The position numbers and the translations under genes were made by a program. A stretch of 48,598 nucleotides of DNA, from assembly GCA_017518185.1 (NCBI GenBank), contig JAFWWB010000014.1, positions 1 to 48,598 on the forward strand, written 5' to 3'. Each line of letters begins with the position of its first letter. Positions within the stretch are counted from its first letter, which is position 1. Origin of the DNA: Lachnospiraceae bacterium (GTDB taxonomy: Bacteria > Bacillota > Clostridia > Lachnospirales > Lachnospiraceae). Shown one piece after another: positions 1-48,598 of this stretch. The notes under the pieces are model-generated. The model searched no databases, had not been told where the DNA came from, and saw only the letters and a program-made list of their open reading frames with translations.

Positions 1-216
1 GGAGTCACTATTCTTGAGATTGGTGAAGATGTCTGGGGGCTGGGGGAGTTTTTCAATGGAAGTATTGAAGAACTTGTAGATGCGTTTGAAACCGCTCATG
101 ATGTTCTGATTTTTGATTCGGATGTATCAAAGGAATATCTACGGTTGTATCAATGTGGCTGCTTGAATGCAGACGAATTAGACGATATCAGAAAAAGTGG
201 ATTGAAACCTGTATGA
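1..216 (+). CDS. 3' end of an unidentified gene (left edge)
   Basis: Frame 1 is open from the first base to a TGA at 214-216 and gives a 71-residue tail without a start codon, so the gene begins outside the window. The peptide is acidic, with a hydrophobic stretch (HDVLIFD) and a Cys pair near the end (QCGC). I do not recognise a family. The open frame, the coherent composition and its length support a real gene end, but a decayed fragment is possible because the next 330 bases contain only gene debris. Confidence 0.45.
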   Translation, partial: GVTILEIGEDVWGLGEFFNGSIEELVDAFETAHDVLIFDSDVSKEYLRLYQCGCLNADELDDIRKSGLKPV

Positions 217-548
217 GGATTTCGTTGTGATGAGTATTGTTGTGACAGAATGAATGTGGGTATGCTTAGCTTAAACTCCGCCATCCTGAAAAATGTCCGA
301 AAAAACTTTTAGACCTATGTTGACATAATCTGATGAGGCACATGGTCCATTTGAATGGTTATACGCAAAATCCAACGGATATACCCAAGCTTGTGGAATT
401 AATTCCCTGGATTACTGAAAGATTTGAAACTATTGGTGTTGTTATGTAAGAACGAGTCATTAAAACATAGCGATTAAATGCATAAGGGAGCTTTGATAGG
501 TATAATGGAGGTGGTTGTTTTGGATGAAATGAATGAGGCTATGCCGGT
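217..548 (+). other. Intergenic stretch with a possible gene remnant
   Basis: No convincing gene fills this stretch. A 35-codon open frame at 342-449 (starting MVHLNGYTQN, ending GVVM) reads like the last part of an enzyme but has no ribosome binding site, and its frame is not open far upstream; I treat it as a possible remnant. A 15-codon leader frame at 505-552 ends in an ATGA overlap with the next gene and could couple its translation. The stretch is AT-richer than the centre of the window. Confidence 0.35.
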
Positions 549-872
549 ATGAATATCCTGTTTGTATGCAGTCAGAATAAACGAAGGAGTCTTACAGCTG
601 AAAAGATACTTGACGGCTATAACGGACATAATGTCCGATCTGCCGGCACTGAGAAGAATTCAAGAGTGAAGATAACTCCGGGGATCATAGGTTGGGCAGA
701 TATGATATTCTGCTTTGAGAAGAAACATCTTCGCAGGCTTAAGGATAGTTATTCCGATGAGATCGCAGGGAAAACGGTCATTACGATGAACATACCGGAT
801 GAGTATGAATATATGGACGAAGAACTTCAGGATATGATCATGAGCTATGCAGAAGAATGCTTAAACAGATGA
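549..872 (+). CDS. Low-molecular-weight protein tyrosine phosphatase-like protein
   Basis: The 107-residue product begins MNILFVCSQNKRRS. This is the C-x5-R-S phosphate-binding loop of the low-molecular-weight tyrosine phosphatase fold (Cys7, Arg13, Ser14) directly after the first beta strand, as in the short predicted phosphatases of the COG4551 type. A later segment (residues about 75-85) carries an IPDEYEYMD motif, where this short family places its acidic residue, although the usual DPY loop of the larger family is not obvious. The length fits the short family. The gene seems to stand alone. The ATG overlaps the stop of a possible 15-codon leader (505-552) as ATGA. The role is likely phosphotyrosine hydrolysis in the cytoplasm, but the substrate cannot be inferred. 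Confidence 0.7.
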   Translation: MNILFVCSQNKRRSLTAEKILDGYNGHNVRSAGTEKNSRVKITPGIIGWADMIFCFEKKHLRRLKDSYSDEIAGKTVITMNIPDEYEYMDEELQDMIMSYAEECLNR

Positions 873-982
873 AAAGGCGGACGCATTATTCGTCCTAAAA
901 ACGCAATACTATCTTGAATATTCGTCCATAAAATGCAATTGTGTCATTACGTAGGTGAATAACGAAAAAGGAAAGAGAAGGA

Positions 983-1219
983 ATGATTATGGAAGTTGAT
1001 GAGCTGATCGATATGATAGAAGGCAAGATGAAGAATGGGGTAAGCCGTCTGACTGTTGGATTCGATGAAGAGATTGAGACCGGGATAAAAAGAGAAGCGT
1101 ATCATCACGGCAGGTGTGATGTGGGCAGTCCCTGGGCTAAGGGGACCGTGTCAAACTGCGATCTTGTTGACAGAGTGGATATAGCAGATGATGGAGGGAT
1201 ACATGAAGAGAAGAAATAG
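983..1219 (+). CDS. Small protein of unknown function
   Basis: A 78-residue open frame with a good ribosome binding site (AGAGAAGGA, about 4 bases before ATG 983; a second ATG lies two codons later). The product has an acidic helical N-terminus (MEVDELIDMIEGKM), a central strand-like segment (SRLTVGFDEEIE), then a His/Cys/Gly-rich motif HHGRCDVGSPWAKGT and a further Cys. I recognise no family. Its end overlaps the start of the giant surface-protein gene by 17 bases, so the two may be co-translated. A short palindrome at about 877-893 (GGACG/CGTCC) precedes it. The amino-acid composition and the ribosome site argue for a real gene. Confidence 0.5.
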   Translation: MIMEVDELIDMIEGKMKNGVSRLTVGFDEEIETGIKREAYHHGRCDVGSPWAKGTVSNCDLVDRVDIADDGGIHEEKK

Positions 1220-4200
1220 TGTCGTAAAGCGTATAGGAGTGATTGTACTGGCGGGAGTGCTGGCTTTCGGAGAAGTGGCCGGGATGACGCCGGTGAGGGT
1301 GTTTGCGAAGGAGGAAGAAGAGGGTGAAGAGGAAGATGGGGAAGAGAAGGATCCCTCGACTGCGCAGTCTGACGACTGCTCCGCTCGGGATGACATAGAG
1401 GGGGGCGGCTGCGACCCTCGGGAGGACATAGAGGGGGCAGCGGAAGAAGACGAGGGAGAGGATCCCTCGACTCCGCTACGCTCCGCTCGGGATGACATGG
1501 AAGAGGACGACTGTGTTGATTGGGAGGACATGGATGTCGAAGAGGCAGAGGAGGCTGAAGAGGAGGGAGAGGATCCCTCGACTGCGCAGCCTGACGACTG
1601 CGACCCTCGGGATGACAAAGAAGAGTCTGACGACAGCGACCCTCGGGATGACATAGAAAAGGGGGAAGAGAAAGATCCCTCGACTACGCTTCGCTCCGCT
1701 CGGGATGACAGAGAATACGGCGGAGTATGTTTTGCGCTTGCGGAGGATGAAGAGGCCACCATGGAGATCCCTGTCTGCGATATAGCAGCTGACGGCGGAG
1801 AGGAAGCGCCGGACTTCAGTCTTGTCCCGCGCAGGAAGGCAAGTGAATTCAAAAACGGAGAGACGCTCTGGTTCGAGGAGGACAGTGTCCTTGTGATGGA
1901 TACCGATCTGTATCTGACGGGACTGTACGGCGAATGCAGCCTGCGTGTAGAGGGCAGCGGGAAGCTTACCGTGAATAACAACGTCAGCGATGTCAACGGC
2001 ATCGGTTTCAGATATATGCAGCTGGGAGAAGGGGCAGATGTCACACTGAATTCCAAGTCTACAGAGCAGTTCGCGATGTTTACGAGTTATGACCTGCTGA
2101 TCGAGAAGGGAGCGAAGCTCAGTATCTACTCGGGCGGTGGCTTATGGTCTAACGGCGATATCGATGTATACGGCGAGTTTGTTTCGAACTGTACACAGAC
2201 GGGGGCGATAATCTCAAGCTCTAATATACGCATCTGGGAGGATGCATCGGTCGTAGCCTCCGGAGGATATGACTTCACCGCTGACTGGCGTTTCGGCATA
2301 GGAGCAGGCCTTGATCTGATAGTGAAAGGCGAGCTGGTGGCGGACGGCACCGATGCGGTATATTCGCAGTCGGGTGATATTTACATTATCAAACCCTGCA
2401 AGGATATCAGAGGTGAGAATTACGGTATCTATGCAAGGGGTGACAGCGGTAATACGGGCGGCCACCTCTATCTTAAGGCCGACACCTGTGCAAAGGCCAC
2501 CAGCAGCAGCAAGGGGTACGGCATATGGTCGAAGAGAGGTGTATTTCTCAGCTCCGAATATATCACTGCAGAGGGTCCCAAAGCCGCTATATACTGTGAC
2601 AACAGCATCATAGAACTTTCGCCGGGCTTAAGCTTCATATCTCCCGTAGGAGCATATGTAAAGGACAAGGTGGTAAAAGACAGTTCCGGAAAGACGGCGC
2701 AATATGTCTACAGCGGGAGACTGGCGCTCACCGGAGACGTGACGATAGAAGATCCGGTTCCCGGTAAGACCTGCATTCCGAAGATCAGCGGAGGAACGCT
2801 GGACAGCATCATTTCCGATCCCGATAAGAGGAACGGTCTTTTTGCCGACTGGGAATATTACAAAGACGGAAAATGGATAGTGAGCGCGAGCGGGGAGTCT
2901 GTATGGGACGGTCATGTGGTGAGCGGAGAAGAGGCAGGCTGCCCCATAAGGGTGAGCGTGTATATCTCCGGCTGGACCGGGAAAGTCACAAGTCCGGCCG
3001 TGACTGCAGCAAAGCGGATAAACGGGAACACTCCCGCGGCGCCGATCCTGAACTATGACGGCGGGAAGCTGGTCATCACGAACGCAAAGGCGGATCAGGA
3101 ATATATAATCTATACGAGCAAACAGGCTGCTATCCAGAAGACTGCCTGGGAAAAATCCTTCAGACCGGAAGCGGACGGGGCTTTCGAACCTGCATATACG
3201 CCGGACTGCATGAATTATGTTTATACGCGCATCCGGGAGACTGAAAGCAGCTATGCGGGCTGGGTGACCGCATGGAACGGCTGTTACTGCGGTGAATCGG
3301 AAGCGCTGCAGGATATTGAGCTTGAGATCAGCGACGCGGATGGAAAATCCCATCTTTCATATGCCGGGGCGGCTGATACTTACAGCTGTGCTGCCGGTTC
3401 CGTGATAAAGATAGACGTACGCGCGCTGCCGGCGGCTGCGGACAATGCCTTTGAAGGAATAAAGGGCGACAGCTGGCTCATAAACGGTTCCTCTTCATCC
3501 ACGGACTACGGTGATTTCTTCGTAAATAAGGAATGCTCCATTCCGATAGGAGACGCTAACTATTACAGGACAGTTTACCTCAGCATTAAAAAGGATATCG
3601 AGCTGTCAGGCGGTTCGCTGAACATCTCCGCAGAGCGATATATGGGCGCCAACACAAAGCACTGCTCCGTGTATCTGTACGTGGGCGACAGCGAGGGCAG
3701 GATAAGCCCGGAGAGCCTTTTTGTAACGGCGAGTGATATTTATGTGGCGCCTGCGCAGAAGCTTTCAGGGATAGGACTTCAGAAAAGCCCTGTGGCGGCA
3801 AATGACATAAGCGCCGTGAGCGTTAGGCCGGAGCAGGAGGGCAGCTCGCCGGCAGTAACACTGAACGCGGACTTCACCATGGATATCGATGCCGGAGAGG
3901 TTCTTCCGGGAAGCTATGCTTACGGCTTTTATCTTGACGGAAAGCGTATAGGCAGTTTTACCATTATGGTGAGCGGCGTGGCCTTGGAGGGGCTAGCACT
4001 CTCCCAGAGCTCGATAGAAGGAAGGCGGGGAATGAGCTACGAGCTGATAGCGCAGCTCACTCCTTCAAATGCCCAGGCCACCGTAGGCTGGAGCAGCAGC
4101 ACCCCATCTGTTGCAGCCGTAAAGGACGGTATCGTCACGATCGATAAAAATGCTGCATACGGTTCGAAAGCTGTCATCACGGCATCCGCAGGCGGTCTGG

Positions 4201-6251
4201 AGAGCAGCTGCACCGTATCGGTATACGGGCAGGAATATCCGCTCACTGTCTGCGGGGTAAAGGTGGATACGGACAATATGGAAGATATACTCGGAGACGG
4301 TGTATTCTCCTTTAACGGCAAGAGCATCATCACCGCTGCGGGCGCCGTCAAATCAGACAAGACCATTATCGAGAGCAGCATTGACGGCCTGACACTGAAC
4401 GTGCTCTCGCCTTCATCCTTTGAAGGCAAGGGCTGCAGCCTGATAAAGGCACAGAAGGATCTTGTTATCACGGGCTGCGCTTCTTTAAGTCTGGTGACAG
4501 ATACGGGATACTGCATCGAAGGAGAGGGCGGAAGCCTTACCATCGACGGTATGGATATGAGCCTGAAGAGCGATACAGGCGTGGTGAGAGGCTTCGGAGG
4601 AGGCATAGTCCTTCAGGCTTGTGAGATCGCTTCTCCCGGGGGAGTTTCCATTGAGAACGGAAGCCTGATGCTGGGAAGCACTCCGGCGAAGGAAGCTGTT
4701 ATAAAGTGCGGAGTGGGGATGCGCGTTATATTTAATGACAGCTGCGTGAAAAACTCAGGAGGAAAGTATACGGCTGTGTATACGGGCCAGTCTGTAAAGC
4801 CTGCAGTGATGGCCACACATAACGGAGTGATGCTGACCGAAGGAGTGGATTATACCGTAAAGTATTCGAACAATAAAAACGTTGACAAAAAGGGCGCGCC
4901 CGCAAAGGTGACTGTGAGCGGAAAGGGCAGCTACACGAAAAAGCTGATCCTGGAGTTTTATATTGAGCCGGCGGATATCTCGGCTGCAGTTACCGGTAAT
5001 ACGGTGTATCAGGAGGGGAAGAAGCCGGAGCCCGTGCTCACTTATAACGGTGCGGTGCTGAAAAATAAAAAGGATTACACTTTTGAGGAAAAAGACGGAA
5101 AGCTTCTGATAAGCGGCTGCGGCAATTTCACCGGAAGCATTACGAAAGAGGTGAAGAGCCTGGATAAGACTGCAATGCAGGGCAGCGGGATAAACGTAAG
5201 CGTCGGGAAGGTCAGCAGAAGCTATAACGGTAAGCCCCAGGAACTCGATGTCTCCGAGCTCATCGTCACGGATAAGAGCGGCAATCCTCTTACGAAGGAT
5301 AAGGATTACGCCGTCACCTATTCGGATAATGTGAATGCCGGCAGCGTAAAGCTCACGGTGACCGGCATCGGGGATCACAGCGGAAAGGTGACAAAGAGCT
5401 TTAAGATAACGCCTGCAAAGGATGCCGTGATAAGCGCGGAACTGAAGGCCGGTGAACGTTATTACTACAAAAAAGGCGGCGTGCGTCCGAAGCCCGTGGT
5501 AAAGGCGACCATAGGAGCTTATACATATACTCTTACGGAAGGCAGGGACTATAAGCTGGGCTACAGCGGAAATAAAAAGGTCAACTATAGCAACGGCTCT
5601 GTGACTGCCGGTGCAAAATTCAGCATCAGCTTTCTCGGAAATTATAAAGGAGCGGCTTATTCCGGGGACAGCTCGTTTATGATAGAGCCTGCGCCTGTAA
5701 GTGCAGAAAACATCCGGGTCATATGCGGGGATATGCGCTTTACGAAATTCGGGAAATACCAGCCTAAGGTCATGGTGATAGCGGACGGCTGTCTTGTGCC
5801 TGCCTCAGATTACACGATAGACTACGCGGAATCCAGCGAGGTTGTGAACGGTGCCACGAAGCTCCCGCTTTATGTTAATAGTAAGGCCGGGAAGAACTAC
5901 AGCTTTAAGAGTGTTTATCAGCAGTACAATGTGACGGAGGATAAGAGCCTTAAGGATATAAGCAAAGCAAAGCTGCAGTTCGTTAAGGACGGGGAAGCCG
6001 TAAATAAATTGGAATATACCGGTAATGAGATACGTTTCGATGCCGGCGGCGATGTAAAGCTTAAGCTTACGGTGGATAAGAGTACAACGCTCGATCAATC
6101 TTCTATCGAGGCGGCTTTCGAGGTTATCTATGCCGATAACGTGGAGAAGGGAAAGGCGACCGTGATACTCCTGCCCAAAGCGGGAAGCGGATATACGGGG
6201 ATATGTTCGGCAGGCTTTAAGATAACGGCCAAGCCCCTGGAAAACAAATGA
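1203..6251 (+). CDS. Giant secreted surface protein with acidic linker, Big_2 domain and Ig-like repeats
   Basis: This 1682-residue protein is predicted to be exported. Residues 1-35 form a signal peptide: basic MKRRNS start, hydrophobic core, and a likely cut after RVFA. ATG 1203 is preferred over the upstream ATGs because GGAGGG lies five bases before it. Residues about 36-175 are a very acidic, disordered linker encoded by repeat DNA (see the repeat entry). Residues about 180-450 have the short strand-turn pattern of a beta-helix or carbohydrate-binding module. Residues about 925-1007 match a bacterial Ig-like group 2 domain (WSSSTPSVAAV core). From about 1190 to the end come several modules of the type YNGKPQ...DYAVTYSDNVNAG...KSFKI, common in Lachnospiraceae surface proteins. 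There is no LPxTG anchor or C-terminal membrane helix, so it is either secreted or held non-covalently. The ligand is unknown. Confidence 0.85.
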   Translation: MKRRNSVVKRIGVIVLAGVLAFGEVAGMTPVRVFAKEEEEGEEEDGEEKDPSTAQSDDCSARDDIEGGGCDPREDIEGAAEEDEGEDPSTPLRSARDDMEEDDCVDWEDMDVEEAEEAEEEGEDPSTAQPDDCDPRDDKEESDDSDPRDDIEKGEEKDPSTTLRSARDDREYGGVCFALAEDEEATMEIPVCDIAADGGEEAPDFSLVPRRKASEFKNGETLWFEEDSVLVMDTDLYLTGLYGECSLRVEGSGKLTVNNNVSDVNGIGFRYMQLGEGADVTLNSKSTEQFAMFTSYDLLIEKGAKLSIYSGGGLWSNGDIDVYGEFVSNCTQTGAIISSSNIRIWEDASVVASGGYDFTADWRFGIGAGLDLIVKGELVADGTDAVYSQSGDIYIIKPCKDIRGENYGIYARGDSGNTGGHLYLKADTCAKATSSSKGYGIWSKRGVFLSSEYITAEGPKAAIYCDNSIIELSPGLSFISPVGAYVKDKVVKDSSGKTAQYVYSGRLALTGDVTIEDPVPGKTCIPKISGGTLDSIISDPDKRNGLFADWEYYKDGKWIVSASGESVWDGHVVSGEEAGCPIRVSVYISGWTGKVTSPAVTAAKRINGNTPAAPILNYDGGKLVITNAKADQEYIIYTSKQAAIQKTAWEKSFRPEADGAFEPAYTPDCMNYVYTRIRETESSYAGWVTAWNGCYCGESEALQDIELEISDADGKSHLSYAGAADTYSCAAGSVIKIDVRALPAAADNAFEGIKGDSWLINGSSSSTDYGDFFVNKECSIPIGDANYYRTVYLSIKKDIELSGGSLNISAERYMGANTKHCSVYLYVGDSEGRISPESLFVTASDIYVAPAQKLSGIGLQKSPVAANDISAVSVRPEQEGSSPAVTLNADFTMDIDAGEVLPGSYAYGFYLDGKRIGSFTIMVSGVALEGLALSQSSIEGRRGMSYELIAQLTPSNAQATVGWSSSTPSVAAVKDGIVTIDKNAAYGSKAVITASAGGLESSCTVSVYGQEYPLTVCGVKVDTDNMEDILGDGVFSFNGKSIITAAGAVKSDKTIIESSIDGLTLNVLSPSSFEGKGCSLIKAQKDLVITGCASLSLVTDTGYCIEGEGGSLTIDGMDMSLKSDTGVVRGFGGGIVLQACEIASPGGVSIENGSLMLGSTPAKEAVIKCGVGMRVIFNDSCVKNSGGKYTAVYTGQSVKPAVMATHNGVMLTEGVDYTVKYSNNKNVDKKGAPAKVTVSGKGSYTKKLILEFYIEPADISAAVTGNTVYQEGKKPEPVLTYNGAVLKNKKDYTFEEKDGKLLISGCGNFTGSITKEVKSLDKTAMQGSGINVSVGKVSRSYNGKPQELDVSELIVTDKSGNPLTKDKDYAVTYSDNVNAGSVKLTVTGIGDHSGKVTKSFKITPAKDAVISAELKAGERYYYKKGGVRPKPVVKATIGAYTYTLTEGRDYKLGYSGNKKVNYSNGSVTAGAKFSISFLGNYKGAAYSGDSSFMIEPAPVSAENIRVICGDMRFTKFGKYQPKVMVIADGCLVPASDYTIDYAESSEVVNGATKLPLYVNSKAGKNYSFKSVYQQYNVTEDKSLKDISKAKLQFVKDGEAVNKLEYTGNEIRFDAGGDVKLKLTVDKSTTLDQSSIEAAFEVIYADNVEKGKATVILLPKAGSGYTGICSAGFKITAKPLENK
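1349..1710 (+). repeat. Cluster of in-frame palindromic repeats inside the surface-protein gene
   Basis: Four full copies (about 1349-1395, 1460-1497, 1571-1617 and 1673-1710) run from GGATCCCTCGACT to CTCGGGATGACA, with variable middles (CGCTACGCTCCG or TGCGCAGTCTGACGACTG). Two partial copies lie near 1412-1427 and 1636-1652. The same element occurs between genes at 14689-14810, 16768-16812 and 10442-10463, and inside the ABC transporter gene at 12113-12140. All copies here share one reading frame, encoding DPST...ARDD, and are separated by Glu/Asp-rich spacer. They look like REP- or RPE-like elements tolerated in a coding region. Confidence 0.8.
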
Positions 6252-6327
6252 ACGGGAAACTGATTTAAGGATCAGTTAAGGAATACTGGATATCTTTTAC
6301 ATAGACGGTAAACCCGCTGCGGAATTC

Positions 6328-6705
6328 ATGCCGGCGGAACTTGACAGTATGGTACAGCAGTTCATGAGTGACAACGTAAAATACAGCCTGTCTACGGACG
6401 CAACCCCTGCCAGTATGAAGGATGCGCTGGTCAAGGCTGTATTGATGTACTACATAAGCATGGGAGAGCATCAGGTGAGCATAGCGAACTATCAGGAAAA
6501 GAAAGAAGGCGGAGAAGATCTGGTGATCACGGATCTCAATGTCTACACGTATACAATGAGGGAAGAGGAGTATATCCCGGGACTGTGCTGGAATGATGCG
6601 AGAGGTAACAGCGACCTTGCCATGAAGAGCCGTAAGAACAGGACAAAGAACCATAATAAGATAAGAGCCCACAGGGAAAAGATGAGAGAGGCGGCGCATG
6701 CATAA
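6328..6705 (+). CDS. Unidentified small protein, possibly a gene remnant
   Basis: The ATG frame gives 125 residues, basic at the C-terminus (RKNRTKNHNKIRAHREKMREA) and helical in its first half. I recognise no family. The frame is open upstream to a TAA at 6277-6279, and the residues just before the ATG (DIFYIDGKPAAEF) look like protein, so the true start may be the CTG at 6286, which sits three bases after AAGGA. Alternatively this is the 3' part of a decayed gene. It follows the surface-protein gene by 76 bases on the same strand. A perfect inverted repeat begins immediately after its stop codon. No function is proposed. Confidence 0.45.
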   Translation: MPAELDSMVQQFMSDNVKYSLSTDATPASMKDALVKAVLMYYISMGEHQVSIANYQEKKEGGEDLVITDLNVYTYTMREEEYIPGLCWNDARGNSDLAMKSRKNRTKNHNKIRAHREKMREAAHA

Positions 6706-6706
6706 A

Positions 6707-6736
6707 ATACCGTACAGGCATAAGCCTGTACGGTAT
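6707..6736 (+). terminator. Perfect 13-bp stem-loop after the small gene
   Basis: ATACCGTACAGGC at 6707-6719 pairs perfectly with GCCTGTACGGTAT at 6724-6736 around the loop ATAA. There is no T-run downstream on the plus strand (six A follow); on the minus strand only TTT follows. It could act as a weak bidirectional terminator or an mRNA end-stabiliser, or serve as a protein-binding palindrome. Confidence 0.4.
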
Positions 6737-6831
6737 AAAAAATCCCCAAACCCACCCTCACCGGTCAGCAGACAATAGGTAGTAAAAGTACGCATTCACA
6801 GTACATATGTCTCGTTACTGAGCATACCGTG

Positions 6832-6895
6832 TAAATGACAGGGAGTCGAACCCAGGCACCTGCTCAGAGTGCGCCACCGAGGTGCGGTTCATTCT
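6832..6895 (-). pseudogene. Degenerate tRNA-like sequence
   Basis: Read on the minus strand, the sequence has a T-arm (CTGGG TTCGACT CCCTG, one mismatch), flanked on its 3' side by TCATTTA. That segment pairs with AGAATGA at the 5' end over six of seven positions, counting one G-T wobble. A D-arm-like segment with a GG pair (CCTCGGTGG) lies between. The space between D- and T-arms is several bases too short for a normal anticodon arm plus variable loop, and no CCA end is encoded. It is best read as a tRNA relic, not a working gene. It may mark an old integration site. Confidence 0.3.
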
Positions 6896-6940
6896 CAACC
6901 GCAGGAGATCATGTCCACGCTGACCGGTTACCGACAAATT

Positions 6941-7393
6941 TCAAAGCAGTTCCGTTGTCCAGTTCAGGCTCTGGATCGTTTCGTCCGTTTCACGGAGCTC
7001 CTTCGAATAGCGGTCTACTTCTTTCTGGAGCTCCGCTACGGATACCGTGCTCAGGATACGGATCTCAGTCTTGGTATACCGGGACACTTTTTCGCTTGAG
7101 CGGTTCAGGAAATCACGAAGGATACTTATGCGCTGCTTAAGACAGTCTCTTTTGGCGATAAGGTCGGTCAGAGTCTTCTCACCCGCCTTTGTTGCATTAT
7201 TCGTCCTGTTGATCCTCGCCATGAGTTCTTCCAGACGCTTAAGATCCTTATCCAGCTCATCCATTAATTCTCCCGGATCTTCGGAGGGCGTTTCGCCTTC
7301 CTGGACTTTCGCGTTATTATTGAGACGGGTGCTCAATTCCGAGATCCGCTTCTGCAGATCCGCTCTTTCCGTTAATGCTGATGCAAGTTTCAT
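6941..7393 (-). CDS. DIP1984 family protein
   Basis: The 150-residue product starts MKLASALTERADLQKRISEL and continues with STRLNNNAKVQEGETPSEDP, the hallmark N-terminal segment of the DIP1984 family (named for a Corynebacterium diphtheriae protein). Most of the chain is predicted long alpha-helix or coiled coil (residues 1-30, 45-75, 80-145), with the INRTNNAT loop typical of the family near residue 65. ATG 7393 is chosen over longer frames because AGGAGGAAA stands eight bases before it. A perfect TATAAT lies at 7437-7442 on the minus strand but its -35 is weak. The family's biochemical role is not established; a relation to septicolysin-like proteins has been noted. It appears to be a single-gene unit. 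Confidence 0.85.
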   Translation of the reverse strand: MKLASALTERADLQKRISELSTRLNNNAKVQEGETPSEDPGELMDELDKDLKRLEELMARINRTNNATKAGEKTLTDLIAKRDCLKQRISILRDFLNRSSEKVSRYTKTEIRILSTVSVAELQKEVDRYSKELRETDETIQSLNWTTELL

Positions 7394-7632
7394 TTTTTTA
7401 TTTCCTCCTGGTTGGCCGGCATTTTGGCGTCCTGTTATTATATCACGATTTTCCGATAAAAAACATATACAGAAAAGAACGAGGTGAGCTGGGGACATGA
7501 AATATCTGCTAGTGGCGGTCGTCGAAACTTGATTTGGCTGAAAATGAGTGATATAACGTTGACAGAACAAAGGAAACAGGAAAGAGCGGCCCGGCCGATA
7601 AAGCGGTGAGGGTCTGACGGGAGGAAAGTGGA

Positions 7633-8073
7633 TTGAAGAAGGCAATACGTTATTCCGCGGGGATCATCCCGGTCACCTTGCTGAAGCTGACCGTGAGTTA
7701 TGTTTTGCAGATTGCTGTGTACAGGTTCATAGAGTTGAGAAATACAGGCATGGCTCTCGGGATGATGCTGGCCGGTCCGGCGGCGGTTATCCTGACCGAT
7801 ATACTTTTTGTTGTGGCAGATAAGGCGGGAGGCTGGTATGACGCGGCGGAGCTGCCTGCTGTTGCCTGTGCAGGCTCGGTCATTTACGGCTTGATGATGT
7901 TCCTGGTATTTCCGCTTATCGCGATACCCTATGAAGTGATACCAAGCGGGGAAATGGCATTGGGCTTCGGACAGCTCCTGATCCGGGCGGCGGATTGCTG
8001 CGGGGCTGCAGTGTCTCTGCTTGTCAGCGGTATACTGTGGTTAAGCCGGCGTAAAAAGCTTTCGGGATCTTAA
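7633..8073 (+). CDS. Small multi-pass membrane protein of unknown function
   Basis: The frame begins at TTG 7633, with GGGAGGAAAG as ribosome binding site. The 146-residue product has about four hydrophobic segments: residues about 8-30, 42-62, 75-98 and 112-138. It ends with a basic cytoplasmic tail (SRRKKLSGS), which predicts an integral membrane protein. I do not recognise a family. A strong intrinsic terminator follows 34 bases after the stop, so the gene seems to be monocistronic. The start is not certain, since no ATG is available near the ribosome site. Confidence 0.65.
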   Translation: MKKAIRYSAGIIPVTLLKLTVSYVLQIAVYRFIELRNTGMALGMMLAGPAAVILTDILFVVADKAGGWYDAAELPAVACAGSVIYGLMMFLVFPLIAIPYEVIPSGEMALGFGQLLIRAADCCGAAVSLLVSGILWLSRRKKLSGS

Positions 8074-8106
8074 GAGTTCTCACGATCATAACGATGAAGC
8101 ATTGGA

Positions 8107-8137
8107 GCAGCAGATCATTTCGGTCTGTTGCTTTTTT
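8107..8137 (+). terminator. Intrinsic terminator
   Basis: GCAGCAGA (8107-8114) pairs with TCTGTTGC (8124-8131), with one G-T wobble, around a nine-base loop, and is followed by six T. It ends the membrane-protein gene at 7633. Confidence 0.85.
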
Positions 8138-8331
8138 ATTGGGAGGTGGCAAAAGAATGGTTACGGGTTGGCCTGTTTGGCTGGCCGGTGAACAGTAAGC
8201 CCAAAGGCGTGAAAAATAAATGAGTCCTTTTTATGACACACATAAAGATTTAGGATAGTAACATAAGGCAGTAACACAGAAGGAAAGAACAAAGAAAACA
8301 CAGAGTGAAAAGATATAAGGAGGCAGGAACT

Positions 8332-8412
8332 ATGATGAACGAAGAGGATTACAGCTGGCTGGAGATTGATGAGTTTGATGATGCAAACTGGATAGTGTCA
8401 AGTGACGTATGA
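8332..8412 (+). pseudogene. Small acidic ORF cut off by the insertion sequence
   Basis: A strong ribosome binding site (AAGGAGGCAGG) precedes ATG 8332. The frame encodes 26 residues, MMNEEDYSWLEIDEFDDANW and then six more, ending at TGA 8412. The left end of the insertion sequence begins at 8393, so the last six codons come mostly from the element. The original protein therefore probably continued further and was truncated by insertion. Its continuation is not visible beyond the right end at 10442, where a palindromic repeat begins. The function is unknown. Confidence 0.45.
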
Positions 8413-8618
8413 AAAAACAGGGCCCCAAAATCGGCTCGGTTGAACCTTGAAAAATAAATATCTGTAGATACAGTCAAGCGGGCGGTGCCGCTTTTCGCCC
8501 ACCCCATTTTCTTTTTAGGACATGCGAAAATAACGGTCCCACCCCAGCTCAAAGCGGCACCTGATATACAGAAAATATTAAGTTGTAGGTGATCGCGTGC
8601 GATAGGCTCCCCGAGGGC

Positions 8619-8825
8619 TTAGGGCGCTGCCCTAAGAACCCGCAAGGGACTCGTCCCTTGACCCGATTTGCGGGCTCTGCCCGCACCCGTCCTCGCCGGA
8701 AGCAGGGAAAGGCGCTTAGCACCTTTCCAAACAGACAGGATAATCCGTGAACCTTATGTCAAGGGACTTTCGCGGCATATCCTCACCGGCCGAGCCGGTT
8801 CCGGTATTCCACGGTTCCCTTGACA
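8619..8825. repeat. Array of consecutive hairpins downstream of the transposase
   Basis: Successive palindromes are packed end to end: TTAGGGC/GCCCTAA (8619-8635), CAAGGGA/TCCCTTG (8643-8660), GCGGGC/GCCCGC (8670-8684), GGAAAGG/CCTTTCC (8706-8728), and an outer TGTCAAGGGA/TCCCTTGACA (8757-8825) enclosing CCGGC-CGA-GCCGG. The rest of 8413-8842 has no supported gene. The array lies between the transposase stop and the left terminal repeat. It could block transcription running out of or into the element. Confidence 0.6.
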
Positions 8826-8842
8826 ACGGTTCCGCTCCGTGA

Positions 8843-10312
8843 TCATGCGGAAGCCTGTTGTTGCATTTTAAGGATCGTCTGTTGTCCGAGGAAGATCATA
8901 AGCTGCCATTTACCCGGCATGTTCTCGCCGTTTTTGATGAGATCATCTTCGACCAATGGTTTGTATCCATTGTGTCTGTGAGGTCGCAGGAAGTTGTAAT
9001 AAGCAACCCAGAGAGCGAGATCATAGTTAGCACCATCATAGTTATCAAAGCCGTTCGTCGGACGGTAGGAAGCCTTATAAGTGCGGTTTAATCGCTCTAT
9101 CATCTGCTTGTATGGACGGAACTCTTTTGATACTTCGTCATCGTTTGTAAGACCGATGACCTGTGTGATGTTAAACTTAAACTTTTCTTTGAACTGCACA
9201 AAGAACTGCTGGGCGGCAAGAGGGTATGCGCTGTAGCCATCGGCGATGAACCTGAAGTTTTTGGGAAGTTCTTTAAGGTGCTGGAACGCCATGCGCATTG
9301 CCATGATACAAGGTCCTACACCACGGTTGTCTGATACCTGATACCCGATGATAACACGGGTTGCAGCGTTCATTATAAACCAGATGTACCCTTTGATCCC
9401 ACGGACTTTGATATAGGTTTCGTCAGCCGTCATTGCAAGGTGATCAGGATCCTTTTCGTAAGGATAGGTATCAACAAACGGCTTTATACAGAGAGCGGCA
9501 GTCTTGCAGTAGTTTGCGACCATCTGGTGGGATATGGAGATGTTATGAATGTCTTTCAGGGCTTGAGCCGTTTTACGGAGTGACAACCCCAGGTTGACCC
9601 GGTAGGAAAGACAAAGCGACATGATGTAGGCATTGTTCTTTGTGAACTTCAAAGAAGATGCATTCTTCGGCAGGGTGGTGATGTCCATCTTGAAGAAATC
9701 TATCGTGAATTCACGGTAGATATAGTGCAGTTTGTACTTGTTCTTGCCGTAGTCTTCTTCAAGATCTTTCTTGTCAACCTTTTTAAGGTTGTGGAGATAG
9801 TAAGAGCATTTCGGGTTGATGCATTTGTGAACAATGAAGTGCTTTCGGTCTTTCTTTGGAGTAAGGGCATGCATGCAGTAAGGGCACCGCAGCTTTAGAC
9901 GTGATACCTCCGTCGATTCCTGGAAAAAGGTATTCTGGCATACTTTGCATAGGAGCTGTCCTTTGGAACCATTGTTCTTATAAAGATATATTTTGGGAGC
10001 GTTGCATCTGGGGCATTTGCAGTCGTCTGGGATATCACATTCACCGCGGCGACGGACTGGTTTTATAGGCTTGTAATCGTCCTTATATCGCCACTCAAGG
10101 TACTTCATAAAGTCGCGGTAGTCCCAGGGCTCCACATGAAGGATCAGAGGGAGCTTATCAATTTTGAACTTCTGGTACTTCGGAGAGTGGGAGTCATCAA
10201 AAGCCCACTGCTTGATAGGAATGTACTTACAGATAAAATTTATCAGCCAGATATTTTGCTGATAGAGTAGTTGAATTAACTGAAGTAAATAAAGTATAAT
10301 GCTCATGAGCAT
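8843..10312 (-). CDS. DDE transposase with N-terminal zinc fingers
   Basis: The 489-residue product catalyses movement of the surrounding element. Residues about 95-190 contain several Cys pairs (CPRC, CKVC, CPYC, CINPKC) forming zinc ribbons for DNA binding. A helix-turn-helix-like stretch follows (LSLRKTAQALKDIHNISISHQ). The catalytic core has ADETYIKVRG (first Asp), RFIADGYSAY (second Asp) and RPYKQMIERLNRTYKASYRP (Glu), resembling the DDE domain of IS6/IS240-type transposases. The domain order differs from classic IS6 by the long zinc-rich N-terminus. The first ATG (10312) is only three to four bases from AAAGGAG; the ATG at 10306 is better spaced and may be the real start. The frame looks intact. 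Confidence 0.85.
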   Translation of the reverse strand: MLMSIILYLLQLIQLLYQQNIWLINFICKYIPIKQWAFDDSHSPKYQKFKIDKLPLILHVEPWDYRDFMKYLEWRYKDDYKPIKPVRRRGECDIPDDCKCPRCNAPKIYLYKNNGSKGQLLCKVCQNTFFQESTEVSRLKLRCPYCMHALTPKKDRKHFIVHKCINPKCSYYLHNLKKVDKKDLEEDYGKNKYKLHYIYREFTIDFFKMDITTLPKNASSLKFTKNNAYIMSLCLSYRVNLGLSLRKTAQALKDIHNISISHQMVANYCKTAALCIKPFVDTYPYEKDPDHLAMTADETYIKVRGIKGYIWFIMNAATRVIIGYQVSDNRGVGPCIMAMRMAFQHLKELPKNFRFIADGYSAYPLAAQQFFVQFKEKFKFNITQVIGLTNDDEVSKEFRPYKQMIERLNRTYKASYRPTNGFDNYDGANYDLALWVAYYNFLRPHRHNGYKPLVEDDLIKNGENMPGKWQLMIFLGQQTILKMQQQASA

Positions 10313-10441
10313 TGGCTCCTTTCTGGGGTGTCTTCTTGGTCGTTGACATTATACCAAAAAGGGAGGTCAATGCTCATTTTATTTGAACCTCCCGAAAATA
10401 AAGGATTTAGAAACAAAAAAGTAGTGTCAGACTTGACACTA

Positions 10442-10463
10442 CCCGAGCGAAGTCGAGGGATCT
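10442..10463 (-). repeat. Partial palindromic repeat next to the insertion sequence
   Basis: CCCGAGCGAAGTCGAGGGATCT is one arm of the genomic palindromic repeat seen at 14689, 14758 and 16768. It abuts the right end of the insertion sequence exactly, which suggests insertion into, or next to, a repeat copy. Confidence 0.6.
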
Positions 10464-10480
10464 TATAAGGAAATGCATTA

Positions 10481-11056
10481 ATGAAGAAAACCATATCAAA
10501 AATTATCATAACATCCCTCCTCCTCCTTACCGCCTGCGGAAAGGAAAAGGAGCCTCAGGTGGTGACCCTTACACCGGCCACTGAACAGGAACAGACGGCC
10601 GCACAGGAGGATACGCCCACAGCCGGTGACACTCCTGCCGGAGAGAGAAAGCCTGCTGCGCTGGAATTATACGGCGAAAACCGTGAAAATGCGGATGAGG
10701 GCAGCGCGGAGGAGCAGGAATCGATGACCGTTGACCAGCTGCTTGAGCAGAGTGTGAGCCTGCGCCTGATCAACGAGACGGGGCTGGATCTGGACAGCGT
10801 CACGGTTTCCTTTAATTCGGAGCTGTATCCGGGAAGGGAGCTGCTGACAGAGGGGAAGCTTAAGGACGGCGGAGTGCTGAGCTGCACCGACGAGGGACTT
10901 AAGCTCATTTCAAACGCGCCGGGGCTTAAGCTTTCGGTGGTAACGGGAGTCAAAGACGAGAAGCAGGAGTTTCCTGCGATAGATATAAGCGACCTGACGG
11001 ATGCGAAGGTTGTGCTTACAAAGGATTCGGAAGGCTGGCATATGTACAGCCGGTGA
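10481..11056 (+). CDS. Small lipoprotein ahead of the ABC exporter
   Basis: The 191-residue product has a lipoprotein signal: basic MKKTISK, a hydrophobic stretch, and the lipobox LLTAC with Cys19 as the lipid attachment site. A Thr/Pro/Glu-rich spacer runs to about residue 85, followed by a compact domain of about 100 residues rich in beta strands (SVSLRLINETGLDLDSVTVSF and later SVVTG and KVVLTK). The domain is not one I recognise. AAGGA precedes ATG 10481. The gene lies four bases before the first ABC subunit, so it is probably co-transcribed with it. It might be an extracytoplasmic accessory or sensor for the exporter, but only position supports that. Confidence 0.75.
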   Translation: MKKTISKIIITSLLLLTACGKEKEPQVVTLTPATEQEQTAAQEDTPTAGDTPAGERKPAALELYGENRENADEGSAEEQESMTVDQLLEQSVSLRLINETGLDLDSVTVSFNSELYPGRELLTEGKLKDGGVLSCTDEGLKLISNAPGLKLSVVTGVKDEKQEFPAIDISDLTDAKVVLTKDSEGWHMYSR

Positions 11057-11060
11057 GTTG

Positions 11061-12875
11061 ATGAAGAAAAAGGAATTCAGCCGTTTCGGCATGAGTCTGT
11101 ATTTTATCAGAGGGAGCAAAGCCCTGTTTTTCGGAGGGATGCTGGCGGCGGTGCTGGCAGCCCTTCTTGACATGGTTGAGCCAAAGATCGTGCAGTATAC
11201 CGTGGACCTGGTCCTGGGGGATCAGAAGGTGGATGCTGCCGGAAAGGTCTTCATCAGGATCTTCGACGGCATGGAAGCACTCCGGCATGATCTGTTTTAC
11301 GTTGCGCTGATGGTCGCTATCGTGGGCCTGCTCGCTGCAGTGTTCAGATATCTGGCCAGGATACTGAATGCCCGTGCAGCCCAGAAGCTGATACGCCGCA
11401 TGCGTGAGCATCTCTTCGCGCATATCATGAAGCTGCCGGTTTCATGGCACGAGCAGAACCATACGGGCGACATAATACAGCGCTGTACCTCAGATGTGGA
11501 GACAGTGAAGAACTTCATGTCGGACCAGATGACCAACATGTTCCGCATAGCGCTGCTGATAGTCATGGCTATGTATTTTATGGCGGGTATCGACCTTAAG
11601 CTGGCCCTGATCTCAGGCATCTTCATCCCTGTGGTGGTGCTCTATTCCGTGTTTTTCCACTTTAAGATAGCAGGCGCCTTTAAGCATGCGGATGAGGAAG
11701 AGGGAAGGCTCTCGGCCATGGCGCAGGAGAACCTTACCGGCGTAAGAGTGGTGCGGGCCTTCGGACGCGAGCTTTACGAGAAGGAGCGTTTCGAGAGCAG
11801 GAATGCGGATTATACAAAGCTGTGGGTGAAGCTCATGGCCTGGCTTTCCGCGTTCTGGTGCTCCAACGACCTCATCACCGGTCTTCAGATGCTGCTTGTG
11901 ACGGTGCTGGGAGCAGTGGCCTGCGTTAAGGGAACGCTGAGTCCCGGCGGCTACATCGCCTTTGTCTCCTATAACGGCATGCTGATCTGGCCCGTCAGGG
12001 AGCTGGGCCGCGTCATCTCGGATATGAGCAAGGCCGGTGTCTCCCTCGACCGTATATGCATGATCATGAATTCGGAACCGGAAGAAGAAAGAGCGGAGCA
12101 GTCGTCATCTTTGTCATCCCGAGCGGAGCGGAAGGTTTCCCCGCCCTCCATCACCTTCTCCCACGTCTCCTTCGCCTACGGCGACGGTCCCGAAGTATTG
12201 AAAGACGTGAGCTTTACGGTCCCTGCCGGTTCCACTCTCGGCATACTTGGCGGCACCGGTTCGGGTAAAAGTACACTGGTAAGTTTATTGGACAGATTAT
12301 ATGAGCCCACGAAAGGCTCCATAAGCCTTGGCGGAAAGGACATAAAGGACATGGACCGCCTGGAGCTCCGGAGCCGTATAGGTCTGGTCTTACAGGAACC
12401 CTATCTCTTCTCCGGAACACTTAAGGAAAATCTCTGCATGGCGGCTCCTGAAGTGAGCGATGAAGAGATACGGGCAGCGCTGCACACCGCGGCTCTGGAG
12501 GAAACTGTGGACCGCTTCACCGAAGGCCTTGAGACACCCGTGGGCGAGAGGGGCGTGACTCTTTCCGGCGGTCAGAAGCAGCGCACCGCCATAGCACAGG
12601 TACTCCTAAGCGGCAGGGAGATCATGATCTTTGACGATTCCCTTTCCGCTGTGGATATGGAGACGGATGCCCTGATCAGACAGCGTCTTAAGAGCGGCAC
12701 GGGCGAAAGTACCGTGATACTGATCTCACACCGTATATCGACACTTATGAAAGCAGACAATATCATCGTTATGGACCGCGGCCGTATCCGGGAGCAGGGC
12801 AGCCATGAGGAGCTGCTGTCAGCCGGCGGCATGTACAAGCGGATCTACGACATTCAGACGGAGGGAGCACTGTGA
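11061..12875 (+). CDS. ABC exporter subunit, degenerate Walker B (BmrC/TM287-like)
   Basis: A 604-residue half-transporter with an N-terminal six-helix export domain (residues about 20-330) and a C-terminal ATPase. Walker A is GGTGSGKST near residue 397, the signature LSGGQKQR near 501, Walker B IMIFDDSLSAVD near 521, and the H-loop His near 557. Asp replaces the catalytic Glu after Walker B. In known heterodimeric exporters (BmrCD, TM287/288) this marks the subunit with the non-hydrolysing site and the intact signature. The start is ATG 11061 after a weak GGTGAG. The linker before the ATPase (near residues 345-360) is coded partly by a palindromic repeat and reads SSLSSRAER. The partner follows with a 4-base overlap. 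The substrate is unknown. Confidence 0.9.
   Translation: MKKKEFSRFGMSLYFIRGSKALFFGGMLAAVLAALLDMVEPKIVQYTVDLVLGDQKVDAAGKVFIRIFDGMEALRHDLFYVALMVAIVGLLAAVFRYLARILNARAAQKLIRRMREHLFAHIMKLPVSWHEQNHTGDIIQRCTSDVETVKNFMSDQMTNMFRIALLIVMAMYFMAGIDLKLALISGIFIPVVVLYSVFFHFKIAGAFKHADEEEGRLSAMAQENLTGVRVVRAFGRELYEKERFESRNADYTKLWVKLMAWLSAFWCSNDLITGLQMLLVTVLGAVACVKGTLSPGGYIAFVSYNGMLIWPVRELGRVISDMSKAGVSLDRICMIMNSEPEEERAEQSSSLSSRAERKVSPPSITFSHVSFAYGDGPEVLKDVSFTVPAGSTLGILGGTGSGKSTLVSLLDRLYEPTKGSISLGGKDIKDMDRLELRSRIGLVLQEPYLFSGTLKENLCMAAPEVSDEEIRAALHTAALEETVDRFTEGLETPVGERGVTLSGGQKQRTAIAQVLLSGREIMIFDDSLSAVDMETDALIRQRLKSGTGESTVILISHRISTLMKADNIIVMDRGRIREQGSHEELLSAGGMYKRIYDIQTEGAL
12092..12140 (-). repeat. Palindromic repeat inside the ABC transporter gene
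   Basis: GTCATCCCGAGCGGAGCGGAAG at 12113-12134 matches the left arm of the intergenic copies at 14689 and 14758. A partial echo (GCGGAGCAGTCGTCATC) precedes it. It lies in frame between the membrane and ATPase domains and adds roughly 10-15 residues (SSLSSRAERK). Confidence 0.75.
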
Positions 12876-14677
12876 AAGAAGAAGAATACGTATCCCTGCC
12901 GTTTTTCGGGATACCGAAGCTGTTGCCTTATATAAAAAAATACATACCGGGGATAATCCTGATGGTGAGTCTCGGCATGACTGCCAGCATCTTTGATGCG
13001 CTGTCGCCGCTCTTCAACCGTTATGCCCTGGACCATTTTGTGGCGGATAACACGCTGGATGGTCTGGGTGTATTTATCGCGCTCTACGTGGGACTGCTGG
13101 TAGTCTACATGCTGGACAATTTCGCCACCACCTACCTCTGCGGCAAGACGGAGATGAGCGTGAACCGGGACCTCAGGAATGCGGCCTTCTCGCACCTGCA
13201 GGAATTATCCTTTTCCTATTACAACAGGAACAACGTGGGTTACATTCATGCCCGCGTTATGAGCGATACGGAAAAGATAGGCGTGCTGGTGGCCTGGCGT
13301 CTAATGGACATGATCTGGAACGGCTCCTACGTGGTCTTTGTCATAGTGGAGATGTTCGTTCTGGATGCAAGGCTTGCGCTTTACGTGTGCGCGCTGGTGC
13401 CCGTGGTCGCCCTGCTGGTGGCCTATTTCCAGAAGAAGCTCATAAAGGAGAACCGCTATATACGTGAGCTTAACTCCGCAATAACCGGAGACCTGAACGA
13501 GGGCATAACCGGAGCGAGATCCGTAAAGGCTCTTCTGGCAGAGGAGCGGATGAAGTCCATACTGGGCAGGCATACGAAGGAGATGGAGAAGCGTTCCGTG
13601 AAAGCGGCGAGACATTCCTCCTTCTTTACGGCAGCAGTCTCGATGATGAGCACTTTCGCGCTGGCGATAGTGCTGTTCCGCGGCGGGATACTGAGCCAGG
13701 ACGGCGTCATGAAGCTGGGTACCCTTTCCGTATTCCTGACCTGCGCTCTGGGAATGCTTGAGCCTGTGCAGTTCATGGTGGTGACATTTTCGGAGATAAT
13801 AGCCGTGCAGGTGAACATCGAGCGTCTCACAAAGCTTCTGGAGACGGAAGCTGATGTTTCCGACACGAAGGAAGTCATAGAAAAATACGGCGACAGCTTC
13901 GCTCCCAAGCGGGAAAACTGGGAGGAGCTTCAGGGTGAGGTGGAGTTTCAGGATGTGAGCTTCCACTATCCCGACGGCGACGAATATGTGCTGGAACATT
14001 TTAACCTGAAGGTCGAAAAGGGCATGAACGTGGCCATAGTGGGGGAGACCGGAGCGGGAAAATCTACCCTGGTGAACCTGGTATGCCGTTTCTTTGAGCC
14101 CACCTCCGGAAGGGTGCTGATAGACGGACGTGATGCCAGGGAGCGTTCCCAGATATGGCTTCACAGCAATATAGGATACATGCTCCAGACCCCGCATCTC
14201 TTCTCCGGCAGCATCAGGGACAACCTGCGCTACGGAAAGGCGGATGCCACGGACGAGGAGATATTGGAGGCTCTTAAGCTGGTCAGCGCCGACGGTATAG
14301 TAAAGAGGGCTGAAAAGGGACTGGATACGGAAGCCGGCGAGGGAGGAGATTCCCTTTCCACCGGCGAGAAGCAGCTGCTCTCCTTTGCCCGGGCGCTGCT
14401 GGCGGACCCGAAGATACTGGTGCTGGACGAGGCCACGGCTTCTATAGATACGGTGACGGAAAAGGCCATACAGAAGGCCATTGCCACGGTTACGAAGAAC
14501 AGGACCAGCTTTGTCATCGCCCACAGGCTCTCCACCATCACCGTGGCTGACCTTATACACATGGTCCACGACGGAAAGATCACGGAGCGGGGCACCCACC
14601 GGGAGCTCATGGAGAAGCGCGGCGCCTACTACCGCCTCTTCTCCAGGCAGTACGAGGAGTTGGCGTATGAGGAATAA
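12872..14677 (+). CDS. ABC exporter subunit, catalytic (BmrD/TM288-like)
   Basis: A 601-residue half-transporter with six membrane helices (residues about 20-310) and an ATPase domain. Walker A is GETGAGKST near residue 390, the signature is LSTGEKQ near 494 (a degenerate form of LSGGQ), Walker B is ILVLDEATASID near 515 with the catalytic Glu present, and IAHRLS carries the H-loop His. The intact Walker B and altered signature complement the upstream subunit exactly as expected for a heterodimer with one working ATP site. Translation starts at GTG 12872, which overlaps the upstream TGA (GTGA), so synthesis is coupled and near equimolar. Exported compounds could be drugs, lipids or peptides; the sequence does not say. 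Confidence 0.9.
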   Translation: MKEEEYVSLPFFGIPKLLPYIKKYIPGIILMVSLGMTASIFDALSPLFNRYALDHFVADNTLDGLGVFIALYVGLLVVYMLDNFATTYLCGKTEMSVNRDLRNAAFSHLQELSFSYYNRNNVGYIHARVMSDTEKIGVLVAWRLMDMIWNGSYVVFVIVEMFVLDARLALYVCALVPVVALLVAYFQKKLIKENRYIRELNSAITGDLNEGITGARSVKALLAEERMKSILGRHTKEMEKRSVKAARHSSFFTAAVSMMSTFALAIVLFRGGILSQDGVMKLGTLSVFLTCALGMLEPVQFMVVTFSEIIAVQVNIERLTKLLETEADVSDTKEVIEKYGDSFAPKRENWEELQGEVEFQDVSFHYPDGDEYVLEHFNLKVEKGMNVAIVGETGAGKSTLVNLVCRFFEPTSGRVLIDGRDARERSQIWLHSNIGYMLQTPHLFSGSIRDNLRYGKADATDEEILEALKLVSADGIVKRAEKGLDTEAGEGGDSLSTGEKQLLSFARALLADPKILVLDEATASIDTVTEKAIQKAIATVTKNRTSFVIAHRLSTITVADLIHMVHDGKITERGTHRELMEKRGAYYRLFSRQYEELAYEE

Positions 14678-14688
14678 CAAACAAACAT

Positions 14689-14810
14689 GTCATCCCGAGC
14701 GGAGCAGAAGATCCTTCGACTCGCTACGCTCGCTCAGGATGACAAGTAAAGAGCAATGTCATCCCGAGCGGAGGCCGAAGGCCGGAGTCGATAAGTGAGG
14801 CAGAAGATCT
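14689..14810. repeat. Two palindromic repeats after the ABC genes
   Basis: Copy 1 (14689-14744) starts GTCATCCCGAGCGGAGCAGA and ends CGCTCAGGATGACA; its ends are inverted and it can form a long hairpin that may also stop transcription. Copy 2 (from 14758) starts with the same GTCATCCCGAGCGGAG and continues with diverged sequence to AGAAGATCT. Confidence 0.8.
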
Positions 14811-14862
14811 TTGATCTTCGTTGCCGAACTTATGCTGTGGCAGGGATCTTAACAGAGGAAAA

Positions 14863-15669
14863 ATGATAATCCAATCCGAACTCAACCCGACCAGGATCGC
14901 CCTCAGCGGCCAGTGCTTCCGCTGGGAGGAGACCGCCCCCGGAACTTTCAGGGTGCCTTTTCGGGACAAATGTCTTATAATAGAAACGCAGGGCAGCGGA
15001 GCCGAGGTGAAGAACCCCGCCGCTGAGGATGCGGTGTGGCACGAATATCTGGATCTGGACACGGACTACGCCGCCATACGTGAGCGCATAGACGCCGGCG
15101 AAGATCCTTTTCTCCATGAGGCATGCTGCTTCCAGCAGGGGATAAGGATACTTAAGCAGGATCCCTGGGAGGCGCTGATAAGCTTCATCATATCCCAGAA
15201 CAGGAACATCCCGGCGATAAAACGGTCCATCTCCATACTCTGCGATCTGGCAGGGGAGGAGCGGAAGGACCTGAGGGGAGAGAGCTTCATGACCTTCCCG
15301 ACGGCCGGAGCCATAGCAGCCATGAGCGATGAAGAGCTGGACCGGTGCCGCCTGGGCTACAGAAAGGATTACATACGCCTCACGGCGGAAGCGGCTGTTT
15401 CGGGGGAGCTGAACCTTGATGAAATGGCCACGTTCGATGATGGGAAACTTATGGGACAGCTGATCTCTCTTAAGGGAGTGGGACCCAAGGTGGCTTCCTG
15501 CGTGATGCTATATGGCTTTCACCGCATAAACGCCTTCCCGGTGGATGTGTGGGTGAAGCGCATACTTAAGGACAAATACCCGGGTGGCTATCCTTTTGAG
15601 AAATACGCCCCCTACAACGGGATATACCAGCAGTACATGTTTGCTTTCTACAGGGAGGAAAACACTTGA
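14863..15669 (+). CDS. ogg: 8-oxoguanine DNA glycosylase/AP lyase
   Basis: The 268-residue product removes 8-oxoguanine from DNA and nicks the abasic site. The N-terminal OGG domain carries the family motif LSGQCFRWEE (residues about 15-25). The central and C-terminal HhH-GPD domain has LKGVGPKVASCVMLYGF (residues about 206-222), where the Lys after GP is the Schiff-base residue, and then FPVDVWVKRIL, with the conserved catalytic Asp. ATG 14863 follows AGAGGAAAA by a short gap; longer frames start inside repeat DNA. Its TGA overlaps the next gene's TTG (TTGA), so the two are translationally coupled although their functions differ. Length fits the clostridial Ogg class. Confidence 0.9.
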   Translation: MIIQSELNPTRIALSGQCFRWEETAPGTFRVPFRDKCLIIETQGSGAEVKNPAAEDAVWHEYLDLDTDYAAIRERIDAGEDPFLHEACCFQQGIRILKQDPWEALISFIISQNRNIPAIKRSISILCDLAGEERKDLRGESFMTFPTAGAIAAMSDEELDRCRLGYRKDYIRLTAEAAVSGELNLDEMATFDDGKLMGQLISLKGVGPKVASCVMLYGFHRINAFPVDVWVKRILKDKYPGGYPFEKYAPYNGIYQQYMFAFYREENT

Positions 15670-16730
15670 AAAAAAAGATTCTGATGGTGGAATACCAGGG
15701 ACGCTGCGATACCTCGGGAGTGGCCGTGGGACATGCCCCCAAGGTGCTGTCGGAATACGCCGGCTTCCTTAAGGATGATTTTGAAGTGTCCGTTTTATCA
15801 CCCAGATGTGTCCTTGAGGCAACTGATGCCGACGGTCGGAGGAATGCGAAGGTCCTTCCCCGGCAGATAGTGATGAAGGGCAAGGTACCCATTTACGAGC
15901 GCATCTTCAACAAGTTCAAGATGTTCCGTAATATACGCACCGCCCTTTCAGTGGAAGCGGATGTGTACTGGTTCTTCAACGTGGAATTCTACCTGATGCT
16001 TTACCTGGCCCTTTTCGGGAACCGCGGCCGGAAGATAGTCTGCACCATGTTCATGAGCGGCTGGCACGGAGGCCTCATCGCTTCCATAAAGCAGAAGATC
16101 TTCGAGCGTGCCCAGAAGCGCATCAGCTATTTCATATCCACCGGACCCAGCTTTTCTTATAAGAACGTGAAGGCCTCCTTCCTGCCGGACTATTACTGTG
16201 ATGAGGCGTACTACGCAAAGTACAGGGCTAAGGACAGGAAGGGCTTTGTCTGCCTGGGTACGATGGGAGCGGAAAAGCAGCTGGAAGAGATGGTGGAGCG
16301 TTTTACGGAGCTGGAGCTGCCCCTTACGGTGGCGGGACGCTTTTACGATAAGGAAAGACTGGAGAAGCTGAAGGCGCTGGCCGGAAGCAATGTGGAATTC
16401 AGGGATGAGTATCTGACGAAGGATGAATACCTGAAACTTCTTGGAAAGGCTAAGTACGTTGTGCTGCCCTATGCGCCGCTCCAGTACGGAAGCCAGACCT
16501 CCGGCGTGCTGCAGGAGGCACTTTTCCTGGATACGGTCTGTGTGACGCATAGGGATGTGCTGGAAGGAAACCGTATACCCGGCATAGGTTACGGAAGCTG
16601 GGATGAGCTGAAGGAAGAGGACATAGTGGAGGATACCTCGGAGTATCTCGCCGCTTTCGCCCGCCTCCGCCGTGAGGTCTACTCCCGCGAGCATATGAAG
16701 GCCGAGCTTCAGCGGATCTTCTCGATGTAA
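15666..16730 (+). CDS. GT-B type glycosyltransferase-like protein
   Basis: The 354-residue product begins MKKKILMVEYQG at TTG 15666. The first half has an alternating strand/helix Rossmann pattern. The second half has the group 1 glycosyltransferase layout: LGTMGAEKQLEEMVERF, then LPLTVAGRFYDKERLEKL, NVEFRDEYLTKDEYLKLLGKA, and YVVLPYAPLQYGSQTSGVLQEAL, where the donor-binding E-x7-E region would be expected (a Glu in VLQEAL is seen). No membrane helix is obvious. With the acetyltransferase and GT2 gene nearby it probably helps build a cell-surface polysaccharide. Donor and acceptor are unknown. Confidence 0.75.
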   Translation: MKKKILMVEYQGRCDTSGVAVGHAPKVLSEYAGFLKDDFEVSVLSPRCVLEATDADGRRNAKVLPRQIVMKGKVPIYERIFNKFKMFRNIRTALSVEADVYWFFNVEFYLMLYLALFGNRGRKIVCTMFMSGWHGGLIASIKQKIFERAQKRISYFISTGPSFSYKNVKASFLPDYYCDEAYYAKYRAKDRKGFVCLGTMGAEKQLEEMVERFTELELPLTVAGRFYDKERLEKLKALAGSNVEFRDEYLTKDEYLKLLGKAKYVVLPYAPLQYGSQTSGVLQEALFLDTVCVTHRDVLEGNRIPGIGYGSWDELKEEDIVEDTSEYLAAFARLRREVYSREHMKAELQRIFSM

Positions 16731-16767
16731 CACGCCACGAAGCCTGTCACTCCATGCGCAGCAATAT

Positions 16768-16812
16768 GTCATTCCGAGCGGAGCAAACGTAGTGAGCGGA
16801 GTCGAGGAATCC
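16768..16812. repeat. Palindromic repeat between convergent genes
   Basis: GTCATTCCGAGCGGAGCAAA at 16768 onward and GTAGTGAGCGGAGTCGAGGA at its right end are a further copy of the genomic palindromic element. It lies exactly between the 3' ends of two convergent genes and touches the acetyltransferase stop codon. Confidence 0.75.
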
Positions 16813-17375
16813 TACCCCACCTTTCGGTTTATATACCCCTCCGTTGCATTCTCCGAGGGCTTTATAACACCGGGATTCCCTATCACCACGCTATGGTCCG
16901 GAACATCGAAATTCACATAGGCATTGGGGGCGATGAGCACATCATTCCCGATATGGATGCCGCCCACGATGACGGCGTTGGTGCCTATCCAGACATTGTC
17001 GCCGATGACAGGCACCCCGGCCCGCTTTCCTCTGTTGGCGCGGCCTATGGTGATGCCGGTGGCCAGGTTGATATTGCGGCCGAGCTTCGTATCAGGATGC
17101 ACGATGACACGTCCCAGATGGCCTATGTACAGGCCGGGACCGGCTTCCACCTCAGGGGGCAGCTGTATATGTGTCCTGTGCATCATGCCTTCAAGCTTAA
17201 GATACAGGAGCTTTCCGTAAAGGCCGCCCTTCTTATAGTGATAAGAGGCGCGGCGCCAGAGCTTCAGATATTTCACCTCCGGAGGGAGGAAGAAGCGCTG
17301 CTTAAAGCTCAGGGGCAGGTCATATATTCTGCTTAAGTCGGAGCGTATGAGCTCCTTTAAAGACATATCATCCAT
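16812..17375 (-). CDS. Serine acetyltransferase-like hexapeptide acyltransferase
   Basis: The predicted 187-residue protein has an N-terminal helical part (MDDMSLKELIRSDLSRIYDL) and a C-terminal left-handed beta-helix of hexapeptide repeats (residues about 85-175): GRNINLATGITIG, VIGDNVWIGTNAVIVGG, HIGNDVLIAPNAYVNFDVPDHSVVIGNPG. This is the form annotated as serine acetyltransferase in polysaccharide clusters. The classic CysE N-terminal domain is missing, so sugar O-acetylation is as likely as O-acetylserine synthesis. ATG 17375 is chosen because a TTGACA/TAAATT promoter lies directly upstream; a TTG at 17414 and an ATG at 17366 are alternatives. It is divergent from the GT2 gene. Confidence 0.75.
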   Translation of the reverse strand: MDDMSLKELIRSDLSRIYDLPLSFKQRFFLPPEVKYLKLWRRASYHYKKGGLYGKLLYLKLEGMMHRTHIQLPPEVEAGPGLYIGHLGRVIVHPDTKLGRNINLATGITIGRANRGKRAGVPVIGDNVWIGTNAVIVGGIHIGNDVLIAPNAYVNFDVPDHSVVIGNPGVIKPSENATEGYINRKVG

Positions 17376-17382
17376 AGAAAAG

Positions 17383-17411
17383 AATTTAGCATTATGAGGG
17401 ATCAATGTCAA
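17383..17411 (-). promoter_or_regulatory. Possible promoter for the acetyltransferase gene
   Basis: On the minus strand TTGACA (17406-17411) and TAAATT (17383-17388) are 17 bases apart. Transcription would begin almost on the ATG at 17375. The promoter overlaps the start of the divergent GT2 gene. Confidence 0.35.
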
Positions 17412-18421
17412 CAACGGTAAGCGTCATCATCCCGGCCTACAACGCCGGAAAACATATTGAAGAGTGCCTGGCCTCCGTCTGCGGCCAGAGCCACAGGGAG
17501 CTGCAGATACTGGTGCATGACGACGGCTCAAAGGACGATACCGCCGAAAAGCTGAAAGCTTTTGCAGAAAAGGACAGCCGCATCGAGGTTTCCGGCGGTG
17601 AGAACGGCGGCGTGTCAAAGGCCAGGAACATATGCATGGAAAAGATCCGGGGAGAGTACTTCGTATTCCTGGATTCCGATGATACACTGGCAGCAGACGC
17701 CATTGAAAAGCTGCTGGAAACAAGGGCTGAGACCGGCATGAGCCTTATAGCGGCGGACCGGGCCCTGGTATCGGAAGACGGCAGGGTGCGGGAACGCCGG
17801 CCGGGTGCCGTCAGGGAAAAGCTGGATGAGAAGAAGGCCTTAAGGGATCTCTGCAGCGGCAGATACTGTCTCCAGAGCGCCTGCCACAAGCTTTTCTCTA
17901 CGGGGGTCTTCGGGGATATACGCTTTGATGAGGATATCAGCAACGGTGAGGACAGGCTCTTTGTCTACCGCTGCATAAAGAGGTGCAGGGAGCTGTATTA
18001 CCTGCCCCTTCCCCTGTGGCAGGTCCGTGAGCGCGGGGACAGCGTATCCAGATCACCCCTTAACAGCCGCTGGATGACCATGCTTACGGCCATGGACAGG
18101 ATGACGGACATAGAAGAAGATCCTGAGATAAAGCAGCGCTTCCGCGCCTCCGCCCTGGAGCTGGCAGTGCTCTATATCGCGGCCTACATAAGCCGCAGGA
18201 GCAGCGATCCGGACTTCCTCAGGGCCCTTCGCCAAAGAGTCCGCCATGATCTTAAGAACTGCCGTATCACAGGCGCAAAAAACCGTTCCACGGACGGGAA
18301 CGGCAGTGATCACAAGCTCATCCCCATCTCCCGTCACGACAGGAGCTGGGCTTTTATCTGCGCTTATTTTCCCGCCCCGCTGATCGCCCTATATCAGAGG
18401 CTGAGGGGCAGGAAGGAGTAG
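17405..18421 (+). CDS. GT2 family glycosyltransferase
   Basis: The 338-residue product starts with the GT-A signature VSVIIPAYNAGKHIEECLAS, then LVHDDGSKDDT (donor binding), GGVSKARN and FVFLDSDDTL (metal-binding DxD). The C-terminal third (from about residue 215) is helical with basic patches and probably sits on the membrane surface. GAGGG lies before ATG 17405. It transfers a sugar from a nucleotide donor to a growing glycan; linkage and donor are unknown. It neighbours a GT-B enzyme, an acetyltransferase and a flippase-like exporter, which together look like part of a small surface-glycan cluster. Confidence 0.85.
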   Translation: MSTTVSVIIPAYNAGKHIEECLASVCGQSHRELQILVHDDGSKDDTAEKLKAFAEKDSRIEVSGGENGGVSKARNICMEKIRGEYFVFLDSDDTLAADAIEKLLETRAETGMSLIAADRALVSEDGRVRERRPGAVREKLDEKKALRDLCSGRYCLQSACHKLFSTGVFGDIRFDEDISNGEDRLFVYRCIKRCRELYYLPLPLWQVRERGDSVSRSPLNSRWMTMLTAMDRMTDIEEDPEIKQRFRASALELAVLYIAAYISRRSSDPDFLRALRQRVRHDLKNCRITGAKNRSTDGNGSDHKLIPISRHDRSWAFICAYFPAPLIALYQRLRGRKE

Positions 18422-18427
18422 CAGGTC

Positions 18428-19819
18428 CTACGCCGGTATCGGCGCTATCACCTTTTTATAGATACGTATCAGGAAGAAGCAGGTCACGGCGAGGCTCATG
18501 AGCTCGGCGATGGGGAAGCACCACCACACAAGGTCAAGGCCTCCCAGCTTTGCAAGTATCCAGGCGACAGGCACGAGCACCACCAGCTGTCTTGCCACGG
18601 AAACGATAAGGCTGTAGAGTCCGTTGCCGAGAGCCTGGAAGACGGTGCCGCCTATGATGCAGAACCAGGCCAGAAGATAGTGCCAGGAAATGGTCTTGAG
18701 CGCAGGCACTCCGTAGGTCAGAAGACTTTCATCACCGGTATCGAAGAGCAGCAGCAGCTTGTCCGGTATCAGCCTGAAAAGCGTAAAGCCTATGAGCAGC
18801 AGCAGGAAGGCGTACATCATGCTCAGTTTTATCACGCTCATCATCCGGCTCCGCTTTCTGGCGCCGAAGTTGTAGGCGAGTATGGGCACCATGCCGTTGT
18901 TCAGACCGAAGACAGGCATGAAGAACAGGCTCTGGAGTTTGAAGTATACGGTGAAGACCGCAACGGCTGCCTCGTTCAGGCTGCCAAGTATGCGGTTCAT
19001 TGAATAGGTCATGACGGAACCGATGGCCTGCATGATTATGGAAGGAAGTCCCACCACATAGATACGCTTTATGATGTGCAGGTCAGGCCTAAAGCCCTTC
19101 AGGTCCACCTGCACGTCCTCATTATGCCTGCGGTTCAGTATGAAGGCAAGTATGCCGGCTGCAAACTGGCCTATGATGGTGGCCAGGGCAGCTCCCGCCA
19201 CCTTGAGCTCCGGCATTCCAAGAAGGCCGAAGATAAGGATGGGATCGAGTATCATGTTGATGATGGCGCCCGTCATCTGGGTGATCATGGTGTACATGGT
19301 CTTTCCGGTGGACTGCAGAAGCCTCTCAAAGATGAACTGGCAGTAGACGCCAAGGGATCCGCAGCAGACGATGGTCAGGTACTGGGTGCCGTATTCGAGG
19401 GTAAGGCCGGTGCCCTTCTGGGAGGCGATGAGCGTACGTGACAGGAACAGACCTATGAGCAGAAAGAGGACATAATTGCAGCCGGTGAGGAAGACGCCGT
19501 TGTTGGCAGCCTTCTGTGCGGTGTCCTTATTCTTTTCCCCAAGGGCTTTGGAAAGCACCGCGTTAACGCCCACGCAGAGCCCTCCGGCAAAGGCTATCAT
19601 CAGCATCTGGAAGGGGAATGCCATTCCCAGGGCGGAGAGCGCTGAGGTACCGGCTTCGCCCTCGCCGTCCTTTATGCGGGCCACGAAAAAGCTGTCAACT
19701 ATATTATAGAAGGCCTGCACCAGCATGGAGAGCATCATGGGGGATGCCATGCTTATTAGCAGGCGGTTCATGGGCATTACGCCCATCTTGTTTTCTCTGG
19801 TTGCGTTTGTTTCTGCCAT
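18428..19819 (-). CDS. MATE family efflux transporter
   Basis: A 463-residue membrane protein with about twelve hydrophobic helices. The N-terminal motif PMMLSMLVQAFYNIVDSFFVA and the matching region at the start of the second half are typical of the NorM/DinF group of MATE exporters. It should use an Na+ or H+ gradient to expel cationic compounds. ATG 19819 follows AGGAGA by six bases, and that site overlaps the stop codon of the small upstream gene, so it is the last gene of a three-gene minus-strand operon with the zinc-ribbon membrane protein and the 65-residue protein. Confidence 0.9.
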   Translation of the reverse strand: MAETNATRENKMGVMPMNRLLISMASPMMLSMLVQAFYNIVDSFFVARIKDGEGEAGTSALSALGMAFPFQMLMIAFAGGLCVGVNAVLSKALGEKNKDTAQKAANNGVFLTGCNYVLFLLIGLFLSRTLIASQKGTGLTLEYGTQYLTIVCCGSLGVYCQFIFERLLQSTGKTMYTMITQMTGAIINMILDPILIFGLLGMPELKVAGAALATIIGQFAAGILAFILNRRHNEDVQVDLKGFRPDLHIIKRIYVVGLPSIIMQAIGSVMTYSMNRILGSLNEAAVAVFTVYFKLQSLFFMPVFGLNNGMVPILAYNFGARKRSRMMSVIKLSMMYAFLLLLIGFTLFRLIPDKLLLLFDTGDESLLTYGVPALKTISWHYLLAWFCIIGGTVFQALGNGLYSLIVSVARQLVVLVPVAWILAKLGGLDLVWWCFPIAELMSLAVTCFFLIRIYKKVIAPIPA

Positions 19820-19828
19820 GTCGGTCTC

Positions 19829-20026
19829 CTAGAAAATGCCGAGCCGGCGTTTTCTCCTTCTAAGCTCCGTCTCGGGTTCTTTGATCTCAAAATCCGTGCA
19901 GCTGCCGCTTAAGAGTTCCTCGTCGGAAACCCTTTTTTTGCGGCTGTATAATAATATCACAATGATATTTAATGTAAAGGCCGCACTGAGGGCCAGAAGC
20001 GCGTTTGAAAGCAGCTCAAACTGCAT
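19829..20026 (-). CDS. Small single-pass membrane protein
   Basis: A 65-residue protein starting MQFELLSNALLALSAAF, with one membrane helix (about residues 8-28) and then a short basic stretch (SRKKR) and a charged tail ending RRRKRRLGIF. ATG 20026 is chosen over a GTG at 20035 since GGAGG lies eight bases before the ATG. It overlaps the end of the upstream gene by 11 bases and lies nine bases from the MATE gene, so it sits in a tight operon. It could be an accessory subunit of either neighbour. No family is recognised. Confidence 0.6.
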   Translation of the reverse strand: MQFELLSNALLALSAAFTLNIIVILLYSRKKRVSDEELLSGSCTDFEIKEPETELRRRKRRLGIF

Positions 20027-21647
20027 TGTCGTCACCTCCCTTTCTCATAAGCTGGGGCAGAGGCCTGCATACCATCTGGTTGTACTGGTCCACGGCCAGA
20101 AGCTGAGAGAGCACCGTGCCCAGGAGCATGCCGGATATCACCGCGTACATCCTGGGATCGCTGCCGAGGCCGTTGAACAGCAGGTAATCCCCGTAGACGG
20201 AGGAGGCAAAGGTGAAGAGCAGGCTCCCCAGCAGGAACACCCTGTTCTTCTTCATGTATCTCAGTATCAGGCCCGTATCCTGCAGTATCAGTACTTCAAG
20301 GATTATACTGAGTATCAGGGCCGTAAGGGGGGCGAGGCCTCCCAGCATCACCGCCATGAAATTGTAAAAGATCGGGAAGGCCACCTTTGCCGCTATGATC
20401 ACGAGTATGCCGGCCAGTAATATCAGGGGGATGGACTGCCTCTGTTTTTTCCGTTTTTCGTCCTGCATCACCTTAAGCCGGTACCGGTAGTCCATGGCAT
20501 CGTGTTTGGTGAGCCAGCCCTTGTCATGCAGCATCTGCCGCCGTATATGTACCTTCATGAGAAGGAAGAGCAGCATGATCACGGAAAGGAGCGAAAAGTC
20601 CTCCGAAAGTATCAGCAGCACCCGAAGGGGTATTGCGGGAAGAAAATGCAGCAGGAGGAATATGGGGACCGAGAGCAGAAGGCCCACGGTGAGGAATTTC
20701 TTCCTGTCGATGGGAAGGTCGCAGACCAGCTTCCCGGTCTGGCCGTTGACTACGGCGTAGGCAACATTGTCCCCGTTCCTGTAGGAAAGGAACCACACGG
20801 GGAAGAAGACTGTGTAGGCTGCGGAGCAGCGGGCGTCCATGGCCTCGCGGAAGCGCTCCTTCTGGTCCTCGTCGAATTTAAGGCCCGGGAAGCTCCGGCG
20901 AAGCTGGGAGGATGCGAAGAGATTATCCTTGCCGAGGGTGACGGCATTTTCGTCATATACGGTATCATCCAGATCCGGCAGATCCGCATAGAAGCCGCTC
21001 AGGTAAGCGGGGTTGAACTTCACCAGCGCACGGTAGTTGAAGGGCGCGATCTGCTCGCTGTAGTGATCCTCAAAGGTGGAGGAGGCGTCGAAGAACATGC
21101 CCCTGTACTCGGCGTTGACCCAGCCCATGCATTTGTATTCCTCTGTGTGATGCCAGGGAAGGCTGATGTATTCCTTTATACCGTCCAGTGAAAGGAAGCC
21201 CTCCATATGGACGTTATAGCCCCAGTAGGTCATGTATATGCCGCGGAAGCGCTCGAGGAATTCCGGATCCTTGAGCTCCTTAGGCGCGAAGAAAGCCCTT
21301 CTGGCATGCTTCAGATACTGTTCCTTGCAGCTTTTCTTATCTATGCGGAAGGGCGCCACATAGCGGGGGTACTTCATCTTCACCATGCGTGACTTCAGCA
21401 TGATGTTGGAGCCGCAGTAACTGCAGAAGCCGTTTACCGACTCCTCGGTGGAGTATATGCTGCCTCCGCACTGGGGACAGCTGTAGAGAATGGCGTCCAT
21501 CTCCTCCGCAGCGTTATGCTCATCTGCAGAGGCTCCGAAGGCGGAGAAGGTCTCCGGGTTCTCCTTCGCCCCGCAGAAGCTGCAGAGCAGTGACTGCGAA
21601 GCTATATCAAATCTTAATTCTGAACCGCAGTTCGGACAGGCGTTCAT
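20016..21647 (-). CDS. Zinc-ribbon protein with C-terminal membrane domain
   Basis: The 543-residue product opens with two zinc ribbons: CPNC...CSFC (Cys4, 7, 22, 25) and CPQC...CSYC (about residues 54-77). A soluble domain of about 220 residues follows, rich in aromatic residues (WGYNVHMEG, YRGMFFDASSTFEDHYSEQIAPFNYRALVKF). Four to six membrane helices occupy residues about 320-520. Proteins of this kind, annotated as TFIIB-type zinc-ribbon proteins, are common in Clostridia, and their role is unknown. ATG 21647 follows GGGAG by six bases. The double zinc ribbon resembles the C-terminal ribbons of the SPFH protein at 35945, which may hint at a shared system. Confidence 0.7.
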   Translation of the reverse strand: MNACPNCGSELRFDIASQSLLCSFCGAKENPETFSAFGASADEHNAAEEMDAILYSCPQCGGSIYSTEESVNGFCSYCGSNIMLKSRMVKMKYPRYVAPFRIDKKSCKEQYLKHARRAFFAPKELKDPEFLERFRGIYMTYWGYNVHMEGFLSLDGIKEYISLPWHHTEEYKCMGWVNAEYRGMFFDASSTFEDHYSEQIAPFNYRALVKFNPAYLSGFYADLPDLDDTVYDENAVTLGKDNLFASSQLRRSFPGLKFDEDQKERFREAMDARCSAAYTVFFPVWFLSYRNGDNVAYAVVNGQTGKLVCDLPIDRKKFLTVGLLLSVPIFLLLHFLPAIPLRVLLILSEDFSLLSVIMLLFLLMKVHIRRQMLHDKGWLTKHDAMDYRYRLKVMQDEKRKKQRQSIPLILLAGILVIIAAKVAFPIFYNFMAVMLGGLAPLTALILSIILEVLILQDTGLILRYMKKNRVFLLGSLLFTFASSVYGDYLLFNGLGSDPRMYAVISGMLLGTVLSQLLAVDQYNQMVCRPLPQLMRKGGDDNAV

Positions 21648-21769
21648 AACAGGCTCCCTGGAAGTATTTGGACAAGGACTCCGGCCCCTGTCCTCTGGGT
21701 AATATACCACAGAGAGAGGATAAAGTCGAGTTTATGCAGGCGGTTCTTTGGCATCGCAGACCATTTTAC

Positions 21770-21799
21770 TTGCAAACAGCAGTAAAAGGGTGATATAAT
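21770..21799 (+). promoter_or_regulatory. Sigma-A promoter of the GH13 gene
   Basis: TTGCAA (21770-21775) and a perfect TATAAT (21794-21799) are 18 bases apart. The expected transcription start (about 21806) is only a few bases from ATG 21809, so the transcript may be nearly leaderless. Confidence 0.65.
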
Positions 21800-21808
21800 G
21801 CCTTTCGT

Positions 21809-23926
21809 ATGGGTAATATGAGAAATACCAAAATCGATCAGTATTACATTGCAGGCATGCGCCCGATACTGCGGCGTGAGGCCCTTTATTCTGATACAAG
21901 CGAGAATTTCATCTCGCCTGAGCAGCCGTCTGCCTATGACATAGTGAAGATACGCTTCCGCAGCGCGGTGAACAACATCGACCGCGTCTATCTGGTGGCA
22001 GGCCGGGAGAAGCATATCATGGACAAGGTGGCAAGGGACGAGCTCTTCGATTATTATTCCACCGACGTCCAGCTGGATAACGAGCCTTTTGCCTATTATT
22101 TCGAGGTGCATGTGGGAAATCTCAGCGTGCTCTTCGATTCCAGGGGCGTGGTGAAGACCCCCGACGAGCATTTCAAGTTCAAGATAATACCCGGCTTCAA
22201 GACCCCTCTCTGGGCCAAGGGAGCCGTTATGTACCAGATATTTGTGGACCGTTTCCGTAACGGCGACCCCTCAACCTCCGTTCTGGACGATGAGTACAGC
22301 TACATAGGCGAGCATACGGTGGCGGTAAAGGACTGGGACAAGTATCCGGCAGCCATGGGCGTGCGTGAGTTTTACGGCGGCGATCTGGCAGGCGTACTGG
22401 AGAAGATGAACTATCTGGAGAGTCTGGGAGTGGAGGTCATCTATTTCAATCCCCTCTTCGTTTCTCCTTCCAACCATAAATACGACATACAGGATTACGA
22501 TTACATCGATCCCCATTTCGGCTGCATCGTAAATGACGGCGGCGAGCTGCTCGCCCCCGGGGATAACGATAACAGCCATGCCACCAGGTATATCAAGCGC
22601 GTTACGGATAAGGAGAACCTTGAGGCGAGCAACCGGCTCTTTATCAAGGTTGTGGAAGAGGCCCACCGCAGGGGCATGAAGGTCATCCTGGACGGTGTCT
22701 TCAATCACTGCGGCTCTTTCAACAAATGGCTGGACAGGGAATGCATTTACGAAAATGCCGAGGGCTATGCAAAGGGAGCCTATATCTCCAAGGACAGCCC
22801 TTACAGGGATTTCTTCCAATTCCATGACGGCGGCGACGACAAGTGGCCTTATAACAGGACCTATGACGGCTGGTGGGGCCACGATACCCTTCCGAAGCTG
22901 AATTACGAGGGCTCCAGGACTCTGCATGACTATATACTCGATGTAGGCCGCAAGTGGGTCTCACCGCCTTACAACGCGGACGGCTGGCGTCTTGACGTGG
23001 CGGCGGATCTCGGGCATTCCACGGAATACAACCATATCTTCTGGCAGGATTTCAGAAAGGCCGTGAAGGAAGCCAATCCCGAGGCTATCATCCTGGCGGA
23101 GCATTACGGCAGCCCTGCTGCCTGGCTCCAGGGAAATGAGTGGGATACCGTGATGAACTACGATGCCTTTATGGAACCCATAACCTGGTTCCTGACGGGT
23201 ATGCAGAAGCACAGCGACGATTTCCGGGGAGACCAGCTCAACAATTCCGATAATTTCTGGGGTGCCATGATGTACCATGTCTCGGACATGACCATGCAGT
23301 CCCTTTACATAAGCATGAACGAGCTTTCCAATCACGACCATTCCCGTTTCCTCACCAGGACCAACCGACGGGTGGGGCGTACGGCCACCGCGGGACCGGA
23401 GGCGGCTTCCGAGGGCATCAACAAGGCCGTGATGCGCGAGGCAGTGCTCATGCAGTTCACCTGGATGGGGGCTCCCACCATTTACTATGGCGATGAGGCC
23501 GGTGTATGCGGCTGGACGGACCCCGATAACCGCAGGACCTATCCCTGGGGACATGAGGATATGGAGATGCTGGATTTCCACAAGAAGATGATCCGCATCC
23601 ACAAGAAATGTCCCGAGTTCAGGAGGGGATCGGTGAAGATACTCTCCTCTGCCCACGGTGTCATAGCCTACGGGCGCTTTAACCGGGACGGACAGTCTGC
23701 GGTATTCATCAACAATAACGACGAACCCTTTACCGCCGAATACCAGCTCTGGACGCTGGGAATAAGGCGTAACGCAACGCTTAAGCAGATAATGCTCACC
23801 ACCGATGAGGGCTTTACGGACGAGACCGAGGAATACTGGATGGAGAACGGGCGCATAACCATCACCCTTCCCGCCCACTCGGCCATGATCCTGCGCCACG
23901 CCGGAGACGGGGGACTGCTTTTCTGA
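21809..23926 (+). CDS. GH13 alpha-amylase family enzyme (neopullulanase/cyclomaltodextrinase-like)
   Basis: A 705-residue enzyme predicted to hydrolyse alpha-glucans or cyclodextrins. It has no signal peptide, so it acts in the cytoplasm on imported maltodextrins. Residues about 1-125 form an Ig-like N-terminal domain of the CBM34 kind. The catalytic barrel (about 135-620) shows DGVFNH (295-300), DGWRLDVAADLG with nucleophile Asp396, ILAEHYG with acid/base Glu431, and LSNHDHSRF with Asp510. A C-terminal beta domain follows. This arrangement matches the neopullulanase, maltogenic amylase and cyclomaltodextrinase group. No ribosome site precedes ATG 21809 or ATG 21818; see the promoter entry. 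It seems to be a single transcription unit and is unrelated to its neighbours. Confidence 0.9.
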   Translation: MGNMRNTKIDQYYIAGMRPILRREALYSDTSENFISPEQPSAYDIVKIRFRSAVNNIDRVYLVAGREKHIMDKVARDELFDYYSTDVQLDNEPFAYYFEVHVGNLSVLFDSRGVVKTPDEHFKFKIIPGFKTPLWAKGAVMYQIFVDRFRNGDPSTSVLDDEYSYIGEHTVAVKDWDKYPAAMGVREFYGGDLAGVLEKMNYLESLGVEVIYFNPLFVSPSNHKYDIQDYDYIDPHFGCIVNDGGELLAPGDNDNSHATRYIKRVTDKENLEASNRLFIKVVEEAHRRGMKVILDGVFNHCGSFNKWLDRECIYENAEGYAKGAYISKDSPYRDFFQFHDGGDDKWPYNRTYDGWWGHDTLPKLNYEGSRTLHDYILDVGRKWVSPPYNADGWRLDVAADLGHSTEYNHIFWQDFRKAVKEANPEAIILAEHYGSPAAWLQGNEWDTVMNYDAFMEPITWFLTGMQKHSDDFRGDQLNNSDNFWGAMMYHVSDMTMQSLYISMNELSNHDHSRFLTRTNRRVGRTATAGPEAASEGINKAVMREAVLMQFTWMGAPTIYYGDEAGVCGWTDPDNRRTYPWGHEDMEMLDFHKKMIRIHKKCPEFRRGSVKILSSAHGVIAYGRFNRDGQSAVFINNNDEPFTAEYQLWTLGIRRNATLKQIMLTTDEGFTDETEEYWMENGRITITLPAHSAMILRHAGDGGLLF

Positions 23927-23993
23927 ACAGTTACTTTGAAGCAGCAGTACAGACGAAATGTGTCACACAAAAATATAAAGGAGGTACAATAAC

Positions 23994-24326
23994 ATGCCCG
24001 CATTTTCAAATGGTATCAAAAGCGCAGCAGGAAAGGATGACAAGAAGCCCGCAGCAGGAGGCGCAATGAGCGCAGCCATGAACGCTGCTAAGAATGTTGC
24101 AGCAGGAGCAGCAGCCGGGGCGGCAGTAAACGCACCCAAGGCAGCGCCCGCAGCACCCACTGCACCCTCAGCGCCTGCATCCGGCCTTAAGTCTGTGGAG
24201 GAGATCGCAAAGGAAGTCATCCGCGGAAGCTGGGGCGTAGGCCAGGACCGCATCAACAAGCTCACCGCTGCAGGCTACGACGCAAAGGCCGTACAGGATA
24301 TGGTCAACAAACTGATGAAGAAATAA
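23994..24326 (+). CDS. Ala-rich protein with C-terminal CW_7/Cpl-7-like motif
   Basis: The 110-residue product has an Ala/Pro-rich low-complexity first part (residues about 22-62) and then one compact helical motif, SVEEIAKEVIRGSWGVGQDR followed by INKLTAAGYDAKAVQDMVNK. This fits the Cpl-7 (CW_7) cell-wall-binding repeat found at the C-terminus of phage lysins and clostridial hydrolases. There is no signal peptide or catalytic domain, so the protein is either cytoplasmic or leaves the cell by another route. AAAGGAGG precedes ATG 23994 well. A strong terminator follows, so the gene is monocistronic and possibly highly expressed. Confidence 0.75.
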   Translation: MPAFSNGIKSAAGKDDKKPAAGGAMSAAMNAAKNVAAGAAAGAAVNAPKAAPAAPTAPSAPASGLKSVEEIAKEVIRGSWGVGQDRINKLTAAGYDAKAVQDMVNKLMKK

Positions 24327-24333
24327 AACGGCA

Positions 24334-24368
24334 GGGGGTGGTTTCCACCCCCCGGTTTTATTTTTTTT
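24334..24368 (+). terminator. Strong intrinsic terminator
   Basis: GGGGGTGG (24334-24341) pairs with CCACCCCC (24345-24352) around TTT, followed by GGTTTTATTTTTTTT. It separates the CW_7 gene from the sulfur operon. Confidence 0.9.
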
Positions 24369-24376
24369 CTTACTAA

Positions 24377-24410
24377 ACCTATTGACATAGTAGGTAAATA
24401 GTTGTACATT
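24377..24410 (+). promoter_or_regulatory. Promoter and putative Rrf2 operator of the sulfur operon
   Basis: A consensus TTGACA (24382-24387) and TACATT (24405-24410) are 17 bases apart. An inverted repeat ACCTA (24377-24381) / TAGGT (24391-24395) straddles the -35 box. Since the first gene encodes an Rrf2-family regulator, this is a plausible autoregulatory operator. The repeat is short, so the assignment is inference. Confidence 0.6.
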
Positions 24411-24451
24411 GTAACCCACAGGTTAATGCATCCATCACGGGGGAAAGCTTT

Positions 24452-24898
24452 ATGAGAGTATCGACCAGAGTGGAATACGGAATGCTGGCGCTGGTAGACA
24501 TAGCCATGTATTCGGAGAGCGGCAGCAGTGTGTCGACGGCGGACATAGCAGGCAGGGAGAACATCTCCCAGAAATACCTGGAGCAGATACTGCCGCTGCT
24601 CAGACAGGCGGGTCTGATAAAAGCCCAGAAGGGCCTGAAGGGCGGCTATTACTTAAGCCGTTCTGCGGACAAGTTCACCATGTCGGACATACTTAACGCC
24701 CTGGACAACAGCATTCTGGAAGAGATGGAGGTCACGGGCAGCGTGAATGACGGCGGTCTCAGGGATACGGTCAACAGCTGTCTCTGGGGAAGGATCAACA
24801 GCGAGCTCAACCGGTACGTGGAAAACATGAGCTTTGCGGATTTCCTGAGTGAGTGCAGGAACAATACCCCGGGCCAGTGGGATCTCTATTCTATCTGA
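24452..24898 (+). CDS. Rrf2 family transcriptional regulator (CymR-like)
   Basis: The 148-residue product has the Rrf2 winged helix at its N-terminus: MRVSTRVEYGMLALVDIAMY, then ADIAGRENISQKYLEQILPLLRQAGLI and KGLKGGYYLSR. The IscR cluster of three cysteines is missing; the only Cys residues are in NSCLWG and SECRNN. This favours the CymR type, which controls cysteine and sulfur genes in Firmicutes, over an Fe-S sensor. The last part (NNTPGQWDLYSI) is slightly longer than in many CymR proteins. It is the first gene of the operon and lies 16 bases before the metY-like gene, so its target is probably this operon. CymR proteins usually act with a cysteine synthase partner; none is encoded here. 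Confidence 0.85.
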   Translation: MRVSTRVEYGMLALVDIAMYSESGSSVSTADIAGRENISQKYLEQILPLLRQAGLIKAQKGLKGGYYLSRSADKFTMSDILNALDNSILEEMEVTGSVNDGGLRDTVNSCLWGRINSELNRYVENMSFADFLSECRNNTPGQWDLYSI

Positions 24899-24914
24899 TA
24901 AAGGAAATCGTACA

Positions 24915-26159
24915 ATGGACTGTAATTTCAATACAAGGCTCCTTCACGGAGCAACATCGGCGGGCTACGGCAACAGGGAGATCCTGCCTCCGGTATCACA
25001 GGTAACGGCATTCCGTTACGAGAGCATGGAAGAGCTGGAGAAGGTCTTTGCCCACAAGAGCATGGGCTACGCCTACACCAGGATAGGAAATCCCACTGTC
25101 GCAGCTTTTGAGCAGAGGCTTAAGGAACTGGAAGGAGGCGTCGGCGCAGTCTGCTGCAGCAGCGGCATGGCAGCCATCACGGCGGCACTGCTGGCGGTCT
25201 GTGAGAGCGGCAGCGAGATCATCGCGGGAAACGGCCTTTACGGCGGCACCATAGACCTTTTAAAGGATCTGGAGCGCTTCGGCATCCATACGGTATACGC
25301 TAAAGCCCTGAGCCCTGATGTGGTGTCGGAACTTATAAACGAACGTACAAGGGTGATATTCGGGGAGTTGATAAGCAACCCCTCCCTTTCTGTAATAGAT
25401 GTGCCGGAGCTTTCGAAAACGGCGCATGAGGCGGGGATACCACTCTTCGTGGATTCCACGACGGCAACGCCCTATCTGGCCTCACCCCTTAAACTGGGGG
25501 CCGACGTGGTGATACACTCCACCTCCAAATACATCAACGGCGGAGGCAGCGCCATAGGCGGCGTGATCATAGACGGCGGGAAGTTCAGCTGGGATTTTGA
25601 AAAGCATAAAGCCCTGGAGGAGTTTAAGAACTATAAAAAGATGGCCTTCATAGTGAGGCTCAGGACCGACCTCTGGGAGAATCTGGGAGGCTGTATGGCC
25701 CCCATGAACGCCTTCCTCTCCTTTACGGGAGCGGACACCCTGGGCCTCAGGATGGAGCGGATCTGCGAGAATGCGGATGCCCTGGCAAAGGCCCTGGCGG
25801 AGGAAGAGGGGATCAGCGTCAACTACCTTACACTCCCGGATCATCCTTTTCACGGATATGTCGAGAAGGAGCTTAACGGAAAGGGCGGAGGGATACTCAC
25901 CTTCCGTGCAGGCTCGAAGGAAAGAGCCTTTAAGATAATAAATTCACTTAAATACGCGATGATAGCCAGCAACATAGGCGACCTGAGAACGCTGGTGATA
26001 CATCCCGCATCCACGCTCTACATACGGTCCGGAAAGGCGGAAATGGAAGCTGCCGGCGTATATGAGGACACCGTAAGGGTCAGTGTGGGAATAGAGGACA
26101 AGGAGGATCTTATCGATGACTTCAGGAAGGCGGTCAGAGGCTGTAGCGATCAACACTGA
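24915..26159 (+). CDS. O-acetylhomoserine sulfhydrylase-like PLP enzyme (MetY/Cys-Met metabolism)
   Basis: The 414-residue product is a Cys/Met metabolism PLP enzyme, most similar in layout to O-acetylhomoserine (thiol)-lyase. Start: MDCNFNTRLLHGA. Motifs: YAYTRIGNPTVAAFEQRLKELEGG (residues 52-75), SSGMAAITAALL (82-93), FVDSTTATPY with the cofactor Asp (near 180), and HSTSKYINGGG with PLP Lys205. It would join a sulfide equivalent to O-acetylhomoserine to give homocysteine. In Wolinella a MetY accepts sulfur from a protein thiocarboxylate, and the neighbours here (JAMM, E1, carriers) match that pathway. AAGGA precedes ATG 24915. Cystathionine gamma-synthase activity cannot be excluded. The next gene starts inside this one. 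Confidence 0.85.
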   Translation: MDCNFNTRLLHGATSAGYGNREILPPVSQVTAFRYESMEELEKVFAHKSMGYAYTRIGNPTVAAFEQRLKELEGGVGAVCCSSGMAAITAALLAVCESGSEIIAGNGLYGGTIDLLKDLERFGIHTVYAKALSPDVVSELINERTRVIFGELISNPSLSVIDVPELSKTAHEAGIPLFVDSTTATPYLASPLKLGADVVIHSTSKYINGGGSAIGGVIIDGGKFSWDFEKHKALEEFKNYKKMAFIVRLRTDLWENLGGCMAPMNAFLSFTGADTLGLRMERICENADALAKALAEEEGISVNYLTLPDHPFHGYVEKELNGKGGGILTFRAGSKERAFKIINSLKYAMIASNIGDLRTLVIHPASTLYIRSGKAEMEAAGVYEDTVRVSVGIEDKEDLIDDFRKAVRGCSDQH

Positions 26160-26559
26160 TCTGTACTGGCAGCTGGGTGAGCATGCCAGGCTTTCCTATC
26201 CCAATGAGTGTTGCGGGATCCTGTTCGGAAGCGTTGAGAGGAGTGATAAAAACCGGGTGGCAGTGGTCATACCGGGAGACAATTTAAGGGAGGAACCCGG
26301 ATCGCATTACGGCATCGATCCCATGACTCTGTACAGGGCCGAGAAGACCTGGGCGGGCAGAGGCTATGAGGTCATAGGCTTCTATCATTCCCATCCCGAC
26401 TGTGAGGCAGTGCTCTCGGAGGAAGACGAGCTGAAGATGGTGCCGGAACAGATATACCTGATACTTTCCGTTGACAAAACGGGCTGCCGCGGCCTCAGGG
26501 CCTGGCGAAAGAAGGACATTGAGACTGATGCAGAGGAGCTGGAGGTAAAAAGGGCATGA
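26116..26559 (+). CDS. JAMM/Mov34 (M67) metalloprotease 1
   Basis: The 147-residue product has the full JAMM zinc site: Glu31 in NECCG, His91 and His93 in FYHSHPD, Ser101 and Asp104 in LSEED. Bacterial single-domain members (QbsD, Mec+, HcyD) trim residues after the Gly-Gly of MoaD/ThiS-like sulfur carriers, or cut the amino acid from carrier-cysteine adducts. Start choice: ATG 26116 has AAGGAGG nine bases before it, though it lies 44 bases inside the upstream gene. No later start codon is available before the conserved region. The next gene begins in an ATGA overlap. Its likely target is one of the two carrier domains in this operon, perhaps the fused one next door. Confidence 0.85.
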   Translation: MTSGRRSEAVAINTDLYWQLGEHARLSYPNECCGILFGSVERSDKNRVAVVIPGDNLREEPGSHYGIDPMTLYRAEKTWAGRGYEVIGFYHSHPDCEAVLSEEDELKMVPEQIYLILSVDKTGCRGLRAWRKKDIETDAEELEVKRA

Positions 26560-28013
26560 AGATATATATATCCGCCACACTGAGATCCTTTTTCGGAAGG
26601 AACGCGGGACTTGAGGCGAGAGGAAACAACATAAATGACATCCTGCAGGAGCTCATCAGGATCTATCCCGATTCGGAGAAGGTGCTCAAGAGTGAAGACG
26701 GAAAGCCCGCTGCTTTCATACGCATCTTTGCGGGAGAAGAGGATATGACGGATCCCGCAAGGCACGGGGAGACCCTTAAAGAGGGCACGGAGCTTCTGTT
26801 TCTACCGGTGATAGCAGGCGGATCGCCCCATGTTCCCCTGGTATCCGATGAGCGGAGAAAGGAAGTGAACCTGGACGATAAGGAGATCGAGCGTTTCAAC
26901 AAGCATCTCCTCCTCAGGGAGATAGGCGTTAAGGGCCAGAAAAGGATAAAGGCCGCGAAGGTCACTGTCTTCGGGGCAGGAGCCCTGGGTTCCCCGGTGA
27001 TACAGTATCTGGCGGCAGCAGGTGTAGGAAGCATAAGGATCGTGGATCCGAATGAGGTGAGATTGGAGGATCTCCAGTGCCAGGTGCTCCACAGCCAGAG
27101 GGATCTTAAGCGCCCGAAGGCAGCCTCCGCAAAGGATAAAGTAAGGAATATCAACCGTGATATCGAGGTCACGGCTGAGAATCTGACACCTGATGCCGGG
27201 AACGTGATGAGCCTTATAGAGGGCAGCGATCTGGTGATCGACTGCTCGGATAATTTCAGATCCAGATATATCATAAACGATGCCTGCGTACTCTGGGGCA
27301 TACCCCTGGTGTTCGGCGCTGTTTACCAGTTTGAGGGCATGGTCAGCGTGCTCAACCACGAGAACGGACCATGCCTGCGCTGTCTCTTTCCAGAACCGCC
27401 TGCGCCGGGGCTTGTACCTACCTGTGCTGAGGGTGGCACCATCAGTCCCCTTTCCGGCATCATCGGGAGCATCCAGGCAAATGAAGCCCTGAAGCTGATC
27501 ATGGGAGTGGGAGAGACCCTTTCCGGCAGGCTCCTGAGGGTCGATACCTTCGGGCTGAGGACGGATCTGCTCAGGGTGAAGAAGAATGAAAGCTGCCGCA
27601 TCTGCAGCGCCAAAGCGGACATAACGGAGGTGGAGGATTTCGATTACGAGGAGTTCTGCGGTCTTAAACAGGACGAGAACGAGATACCTGTGGAGGGCTT
27701 CACCGTAGAAGAGCTGACACACAGGATAGAGAGCGGCGATCCGCTCACCATAGTGGATGTGAGGGAGCCCCACGAGCGGGCAATACTCCGTTTCCCGGGA
27801 GCGAAGGTCATACCCATAGGCCAGCTGGCAAGAAGGCAGAACGAATTAAGCCCGGACATCGATACCGTTTTCATCTGCAGGCAGGGAAAGCGGAGCATCC
27901 TGGCCATCAATACGCTGCGTGAGGCCGGCTACAAAGGCCCTATGTACAACCTCAAGGGAGGGATGGATGCCATGAAGGATGTCATCTTCTCCAACGAGGG
28001 CGGATGGCTGTAA
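26556..28013 (+). CDS. MoaD/ThiS - E1 (MoeB/ThiF) - rhodanese triple fusion
   Basis: A 485-residue protein with three sulfur-transfer domains. Residues 1-90 form a MoaD-like beta-grasp carrier ending in VIAGG (Gly88-Gly89), followed directly by more protein rather than a free end. Residues about 105-355 form an E1-type adenylating domain: nucleotide loop FGAGALGSP (139-147), zinc pairs C273-x2-C276 and C347-x2-C350, and Cys290 in VPTCAEGG, as in MoeZ/Uba4. Residues about 378-485 form a rhodanese with active loop CRQGKR (Cys441). E1-rhodanese pairs such as MoeZ load sulfur on carriers such as CysO. Here the carrier is fused to its own E1, so release or folding back is needed; the adjacent JAMM protease could cut after Gly89. 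Translation is coupled upstream (ATGA). Confidence 0.9.
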   Translation: MKIYISATLRSFFGRNAGLEARGNNINDILQELIRIYPDSEKVLKSEDGKPAAFIRIFAGEEDMTDPARHGETLKEGTELLFLPVIAGGSPHVPLVSDERRKEVNLDDKEIERFNKHLLLREIGVKGQKRIKAAKVTVFGAGALGSPVIQYLAAAGVGSIRIVDPNEVRLEDLQCQVLHSQRDLKRPKAASAKDKVRNINRDIEVTAENLTPDAGNVMSLIEGSDLVIDCSDNFRSRYIINDACVLWGIPLVFGAVYQFEGMVSVLNHENGPCLRCLFPEPPAPGLVPTCAEGGTISPLSGIIGSIQANEALKLIMGVGETLSGRLLRVDTFGLRTDLLRVKKNESCRICSAKADITEVEDFDYEEFCGLKQDENEIPVEGFTVEELTHRIESGDPLTIVDVREPHERAILRFPGAKVIPIGQLARRQNELSPDIDTVFICRQGKRSILAINTLREAGYKGPMYNLKGGMDAMKDVIFSNEGGWL

Positions 28014-28030
28014 AAATTTATATCATAGCT

Positions 28031-28094
28031 GATAAGACGCCCTGAGCAGGCCGGAAATACACCATAGCTATGGACAAGACTTTGGGCGTTTATC
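28031..28094 (+). promoter_or_regulatory. Stem-loop ahead of the encapsulin gene
   Basis: GATAAGACGCCC (28031-28042) pairs with GGGCGTTTATC (28084-28094), with one bulged G. The loop contains a perfect 12-base palindrome CCATAGCTATGG (28062-28073). This is the longest gap of the operon (113 bases). There is no T-run, so it is more likely a processing or stability element, or a protein-binding site, than a terminator. Confidence 0.5.
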
Positions 28095-28126
28095 AAATAA
28101 ATATCATTCCATGGAGGAAAAAAGAC

Positions 28127-29083
28127 ATGTCTAAAGAAGCAGAAGCAAAAGTCGGTATCAACGCGCTTGGTGCGGCAGCAGCCTATAATCTGGCCAATGT
28201 GACCAAGACAACACCCCAGTTCGGTGCGCTCACTCCCAAGTGGCTCACAAAATTCCTTGAGTTCAAGGGACTCGAGACCGGTATCTTCCGCGTGAACAGG
28301 GTCGTGGAGGGTGAGACTCCCCTGGATGTACTCTGCAGCCAGACCAAGAAGTCGGACATCATCCCCGACGGTTATGTGGAGTATGAGACGAAGCCCAGGG
28401 AGTATGTGCTCAATTCCATCTCCACCATCATCAACGTGAACACCGCTATCGAAGATGTTTACAGCGCACCCTACGATCAGGTACAGGAGCAGCTTTCCCT
28501 CGCTATCGAGTCCCTTCGTGAGCGCCAGGAGAGCCAGCTCATCAACAACGATGATTACGGCCTGTTAAAGAACGTGGCCGATTCCCAGAGGATACAGACC
28601 AGGAACGGCGCGCCCACTCCAGATGATCTGGACGAGCTCATCACAAAGGTGTGGAAGGAGCCTTCCCTCTTCCTTGCCCATCCCAGAGCCATCGCTGCCT
28701 TCGAGAGAGAGTGCACAAAGCGCGGTGTACCCCCTGTAGTCGTTAACATCGCAGGCGGCACTTTCCTTACCTGGAGAGGCATCCCCGTGATCCCTACTGA
28801 CAAGCTCCTGGTGGACGGCCTTAAGAACCCCACTTCCCAGAGCGGCAAGACCAACATACTGCTCGTCAGGACCGGCGAAGCAAAGCGCGGTGTCATCGGT
28901 CTCTTCCAGGCAAACCTGAAGAACGAGCACTCCAGAGGTCTCTCCGTGCGTTTCCGCGGCATAGACGACAAGGGTGTTGCATCATATCTCTTATCACTTT
29001 ACTGCTCCGCTGCCATACTTGCAGATGATGCGATCGCGGTACTGGAAGATGTGGAGGTAGGTGAATATTATGACTACGATTGA
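28127..29083 (+). CDS. Family 2A encapsulin shell protein (SrpI-like)
   Basis: The 318-residue product is recognised as a family 2 encapsulin, the HK97-fold shell protein of a nanocompartment. Evidence: the N-terminal arm with AAAAYNLANVTKTTPQFGALTPKW, then GIFRVNRVVEG, the middle segment LSLAIESLRERQESQLINND, the loop PTPDDLDELITKVWKEPSLFLAHPRAIAAFERECTKRGV, and the C-terminal RGIDDKGVASYLLSLYCSAAI. No cyclic-nucleotide-binding insertion is present, which fits subfamily 2A rather than 2B. Family 2A shells are known to enclose a cysteine desulfurase, and such a gene follows, overlapping by 14 bases. GGAGG lies nine bases before ATG 28127. The shell should self-assemble in the cytoplasm from many copies. 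It is the strongest pointer to an organelle-like sulfur system. Confidence 0.9.
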   Translation: MSKEAEAKVGINALGAAAAYNLANVTKTTPQFGALTPKWLTKFLEFKGLETGIFRVNRVVEGETPLDVLCSQTKKSDIIPDGYVEYETKPREYVLNSISTIINVNTAIEDVYSAPYDQVQEQLSLAIESLRERQESQLINNDDYGLLKNVADSQRIQTRNGAPTPDDLDELITKVWKEPSLFLAHPRAIAAFERECTKRGVPPVVVNIAGGTFLTWRGIPVIPTDKLLVDGLKNPTSQSGKTNILLVRTGEAKRGVIGLFQANLKNEHSRGLSVRFRGIDDKGVASYLLSLYCSAAILADDAIAVLEDVEVGEYYDYD

Positions 29084-30764
29084 TCAGGAAAGGTCTTTGG
29101 AAGAACAGGCGGGTGTGCCCGGAGCGGCGCAGTTGAGCGTTCTTGCAAATGCGCTGTTTCCCGATCTCACGGAGAGCGTGTACGGAGCTCCCACGGACGG
29201 AATGTCCTATTCCGTTCCGGAAACGCCGGTACAGGCGCCTTCAGCATCTCAGGAGCCCGTGGCAGCAGGGGTTCCCGAAACTCCGGCAGCAGCAGGGGTA
29301 ACCGCGCCGGAAACTCCCGGATACGGGCTTCCTGCGGCATATTCAGCGCCGGAGACTCCCGCCTTCAACTGGGAGGATCCCTTCGGCACCGGAGTTTCGG
29401 AGGCACCCATCTCCTACTCTCCCAGGGTGGTCTCTTCCACGCAGGCGAAGGAAGAGGACCGGAGGGTGGATGCGCCCACCTCACTTGAGGGCGACAGGGC
29501 ATCCGCTTCCGCAGCACAGGAGCAGGGTTCGTCACGCAATTCTTCCATAAGGATAGGCAGCAGGACTCTTGCCCAGATAAGGGACGACTTCCCCATCCTT
29601 AAGGAGAGGATAAACGGAAATCCCCTGGTGTGGCTGGACAACGGCGCCACCACCCAGAGGCCCAGGCAGGTGATCGACCGTCTCAGCTATTACTATGAGC
29701 ATGAAAACTCCAATGTTCACAGAGGGGCGCATACCCTTGCGGCAAAGTCCACCGACGCTTATGAAAGCGCCAGGAACACGGTAAGGGACTTCATCGGCGC
29801 GGGCTCCTCTGAGGAGATAGTCTTTGTCAGGGGAACTACCGAAGCCATAAATCTGGTGGCCAACGCCTATGTGAAGCCGCAGCTGGCTCCCGGTGACGAG
29901 ATCATCGTTTCCATACTGGAGCATCATGCCAACATCGTGCCCTGGCAGCTCATAGCCCAGAAGACAGGCGCGGTGATAAAGGTGATACCCTGCGACGAGA
30001 CCGGGCAGCTGATCCTTTCGGAGTACGAAAAGCTCTTTACGAAGCAGACGAAGTTCGTGGCAGTGACCCATGTGTCCAACGTGCTGGGTACCGTGACTCC
30101 CATAGAGGAGATCATCGCCATTGCCCATCGTCACGGCGTAAGGATACTGGTGGACGGAGCGCAGTCCGTGGCCCACATACCCGTGAACGTTTCGGCGCTG
30201 GATGCGGATTTCTTCGTGTTCTCAGGACATAAGATCTTCGCACCTACGGGCATAGGTGTGGTATACGGAAAGAAGGAGCTGCTGGAGGCGGCGGAGCCTT
30301 ATCACGGAGGCGGCAACATGATCGCGGACGTGACCTTCGAGCGCACCATCTACAACGGCCTGCCCAACAAGTTTGAGGCAGGCACCGGGAGCATAGCGGA
30401 TGCCGTAGGCCTCGGAGCGGCCCTGGAATACTTAAGCGGCATCGGAATGCCCTGCGTCTACCGCTGGGAGCATGAGCTGCTGCAGTACGGCCTTAAGGAG
30501 CTTTCCACCGTAAAGGGACTTACCCTGGTGGGAACCGCCATGAACAAGGCATCTGCCCTGGCCTTCAAGCTGGACGGGCATTCCGACGACGAGGTGGGCA
30601 AGAGGCTGGACGACTACGGCATAGCGGTGCGTACGGGACATCACTGTGCGCAGCCGGTGCTGAGGCGCTTCGGATACGAAGGCGTGGTAAGGCCTACTCT
30701 GGCGCTCTACAATTCACCTGATGACATCGATGCCATGGTGAAGGCACTGAAGAGCTTTGCATAA
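29070..30764 (+). CDS. Encapsulin-cargo cysteine desulfurase (SufS-like) with long disordered N-terminus
   Basis: The 564-residue protein has two parts. Residues 1-165 are a low-complexity extension with QLSVLANALFPDL at 21-33 and four PETP motifs (50-53, 69-72, 80-83, 94-97); extensions of this kind serve to load cysteine desulfurases into family 2A shells. Residues about 166-564 form a class V aminotransferase of the SufS type: LVWLDNGATTQRP, HHANIVPWQ, VDGAQS (362-365), SGHK with PLP Lys388, and RTGHHCAQP with persulfide Cys526. It takes sulfur from cysteine and leaves alanine. ATG 29070 has AGGTG about seven bases upstream and overlaps the encapsulin stop, so shell and cargo are translationally coupled. 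No SufE or SufU follows; TusA may accept the sulfur. Confidence 0.93.
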   Translation: MTTIDQERSLEEQAGVPGAAQLSVLANALFPDLTESVYGAPTDGMSYSVPETPVQAPSASQEPVAAGVPETPAAAGVTAPETPGYGLPAAYSAPETPAFNWEDPFGTGVSEAPISYSPRVVSSTQAKEEDRRVDAPTSLEGDRASASAAQEQGSSRNSSIRIGSRTLAQIRDDFPILKERINGNPLVWLDNGATTQRPRQVIDRLSYYYEHENSNVHRGAHTLAAKSTDAYESARNTVRDFIGAGSSEEIVFVRGTTEAINLVANAYVKPQLAPGDEIIVSILEHHANIVPWQLIAQKTGAVIKVIPCDETGQLILSEYEKLFTKQTKFVAVTHVSNVLGTVTPIEEIIAIAHRHGVRILVDGAQSVAHIPVNVSALDADFFVFSGHKIFAPTGIGVVYGKKELLEAAEPYHGGGNMIADVTFERTIYNGLPNKFEAGTGSIADAVGLGAALEYLSGIGMPCVYRWEHELLQYGLKELSTVKGLTLVGTAMNKASALAFKLDGHSDDEVGKRLDDYGIAVRTGHHCAQPVLRRFGYEGVVRPTLALYNSPDDIDAMVKALKSFA

Positions 30765-30776
30765 GACATGATATTT

Positions 30777-30815
30777 CCGGGCACTGCTCTCCGGGAACAG
30801 TGGGGCAGGGCCCGG
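30777..30815 (+). promoter_or_regulatory. Stem-loop after the desulfurase gene
   Basis: CCGGGC (30777-30782) pairs with GCCCGG (30810-30815), and inside it CACTG (30782-30786) pairs with CAGTG (30798-30802). There is no T-run. Together with the stem-loop at 28031-28094 it brackets the encapsulin-desulfurase pair, so it may protect that mRNA segment after processing. Confidence 0.45.
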
Positions 30816-30838
30816 GTTAAGAGAAAGGAAAAACGAAG

Positions 30839-31045
30839 ATGAAGATCACAGTAGCAGGAGAAAAGAAGGAAGTAGCGGACGGACTGACCGTGAGCGCTCT
30901 GATCGAGCTGGAGAATGTGGAGACACCCCAGTACGTGACGGTCTCCGTGAACGAGGAGTTTGTGGATTCCGAGGGCTTTGAGAGCACGGTGCTCAGGGAA
31001 GGCGACGAAGTCGAATTCCTTTACTTCATGGGAGGTGGCAGATAA
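30839..31045 (+). CDS. ThiS/MoaD-like sulfur carrier protein (HcyS-like)
   Basis: A 68-residue beta-grasp protein: MKITVAGEKKEVADGLTVSA, VTVSVNEEFVDS, and GDEVEFLYFMGGGR. Carriers of this family work with a C-terminal Gly-Gly that is adenylated by an E1 enzyme and turned into a thiocarboxylate. Here two residues (Gly-Arg) follow the first Gly-Gly, so the protein is probably a precursor to be trimmed, as known for QbsE and HcyS by their JAMM partners. AAAGGA precedes ATG 30839. The stop overlaps the ATG of the E1 gene (TAATG), so the two are coupled. It most likely donates sulfur to the MetY-like enzyme, or to thiazole/cysteine synthesis. Confidence 0.88.
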   Translation: MKITVAGEKKEVADGLTVSALIELENVETPQYVTVSVNEEFVDSEGFESTVLREGDEVEFLYFMGGGR

Positions 31046-31857
31046 TGGCGTTTACCAACGAACAGCTTGAACGCTATTCAAGGCACATCATCTTAAAGGA
31101 GATAGGCGCGAAGGGACAGAAGAAGCTCCTTAACGCAAAGGTGCTGATAATAGGAGCCGGCGGACTGGGAGCGCCCGCAGCGCTCTATCTCGCTGCAGCA
31201 GGTGTGGGCACCATAGGCATAGCCGACGCGGATGTGGTGGATCTTTCCAATCTGCAGAGACAGGTGATACATACCACGAACGACATAGGGAAGAGAAAGG
31301 TGGATTCCGCGGCTGAGACCATGCGTGCCATCAATCCCGATGTCACCGTGAATACCTATTATGACTTTGTCAGCAGCGTAAACATCATGGATATGATAAA
31401 GGATTACGACTTTATCCTTGACGGCACGGATAATTTCCCTGCCAAGTTCCTGATAAACGACGCCTGCGTCATGGCAAAGAAGCCTCTGAGCCATGCGGGC
31501 ATCATACGCTTCAAGGGGCAGCTCACCACCATACTTCCGGGAGAAGGCCCCTGCTACCGCTGTATCTTCAAGAATCCGCCCCCGAAGGATGCGGTGCCCA
31601 CCTGTAAGCAGGCAGGTGTCATCGGAGCCATGGGCGGCGTGATAGGTTCGCTGCAGGCCATGGAGGCCGTGAAGTACATCACCGGCGTGGGAGAGCTTCT
31701 TTCCGGATATCTCCTCACCTATGATGCGCTGAAGATGGAATTCCACAAGATCAAGCTGCCTCCCCGCGGAAAAGGCTGCGCGGTCTGCTCCGACACCCCC
31801 ACCATAACTGAGCTCATAGATTATGAGCAGGCAGCATGTGATATGAAGGCACATTAA
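31045..31857 (+). CDS. E1-like adenylyltransferase (ThiF/MoeB/HcyF type)
   Basis: The 270-residue product activates the C-terminal Gly of a sulfur carrier with ATP. Motifs: RYSRHIILKEIGAKGQKKL at the start, nucleotide loop IIGAGGLGAP (35-44), DADVVDLSNLQRQ (61-73), DGTDNFPAK (126-134), zinc pairs C170-x2-C173 and C245-x2-C248, and Cys187 in VPTCKQAG. It has no rhodanese domain, unlike the fused E1 at 26556. The stop-start overlap with the carrier gene makes that carrier the obvious partner. The sulfur could come from the desulfurase directly, from TusA, or from the rhodanese domain of the fusion protein. Confidence 0.9.
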   Translation: MAFTNEQLERYSRHIILKEIGAKGQKKLLNAKVLIIGAGGLGAPAALYLAAAGVGTIGIADADVVDLSNLQRQVIHTTNDIGKRKVDSAAETMRAINPDVTVNTYYDFVSSVNIMDMIKDYDFILDGTDNFPAKFLINDACVMAKKPLSHAGIIRFKGQLTTILPGEGPCYRCIFKNPPPKDAVPTCKQAGVIGAMGGVIGSLQAMEAVKYITGVGELLSGYLLTYDALKMEFHKIKLPPRGKGCAVCSDTPTITELIDYEQAACDMKAH

Positions 31858-31872
31858 AGAGGATAAAGCCCA

Positions 31873-32301
31873 ATGAAGATCACGATAAGAGAAGCAGATT
31901 TCAGACTTATCCTCGATCACGCCCTTGCGGAGCGTCCGGACGAGGCCTGCGGCCTTATTGCCGGCACTGACCGTGAAGACGGGGTGCGGGAGATAAAAAA
32001 GGTATATCTGCTCACAAATACCGATCATACCAACGAACACTTCTCGATAGACCCGAAGGAGCAGCTGGCGGCCATAAAGGACATGCGCGCCAACGGCCTG
32101 AGTCCTCTCGGGAACTGGCACTCCCACCCGGAGTCGCCCTCCAGGCCTTCGGAGGAGGATAAGCGCCTTGCCAACGACAGCAGGGCCAGCTATCTGATCC
32201 TCTCCCTTCAGGAGGAGGGTGATCCGGTGCTCAACGCCTTCCATGTCGAGGGTGAGCAGGGAAGCCGCGAAGTGCGGAAGGAAGAACTGGAGATCGTATA
32301 A
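31873..32301 (+). CDS. JAMM/Mov34 (M67) metalloprotease 2
   Basis: A second 142-residue JAMM protein with its own complete active site: Glu24 in PDEACG, His83 and His85 in NWHSHPES, Ser93 and Asp96 in RPSEED. It differs clearly from protease 1 (HSHPESPSRPSEED here versus HSHPDCEAVLSEED), so it is not a recent duplicate. The position 15 bases after the E1 gene and close to the free carrier suggests it trims the Gly-Arg tail of that carrier, in the manner of HcyD or QbsD. AGAGGATAAAG precedes ATG 31873. Confidence 0.87.
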   Translation: MKITIREADFRLILDHALAERPDEACGLIAGTDREDGVREIKKVYLLTNTDHTNEHFSIDPKEQLAAIKDMRANGLSPLGNWHSHPESPSRPSEEDKRLANDSRASYLILSLQEEGDPVLNAFHVEGEQGSREVRKEELEIV

Positions 32302-32305
32302 AAAA

Positions 32306-32337
32306 GGCATCAGGGCTCCTGCGGAGCCACTTCATGC
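32306..32337 (+). repeat. Stem-loop repeat B, copy 1
   Basis: GGCATCAGGGCTCC and GGAGCCACTTCATGC flank a TGC loop. A second, longer copy lies at 32723-32760. Each stands just before the ribosome binding site of a gene (TusA here, lipoprotein there). The two halves pair mainly through GGCTCC/GGAGCC and GCAT/ATGC. Confidence 0.6.
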
Positions 32338-32361
32338 AAAACCAGAAAAGGAGGAACAACC

Positions 32362-32607
32362 ATGGCAGCCATAACACCCGATGATAAGATAGACATCACA
32401 GATGTGGTGTGCCCGGTCACCTTTGTGAAGACCAAGGTGGCTCTGGAGGAAATGGACGAGGGACAGATACTGCAGGTACACATCAACGACGGTGAACCCA
32501 TACAGAACGTCCCCCGCAGCATAAAGGAAGAGGGCCACAAGGTCCTTGCCATCGACGACAACGGCGACGGAACCTATGAGCTTTTCATAGAGAAAGTCGG
32601 AGACTGA
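32362..32607 (+). CDS. TusA-like sulfur carrier protein
   Basis: An 81-residue protein of the TusA/SirA fold: ITDVVCPVTFVKTKVALEEM with the persulfide Cys17, then GQILQVHINDGEPIQNVPRS and EEGHKVLAI. The usual CPxP motif reads CPVT, a variant I associate with TusA-like proteins in sulfur-assimilation gene clusters of Firmicutes; the Cys is kept. It should accept sulfane sulfur from a cysteine desulfurase and hand it to a rhodanese or E1 partner. GGAGGAACAACC precedes ATG 32362. It is the last gene of the operon; a UUCG-loop terminator follows 13 bases after the stop. Confidence 0.88.
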   Translation: MAAITPDDKIDITDVVCPVTFVKTKVALEEMDEGQILQVHINDGEPIQNVPRSIKEEGHKVLAIDDNGDGTYELFIEKVGD

Positions 32608-32620
32608 GCCTCCCATAAAT

Positions 32621-32641
32621 GCCCCTTCGGGGGCTTTTTTT
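32621..32641 (+). terminator. Terminator of the sulfur operon
   Basis: GCCCC (32621-32625), loop TTCG, GGGGC (32630-32634) and seven T. A textbook intrinsic terminator directly after the TusA-like gene. Confidence 0.92.
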
Positions 32642-32667
32642 CTTTACTTGAATATGCTGAAATGGTA

Positions 32668-32708
32668 AAATGTCCGCAGGGCCGGAAAGGGTCCGGGACA
32701 TTTTTGTT
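32668..32708 (+). terminator. Second hairpin with T-run before the lipoprotein gene
   Basis: AAATGTCC (32668-32675) pairs with GGACATTT (32696-32703), with GGGCC/GGGTCC-like sequence between, and is followed by TTGTTT. A weak TTACTT/TAAAAT pair (16-base gap) lies just upstream. It could be a backup terminator or a leader attenuator for the lipoprotein gene. Confidence 0.5.
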
Positions 32709-32722
32709 TAAAAACAGAGAAT

Positions 32723-32760
32723 GGCATCAGGGCTCCGGCTCCTTCGGAGCCACCTCATGC
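32723..32760 (+). repeat. Stem-loop repeat B, copy 2
   Basis: GGCATCAGGGCTCC and GGAGCCACCTCATGC as in copy 1 (32306), with an extra GGCTCCTTC-type loop. It ends six bases before AGGAGA, the ribosome site of the lipoprotein gene, so folding could limit access to it. Confidence 0.6.
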
Positions 32761-32782
32761 CGAATATTAGGAGACGATCAAC

Positions 32783-34480
32783 ATGAAGAAGAGGTATCTT
32801 AACACCATCCTTCGCGGGGCAGCTCCCCTTACAGCCCTGATGCTTGCCGTGTCCGCGCTCAGCGGCTGCGGGGACGAAGGAAACGGTTCCGGCAGGGGCA
32901 GGATAGAAAAAGAAGAGGAAGAAAAGCCGACGAAGAAAGCGGAGGAGCCTGAACAGCCCGGGGATCCGGAACCTACGGAAGAGCCGGAGGCGACTCCCTC
33001 TGAGCAGCCCGGGACTGCCACGGGATATACACTGGCGGAAAGGCTCTGTGGCAGGTATTCGAAGCCTTCAGGGGACGATCCCGAAGAATACGATACACTG
33101 GAGTTCTTTGAATTCTACGGAAATGTTTATGCCTACGTGACAGCTGCCATGGATGATGGAGATTATCTTGACAGCTATTCCTTCTGGGCGGCGGAGCTCC
33201 TGCCTGATGATACGGATGGCTTCATGACAACGGGGGATTCCTGTGAGGCGACGGCTTACTGCTTTTCCGTTATGTCCAATCTGACCCGCTACTGGGATGA
33301 GGTAGAGAAGGGAAAGATCACCCTTACGGCAGACGGCGTGGAGATAAGCGGTTTTGACGGCCTTATAGAGGAAGGCAGCTACATCAGGGACGACAGGGTC
33401 GAGCACTGCTTCTACAACAGGCCGGAGGAGGGAGAGGATACTTCGCTTGTACAGGGCTTATGGAAGCTGCAGGATGCCGAATACCCGACTTACCTGGAAT
33501 TCGACGCAGAGGGAAATGTGAGGCTTTACCGCAAGGTTCCCGGCAGGGAGGTGTTCTTTGCCTGCGGTTCTGCGAAGTTCCCGGATGAGTCCACCCTTGA
33601 ACTGTATATGAATCCCATTTACGCGGGAGAGCCCATATTCCTGAGCTGCCAGTTCTTCGGCACCGGCGAGGAGAGCATCTGCATCATTCCCGATGACACC
33701 CTCGCGACCGTGGACGGTTCCGAGATCTTAAAATTCGGAACGCATGCGGTGTTCGATCCCGTAAAGCCTGAGGAGATAGAGCGGGTCACGGAGTCCGATC
33801 AAGAGGAGGGAGCCCTTTATCCTGATGCCAATACGGAGGACGTTTCGGAGATACCCCTTGATGATAATTTCTACGGCGTATGGGTGGGAGCTTTTAAGGA
33901 TTACGAAGACGCAATGGACCTTCAGGAGGTGCTCATAAACAATAACTTCGGCGATGCAGTGATAGTGGATTCCACGGATTTCTCGAACCTCAATAAGGAT
34001 CAATTCTTCTGCGTAGCCGCACAGGTCACCTATGATGAGGACGAGGCTGAGGAAACCCTTGAGGCTGCCAAGGCTGCGGGCTATACCGATGCCTATGTCA
34101 AAAACGTGGGTGATTATGTGACGGGCAGATATCTCTACACCGTATTCAGCGGGAACAACATAGACGTGCGGGACGACAAGGTGATCATCCGGGGGGTGAA
34201 GGTACACCCTGCCCATGACTTCTATTTCGAGCCCTTTGAGGAGCATTACATGGATCTGGTCATAGATAAGGATACCGTTTTCGCGGAGGAAGGAGATCTC
34301 CTGGGCTTCGGGGATGTGGCGGACAGAAAAGACGCCCTCGGCTGGGTACAGGAGAAGGCGGAGTCCCTGTATCATCCTTCCGAGACGAATGAGGATTACC
34401 TGTCGCTGATAGGCGTGTTCGAGGTGAGCATCACCGGCAGCCACATCGATACCTTCTACGGAAGCTACTGGTGGGATTAA
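32783..34480 (+). CDS. Large lipoprotein with SPOR-like domain
   Basis: The 565-residue product has a lipoprotein signal ending in the lipobox LSGC (Cys29) and a Glu/Pro/Thr-rich spacer to about residue 80. A domain of about 250 residues follows that I do not recognise; it contains the paired motifs LCGRYSKPSGDD and LVQGLWKLQDAEYPTYLEFD, which look like repeats of a lipocalin-like beta unit. Residues about 368-450 (FYGVWVGAFKDYEDAMDLQE to AYVKNVG) have the strand-helix pattern of a SPOR-like domain, known for peptidoglycan binding. AGGAGA precedes ATG 32783. It is attached to the outer face of the membrane. It follows the sulfur operon but a terminator separates them, so a shared role is unlikely. 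Confidence 0.75.
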   Translation: MKKRYLNTILRGAAPLTALMLAVSALSGCGDEGNGSGRGRIEKEEEEKPTKKAEEPEQPGDPEPTEEPEATPSEQPGTATGYTLAERLCGRYSKPSGDDPEEYDTLEFFEFYGNVYAYVTAAMDDGDYLDSYSFWAAELLPDDTDGFMTTGDSCEATAYCFSVMSNLTRYWDEVEKGKITLTADGVEISGFDGLIEEGSYIRDDRVEHCFYNRPEEGEDTSLVQGLWKLQDAEYPTYLEFDAEGNVRLYRKVPGREVFFACGSAKFPDESTLELYMNPIYAGEPIFLSCQFFGTGEESICIIPDDTLATVDGSEILKFGTHAVFDPVKPEEIERVTESDQEEGALYPDANTEDVSEIPLDDNFYGVWVGAFKDYEDAMDLQEVLINNNFGDAVIVDSTDFSNLNKDQFFCVAAQVTYDEDEAEETLEAAKAAGYTDAYVKNVGDYVTGRYLYTVFSGNNIDVRDDKVIIRGVKVHPAHDFYFEPFEEHYMDLVIDKDTVFAEEGDLLGFGDVADRKDALGWVQEKAESLYHPSETNEDYLSLIGVFEVSITGSHIDTFYGSYWWD

Positions 34481-34493
34481 AAGCCCGCTTCCC

Positions 34494-34522
34494 TTGTAAA
34501 ACATCTTTTCTTATGCTATAAT
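34494..34522 (+). promoter_or_regulatory. Promoter of the UDP-glucose dehydrogenase gene
   Basis: TTGTAA (34494-34499) and a perfect TATAAT (34517-34522) are 17 bases apart, 31 bases before the GTG start. GGAGGTGG provides the ribosome site. Confidence 0.75.
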
Positions 34523-34552
34523 AAAACGATTTTGTAAGCTGGAGGTGGACAA

Positions 34553-35878
34553 GTGAAAGTTGCAGTGATAGGAACCGGATATGTAGGCCTGGTCACGGGC
34601 ACCTGCTTTGCCGATATGGGCAACGAAGTATGGTGCGTGGATGTGGACGAGGCCAAGATAGAGAGGCTCAAAAAGGGCGAGATACCCATCTATGAGCCGG
34701 GACTTACAGAGCTGGTGCTTAAGAATTTCGGTTCCGGAGCCCTGAATTTCACTACAAAGATAGAAGAGGCGCTGAAGCGCTGCAGTATCTGCTTTATAGC
34801 AGTGGGCACTCCCATGGGTGAGGACGGCAGCGCCGATCTCAAATATGTGCTTGCCGTTGCGGACAGCATAGGAAGGCACATGCAGAGGCATATGTACGTG
34901 GTGGACAAATCTACCGTGCCCGTAGGCACTGCGAAGCTTGTGCGTGAGCATATACAGGCACAGCTTGACGCGCGTTCCTCCGACCTGACCTTCGACATGG
35001 TCTCCAACCCTGAGTTCCTGAAGGAAGGCACGGCTGTGTCGGACTGCATGAGGCCCGACCGTATAGTCATCGGCGTGGAGAGCGAGGATGCTGCCGAGAC
35101 CATGCGCGAGCTCTACAGGCATTACGTGCTGAACACCGACAATTTCATCCTAATGGATATTGCCAGCGCCGAGATGACGAAGTACGCCGCGAATTCCATG
35201 CTGGCCACCAAGATATCCTTCATGAACGAGATAAGCCGCATCTGCGAACAGGTGGGAGCGGACGTCAATAAGGTGAGGAAGGGCATAGGCAGCGACAAGC
35301 GCATAGGCTATTCCTTCATCTATCCCGGCTGCGGCTACGGCGGCAGCTGCTTCCCCAAGGACGTGAAGGCGCTGATCAAGACGGCCGAGGAGAACGGCTA
35401 CACCGCCCAGCTCCTTACTGCCGTTGAGGAAGTCAACCACGCGCAGAAGCATGTGATCGCCGACAAGGTAAAGCAGCATTTCGGCGAGGACTTAAGCGGC
35501 CTTACCTTTGCGGTATGGGGGCTTTCCTTCAAGCCGGATACCGACGACATGCGTGAGGCTTCCGCCATCACCATAATCAACGACCTTACGGCAGCAGGGG
35601 CGAAGATACAGGCTTACGATCCCAAGGCCATGAAGGAAGCACAGGAGTTCTACCTTAAGGACAATGACGCGGTGAGCTACGTGGAGCGCAAGTATGATGC
35701 GCTCAAGGGGGCGGATGCGCTCATACTCATCACCGAGTGGAAGGAGTTCCGCAGTCCCGATTTCGAGGAGATAAAGGAAGTGCTGAAGAACGCGGTGATC
35801 TTCGACGGCCGCAACATCTACGGCAGCAAGGTGGCGGCGAAGTACGGCTTCACCTACTATCAGATAGGCGTGAAATAA
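34553..35878 (+). CDS. ugd: UDP-glucose 6-dehydrogenase
   Basis: The 441-residue enzyme oxidises UDP-glucose to UDP-glucuronate with two NAD+. The N-terminal Rossmann domain begins MKVAVIGTGYVGLVTGTCFA, with YEPGL near residue 49. The central domain has NPEFLKEG, and the active-site loop is YPGCGYGGSCFPKD (catalytic Cys near 263). The C-terminal UDP-binding domain has WGLSFKPDTDDMREA. Translation starts at GTG 34553 behind GGAGGTGG. UDP-glucuronate is a precursor for capsule or exopolysaccharide, consistent with the glycosyltransferases at 15.6-18.4 kb, although the gene is on its own transcript. The UDP-GlcNAc/ManNAc dehydrogenase relatives differ in these motifs. Confidence 0.93.
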   Translation: MKVAVIGTGYVGLVTGTCFADMGNEVWCVDVDEAKIERLKKGEIPIYEPGLTELVLKNFGSGALNFTTKIEEALKRCSICFIAVGTPMGEDGSADLKYVLAVADSIGRHMQRHMYVVDKSTVPVGTAKLVREHIQAQLDARSSDLTFDMVSNPEFLKEGTAVSDCMRPDRIVIGVESEDAAETMRELYRHYVLNTDNFILMDIASAEMTKYAANSMLATKISFMNEISRICEQVGADVNKVRKGIGSDKRIGYSFIYPGCGYGGSCFPKDVKALIKTAEENGYTAQLLTAVEEVNHAQKHVIADKVKQHFGEDLSGLTFAVWGLSFKPDTDDMREASAITIINDLTAAGAKIQAYDPKAMKEAQEFYLKDNDAVSYVERKYDALKGADALILITEWKEFRSPDFEEIKEVLKNAVIFDGRNIYGSKVAAKYGFTYYQIGVK

Positions 35879-35944
35879 TACCGGAAAAGTTCCGGGATGT
35901 ATAAATAACCAAACCCTACGGGGATAAAAGAAAGGAGAAGGATT

Positions 35945-37321
35945 ATGGGATTGATCCAAGCAGCTTTGGGGGCAGGCGCAAATGTCCTCGGTAACCAGTG
36001 GAAGGAGTTCTTCTATCAGGACGCCATTCCCACTGACACACTTATGGTAGCCGGAAAGCACATGGTTACCGGACGTTCCTCCAACACCCACGGTGAGGAG
36101 AATGTCATCTCCAACGGCTCCAAGATCGTTGTGGCGGACGGCCAGTGCATGATCATCATCCAGCAGGGTAAGATCACCGAGATCGCAGCAGAGCCCGGCG
36201 AATACGAATTCAAGACCGACCTTTCCCCCAGCATCTTCGGCGGGAATCTTAAGGAAGGCCTTGTGGGCAGCTTCAAGCAGGCCCTCTCCAACTTCAGCTA
36301 CGGCGGTATGACCGGCGTGGTACAGAAGGTGTATTACATCAACACCAGGCTCATCATGGACCAGAAGTTCGGCACTCCCCAGCCCATCTATTTCCGTGTG
36401 CTGGACAGCCGCATAAACTATGATACGGATATGGCGCTGAGGGTACACGGTACCTACAGCTTCCAGATAACCGATCCCGTTCTTTTCTATACCAACATCG
36501 CAGGCAACCAGGCAAGCTGCTACAAGCTCTCCTCTATCGAGGGACAGCTTAAGAGCGAGTTCGTGGATGCACTTCAGGACGGCCTTGCGCTGGTAGCCGA
36601 GGACGGCCTCCGTCCCAGCGGCCTGCCTGCAAAGAAGCAGCAGATGGTTGCAGCAATGAACAACGTCCTCAAGGACCGCTGGGTAGACACCTACGGTATC
36701 GAGGTGCGTACCATTACCATGGCTCCTCCTACCATGAGCAAGGAGGATGAGGATTCCCTCAAGGAGCTCCAGAAGGCAGCCGCTCTGGCAAATCCCCTTC
36801 TGGCAGCAGGCTCCATGGTCAATGCACAGAACCAGGCTATACAGACCGCAGCCGGCAACAGTGCAGGCGCAATGACGGGCTTCATGGCTATGGGCATGGC
36901 TCAGAATGCAGGCGGAATGAATGCAAACAACCTCTTCGCAATGGGACAGCAGGCAGGAGCAGGCATCCCTCCCGTTCAGCAGGCAGCGCCCGCGGCACCC
37001 GCTCCGGCAGCAGCACCCGCAGCAGCTCCTGCAGCCGAGGCTCCGAAGATGGGAGCATGGACCTGCACCAAGTGCGGAACCTCCAATACCACCAAGTTCT
37101 GTCAGGAGTGCGGAGCACCCAAGCCCGCAGATACCGGCTGGACCTGTGAGTGCGGCACACTGAACAAGGCAAAGTTCTGCGCTGAGTGCGGAAAGCCCAA
37201 GCCGGCAGGAGAGCCTACCTATAAGTGCGACAAGTGCGGATGGGAACCCGAGGATCCCAAGAATCCTCCCAAGTTCTGTCCTGAATGCGGAGATATCTTC
37301 GACGACAACGATAAGGTATGA
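35945..37321 (+). CDS. SPFH domain protein with C-terminal zinc ribbons (YdjI-like)
   Basis: The 458-residue product has an SPFH/band-7 core (residues about 25-280), with motifs such as KHMVTGRSSNTHGEENVISN, FKTDLSPSIFGG and LKDRWVDTYGIEVRTITM. A Met/Ala/Gly-rich segment and an Ala/Pro linker follow (about 290-365). Three zinc ribbons close the protein: CTKCGTSNTTKFCQECG, CECGTLNKAKFCAECG and CDKCGW...FCPECG. This is the arrangement of Bacillus YdjI-like proteins, sometimes annotated as virion core protein because of old homology. There is no membrane helix. YdjI-like proteins are linked to membrane-stress responses, which is family knowledge only. AAAGGAG precedes ATG 35945. The exonuclease gene follows 16 bases later. 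Confidence 0.85.
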   Translation: MGLIQAALGAGANVLGNQWKEFFYQDAIPTDTLMVAGKHMVTGRSSNTHGEENVISNGSKIVVADGQCMIIIQQGKITEIAAEPGEYEFKTDLSPSIFGGNLKEGLVGSFKQALSNFSYGGMTGVVQKVYYINTRLIMDQKFGTPQPIYFRVLDSRINYDTDMALRVHGTYSFQITDPVLFYTNIAGNQASCYKLSSIEGQLKSEFVDALQDGLALVAEDGLRPSGLPAKKQQMVAAMNNVLKDRWVDTYGIEVRTITMAPPTMSKEDEDSLKELQKAAALANPLLAAGSMVNAQNQAIQTAAGNSAGAMTGFMAMGMAQNAGGMNANNLFAMGQQAGAGIPPVQQAAPAAPAPAAAPAAAPAAEAPKMGAWTCTKCGTSNTTKFCQECGAPKPADTGWTCECGTLNKAKFCAECGKPKPAGEPTYKCDKCGWEPEDPKNPPKFCPECGDIFDDNDKV

Positions 37322-37337
37322 TAAATAATTCTGTTTT

Positions 37338-38003
37338 ATGAACTATGTAGTATTCGACCTGGAGTGGAATCAGCCGCAGGACGGCGTGAAGACGGAGGAT
37401 CGTACCCTTCCCTTCGAGATCCTGGAGATAGGCGCGGTGAAGCTCAACGAGCGTTTTGAGATCATCGACAAATATGATCAGCTGATAAAACCCCAGGTCT
37501 ATTCCGAGATCAATTGGCGGATAAGAAAGATGCTGGACCTGAAACCGGGAGAGCTTGAGAGGGGCAGGCTCTTCCCGCGGGCCGCATCGGAATTCCTGAG
37601 ATGGTGCGGTGAGGACTTCATCTGGTGTACCTGGGGTTCCCAGGACCTGACGGAGCTCAACAGGAACATGGCATATTATAAACTGCCGCCCCTTTCCGAT
37701 AAACCGATGCCCTACCTGAACGTTCAGAAGATCTATGGCCATATGGTAGGTAATACGGCCCAGTCAAGGGCTCTGTCCACTGCGGTGGAGGAGCTGAAGA
37801 TACCCATGTATGTGCCCTTCCACAGGGCTTACGGAGATGCCTATTATACGGCAAAGATCCTGGCATGCCTGCCTGAGGATCTCCGGCAGAAGATAATATC
37901 CTTTGAAAGCGCAAAGCCGTTGTCCAAAAGAAAAGCAGCGGGACTGCGGCGCAGTCACAGGAGGCGCGTGCGCAGGGACAGCGCAGAGGAGAGTACTGTT
38001 TGA
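37338..38003 (+). CDS. DEDDh 3'-5' exonuclease (DnaQ/KapD-like)
   Basis: The 221-residue product has the DnaQ exonuclease fold. Exo I is YVVFDLEWNQ (Asp and Glu), exo II lies in FIWCTWGSQDLTEL (Asp), and exo III is FHRAYGDAYYTAKI (His and Asp, the DEDDh type). The C-terminal 25 residues are very basic (KRKAAGLRRSHRRRVRRD), probably for nucleic-acid contact. It could act on RNA ends or DNA; the similarity is to short stand-alone exonucleases such as KapD, not to the polymerase epsilon subunit. No strong ribosome site precedes ATG 37338. Its TGA overlaps the next TTG start (TTGA). Confidence 0.85.
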   Translation: MNYVVFDLEWNQPQDGVKTEDRTLPFEILEIGAVKLNERFEIIDKYDQLIKPQVYSEINWRIRKMLDLKPGELERGRLFPRAASEFLRWCGEDFIWCTWGSQDLTELNRNMAYYKLPPLSDKPMPYLNVQKIYGHMVGNTAQSRALSTAVEELKIPMYVPFHRAYGDAYYTAKILACLPEDLRQKIISFESAKPLSKRKAAGLRRSHRRRVRRDSAEESTV

Positions 38004-39928
38004 CCTACGAAGCAGCATATTCCATAGCGGCATTATTACTGTCGCTGATGATCATATATATTTTTATCAGAAGGAACAGGGTCTCTAACGCACAGAGCAG
38101 CTTGTTCCTTGCTCTTGTTATTGACAATACCATTACGGCGTCCATGCTCCTGGCGAGATGGATCATGACAAGGTACTTTAACCCGCCGGTCTGGGCACTG
38201 TCTGCCACAAGCTTTGTCTATTTCATTACTCACACGGCACTCATACTCATGATGTATCTGTATATCCAGAGCACCATACGCAGCTGGCGGGAGATACCCC
38301 GCTGGGGCAAGGTATGCGTTGTGCTGCCGATCAGCGTGATCATGCTCGTAGTCTTCCTGAACCCGCTTCTGCACTGGGTATACTATTACACTCCCTGGGG
38401 AGAGTACAAGAGGGGAGCGGGAATGGCGGCGGTCTATCTGGTGAGCCTTTATTATCTCATCCTGATAATCGCTCTCCTGATCATATACCGGCGTCTGTTC
38501 TCGATAAAACGTCTGACGGCCATCTTTTCTGCCATGACCATAGGCATGTCCAGCGTCCTTGTCCAGATGCTGCTCCCGGAAGTAAAGGTGGAATCTTTTT
38601 TCCAGACAGTCAGTGCTTTTATACTCCTGCTATTCATACAGAATCCCATGGACCAGACAGATTCCTCACTGAAAGTGCTCAGCGCTTCGGCCTTTACCGA
38701 GCGCATGCGTTCCAACTGCGTGGGCAGGAAACGCTTTGACCTTATCGAGATAATACTGGGAAACTATTCTGATTTTGAGAGGATATCGGGCATGGTCGCC
38801 GGCCGGGAGCTTCTGAAGGAGATCGCAGCCTACATCGACGGGCTTACAAATCATGCCAACGTCTATCATGTCCAGCGGAATATATTTGTAATGGAGCTGA
38901 TACAGCCCAGGCCCGGAGAGACTACCGAGCTCATAAACCTGATCGAGGCACGTTTCCTGAAGAAATGGGAGACCGGAAACGCGACGATAATACCCAGGAT
39001 CCTGAGGCTGGTACTGCCCTCCCAGATCCATGACGATAAGCTTCTTGCCGGCGTGATGCGCCGTTTTGAAAACAGCAGCTTCGAGACAAAGGTCATGACC
39101 GTGGAGGATTTCGATCTGGATAAGATCTCAAGGAACCTCCGCATAACCGGGGCCCTTATCAGAGCCGTAGAGGAGCAGAGCTTTGAGCTCCGTTTTACGC
39201 CCATCTATTCCATGGCCCTTGAGCGGGCGGTGGCAGGCGAGGTTTCCCTCCGGTTTTATGATGGCCAGCTCGGTTATGTGTATGACGAGGAGATATTCCG
39301 TTTTGCGGAACGCAGCGGCCATGTGCTGGAGCTGGGTGAGTTCATGTTTGAGCAGACCTGCCGGTTTATAAGGGACAGGGAACTGGAGAAAGAGGGCGTT
39401 TCTTTCCTTGCCCTGCGCCTCTATCCAGCAATGTGCCTTCAGTACAACATGCTGGAAAAACTGAAGGAGAGCATGGAAAAGTACGGCATTCCGGAAAGGA
39501 TGATATGCCTTATGGTCTCCGAATACACGGTGTCACGTTCCGGAGCCGCCTTCAGGGAAGGCGTGGAAGAATTCAGGAAAAAGGGCATACGTTTCTGCCT
39601 TGAGGATTACGGCAGCGGTTTTACAAGTATGACCTCCATAATAGAGATGCCCTTTTCCATAATCAAGATAAACCGGACGGTGGTCCGTTCCGCCATGGCA
39701 AACGAAAAGGCGAGAGTCACTATGGAGAGTACCCTGGTGATGGCAAGGGAGCTGGGAATGATAACAGGCGTGGACGGCATTAACGAGGCCGCTTCCTTCC
39801 GCATGATCTCGGATATGGATTGTGACATGGCAAAGGGCAACTATTTCTTTGAGGAGCTGGATCCCGAGGAATTCATAAAGGTGCTTCATATGAGCGCCGA
39901 AGCTGCGGAGAAGGGAGGTGCGGAATGA
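38000..39928 (+). CDS. Membrane protein with degenerate GGDEF-EAL domains
   Basis: The 642-residue product has about seven membrane helices in residues 1-215, then a poorly conserved GGDEF-like domain (about 225-375) and an EAL-like domain (about 380-630). Compared with the intact EAL domain of the next gene, catalytic positions are altered: the NLS motif reads LRLYP, DDYGTGYS reads EDYGSGFT, KIDKS reads KINRT, and EGVET reads DGINE. It is therefore unlikely to cleave cyclic di-GMP and may instead bind it or regulate its neighbour. Translation starts at TTG 38000 in a TTGA overlap. The next gene overlaps in ATGA form, so both EAL proteins would be made together and may form a complex. Confidence 0.85.
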   Translation: MTYEAAYSIAALLLSLMIIYIFIRRNRVSNAQSSLFLALVIDNTITASMLLARWIMTRYFNPPVWALSATSFVYFITHTALILMMYLYIQSTIRSWREIPRWGKVCVVLPISVIMLVVFLNPLLHWVYYYTPWGEYKRGAGMAAVYLVSLYYLILIIALLIIYRRLFSIKRLTAIFSAMTIGMSSVLVQMLLPEVKVESFFQTVSAFILLLFIQNPMDQTDSSLKVLSASAFTERMRSNCVGRKRFDLIEIILGNYSDFERISGMVAGRELLKEIAAYIDGLTNHANVYHVQRNIFVMELIQPRPGETTELINLIEARFLKKWETGNATIIPRILRLVLPSQIHDDKLLAGVMRRFENSSFETKVMTVEDFDLDKISRNLRITGALIRAVEEQSFELRFTPIYSMALERAVAGEVSLRFYDGQLGYVYDEEIFRFAERSGHVLELGEFMFEQTCRFIRDRELEKEGVSFLALRLYPAMCLQYNMLEKLKESMEKYGIPERMICLMVSEYTVSRSGAAFREGVEEFRKKGIRFCLEDYGSGFTSMTSIIEMPFSIIKINRTVVRSAMANEKARVTMESTLVMARELGMITGVDGINEAASFRMISDMDCDMAKGNYFFEELDPEEFIKVLHMSAEAAEKGGAE

Positions 39929-41844
39929 TAAACATCAATTTCGACATAGCTTCCCTGGCCCTGGTTTCGGTGCTGCTGATCTATTTCCAGGGCAAACGCA
40001 CCGCGGCCATGCCCAGCACCAGGATCTATTTTGCGATACTTGTGAGTCTCCTCAGTACCGGACTCCTGGATATCTTTACCGTGATCTACCGCATGTATCC
40101 GGCTATTTCCGACAGGGGGACCATGTTTGTTGTAAATGTCCTCAGCAGGGATCTGCAGCTTTATGTGATCACAGTGTTTTCGGCCTATCTTCTGTGCATC
40201 TCCATGCTGGAGGAAAAACTGGAGCCCATGTGGGTGAGCCTGGTCTATGTGCCCTATGCGATAGCTTTCCTCATGATCCCGGTCTTTGCTTTCAGAGGCT
40301 ACAGCGTGGGAGAGGAACCCTGGGAATTCAGGAGCCACCCCGTGCTTGTAATGATACTGCTGATATTCCTGATCTATTACCTGATCGTCTTTATCGTGAT
40401 AGGTCTGCTGTACGCGAAAATGCTCGGAGCGGGACGTACCTTCCACGTGGTGACGGTGGGAGTGATACTTATCGCCATACAGGCTTACGGTCTTTTCTTC
40501 CCTGACCGGCTGGCCATCTGCTTCCTGTCAGCTCTGTGCATGGTAGAAATACTCTTTACGGTACAGAAGACCGAGGATATGTTCGAGCCCTCCGATGCCA
40601 TGAAGAGAAAGTTCCTCAAGAGATCCGCAGAGCAGGATATGAGCAGGAATACTCCCTTCTATCTGGTATTCATAAAGATATTCGATCTGGGAGTCATGAC
40701 CGAGGCTCTCGGACAGGAGAATGCCGACCAGTTCCTGAAGCAGGTCACGGCCTTCCTGCTGTCGCTTCAGAGGAACGCACTCTGTTTCCAGCCGGATAAG
40801 GATGTCATGCTTGTGAAGTTGCGCACCTCTACCCAGATGGATCAGGAGAGTATACTTAAGGAGATAAGGGAACGCTTTGAGCAGCCCTGGAGGGTAGGCA
40901 CCATTGAGACCATGCTCTCGGCTGCATATGTCACGGCATCTTATCCTGACAACATAAAGAATATTGATGACCTTCATGATATAGTCACTCATCTGGACAG
41001 GCTCCAGCTTGAGGAGGGTGACGTCATAAGCGCCGATAAGCTGAACGGGGATGACAAGGACAGGCAGATACTGGAGGCCATCCGCCGGGCCCTGGATGAT
41101 GACAGCTTCCAGGTGTTCTACCAGCCCATATATTCGACACATGATAAGAAGATCATAGCCGCAGAGGCTCTGATACGGCTCTTCGATCCGGTCTACGGCT
41201 TTATCCCGCCTGAGCCCATGATAGCCATAGCTGAGCAGGAGGGTTATATACTCCGCATCGGCGAGATCGTCTTCCGTGAGGTCTGCCGCTTCTACACCGA
41301 GAATAAGCTTGACAAGCTTGGCATACAGTACATAGAGGTTAACCTTTCCGCTGTGCAGTGCATGCACAACAGGCTGGCGGAGCAGTTCCTCGATATAATG
41401 CACAGCTATAACCTTTCTTCGGATAAGATCAATTTCGAGATAACCGAGAGCTCGGCCATGATATCGAATGTGGAGGTCAGCAGAAATATCTCCCACTTCG
41501 AGCTCCACGGAGTCTCCCTCTCACTGGATGATTACGGAACGGGCTATTCAAATATTTCCTATCTGTATAACCTGCCCTTCGTTTTCATGAAGATAGACAA
41601 GTCCATTTTATGGGGCTCTGAAAATAACAAAAAAGCTGACATCATACTGCGGAATACTTTCCGCATGGCCAAGAGGCTGCGTATGAAGGTGGTCATGGAG
41701 GGCGTGGAGACCGAGGAACAGATCAAGAAGCTGCTGGCGCTGGAATGCGATTATTTCCAGGGTTATTACTTCTCCAGGCCCGTCAAAGGAGAGGAGTTCA
41801 TCGAGTACATTAAGAACTTCGAACTTCCGGAGGTGTGCGCATGA
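39925..41844 (+). CDS. Membrane-bound cyclic di-GMP phosphodiesterase (intact EAL domain)
   Basis: A 639-residue protein built like the previous one: membrane helices in residues about 1-205, a degenerate GGDEF-like domain (about 215-380) and an EAL domain (about 385-635). The EAL domain keeps the catalytic set: AAEALIRLFD, EVNLSAVQC, FEITESSAM, LDDYGTGYSN, MKIDKSIL, MEGVETEEQ and QGYYFSRP. It should hydrolyse cyclic di-GMP to pGpG. GGGAGG precedes ATG 39925. It forms a likely pair with the degenerate paralogue, and the operon continues with a rhomboid protease (ATGA overlap). The N-terminal membrane part may sense a ligand; none can be named. Confidence 0.92.
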   Translation: MININFDIASLALVSVLLIYFQGKRTAAMPSTRIYFAILVSLLSTGLLDIFTVIYRMYPAISDRGTMFVVNVLSRDLQLYVITVFSAYLLCISMLEEKLEPMWVSLVYVPYAIAFLMIPVFAFRGYSVGEEPWEFRSHPVLVMILLIFLIYYLIVFIVIGLLYAKMLGAGRTFHVVTVGVILIAIQAYGLFFPDRLAICFLSALCMVEILFTVQKTEDMFEPSDAMKRKFLKRSAEQDMSRNTPFYLVFIKIFDLGVMTEALGQENADQFLKQVTAFLLSLQRNALCFQPDKDVMLVKLRTSTQMDQESILKEIRERFEQPWRVGTIETMLSAAYVTASYPDNIKNIDDLHDIVTHLDRLQLEEGDVISADKLNGDDKDRQILEAIRRALDDDSFQVFYQPIYSTHDKKIIAAEALIRLFDPVYGFIPPEPMIAIAEQEGYILRIGEIVFREVCRFYTENKLDKLGIQYIEVNLSAVQCMHNRLAEQFLDIMHSYNLSSDKINFEITESSAMISNVEVSRNISHFELHGVSLSLDDYGTGYSNISYLYNLPFVFMKIDKSILWGSENNKKADIILRNTFRMAKRLRMKVVMEGVETEEQIKKLLALECDYFQGYYFSRPVKGEEFIEYIKNFELPEVCA

Positions 41845-43001
41845 GTCTGAACAGCTTTTTCGCCTCCCACGGCTACCGCACCTATATGTGCTCCACCGAC
41901 AGGCGCTACATCTCCTTCGTGCAGGAGGAGAATTACTATATAAATGTCATCACTCTTTTTGACGAAAGGCACCAGACAAGCACCCTGCCCCAGATGCAGG
42001 GGTACATGGATATCCATAAGCAGTTCTTAAGCTACGGAAGGAATAAGGATATACATTTTCTCCGCCTGGTCTGCACTTCGGCTGAAGGCGTCAGCAGGCT
42101 TATGCCTGGCGCGGATCCCCGTGACGGCGGTCTGGAGGGCAGGGAAAGGGAGTGGATCGACAGTGTCTGGTATCTGATAGATACGGGTTACGGCGAGGGC
42201 AGGCTTTTTATACCCGACAATGCCATGGAAGATTTTTACGGCATAAAGACCGGGCTTGAGGAATATATCGGCCTCTACGGCATAGACATAGCTCCTCCCG
42301 AGCAGGCAGCCATGGATTCGGTGCGGACCAGAGAGGCGATAGAGAAGGCCCCGGCCACTGAAGGCGCCGACGGCCAGCCCCGCATAAGGATGCCGGAGAA
42401 GCCTAAGGAAGAGGCGGCCTGGCTGACACTGGGCTTAATACTTATCAACGTCTTCATGTACATACTGAAGACCCTGGGGATCTACGAATCCGATGAGTTC
42501 GCCCTGGGACTGGACAGCCTGAGGAACAGCAGCCGCTGGTTCACACTGGTCACATATATGTTCCTTCACGGCTCCCTGGATCACCTTCTGAGCAATATGA
42601 TAATGCTCTATGCCGCGGGGGGCATGGTGGAGCGGAATATGAACAGAGGGCTGTATCTTCTGATGTATTTCATCTCCGGCCTTGCCGGAGGCTGTCTTTC
42701 CGTATGGCAGCAGATGATGATAAATGAGGAATACGTATCCCTTGGCGCCTCCGGCGCCATCTACGGTGTGATGGGAGGCCTCATCGCGCTGATGTTCTTA
42801 AAGAACCGCTGGAGGAGCAGACAGTTCTTCAGCCGCATCATAATAGCCGTGATGCTCCTGTTCTACACCGGCACCTCCAGGGAAGGGATAGATTATATGT
42901 GTCATATAGGCGGCTTCGTGGCCGGTTTTGTTTTCACCGGCATCTGCACGCTGATAAGTTATCGCGGGGAAGGCTCCCTGAGAAATGAGAGGCAGGTATG
43001 A
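41841..43001 (+). CDS. Rhomboid family intramembrane serine protease
   Basis: The 386-residue product has a soluble N-terminal domain of about 195 residues and then six to seven membrane helices. The rhomboid signatures are present: YMFLHGSLDHLLSNMIMLY (helix 2 HxxxHxxxN-like), LGASGAIYGVMGGL with the catalytic Ser, and YMCHIGGFVAGF with the catalytic His. It should cleave membrane-embedded substrates. ATG 41841 is chosen over a GTG at 41835, since GGAGG lies seven bases before the ATG and the overlap is then the usual ATGA. The N-terminal domain (YRTYMCSTDRRYISFVQEEN) resembles domains found before rhomboids in other Clostridia and may be regulatory. Possible targets are proteins of the same operon. 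Confidence 0.9.
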   Translation: MSLNSFFASHGYRTYMCSTDRRYISFVQEENYYINVITLFDERHQTSTLPQMQGYMDIHKQFLSYGRNKDIHFLRLVCTSAEGVSRLMPGADPRDGGLEGREREWIDSVWYLIDTGYGEGRLFIPDNAMEDFYGIKTGLEEYIGLYGIDIAPPEQAAMDSVRTREAIEKAPATEGADGQPRIRMPEKPKEEAAWLTLGLILINVFMYILKTLGIYESDEFALGLDSLRNSSRWFTLVTYMFLHGSLDHLLSNMIMLYAAGGMVERNMNRGLYLLMYFISGLAGGCLSVWQQMMINEEYVSLGASGAIYGVMGGLIALMFLKNRWRSRQFFSRIIIAVMLLFYTGTSREGIDYMCHIGGFVAGFVFTGICTLISYRGEGSLRNERQV

Positions 43002-43990
43002 GGATAAACATCTATTACGGCGGAAGAGGACTTATCGGAGATCCCACCCTCTATGTCCTGAAAAAGATGACTGCGGTCTTTGAAGAGCTGAACGTGAAGC
43101 TGGGCCGTTACGATCTTTTCGAGCAGAAGAGCGGCATAACCATGCTGCCACAGACCTTTAAGGAGGCTGACGGCATAATCCTGGCATCCACAGTGGAATG
43201 GCACGGCATAGGCGGACATATGATGAGCTTCCTGGATGCCTGCTGGCTCTACGGTGATAAGGAGAAGATCAGCCATACCTATATGGCTCCCGTTATCATG
43301 AGCACCACCTACGGTGAAAAGGAAGCGGAGCTGGATCTCATGAATGCCTGGCAGACCCTGGGAGGCATAGTCTGTCCCGGACTGTCCGGATATATACCTG
43401 AGATAAGTGAGATAGAGAAGAATGAGAATTATCAGAAGCTGATAGAGAAGAGCGCGGAGAACATTTACAGGAGCATAAGCCAGCAGAGCTTCTCGCTGCC
43501 GGTGTCCGTTATGCAGGTGAGGAAGATCACCTACCGCACCAAGAACACCTCCCTTACGCAGCAGGAGACCGAGCAGCTTTCGGAGTATTCCTCCGATGAC
43601 AACTACGTGGCAAGACAGAAGGAGGATATAAAGGAGCTGGCGGAGATCTTCAAGGGTAAGCTTTCCAGCGCGGCAGCAGCACCCGAGAAGGATTTTCCCG
43701 AATGCTTCAGGGCCTGCTTCAGGCCCCAGAGCAATACCCAGCTCAAGTATAAGATAAACCTCAAGGGAAAGGATGTCATCAGCATACGCGTGGATAACGC
43801 AAAGCTGGAGGTGGGCTACGGGGATCTGGTGTACCCCGATGTAGAGCTCACCATGGAGCCCGCTGTGCTCAACGAGATCTGCTCCGGCCGCAAGACCTTC
43901 CAGGGCGGCTTCATGGAAGGCAGCATCCTCTCCAAGGGCGATTTCAAAAGCCTGCGCATGCTCGATTCCATGTTCCCCTTCATGCCGTAA
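42998..43990 (+). CDS. Flavodoxin-like / SCP2 sterol-binding domain fusion
   Basis: The 330-residue product combines two domains. Residues 1-165 have a flavodoxin or NADPH-dependent FMN reductase fold: MRINIYYGGRGLIGDPTLYV, then ADGIILASTVEWHGIGGHMMSFLDACWL and STTYGEKEAELD. Residues about 225-330 form an SCP2-like lipid-binding domain: CFRPQSNTQLKYKINLKGKD, VGYGDLVYPDVELTMEP and KGDFKSLRMLDSMFP. Its ATG overlaps the rhomboid stop (ATGA). It may reduce or carry a hydrophobic substrate at the membrane. No terminator is obvious; the intergenic DNA after it (43991-44187) changes to AT-rich sequence and has a CACAT-A-ATGTG palindrome at 44049-44059. Confidence 0.8.
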   Translation: MRINIYYGGRGLIGDPTLYVLKKMTAVFEELNVKLGRYDLFEQKSGITMLPQTFKEADGIILASTVEWHGIGGHMMSFLDACWLYGDKEKISHTYMAPVIMSTTYGEKEAELDLMNAWQTLGGIVCPGLSGYIPEISEIEKNENYQKLIEKSAENIYRSISQQSFSLPVSVMQVRKITYRTKNTSLTQQETEQLSEYSSDDNYVARQKEDIKELAEIFKGKLSSAAAAPEKDFPECFRACFRPQSNTQLKYKINLKGKDVISIRVDNAKLEVGYGDLVYPDVELTMEPAVLNEICSGRKTFQGGFMEGSILSKGDFKSLRMLDSMFPFMP

Positions 43991-44187
43991 GCCGGCTCAG
44001 TGAGCCTGCAGCGAAGCAATTCTATTGTCTGTATCTATTGTAATAATGCACATAATGTGTCGTTTTGCTATGTGCAATTTCCATAAAGCTGCGATTTTCC
44101 GCAATTGAGTCCGTTTTATTACCCTTTAAAAACGAACAATAGGATCATAAGCTGCTTTTATATGAATGTAAAAAGAGGAGGTGTCGC

Positions 44188-45333
44188 ATGAAGTTTTTAC
44201 ATACATCCGATTGGCATTTGGGAATGACGTTTCGTGGCGGTGTTTCTTATGCGATGGATCAGAGATATGCAATAGAAAAGATTTGTCAGATCGCAGTAGA
44301 CGAGAAGGTTGATGGGATACTGCTTGCCGGAGATGTTTTTGACAAGAGTATAGCATCGGCAGAAGCAGTTCATCTCTATGATGAAGTGATGACATATATA
44401 TGCGGGACCATCGGTATTCCTGTATATCTGATAGCAGGAAATCATGATGGAGCCGAAAGGATATCCCAGTGTAATGAGCTGCTTAAGAAAAGCGGTCTGT
44501 TTATAGCAGGGGCTTTATCGGACACTGCCCAAGTGATAAATGCAGGAGACGTAGATATCTATCTGCTTCCATGGATATCTACAGATAAGGTTAAGTCTGT
44601 TTATCCCGATGAGTCAGATAAGATCAGTTCTATGGAAGATGCATACAAGATCGTTCTTGATAAATACCGGGAATGTTTTGCAGAAGGACATAAAAACATC
44701 ATTGTTGCTCATGCCTTTATTGTAGATGCGGAAACTTCCGTAAGCGACAGAGCGGCTGAGGTGGGAAAAGCAACCATGATCGGTTCCCATGTCTTTGAAG
44801 GATTTGATTATGTTGCATTAGGACATCTGCACGGACCCCAGCAGATCAATGAGAAGATCCGCTATAGCGGAACTCCGATGGCATATTCCTTTGGTAAGGA
44901 AGAAAAACAGGAGAAAAGCGTAACGATCATCGATACCGATACATGGGAGCAGAGGATCATTCCTATACCCCAGCTTCATAAGAGAACGACACTTACAGGG
45001 ACATTCAAGGAACTTATGGATGCTGATCTTGAAGATGAGATCAAAGATGGTTATGTGCGTCTGGAGGTTACGGACAGCTATGTGGGCATGGATTCCATTG
45101 CGGCCTTCAGGGAACGATATAAGAATCTTCTGGAAGTGAGCGGTAAAGGCTTTGAGCGGGATGATGCAAAGATCACGATGACTATAGAAGAATTTGAAAA
45201 TGCCGATACGGATCCTGAGACAGTATTTGCACAGTATTGCAAGGATATTTTAGATGAGGCACCCAACGAACATATGATAGCATTGTTTAAAGAGGCATTA
45301 GAAGGATTCGAGAAGGAGGTAGTTGAAGGATGA
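44188..45333 (+). CDS. sbcD: Exonuclease SbcCD subunit D
   Basis: The 381-residue product is the Mre11-like nuclease of the SbcCD complex, which opens DNA hairpins and removes protein-blocked ends. Phosphoesterase motifs are clear: FLHTSDWHLG (I), LLAGDVFDKS (II), LIAGNHDGAERIS (III), IIVAHAFI (IV) and VALGHLHGPQ (V). The C-terminal capping domain is complete. AGAGGAGGTG precedes ATG 44188. It overlaps sbcC by four bases (ATGA). The two genes are clearly more AT-rich than the preceding 30 kb and use more A/T-ending codons, as do the first bases of the window, which may reflect an acquired block. Confidence 0.95.
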   Translation: MKFLHTSDWHLGMTFRGGVSYAMDQRYAIEKICQIAVDEKVDGILLAGDVFDKSIASAEAVHLYDEVMTYICGTIGIPVYLIAGNHDGAERISQCNELLKKSGLFIAGALSDTAQVINAGDVDIYLLPWISTDKVKSVYPDESDKISSMEDAYKIVLDKYRECFAEGHKNIIVAHAFIVDAETSVSDRAAEVGKATMIGSHVFEGFDYVALGHLHGPQQINEKIRYSGTPMAYSFGKEEKQEKSVTIIDTDTWEQRIIPIPQLHKRTTLTGTFKELMDADLEDEIKDGYVRLEVTDSYVGMDSIAAFRERYKNLLEVSGKGFERDDAKITMTIEEFENADTDPETVFAQYCKDILDEAPNEHMIALFKEALEGFEKEVVEG

Positions 45334-47981
45334 GACCGATAAAAGTTGAATTCCAGGCTTTTGGCCCTTATGTCGGATATGAGAAGGTTGATTTTGAAGC
45401 TATTGCCTCGAAAGGATTGTTTCTGATCTGCGGAAAAACAGGTATAGGCAAGACAATGATCCTTGATGCCATGACATTTGCTTTATATGGTAAGAGCAGC
45501 GGGCACGGAAGGGATGACTTTGAATCCATGCGCTGTACGAATGCAGAGTTTGAGACAGATACTTTTGTGAAGTTTGAATTTGAAAATCATGGTGAATACT
45601 ATCTCTTTGAACGCAGATTAGAGAGAAAAAGGAAGAATCTTTCGGCTGCGTATAATGTGTCCCGCAAAGGAGATGACGGGATCTGGCATCCTCTTATGGA
45701 AAATGCAAAAGAGAAGGCTGTAACTGAGAAAGCAGTGGAAATAATAGGCTTGGAATATGATCAGTTCCGTCAGGTTATCGTACTTCCGCAGGGACAGTTT
45801 GAAAAACTGCTGACATCCGGTTCTGATGAAAAGGAGAAAATACTGACCAGTATTTTCGGAGAAGAAAAGTGGCAGAAAATTGCGGATAGTTTTTATTCAA
45901 AGGCGGATAAGCGTAAGAATGATCTAAAAGAAATTCAGGGAAAGATACGCAATAGTCTTGCTGAGGAAAAGTGTGAAACCATATCCCAGCTTGAAGATCT
46001 GGTGACGAATAAGCAGGATGAGGCAAAGAAGCTTGAGGAAGAGTACAAAGCGGCAAACTATGAGAAGATGATCAGCGAACAGCAGGAAATACTTGCTATT
46101 GTCAAGCGATTTGGTGATCTTCATAAGGCTGAGAAAGATTTATCCGAACTTGAAGGTAAAAAAGAAGAACGGGATGATTGGGAAAACACATTGAATAATG
46201 CGAGGCGTGCCGATAATGTAAGGAAATTTATTGAAGCAGAAAGAGATACATCAAAGAATCTGCAAAAGAGAACAGATGATGAGAAGGCTGCAAAAGATGC
46301 CGCGGAAAAAGCAAAAGATGCATTAAACAAGGCTTCGGAAGAGGTTAAGCTTCATTTGGAGAAAGAAAAGGATATAGAAGAGCTTAAAGAAAAGAAGATC
46401 CGTTTTGAAAGTAAACGGGAGGCATATGATGGCCTTGAGGAAGCAGAAAAGGAACTGAAGACCAGGATAAAAGCTGCTACAATTGCTGTGGACGAAGAAA
46501 AAGCAGCTAAAGAAGCCGGTGATTCCATCGCAAGGAGTATTGTTGACATTCAGAAAGAATATACTACATTACAAACTGAACATGAAGAACTGTTGAATTC
46601 CTATCTTGCAGGGATCACCGGTGAACTGGCCGGACAGCTGGAAGAAGGAAAACCCTGTCCCGTTTGCGGAAGTACTGCGCATCCGCATAAAGCAAAGCTG
46701 GCTGGGAATAGTGTCACAAAAGCAAAAGTGGATTCAAAAAAGAAGGATGTTGATAAAAAATATAACGAACTGCAAGGAAAGATCGGAGAACAGGAAGAGG
46801 TTAAAAAACAGGTAGAAATAAAACATGCTGCAGTAGAAAAAGCAAATAATGAAGTAACATCATCTTCCGAACGTTTAGATAACATAAAGAAGAATCTTGT
46901 TGAAGGTATAGACTCTACCGATAAACTGGAAAATGAGATCGCAAAGATCCGCGGATCGATCGAAGAGTATGAAAAGCGGAAGGAACAGATACTCAGGGCT
47001 GAAAAGCTGGCTAATGAGGCATTTGTAGAAGCAAATACGAAGATCGGGTCGGCAGAGAAGGAAACGAGAGAGGCCGCTCAAGAACACAAGGATGCTGAGA
47101 ATGCTTTGGAAAAGGGCTTGAAGGATAATAACTTTGCATCCGGGGAGGATGCTGAAAAACTTATGCTTGATAAAGAAAAAATGGAAGAACTGTCTTCAAA
47201 GATAATAAAGTATGATGCAGGTTTTAAGACTGCAAAAGAGCTCTTGGAGTCACTAAAGAAGGAATTAGAGGGTAAGGAAGAACCGGATAAAGAAAAATGC
47301 CAAAAGAGCCTTGATGAGGCTCAAGAAGCACAGAAAGAGTACAGTGGAAAAAAAGCTGTATTATCTAAGGAGATAGAAAGACTTGAGAATAAGGTAAAGC
47401 TGCTTAAGCAGGAGGGTGAAGGTTTCGAGGAGAGGATCCGGGAGGCAGAAGAGGACTTTACTTTTGCAAAGAAGCTTCGTGGTGATTCCGGAACAGGACT
47501 TCAGAGATATGTGCTCGGGATCATGTTCTCATCTGTTGTAACTGCGGCAAATAAAATGCTGGAGCTGGTTCACGGCGGAAGATACCGTCTGTATCGTTCT
47601 GATGATAAAGCGCAGGGATCCAATAAGCGGGGGCTTGAGCTTAAGGTCTTCGATAAAAACAGTGATGAGCATGACGGGCGTTTTGTAAGTACACTTTCCG
47701 GAGGCGAGAAATTCCTTACTTCACTTGCACTGTCGATAGGTATGTCCACGGTGGCTCAAAAAAGCGGAATTAAGATAGAAGCACTGTTTATTGATGAGGG
47801 ATTTGGCTCTCTGGATGATGAATCGATAGGAGATGCAATGAGTGTTCTCAACAGTATCCAGGAAGCAAACGGACTTGTGGGAATAATATCCCATGTGCAG
47901 ATCCTGCAGGACCAGATAGCATCGAAACTCCGTGTTGAGCAGGATGCACATGGCAGCCACATTGTCCAGACGGTTGGATGA
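45330..47981 (+). CDS. sbcC: Exonuclease SbcCD subunit C
   Basis: The 883-residue product is the Rad50-like ATPase partner of SbcD. The N-terminal half of the ATPase has Walker A GKTGIGKT (residues 35-42) and the Q-loop at VLPQGQFEKLL. Long coiled coils rich in Lys and Glu run from about 180 to 420 and 460 to 720, with the zinc hook PCPVCGS at about residue 442 in between. The C-terminal half has the signature TLSGGEKFL, Walker B ALFIDEGFGSLD and the H-loop ISHV. Length is on the short side for SbcC but all parts are present. It pairs with SbcD to process hairpin and palindromic DNA. A terminator follows directly. Confidence 0.95.
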   Translation: MRPIKVEFQAFGPYVGYEKVDFEAIASKGLFLICGKTGIGKTMILDAMTFALYGKSSGHGRDDFESMRCTNAEFETDTFVKFEFENHGEYYLFERRLERKRKNLSAAYNVSRKGDDGIWHPLMENAKEKAVTEKAVEIIGLEYDQFRQVIVLPQGQFEKLLTSGSDEKEKILTSIFGEEKWQKIADSFYSKADKRKNDLKEIQGKIRNSLAEEKCETISQLEDLVTNKQDEAKKLEEEYKAANYEKMISEQQEILAIVKRFGDLHKAEKDLSELEGKKEERDDWENTLNNARRADNVRKFIEAERDTSKNLQKRTDDEKAAKDAAEKAKDALNKASEEVKLHLEKEKDIEELKEKKIRFESKREAYDGLEEAEKELKTRIKAATIAVDEEKAAKEAGDSIARSIVDIQKEYTTLQTEHEELLNSYLAGITGELAGQLEEGKPCPVCGSTAHPHKAKLAGNSVTKAKVDSKKKDVDKKYNELQGKIGEQEEVKKQVEIKHAAVEKANNEVTSSSERLDNIKKNLVEGIDSTDKLENEIAKIRGSIEEYEKRKEQILRAEKLANEAFVEANTKIGSAEKETREAAQEHKDAENALEKGLKDNNFASGEDAEKLMLDKEKMEELSSKIIKYDAGFKTAKELLESLKKELEGKEEPDKEKCQKSLDEAQEAQKEYSGKKAVLSKEIERLENKVKLLKQEGEGFEERIREAEEDFTFAKKLRGDSGTGLQRYVLGIMFSSVVTAANKMLELVHGGRYRLYRSDDKAQGSNKRGLELKVFDKNSDEHDGRFVSTLSGGEKFLTSLALSIGMSTVAQKSGIKIEALFIDEGFGSLDDESIGDAMSVLNSIQEANGLVGIISHVQILQDQIASKLRVEQDAHGSHIVQTVG

Positions 47982-47991
47982 CAATATCAGG

Positions 47992-48026
47992 TGAAGGAAT
48001 TTGACATTTCCTTCAGTCCTCTTTTT
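47992..48026 (+). terminator. Terminator of sbcDC
   Basis: TGAAGGAA (47992-47999) pairs with TTCCTTCA (48008-48015), followed by GTCCTC and five T. Confidence 0.75.
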
Positions 48027-48182
48027 ACATCCCACTCAAGTTGTGATATACTCATGACCGATGGCTCACCGGAGTAAAGCGTGACATTGTCAGACACAGG
48101 TGGATAGTATGTTAAGTAAAAGAAAACGGCAGAGGCGTATGGATAATGATCATTGCAGTTCTGGCTGGTATAGTTGAAGAAA

Positions 48183-48237
48183 AAATACAAAACTTCCAAA
48201 TCTGAAATTTTACACAAGATTTGGAAGTTCTGTATTT
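48183..48237. repeat. 21-bp inverted repeat with a 13-base loop
   Basis: The arm at 48183-48203 (core ACTTCCAAATCT) matches the inverse of the arm at 48217-48237 (core AGATTTGGAAGT) with a single mismatch. No long T-run follows on either strand. The 48027-48182 stretch before it holds no supported gene. It may be a small mobile remnant or an operator, and it abuts a start-less ATPase frame. Confidence 0.65.
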
Positions 48238-48239
48238 GA

Positions 48240-48598
48240 CAACAGGCAAAGGTTATTGTAGAAAAAAAGTTATTGCAATCGCTTTTGAAAGAGGACGAGT
48301 CTCAGTTTGTGGCTGTTTTCGGAAGACGCCGTGTCGGAAAAACGTTCTTAATAAGAGAAAGTTTTGATTATAAGTTTACATTTCAACATACGGGGATCAG
48401 CACAGATTCAATAATAAAATCTGCCAGGAAGAAAACACAACTTGAAGAGTTTTCAAAATCACTTGCAGAGGCAGGATTCAAGCTGAACAAGGAGCTTTTA
48501 ACGTGGTATGAAGCATTTGATTGCTTGAAAGAAATAATCAAAAAAAACAAGGACAAGAAAAAGGTAATATTTATAGACGAACTGTCATGGATGGATAC
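48240..48598 (+). pseudogene. AAA ATPase fragment (DUF234-type family), right edge
   Basis: The frame is open from 48240 to the window end. It encodes QFVAVFGRRRVGKTFLIRE, a P-loop with the RRRVGKT signature of the AAA ATPase family common in gut anaerobes (annotated ATP-binding protein, often with a DUF234 domain), and later KVIFIDELSWMD, the Walker B region. These proteins normally start MIGRExE about 20 residues before the P-loop. Here no ATG is present, the frame is stopped at 48237, and the 21-bp inverted repeat sits exactly where the N-terminus should be. A TTG (48273) or ATT (48255) start is possible. It is either N-terminally truncated or uses a rare start. Confidence 0.6.

Follow-up and report, generated by a model that had tools for sequence, protein, structure and literature searches.

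A family 2A encapsulin operon that may link a shell-enclosed cysteine desulfurase to the making of sulfur amino acids through protein thiocarboxylates

Introduction

Among the closest described systems is the SrpI/CyD pair of S. elongatus, which, as presented in the accessible parts of PMC8049743, shares with the locus reported here its shell family and a SufS-type desulfurase with an N-terminal extension; for family 2A as a whole, that source leaves both sulfur delivery to a carrier and sulfur storage possible. The S. elongatus operon contains cysK, serine O-acetyltransferase (SAT) and a free-standing rhodanese, with an Rrf2 gene nearby, and no JAMM protease, carrier or E1 is among its listed neighbours. 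The operon in our window, the whole 48,598-nt stretch that was analysed, also contains an Rrf2 gene, but its rhodanese lies inside a carrier-E1 fusion and it has a second carrier module.

The HcyS/HcyF/HcyD/MetY system of Wolinella succinogenes brings together a tailed carrier with a GG motif, an E1 that lacks a rhodanese, a JAMM protease, TusA/SirA and O-acetylhomoserine sulfhydrylase. The type 4e clusters of Iyer et al. (PMC1779556, accessible parts) are alike in these components. Both carry sulfate-reduction genes, instead of which the window operon has a shell and a desulfurase; the Hcy-type features that it does contain include a short tail past the carrier GG, an intact JAMM and an E1 without rhodanese.

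The mycobacterial CysO/MoeZ/CysM/Mec+ cluster likewise combines an E1-rhodanese, a carrier and a JAMM protease (PMC3227635, parts available), and in many relatives of the window operon the likeness extends to cysteine synthase, whose gene is placed upstream of JAMM1. They differ in that the carrier of the encapsulin clade is fused to its own E1 in 79 of the 92 listed loci, in the link to an encapsulin and, for the window, in the acceptor enzyme, which is MetY; neither CysM/CysK nor SAT is among the ten genes of the window operon. In the MoaD-MoaE fusion MoaX, the fused carrier is presumed to need cleavage past its glycine, although the partner is MoaE rather than an E1 and the protease is not known in the available portion of that paper (PMC3227635). 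In the window fusion, the entire E1-rhodanese lies past the GG. The carrier QbsE of the thioquinolobactin pathway (QbsE/QbsD/QbsC) has only a short tail by comparison, and there a JAMM protease reportedly removes the residues beyond GG.

As far as our searches reach, no literature was found on encapsulins and thiocarboxylates, with or without cysteine desulfurase, and encapsulin occurred in none of the papers found that join at least three of encapsulin, ThiF, MoaD, sulfur carrier protein, metallopeptidase and serine acetyltransferase. The accessible text of PMC8346489 mentions none of ThiF, MoaD, TusA and ubiquitin, and the accessible main text of PMC8049743 none of ThiF, MoaD, JAB and TusA. 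New here are the two-module structure of the operon, a fused carrier with a retained internal diglycine and a palindrome shared with sulfur genes.

Results

A ten-gene operon

An earlier, sequence-only reading of this DNA described a ten-gene operon in which genes of the thiocarboxylate type accompany a family 2A shell. Matches to Pfam and NCBIfam models with curated bit cut-offs bear out both the parts list and the union: ten genes on the + strand (24452-32607; Lachnospiraceae bacterium GCA_017518185.1, contig JAFWWB010000014.1) encode, in order, Rrf2, a MetY-like enzyme, JAMM1, a carrier-E1-rhodanese fusion, the encapsulin, the desulfurase, a ThiS-like carrier, a second E1, JAMM2 and TusA (Table 1). 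The appearance of a single operon also holds, the genes being co-directional and framed by promoter-like and terminator-like sites. Taken alone, the scan for such sites is weak (promoter-like, 3 against 4.2 expected from shuffled sequence; terminator-like, 16 against 7.9), but the operon promoter region is conserved in relatives, and because relatives carry the same genes again, the ten-gene arrangement is not due to chance. No tRNA was found in the window, nor any Rfam match that reaches its gathering score.

Table 1. Features of the encapsulin operon and the evidence for each.
Feature	Position	Strand	Evidence
Palindrome ACCTATTGACATAGTAGGT, probable operator, overlaps -35 box	24377..24395	+	pattern counts in relatives and genome
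Promoter-like site	24382-24410	+	TTGACA -35 box at 24382; -10-like TACATT ending 24410
Rrf2-family regulator, possibly CymR-like	24452..24898	+	TIGR00738 92.7 bits, cut-off 73.3
MetY-like PLP enzyme, clade found in encapsulin loci	24918..26159	+	PF01053 341 bits; TIGR01326 below cut-off
JAMM1 metalloprotease (JAB1), module A	26116..26559	+	PF14464 (Prok-JAB)
Carrier-E1-rhodanese fusion, module A	26556..28013	+	PF00899 (ThiF) and PF00581 (C-terminal rhodanese); alignment; AlphaFold model
Family 2A encapsulin shell protein (SrpI-like)	28127..29083	+	NF041162 488 bits, cut-off 380
SufS-type cysteine desulfurase, probable cargo	29070..30764	+	TIGR01979 542 bits, cut-off 475; N-terminal extension with LANALFPDL
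ThiS-like carrier ending FMGGGR, module B	30839..31045	+	TIGR01683 64 bits, cut-off 37
E1 without rhodanese, module B	31045..31857	+	PF00899 (ThiF) 289 bits
JAMM2 metalloprotease, module B	31873..32301	+	PF14464 (Prok-JAB)
TusA-like sulfurtransferase, CPVTF, module B	32362..32607	+	PF01206 74 bits
Terminator-like stem-loop and T run	32621..32641	+	stem 32621-32634

Shell and probable cargo

The shell protein is a member of family 2A by its model score; it scores 369 bits against the SrpI structure 6x8m and 378 bits against the family 2B model, below the cut-off of 400, and PF19307 is its sole Pfam match, with no cNMP domain. Comparison with relatives places the start of the encapsulin most likely at 28127 rather than 28070, and that of the desulfurase most likely at 29070. 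The desulfurase is the probable cargo: LSVLANALF in its N-terminal region resembles LARLANEFFS in the accessible part of PMC8049743, and of the 93 long cargo ORFs in the listed loci, 65 contain a strict form of this motif. The second motif, AASPYYFLDG, was not seen in the portion of the window desulfurase examined, and the cargo model NF041166 gives 777 bits against a cut-off of 800, with a match that begins only at position 199.

A blastn search of E. coli genomes with the L122 shell gene gave no match. At L099 a single open frame runs from carrier to encapsulin, giving the look of an E1-shell fusion. The shell there has its own GGAGG and ATG, however, and that record also contains a carrier with a frameshift; loss of a stop codon or an error in the sequence is the likelier explanation, and this locus was kept out of the evidence.

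Module A and the fused carrier

Module A comprises JAMM1, the carrier and the E1-rhodanese. In the window fusion, the carrier spans residues of about 1-84, the E1 about 105-350 and the rhodanese 383-473, with a diglycine at 88-89. The carrier scores weakly against family models (ThiS 21.8 bits, below cut-off, as are the MoaD-type models), but it aligns with the separate carriers of relatives, and the AlphaFold model shows residues 1-84 as a mixture of strands and helices. In that model residues 86-91 are the only internal stretch with pLDDT <50, and across 31 aligned fusions G88 and G89 are invariant and none of columns 90 to 116 is. AGG stands at the internal junction of 78 of 80 fused carriers, as it does in all 14 complete separate module A carriers of the listed loci. 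Since the diglycine is kept at the internal junction, a protease, probably a JAMM and most likely JAMM1, would have to free the carrier.

The HxH..SxxD metal site of JAMM1 is intact in 73/73 listed loci with JAB1, and an ExCG pattern is missing in 6/74, the window not being among the six. The separate carriers at L113 and L116 end at GG, tail-less, with JAMM1 alongside, so tail removal is not its sole role. JAMM1 is missing in 13 of the 81 listed loci with 3 kb upstream, of which nine have JAMM2 and four have neither on their contigs.

The sequence-only reading is silent on the internal diglycine junction, the two-module structure and the shared operator.

Module B and the MetY-like enzyme

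Module B consists of MetY, TusA, the second ThiS-like carrier, an E1 and JAMM2. Its carrier ends in FMGGG or FIGGG with 0-2 further residues in 45/47 cases, the JAMM2 HxH..SxxD site is intact in 45/45 loci with JAB2 and the TusA CPxTF motif is present in 42/43 (loci listed throughout).

The window operon encodes no acceptor enzyme other than MetY. The best model for MetY is the OAH/OAS sulfhydrylase TIGR01326 (400 bits, cut-off 495), and it belongs to a clade (48/60 rows, SH-aLRT 99) apart from the genome's other copies. The genome has three full-length PF01053 enzymes, and among NCBIfam models all three score best with O-acetylhomoserine sulfhydrylase rather than with cystathionine gamma-synthase. 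Among structures, 8sf5 is the best match (300 bits); 3ri6, which we take to be a Wolinella protein, scores 275 bits and is not the closest, so no special Wolinella kinship is claimed.

Recurrence across loci

In one encapsulin clade, whose boundary was drawn after viewing the encapsulin tree (104 rows at 99, with L129 joining at 85), the shell gene is immediately preceded by the carrier and E1-rhodanese in 92 of 98 listed loci. The same holds for 0 of 9 outgroup family 2A loci that have 1.5 kb or more of upstream sequence; conserved synteny, the point on which the sequence-only reading staked its own refutation, thus stands. L126, immediately outside the clade, lacks the E1. The tree was midpoint-rooted for drawing only. 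The sample is biased, 80 loci being those top-ranked by likeness to clostridial shells in one scan, among the matches listed, and loci from the same genus cannot count as independent.

The two modules are separable: module A is fixed beside the shell, whilst module B is mobile among loci, and fewer than three of its four small genes are nearby in 11 of 34 fully covered listed loci. Of the 34 listed module A loci covered for 9 kb to either side, SAT is near 26 and cysteine synthase near 10; the acceptor is therefore often O-acetylserine and the product cysteine. Among 34 congeners, nine have the shell and an operon-type MetY (at least 73% identity), 23 lack both, the shell never occurs by itself and two, whose contigs end within the operon or at MetY, have MetY alone (Fisher p 1e-6, uncorrected for kinship). 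A rhodanese is carried by the Variovorax 2A locus, as in S. elongatus, and there is none among the listed genes of the Azospirillum and Methylosinus 2A loci.

A palindrome shared with sulfur genes

The palindrome that overlaps the -35 box is found at 42 sites in 36 of 116 listed loci, the reversed pattern at none, and at four sites in the window's genome, where the control gives 0. There it is common to the operon, cysteine synthase (cysK), O-acetylhomoserine sulfhydrylase (metY) and an amino-acid importer, which is a CymR-type set; there is no copy near the operon-type SAT at C85 of this genome. On these counts it is a probable operator. The Rrf2 protein scores 78 bits against the CymR model, short of its cut-off of 195.

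Discussion

We propose, with a probability of roughly 0.64, a sulfur-regulated operon in which a cysteine desulfurase enclosed in a shell is coupled to a protein-thiocarboxylate route to sulfur amino acids. Cysteine would enter the shell and lose its sulfur to the cargo desulfurase, as shown for the S. elongatus relative. With a SrpI pore of 3.7 Å (PMC8049743, accessible parts), a desulfurase within an intact shell would be out of contact with rhodanese or TusA, and small sulfur species must therefore cross; the sulfur may leave as sulfide or persulfide, with two putative acceptors, the rhodanese domain of the module A fusion and the TusA of module B. Judging from the junctions, a JAMM protease, most likely JAMM1, would cleave past the internal diglycine to free the fused carrier, and JAMM2 would trim the tail of the second. 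Each carrier glycine would then be adenylated by its E1 and converted to a thiocarboxylate, as is known for MoeB/MoeZ-type enzymes, and a PLP enzyme would combine this sulfur with an O-acetyl amino acid: O-acetylhomoserine through MetY in the window's genome, O-acetylserine through cysteine synthase in many relatives. By analogy with the CysO/Mec+ and Hcy systems, a JAMM would hydrolyse the adduct to release homocysteine or cysteine. The Rrf2 protein probably represses at the common palindrome, such that under sulfur shortage the operon would be made along with the amino-acid importer, CysK and the housekeeping MetY.

The transfer of cysteine sulfur to homocysteine, as first suggested, is plausible for the window's genome, given its sole operon acceptor and its OAH-sulfhydrylase-like PF01053 enzymes, but it lacks support as a general function in view of the SAT and cysteine synthase genes of relatives. 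One-way movement between amino acids gives way to deposit and withdrawal, which fits better since the product is often cysteine, the desulfurase's own substrate. Across the clade, the relay would serve as a withdrawal route for shell-handled sulfur. A reversible sulfur bank, in which desulfurase and shell deposit sulfur and a carrier locked by its E1 fusion and opened by a JAMM withdraws it as thiocarboxylate, to give cysteine (with CysK and SAT) or homocysteine (with MetY), is a tentative elaboration to which we give somewhat less than even odds.

The two halves of the operon could instead be parallel and merely co-regulated, the shell and desulfurase storing sulfur and the E1s taking sulfide from sulfite reductase or from thiols, with no transfer from shell to carrier. 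The Wolinella Hcy pathway is said to run on sulfide from sulfite reductase. None of the ten operon genes encodes this enzyme; a sulfite-reductase-like family, so called for its likeness to a copy in the window's genome, occurs near 7 of the listed loci, and that copy, whose best model is below cut-off, adjoins SAT. The palindrome serves the importer, cysK, metY and the operon alike, so co-location may reflect shared demand only, and the S. elongatus shell and desulfurase knockouts grew normally, replete or starved (PMC8049743, parts available). Against this, module A with its rhodanese acceptor keeps its place beside the shell while module B moves, and a rhodanese is also present in the S. elongatus and Variovorax 2A loci; we regard parallel operation as unlikely.

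Ubiquitin-like conjugation, in which carrier, E1 and JAMM would modify proteins, perhaps cargo or shell, instead of supplying sulfur, was put forward for JAB-associated E1s by Iyer et al. 2006 (PMC1779556), and a carrier is paired with a JAMM in archaeal SAMP systems, in the partial texts available. It is highly improbable here, where rhodanese, TusA, CysK, SAT and MetY all belong to sulfur chemistry and none of the ten operon genes matches an E2 family. A similarly low likelihood attaches to cysteine detoxification, with surplus cysteine converted to stored sulfur and the carriers only mopping up leaked sulfide. The primary paper on sulfur storage is reportedly that of Benisch et al. Recent papers, in their accessible parts, do term desulfurase encapsulins sulfur stores (PMC12407261, PMC12140327), but the S. 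elongatus shell goes up under sulfur starvation (PMC8049743, accessible parts). The palindrome, moreover, places the operon with uptake and biosynthesis genes. Thiamine, molybdopterin and tRNA-thiolation pathways also use a carrier, an E1-rhodanese and a desulfurase, but sulfur supply to them is scarcely credible, since a PF02597 search of the genome, 99.8% complete, found only the operon's two ThiS/MoaD domains, which disfavours thiamine or Moco use, and 0/10 genes match thiamine-thiazole, Moco-assembly or tRNA-thiolase families.

The coupling of encapsulated desulfurase to thiocarboxylate synthesis remains our best reading, with this clade as a variant of the family 2A encapsulins whose protein-thiocarboxylate relay would carry desulfurase sulfur to cysteine or homocysteine. 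The clade encodes candidate sulfur acceptors next to the shell, which bears on the fate of family 2A sulfur, and it offers a natural example of a carrier fused to its own E1; if the proposal is true, holding a ubiquitin-like protein inactive through fusion with its E1 would be a new mode of carrier control, and in rumen and gut bacteria encapsulins would be tied to amino-acid synthesis by the thiocarboxylate route.

Operon organisation

The sequence-only reading had described an encapsulin operon of ten genes, and this description is correct: ten + strand ORFs follow one another with short gaps or overlaps, and Pfam and NCBIfam assign them the stated families, with three matches (MetY, the cargo and CymR) missing the curated NCBIfam cut-offs. 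Module A (JAMM1, carrier and E1-rhodanese, in that order) lies directly 5' of the family 2A encapsulin shell and its probable desulfurase cargo; module B comprises MetY, TusA, ThiS2, E1 and JAMM2. The promoter scan alone gives no evidence, with 3 promoter-like sites found against 4.2 expected; the operon promoter region is kept in relatives. At 44001-48000 of the window GC skew is strong and G+C drops to ~0.42, against ~0.54 mid-window.

Features of the operon, of its palindrome and of individual relatives (L, surveyed loci)
Feature	Position	Gene or context	Basis
Ten-ORF operon	24452-32607, + strand	window	
Sigma-70-like promoter site	24382-24410	5' of Rrf2 gene	promoter scan
Terminator-like stem and T run		3' of TusA gene	motif scan
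Palindrome site 1, window's genome		this encapsulin operon	
Palindrome site 2, window's genome		cysteine synthase	TIGR01139 above cut-off
Palindrome site 3, window's genome		O-acetylhomoserine sulfhydrylase	TIGR01326 above cut-off
Palindrome site 4, window's genome		importer	MetI part above cut-off; MetQ-, MetN- and cystine-type parts below
JAMM2-TusA frames	L048:12696-13493; L050:9534-10280	module B	
AGE fusions	L087:7141-8775; L089:3-1559	planctomycete; Thermoguttaceae	
Carrier-to-shell frame	L099:8639-10942		
GTG frame	L163:4834-4923	window's genome, contig C49	
ThiF-family gene	G000:C80:1553-2239	window's genome, outside operon	

Conservation of module A beside the shell

The shell model NF041162 gave 13 matches above cut-off in a draw of 98 genomes close to the window, 17 in an order-level draw of 392 and 4 in a phylum-level draw of 299; the three draws overlap and each contains the window's genome. 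The best 80 loci among the matches listed in a genome-contig scan with a shell alignment, picked by likeness to the query, were added, as were plasmid records (6 of 32 with a match). Once four duplicates were dropped, 115 loci were annotated, the window included, with profiles derived from the same loci.

Carrier and E1-rhodanese lie directly upstream of the shell in 92 of the 98 surveyed loci (at least 1.5 kb upstream) of the shell-tree clade holding the window's encapsulin, the exceptions being L038, L040, L041, L114, L120 and L129, and in 0 of 9 family 2A loci outside it; rhodanese and E1 share one ORF in all 92. In the less biased profile-search set, E1-rhodanese adjoins the shell in 23/32 loci, and the other nine include two (L042, L044) whose upstream sequence is too short to judge. 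L129, the Aliarcobacter cibarius plasmid pACIB (Campylobacterota), carries CysK, JAMM, carrier, E1 and rhodanese pieces; insertion sequences with two transposase genes are interspersed with its module A genes. Of the 81 loci for which 3 kb of upstream sequence is available, 68 carry JAMM1; JAMM2 is present in 9 of the 13 that lack it.

A proposed locked carrier

The module A carrier is fused to E1 in 79/92 loci and separate in 13/92, the separate forms mostly on earlier branches of the shell tree, which has mixed internal support and flagged long branches. Fourteen of 15 separate carrier ORFs are complete, the fifteenth (L099) being a frameshifted fragment; all 14 have AGG, and 12 stop 0 to 5 residues past it, while L112 and L118 extend 25 and about 49 residues. 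AGG is retained in 78 of 80 fusions, and the spacing from GG to the E1 start motif ranges over 8-32 residues, in most cases 20-27 (L096 counted in). In an AlphaFold model of the window's fusion (31 fused sequences used, mean pLDDT 82), pLDDT falls below 50 internally only at residues 86-91, IAGGSP.

Adenylation requires a free C-terminal glycine, so cleavage after the GG of the fused carrier must precede it, and the adjoining JAMM gene is the candidate for the protease. The same need is stated for MoaD in the available part of PMC3227635. Two carriers (L113, L116) have no tail and yet stand beside JAMM1, which must therefore have a further role, e.g. adduct hydrolysis. In two fusions (L087, L089) AGE replaces AGG and the linker is cysteine-rich; no JAMM gene was seen at either locus, with L089 offering only 1.6 kb of upstream sequence, and these are possibly repurposed carriers. 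The single open frame from carrier through shell at L099 was rejected as a real fusion: a missing stop is probable, given the ribosome-binding site in front of the shell ATG.

Module B and the remaining genome

Module B lies upstream, downstream or on the opposite strand. Thirty-four module A loci have 9 kb of sequence on each flank. Of these, 23 hold three or all four of the small module B genes, 22 an operon-type MetY, 26 a serine O-acetyltransferase (SAT), 10 a cysteine synthase (CysK), and 28 a CysK or MetY. JAMM2 and TusA share a single open frame at two loci (L048, L050); this gene fusion links TusA with module B.

In the window's genome (99.8% complete), a PF02597 search found only the operon's two ThiS/MoaD domains. 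Three ThiF-family genes are above cut-off; the one outside the operon has an in-frame TGA and is either a selenoprotein or a broken gene. O-acetylhomoserine sulfhydrylase is the best model for all three full-length PF01053 enzymes. At one contig end, an operon-type SAT (78% identity to the SAT of relative L019) sits in the same gene row as a sulfite-reductase-like gene.

A shared palindrome

The palindrome ACCTATTGACATAGTAGGT spans the -35 box of the operon promoter. Allowing at most 3 mismatches, 42 sites occur in 36 of 116 loci, not all of which contain the operon 5' end, against 0 for the reversed pattern; by manual count, 37/42 are no more than 370 bases from the start of an operon-family gene or paralogue. 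A 23-base version at the same tolerance has four sites in the window's genome (control 0). Gene adjacency and the palindrome itself suggest that the Rrf2 protein may bind it. In two congeners (L180, L181), O-acetylhomoserine sulfhydrylase and cysK genes with the same palindrome stand directly 5' of Rrf2-MetY genes. Before the importer genes, 68 bases past the palindrome, a GTG frame after GGAGG encodes a Met- and Cys-rich sequence, VKRTSRELMCMCMCHKCFSRAR..., perhaps a leader peptide sensing these residues.

Implications for sulfur transfer

The Hcy path is established in another system, and the individual parts and sub-systems here are already known. Available portions of the literature describe carrier-E1-JAB operons (Iyer et al. 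2006, PMC1779556), SAT and rhodanese adjoining family 2A shells (Andreas and Giessen 2021, PMC8346489), MoeZ-type E1-rhodanese and CysO chemistry (PMC3227635), and desulfurase activity and cargo loading of SrpI shells (PMC8049743). What is new is the occurrence of desulfurase-shell and carrier/E1/JAMM genes as a single conserved unit; encapsulins combined with thiocarboxylate were not found in the papers searched.

Our main reading, which we consider probable (roughly 0.64), is a desulfurase encapsulin coupled to protein-thiocarboxylate synthesis of sulfur amino acids. The S. elongatus knockouts, which show no growth defect in the available text of PMC8049743, and the 2A loci lacking rhodanese weigh slightly against it. 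The one-way sulfur path from cysteine proposed earlier is unlikely as a general function because relatives carry SAT and CysK; deposit and withdrawal of sulfur would fit the clade better.
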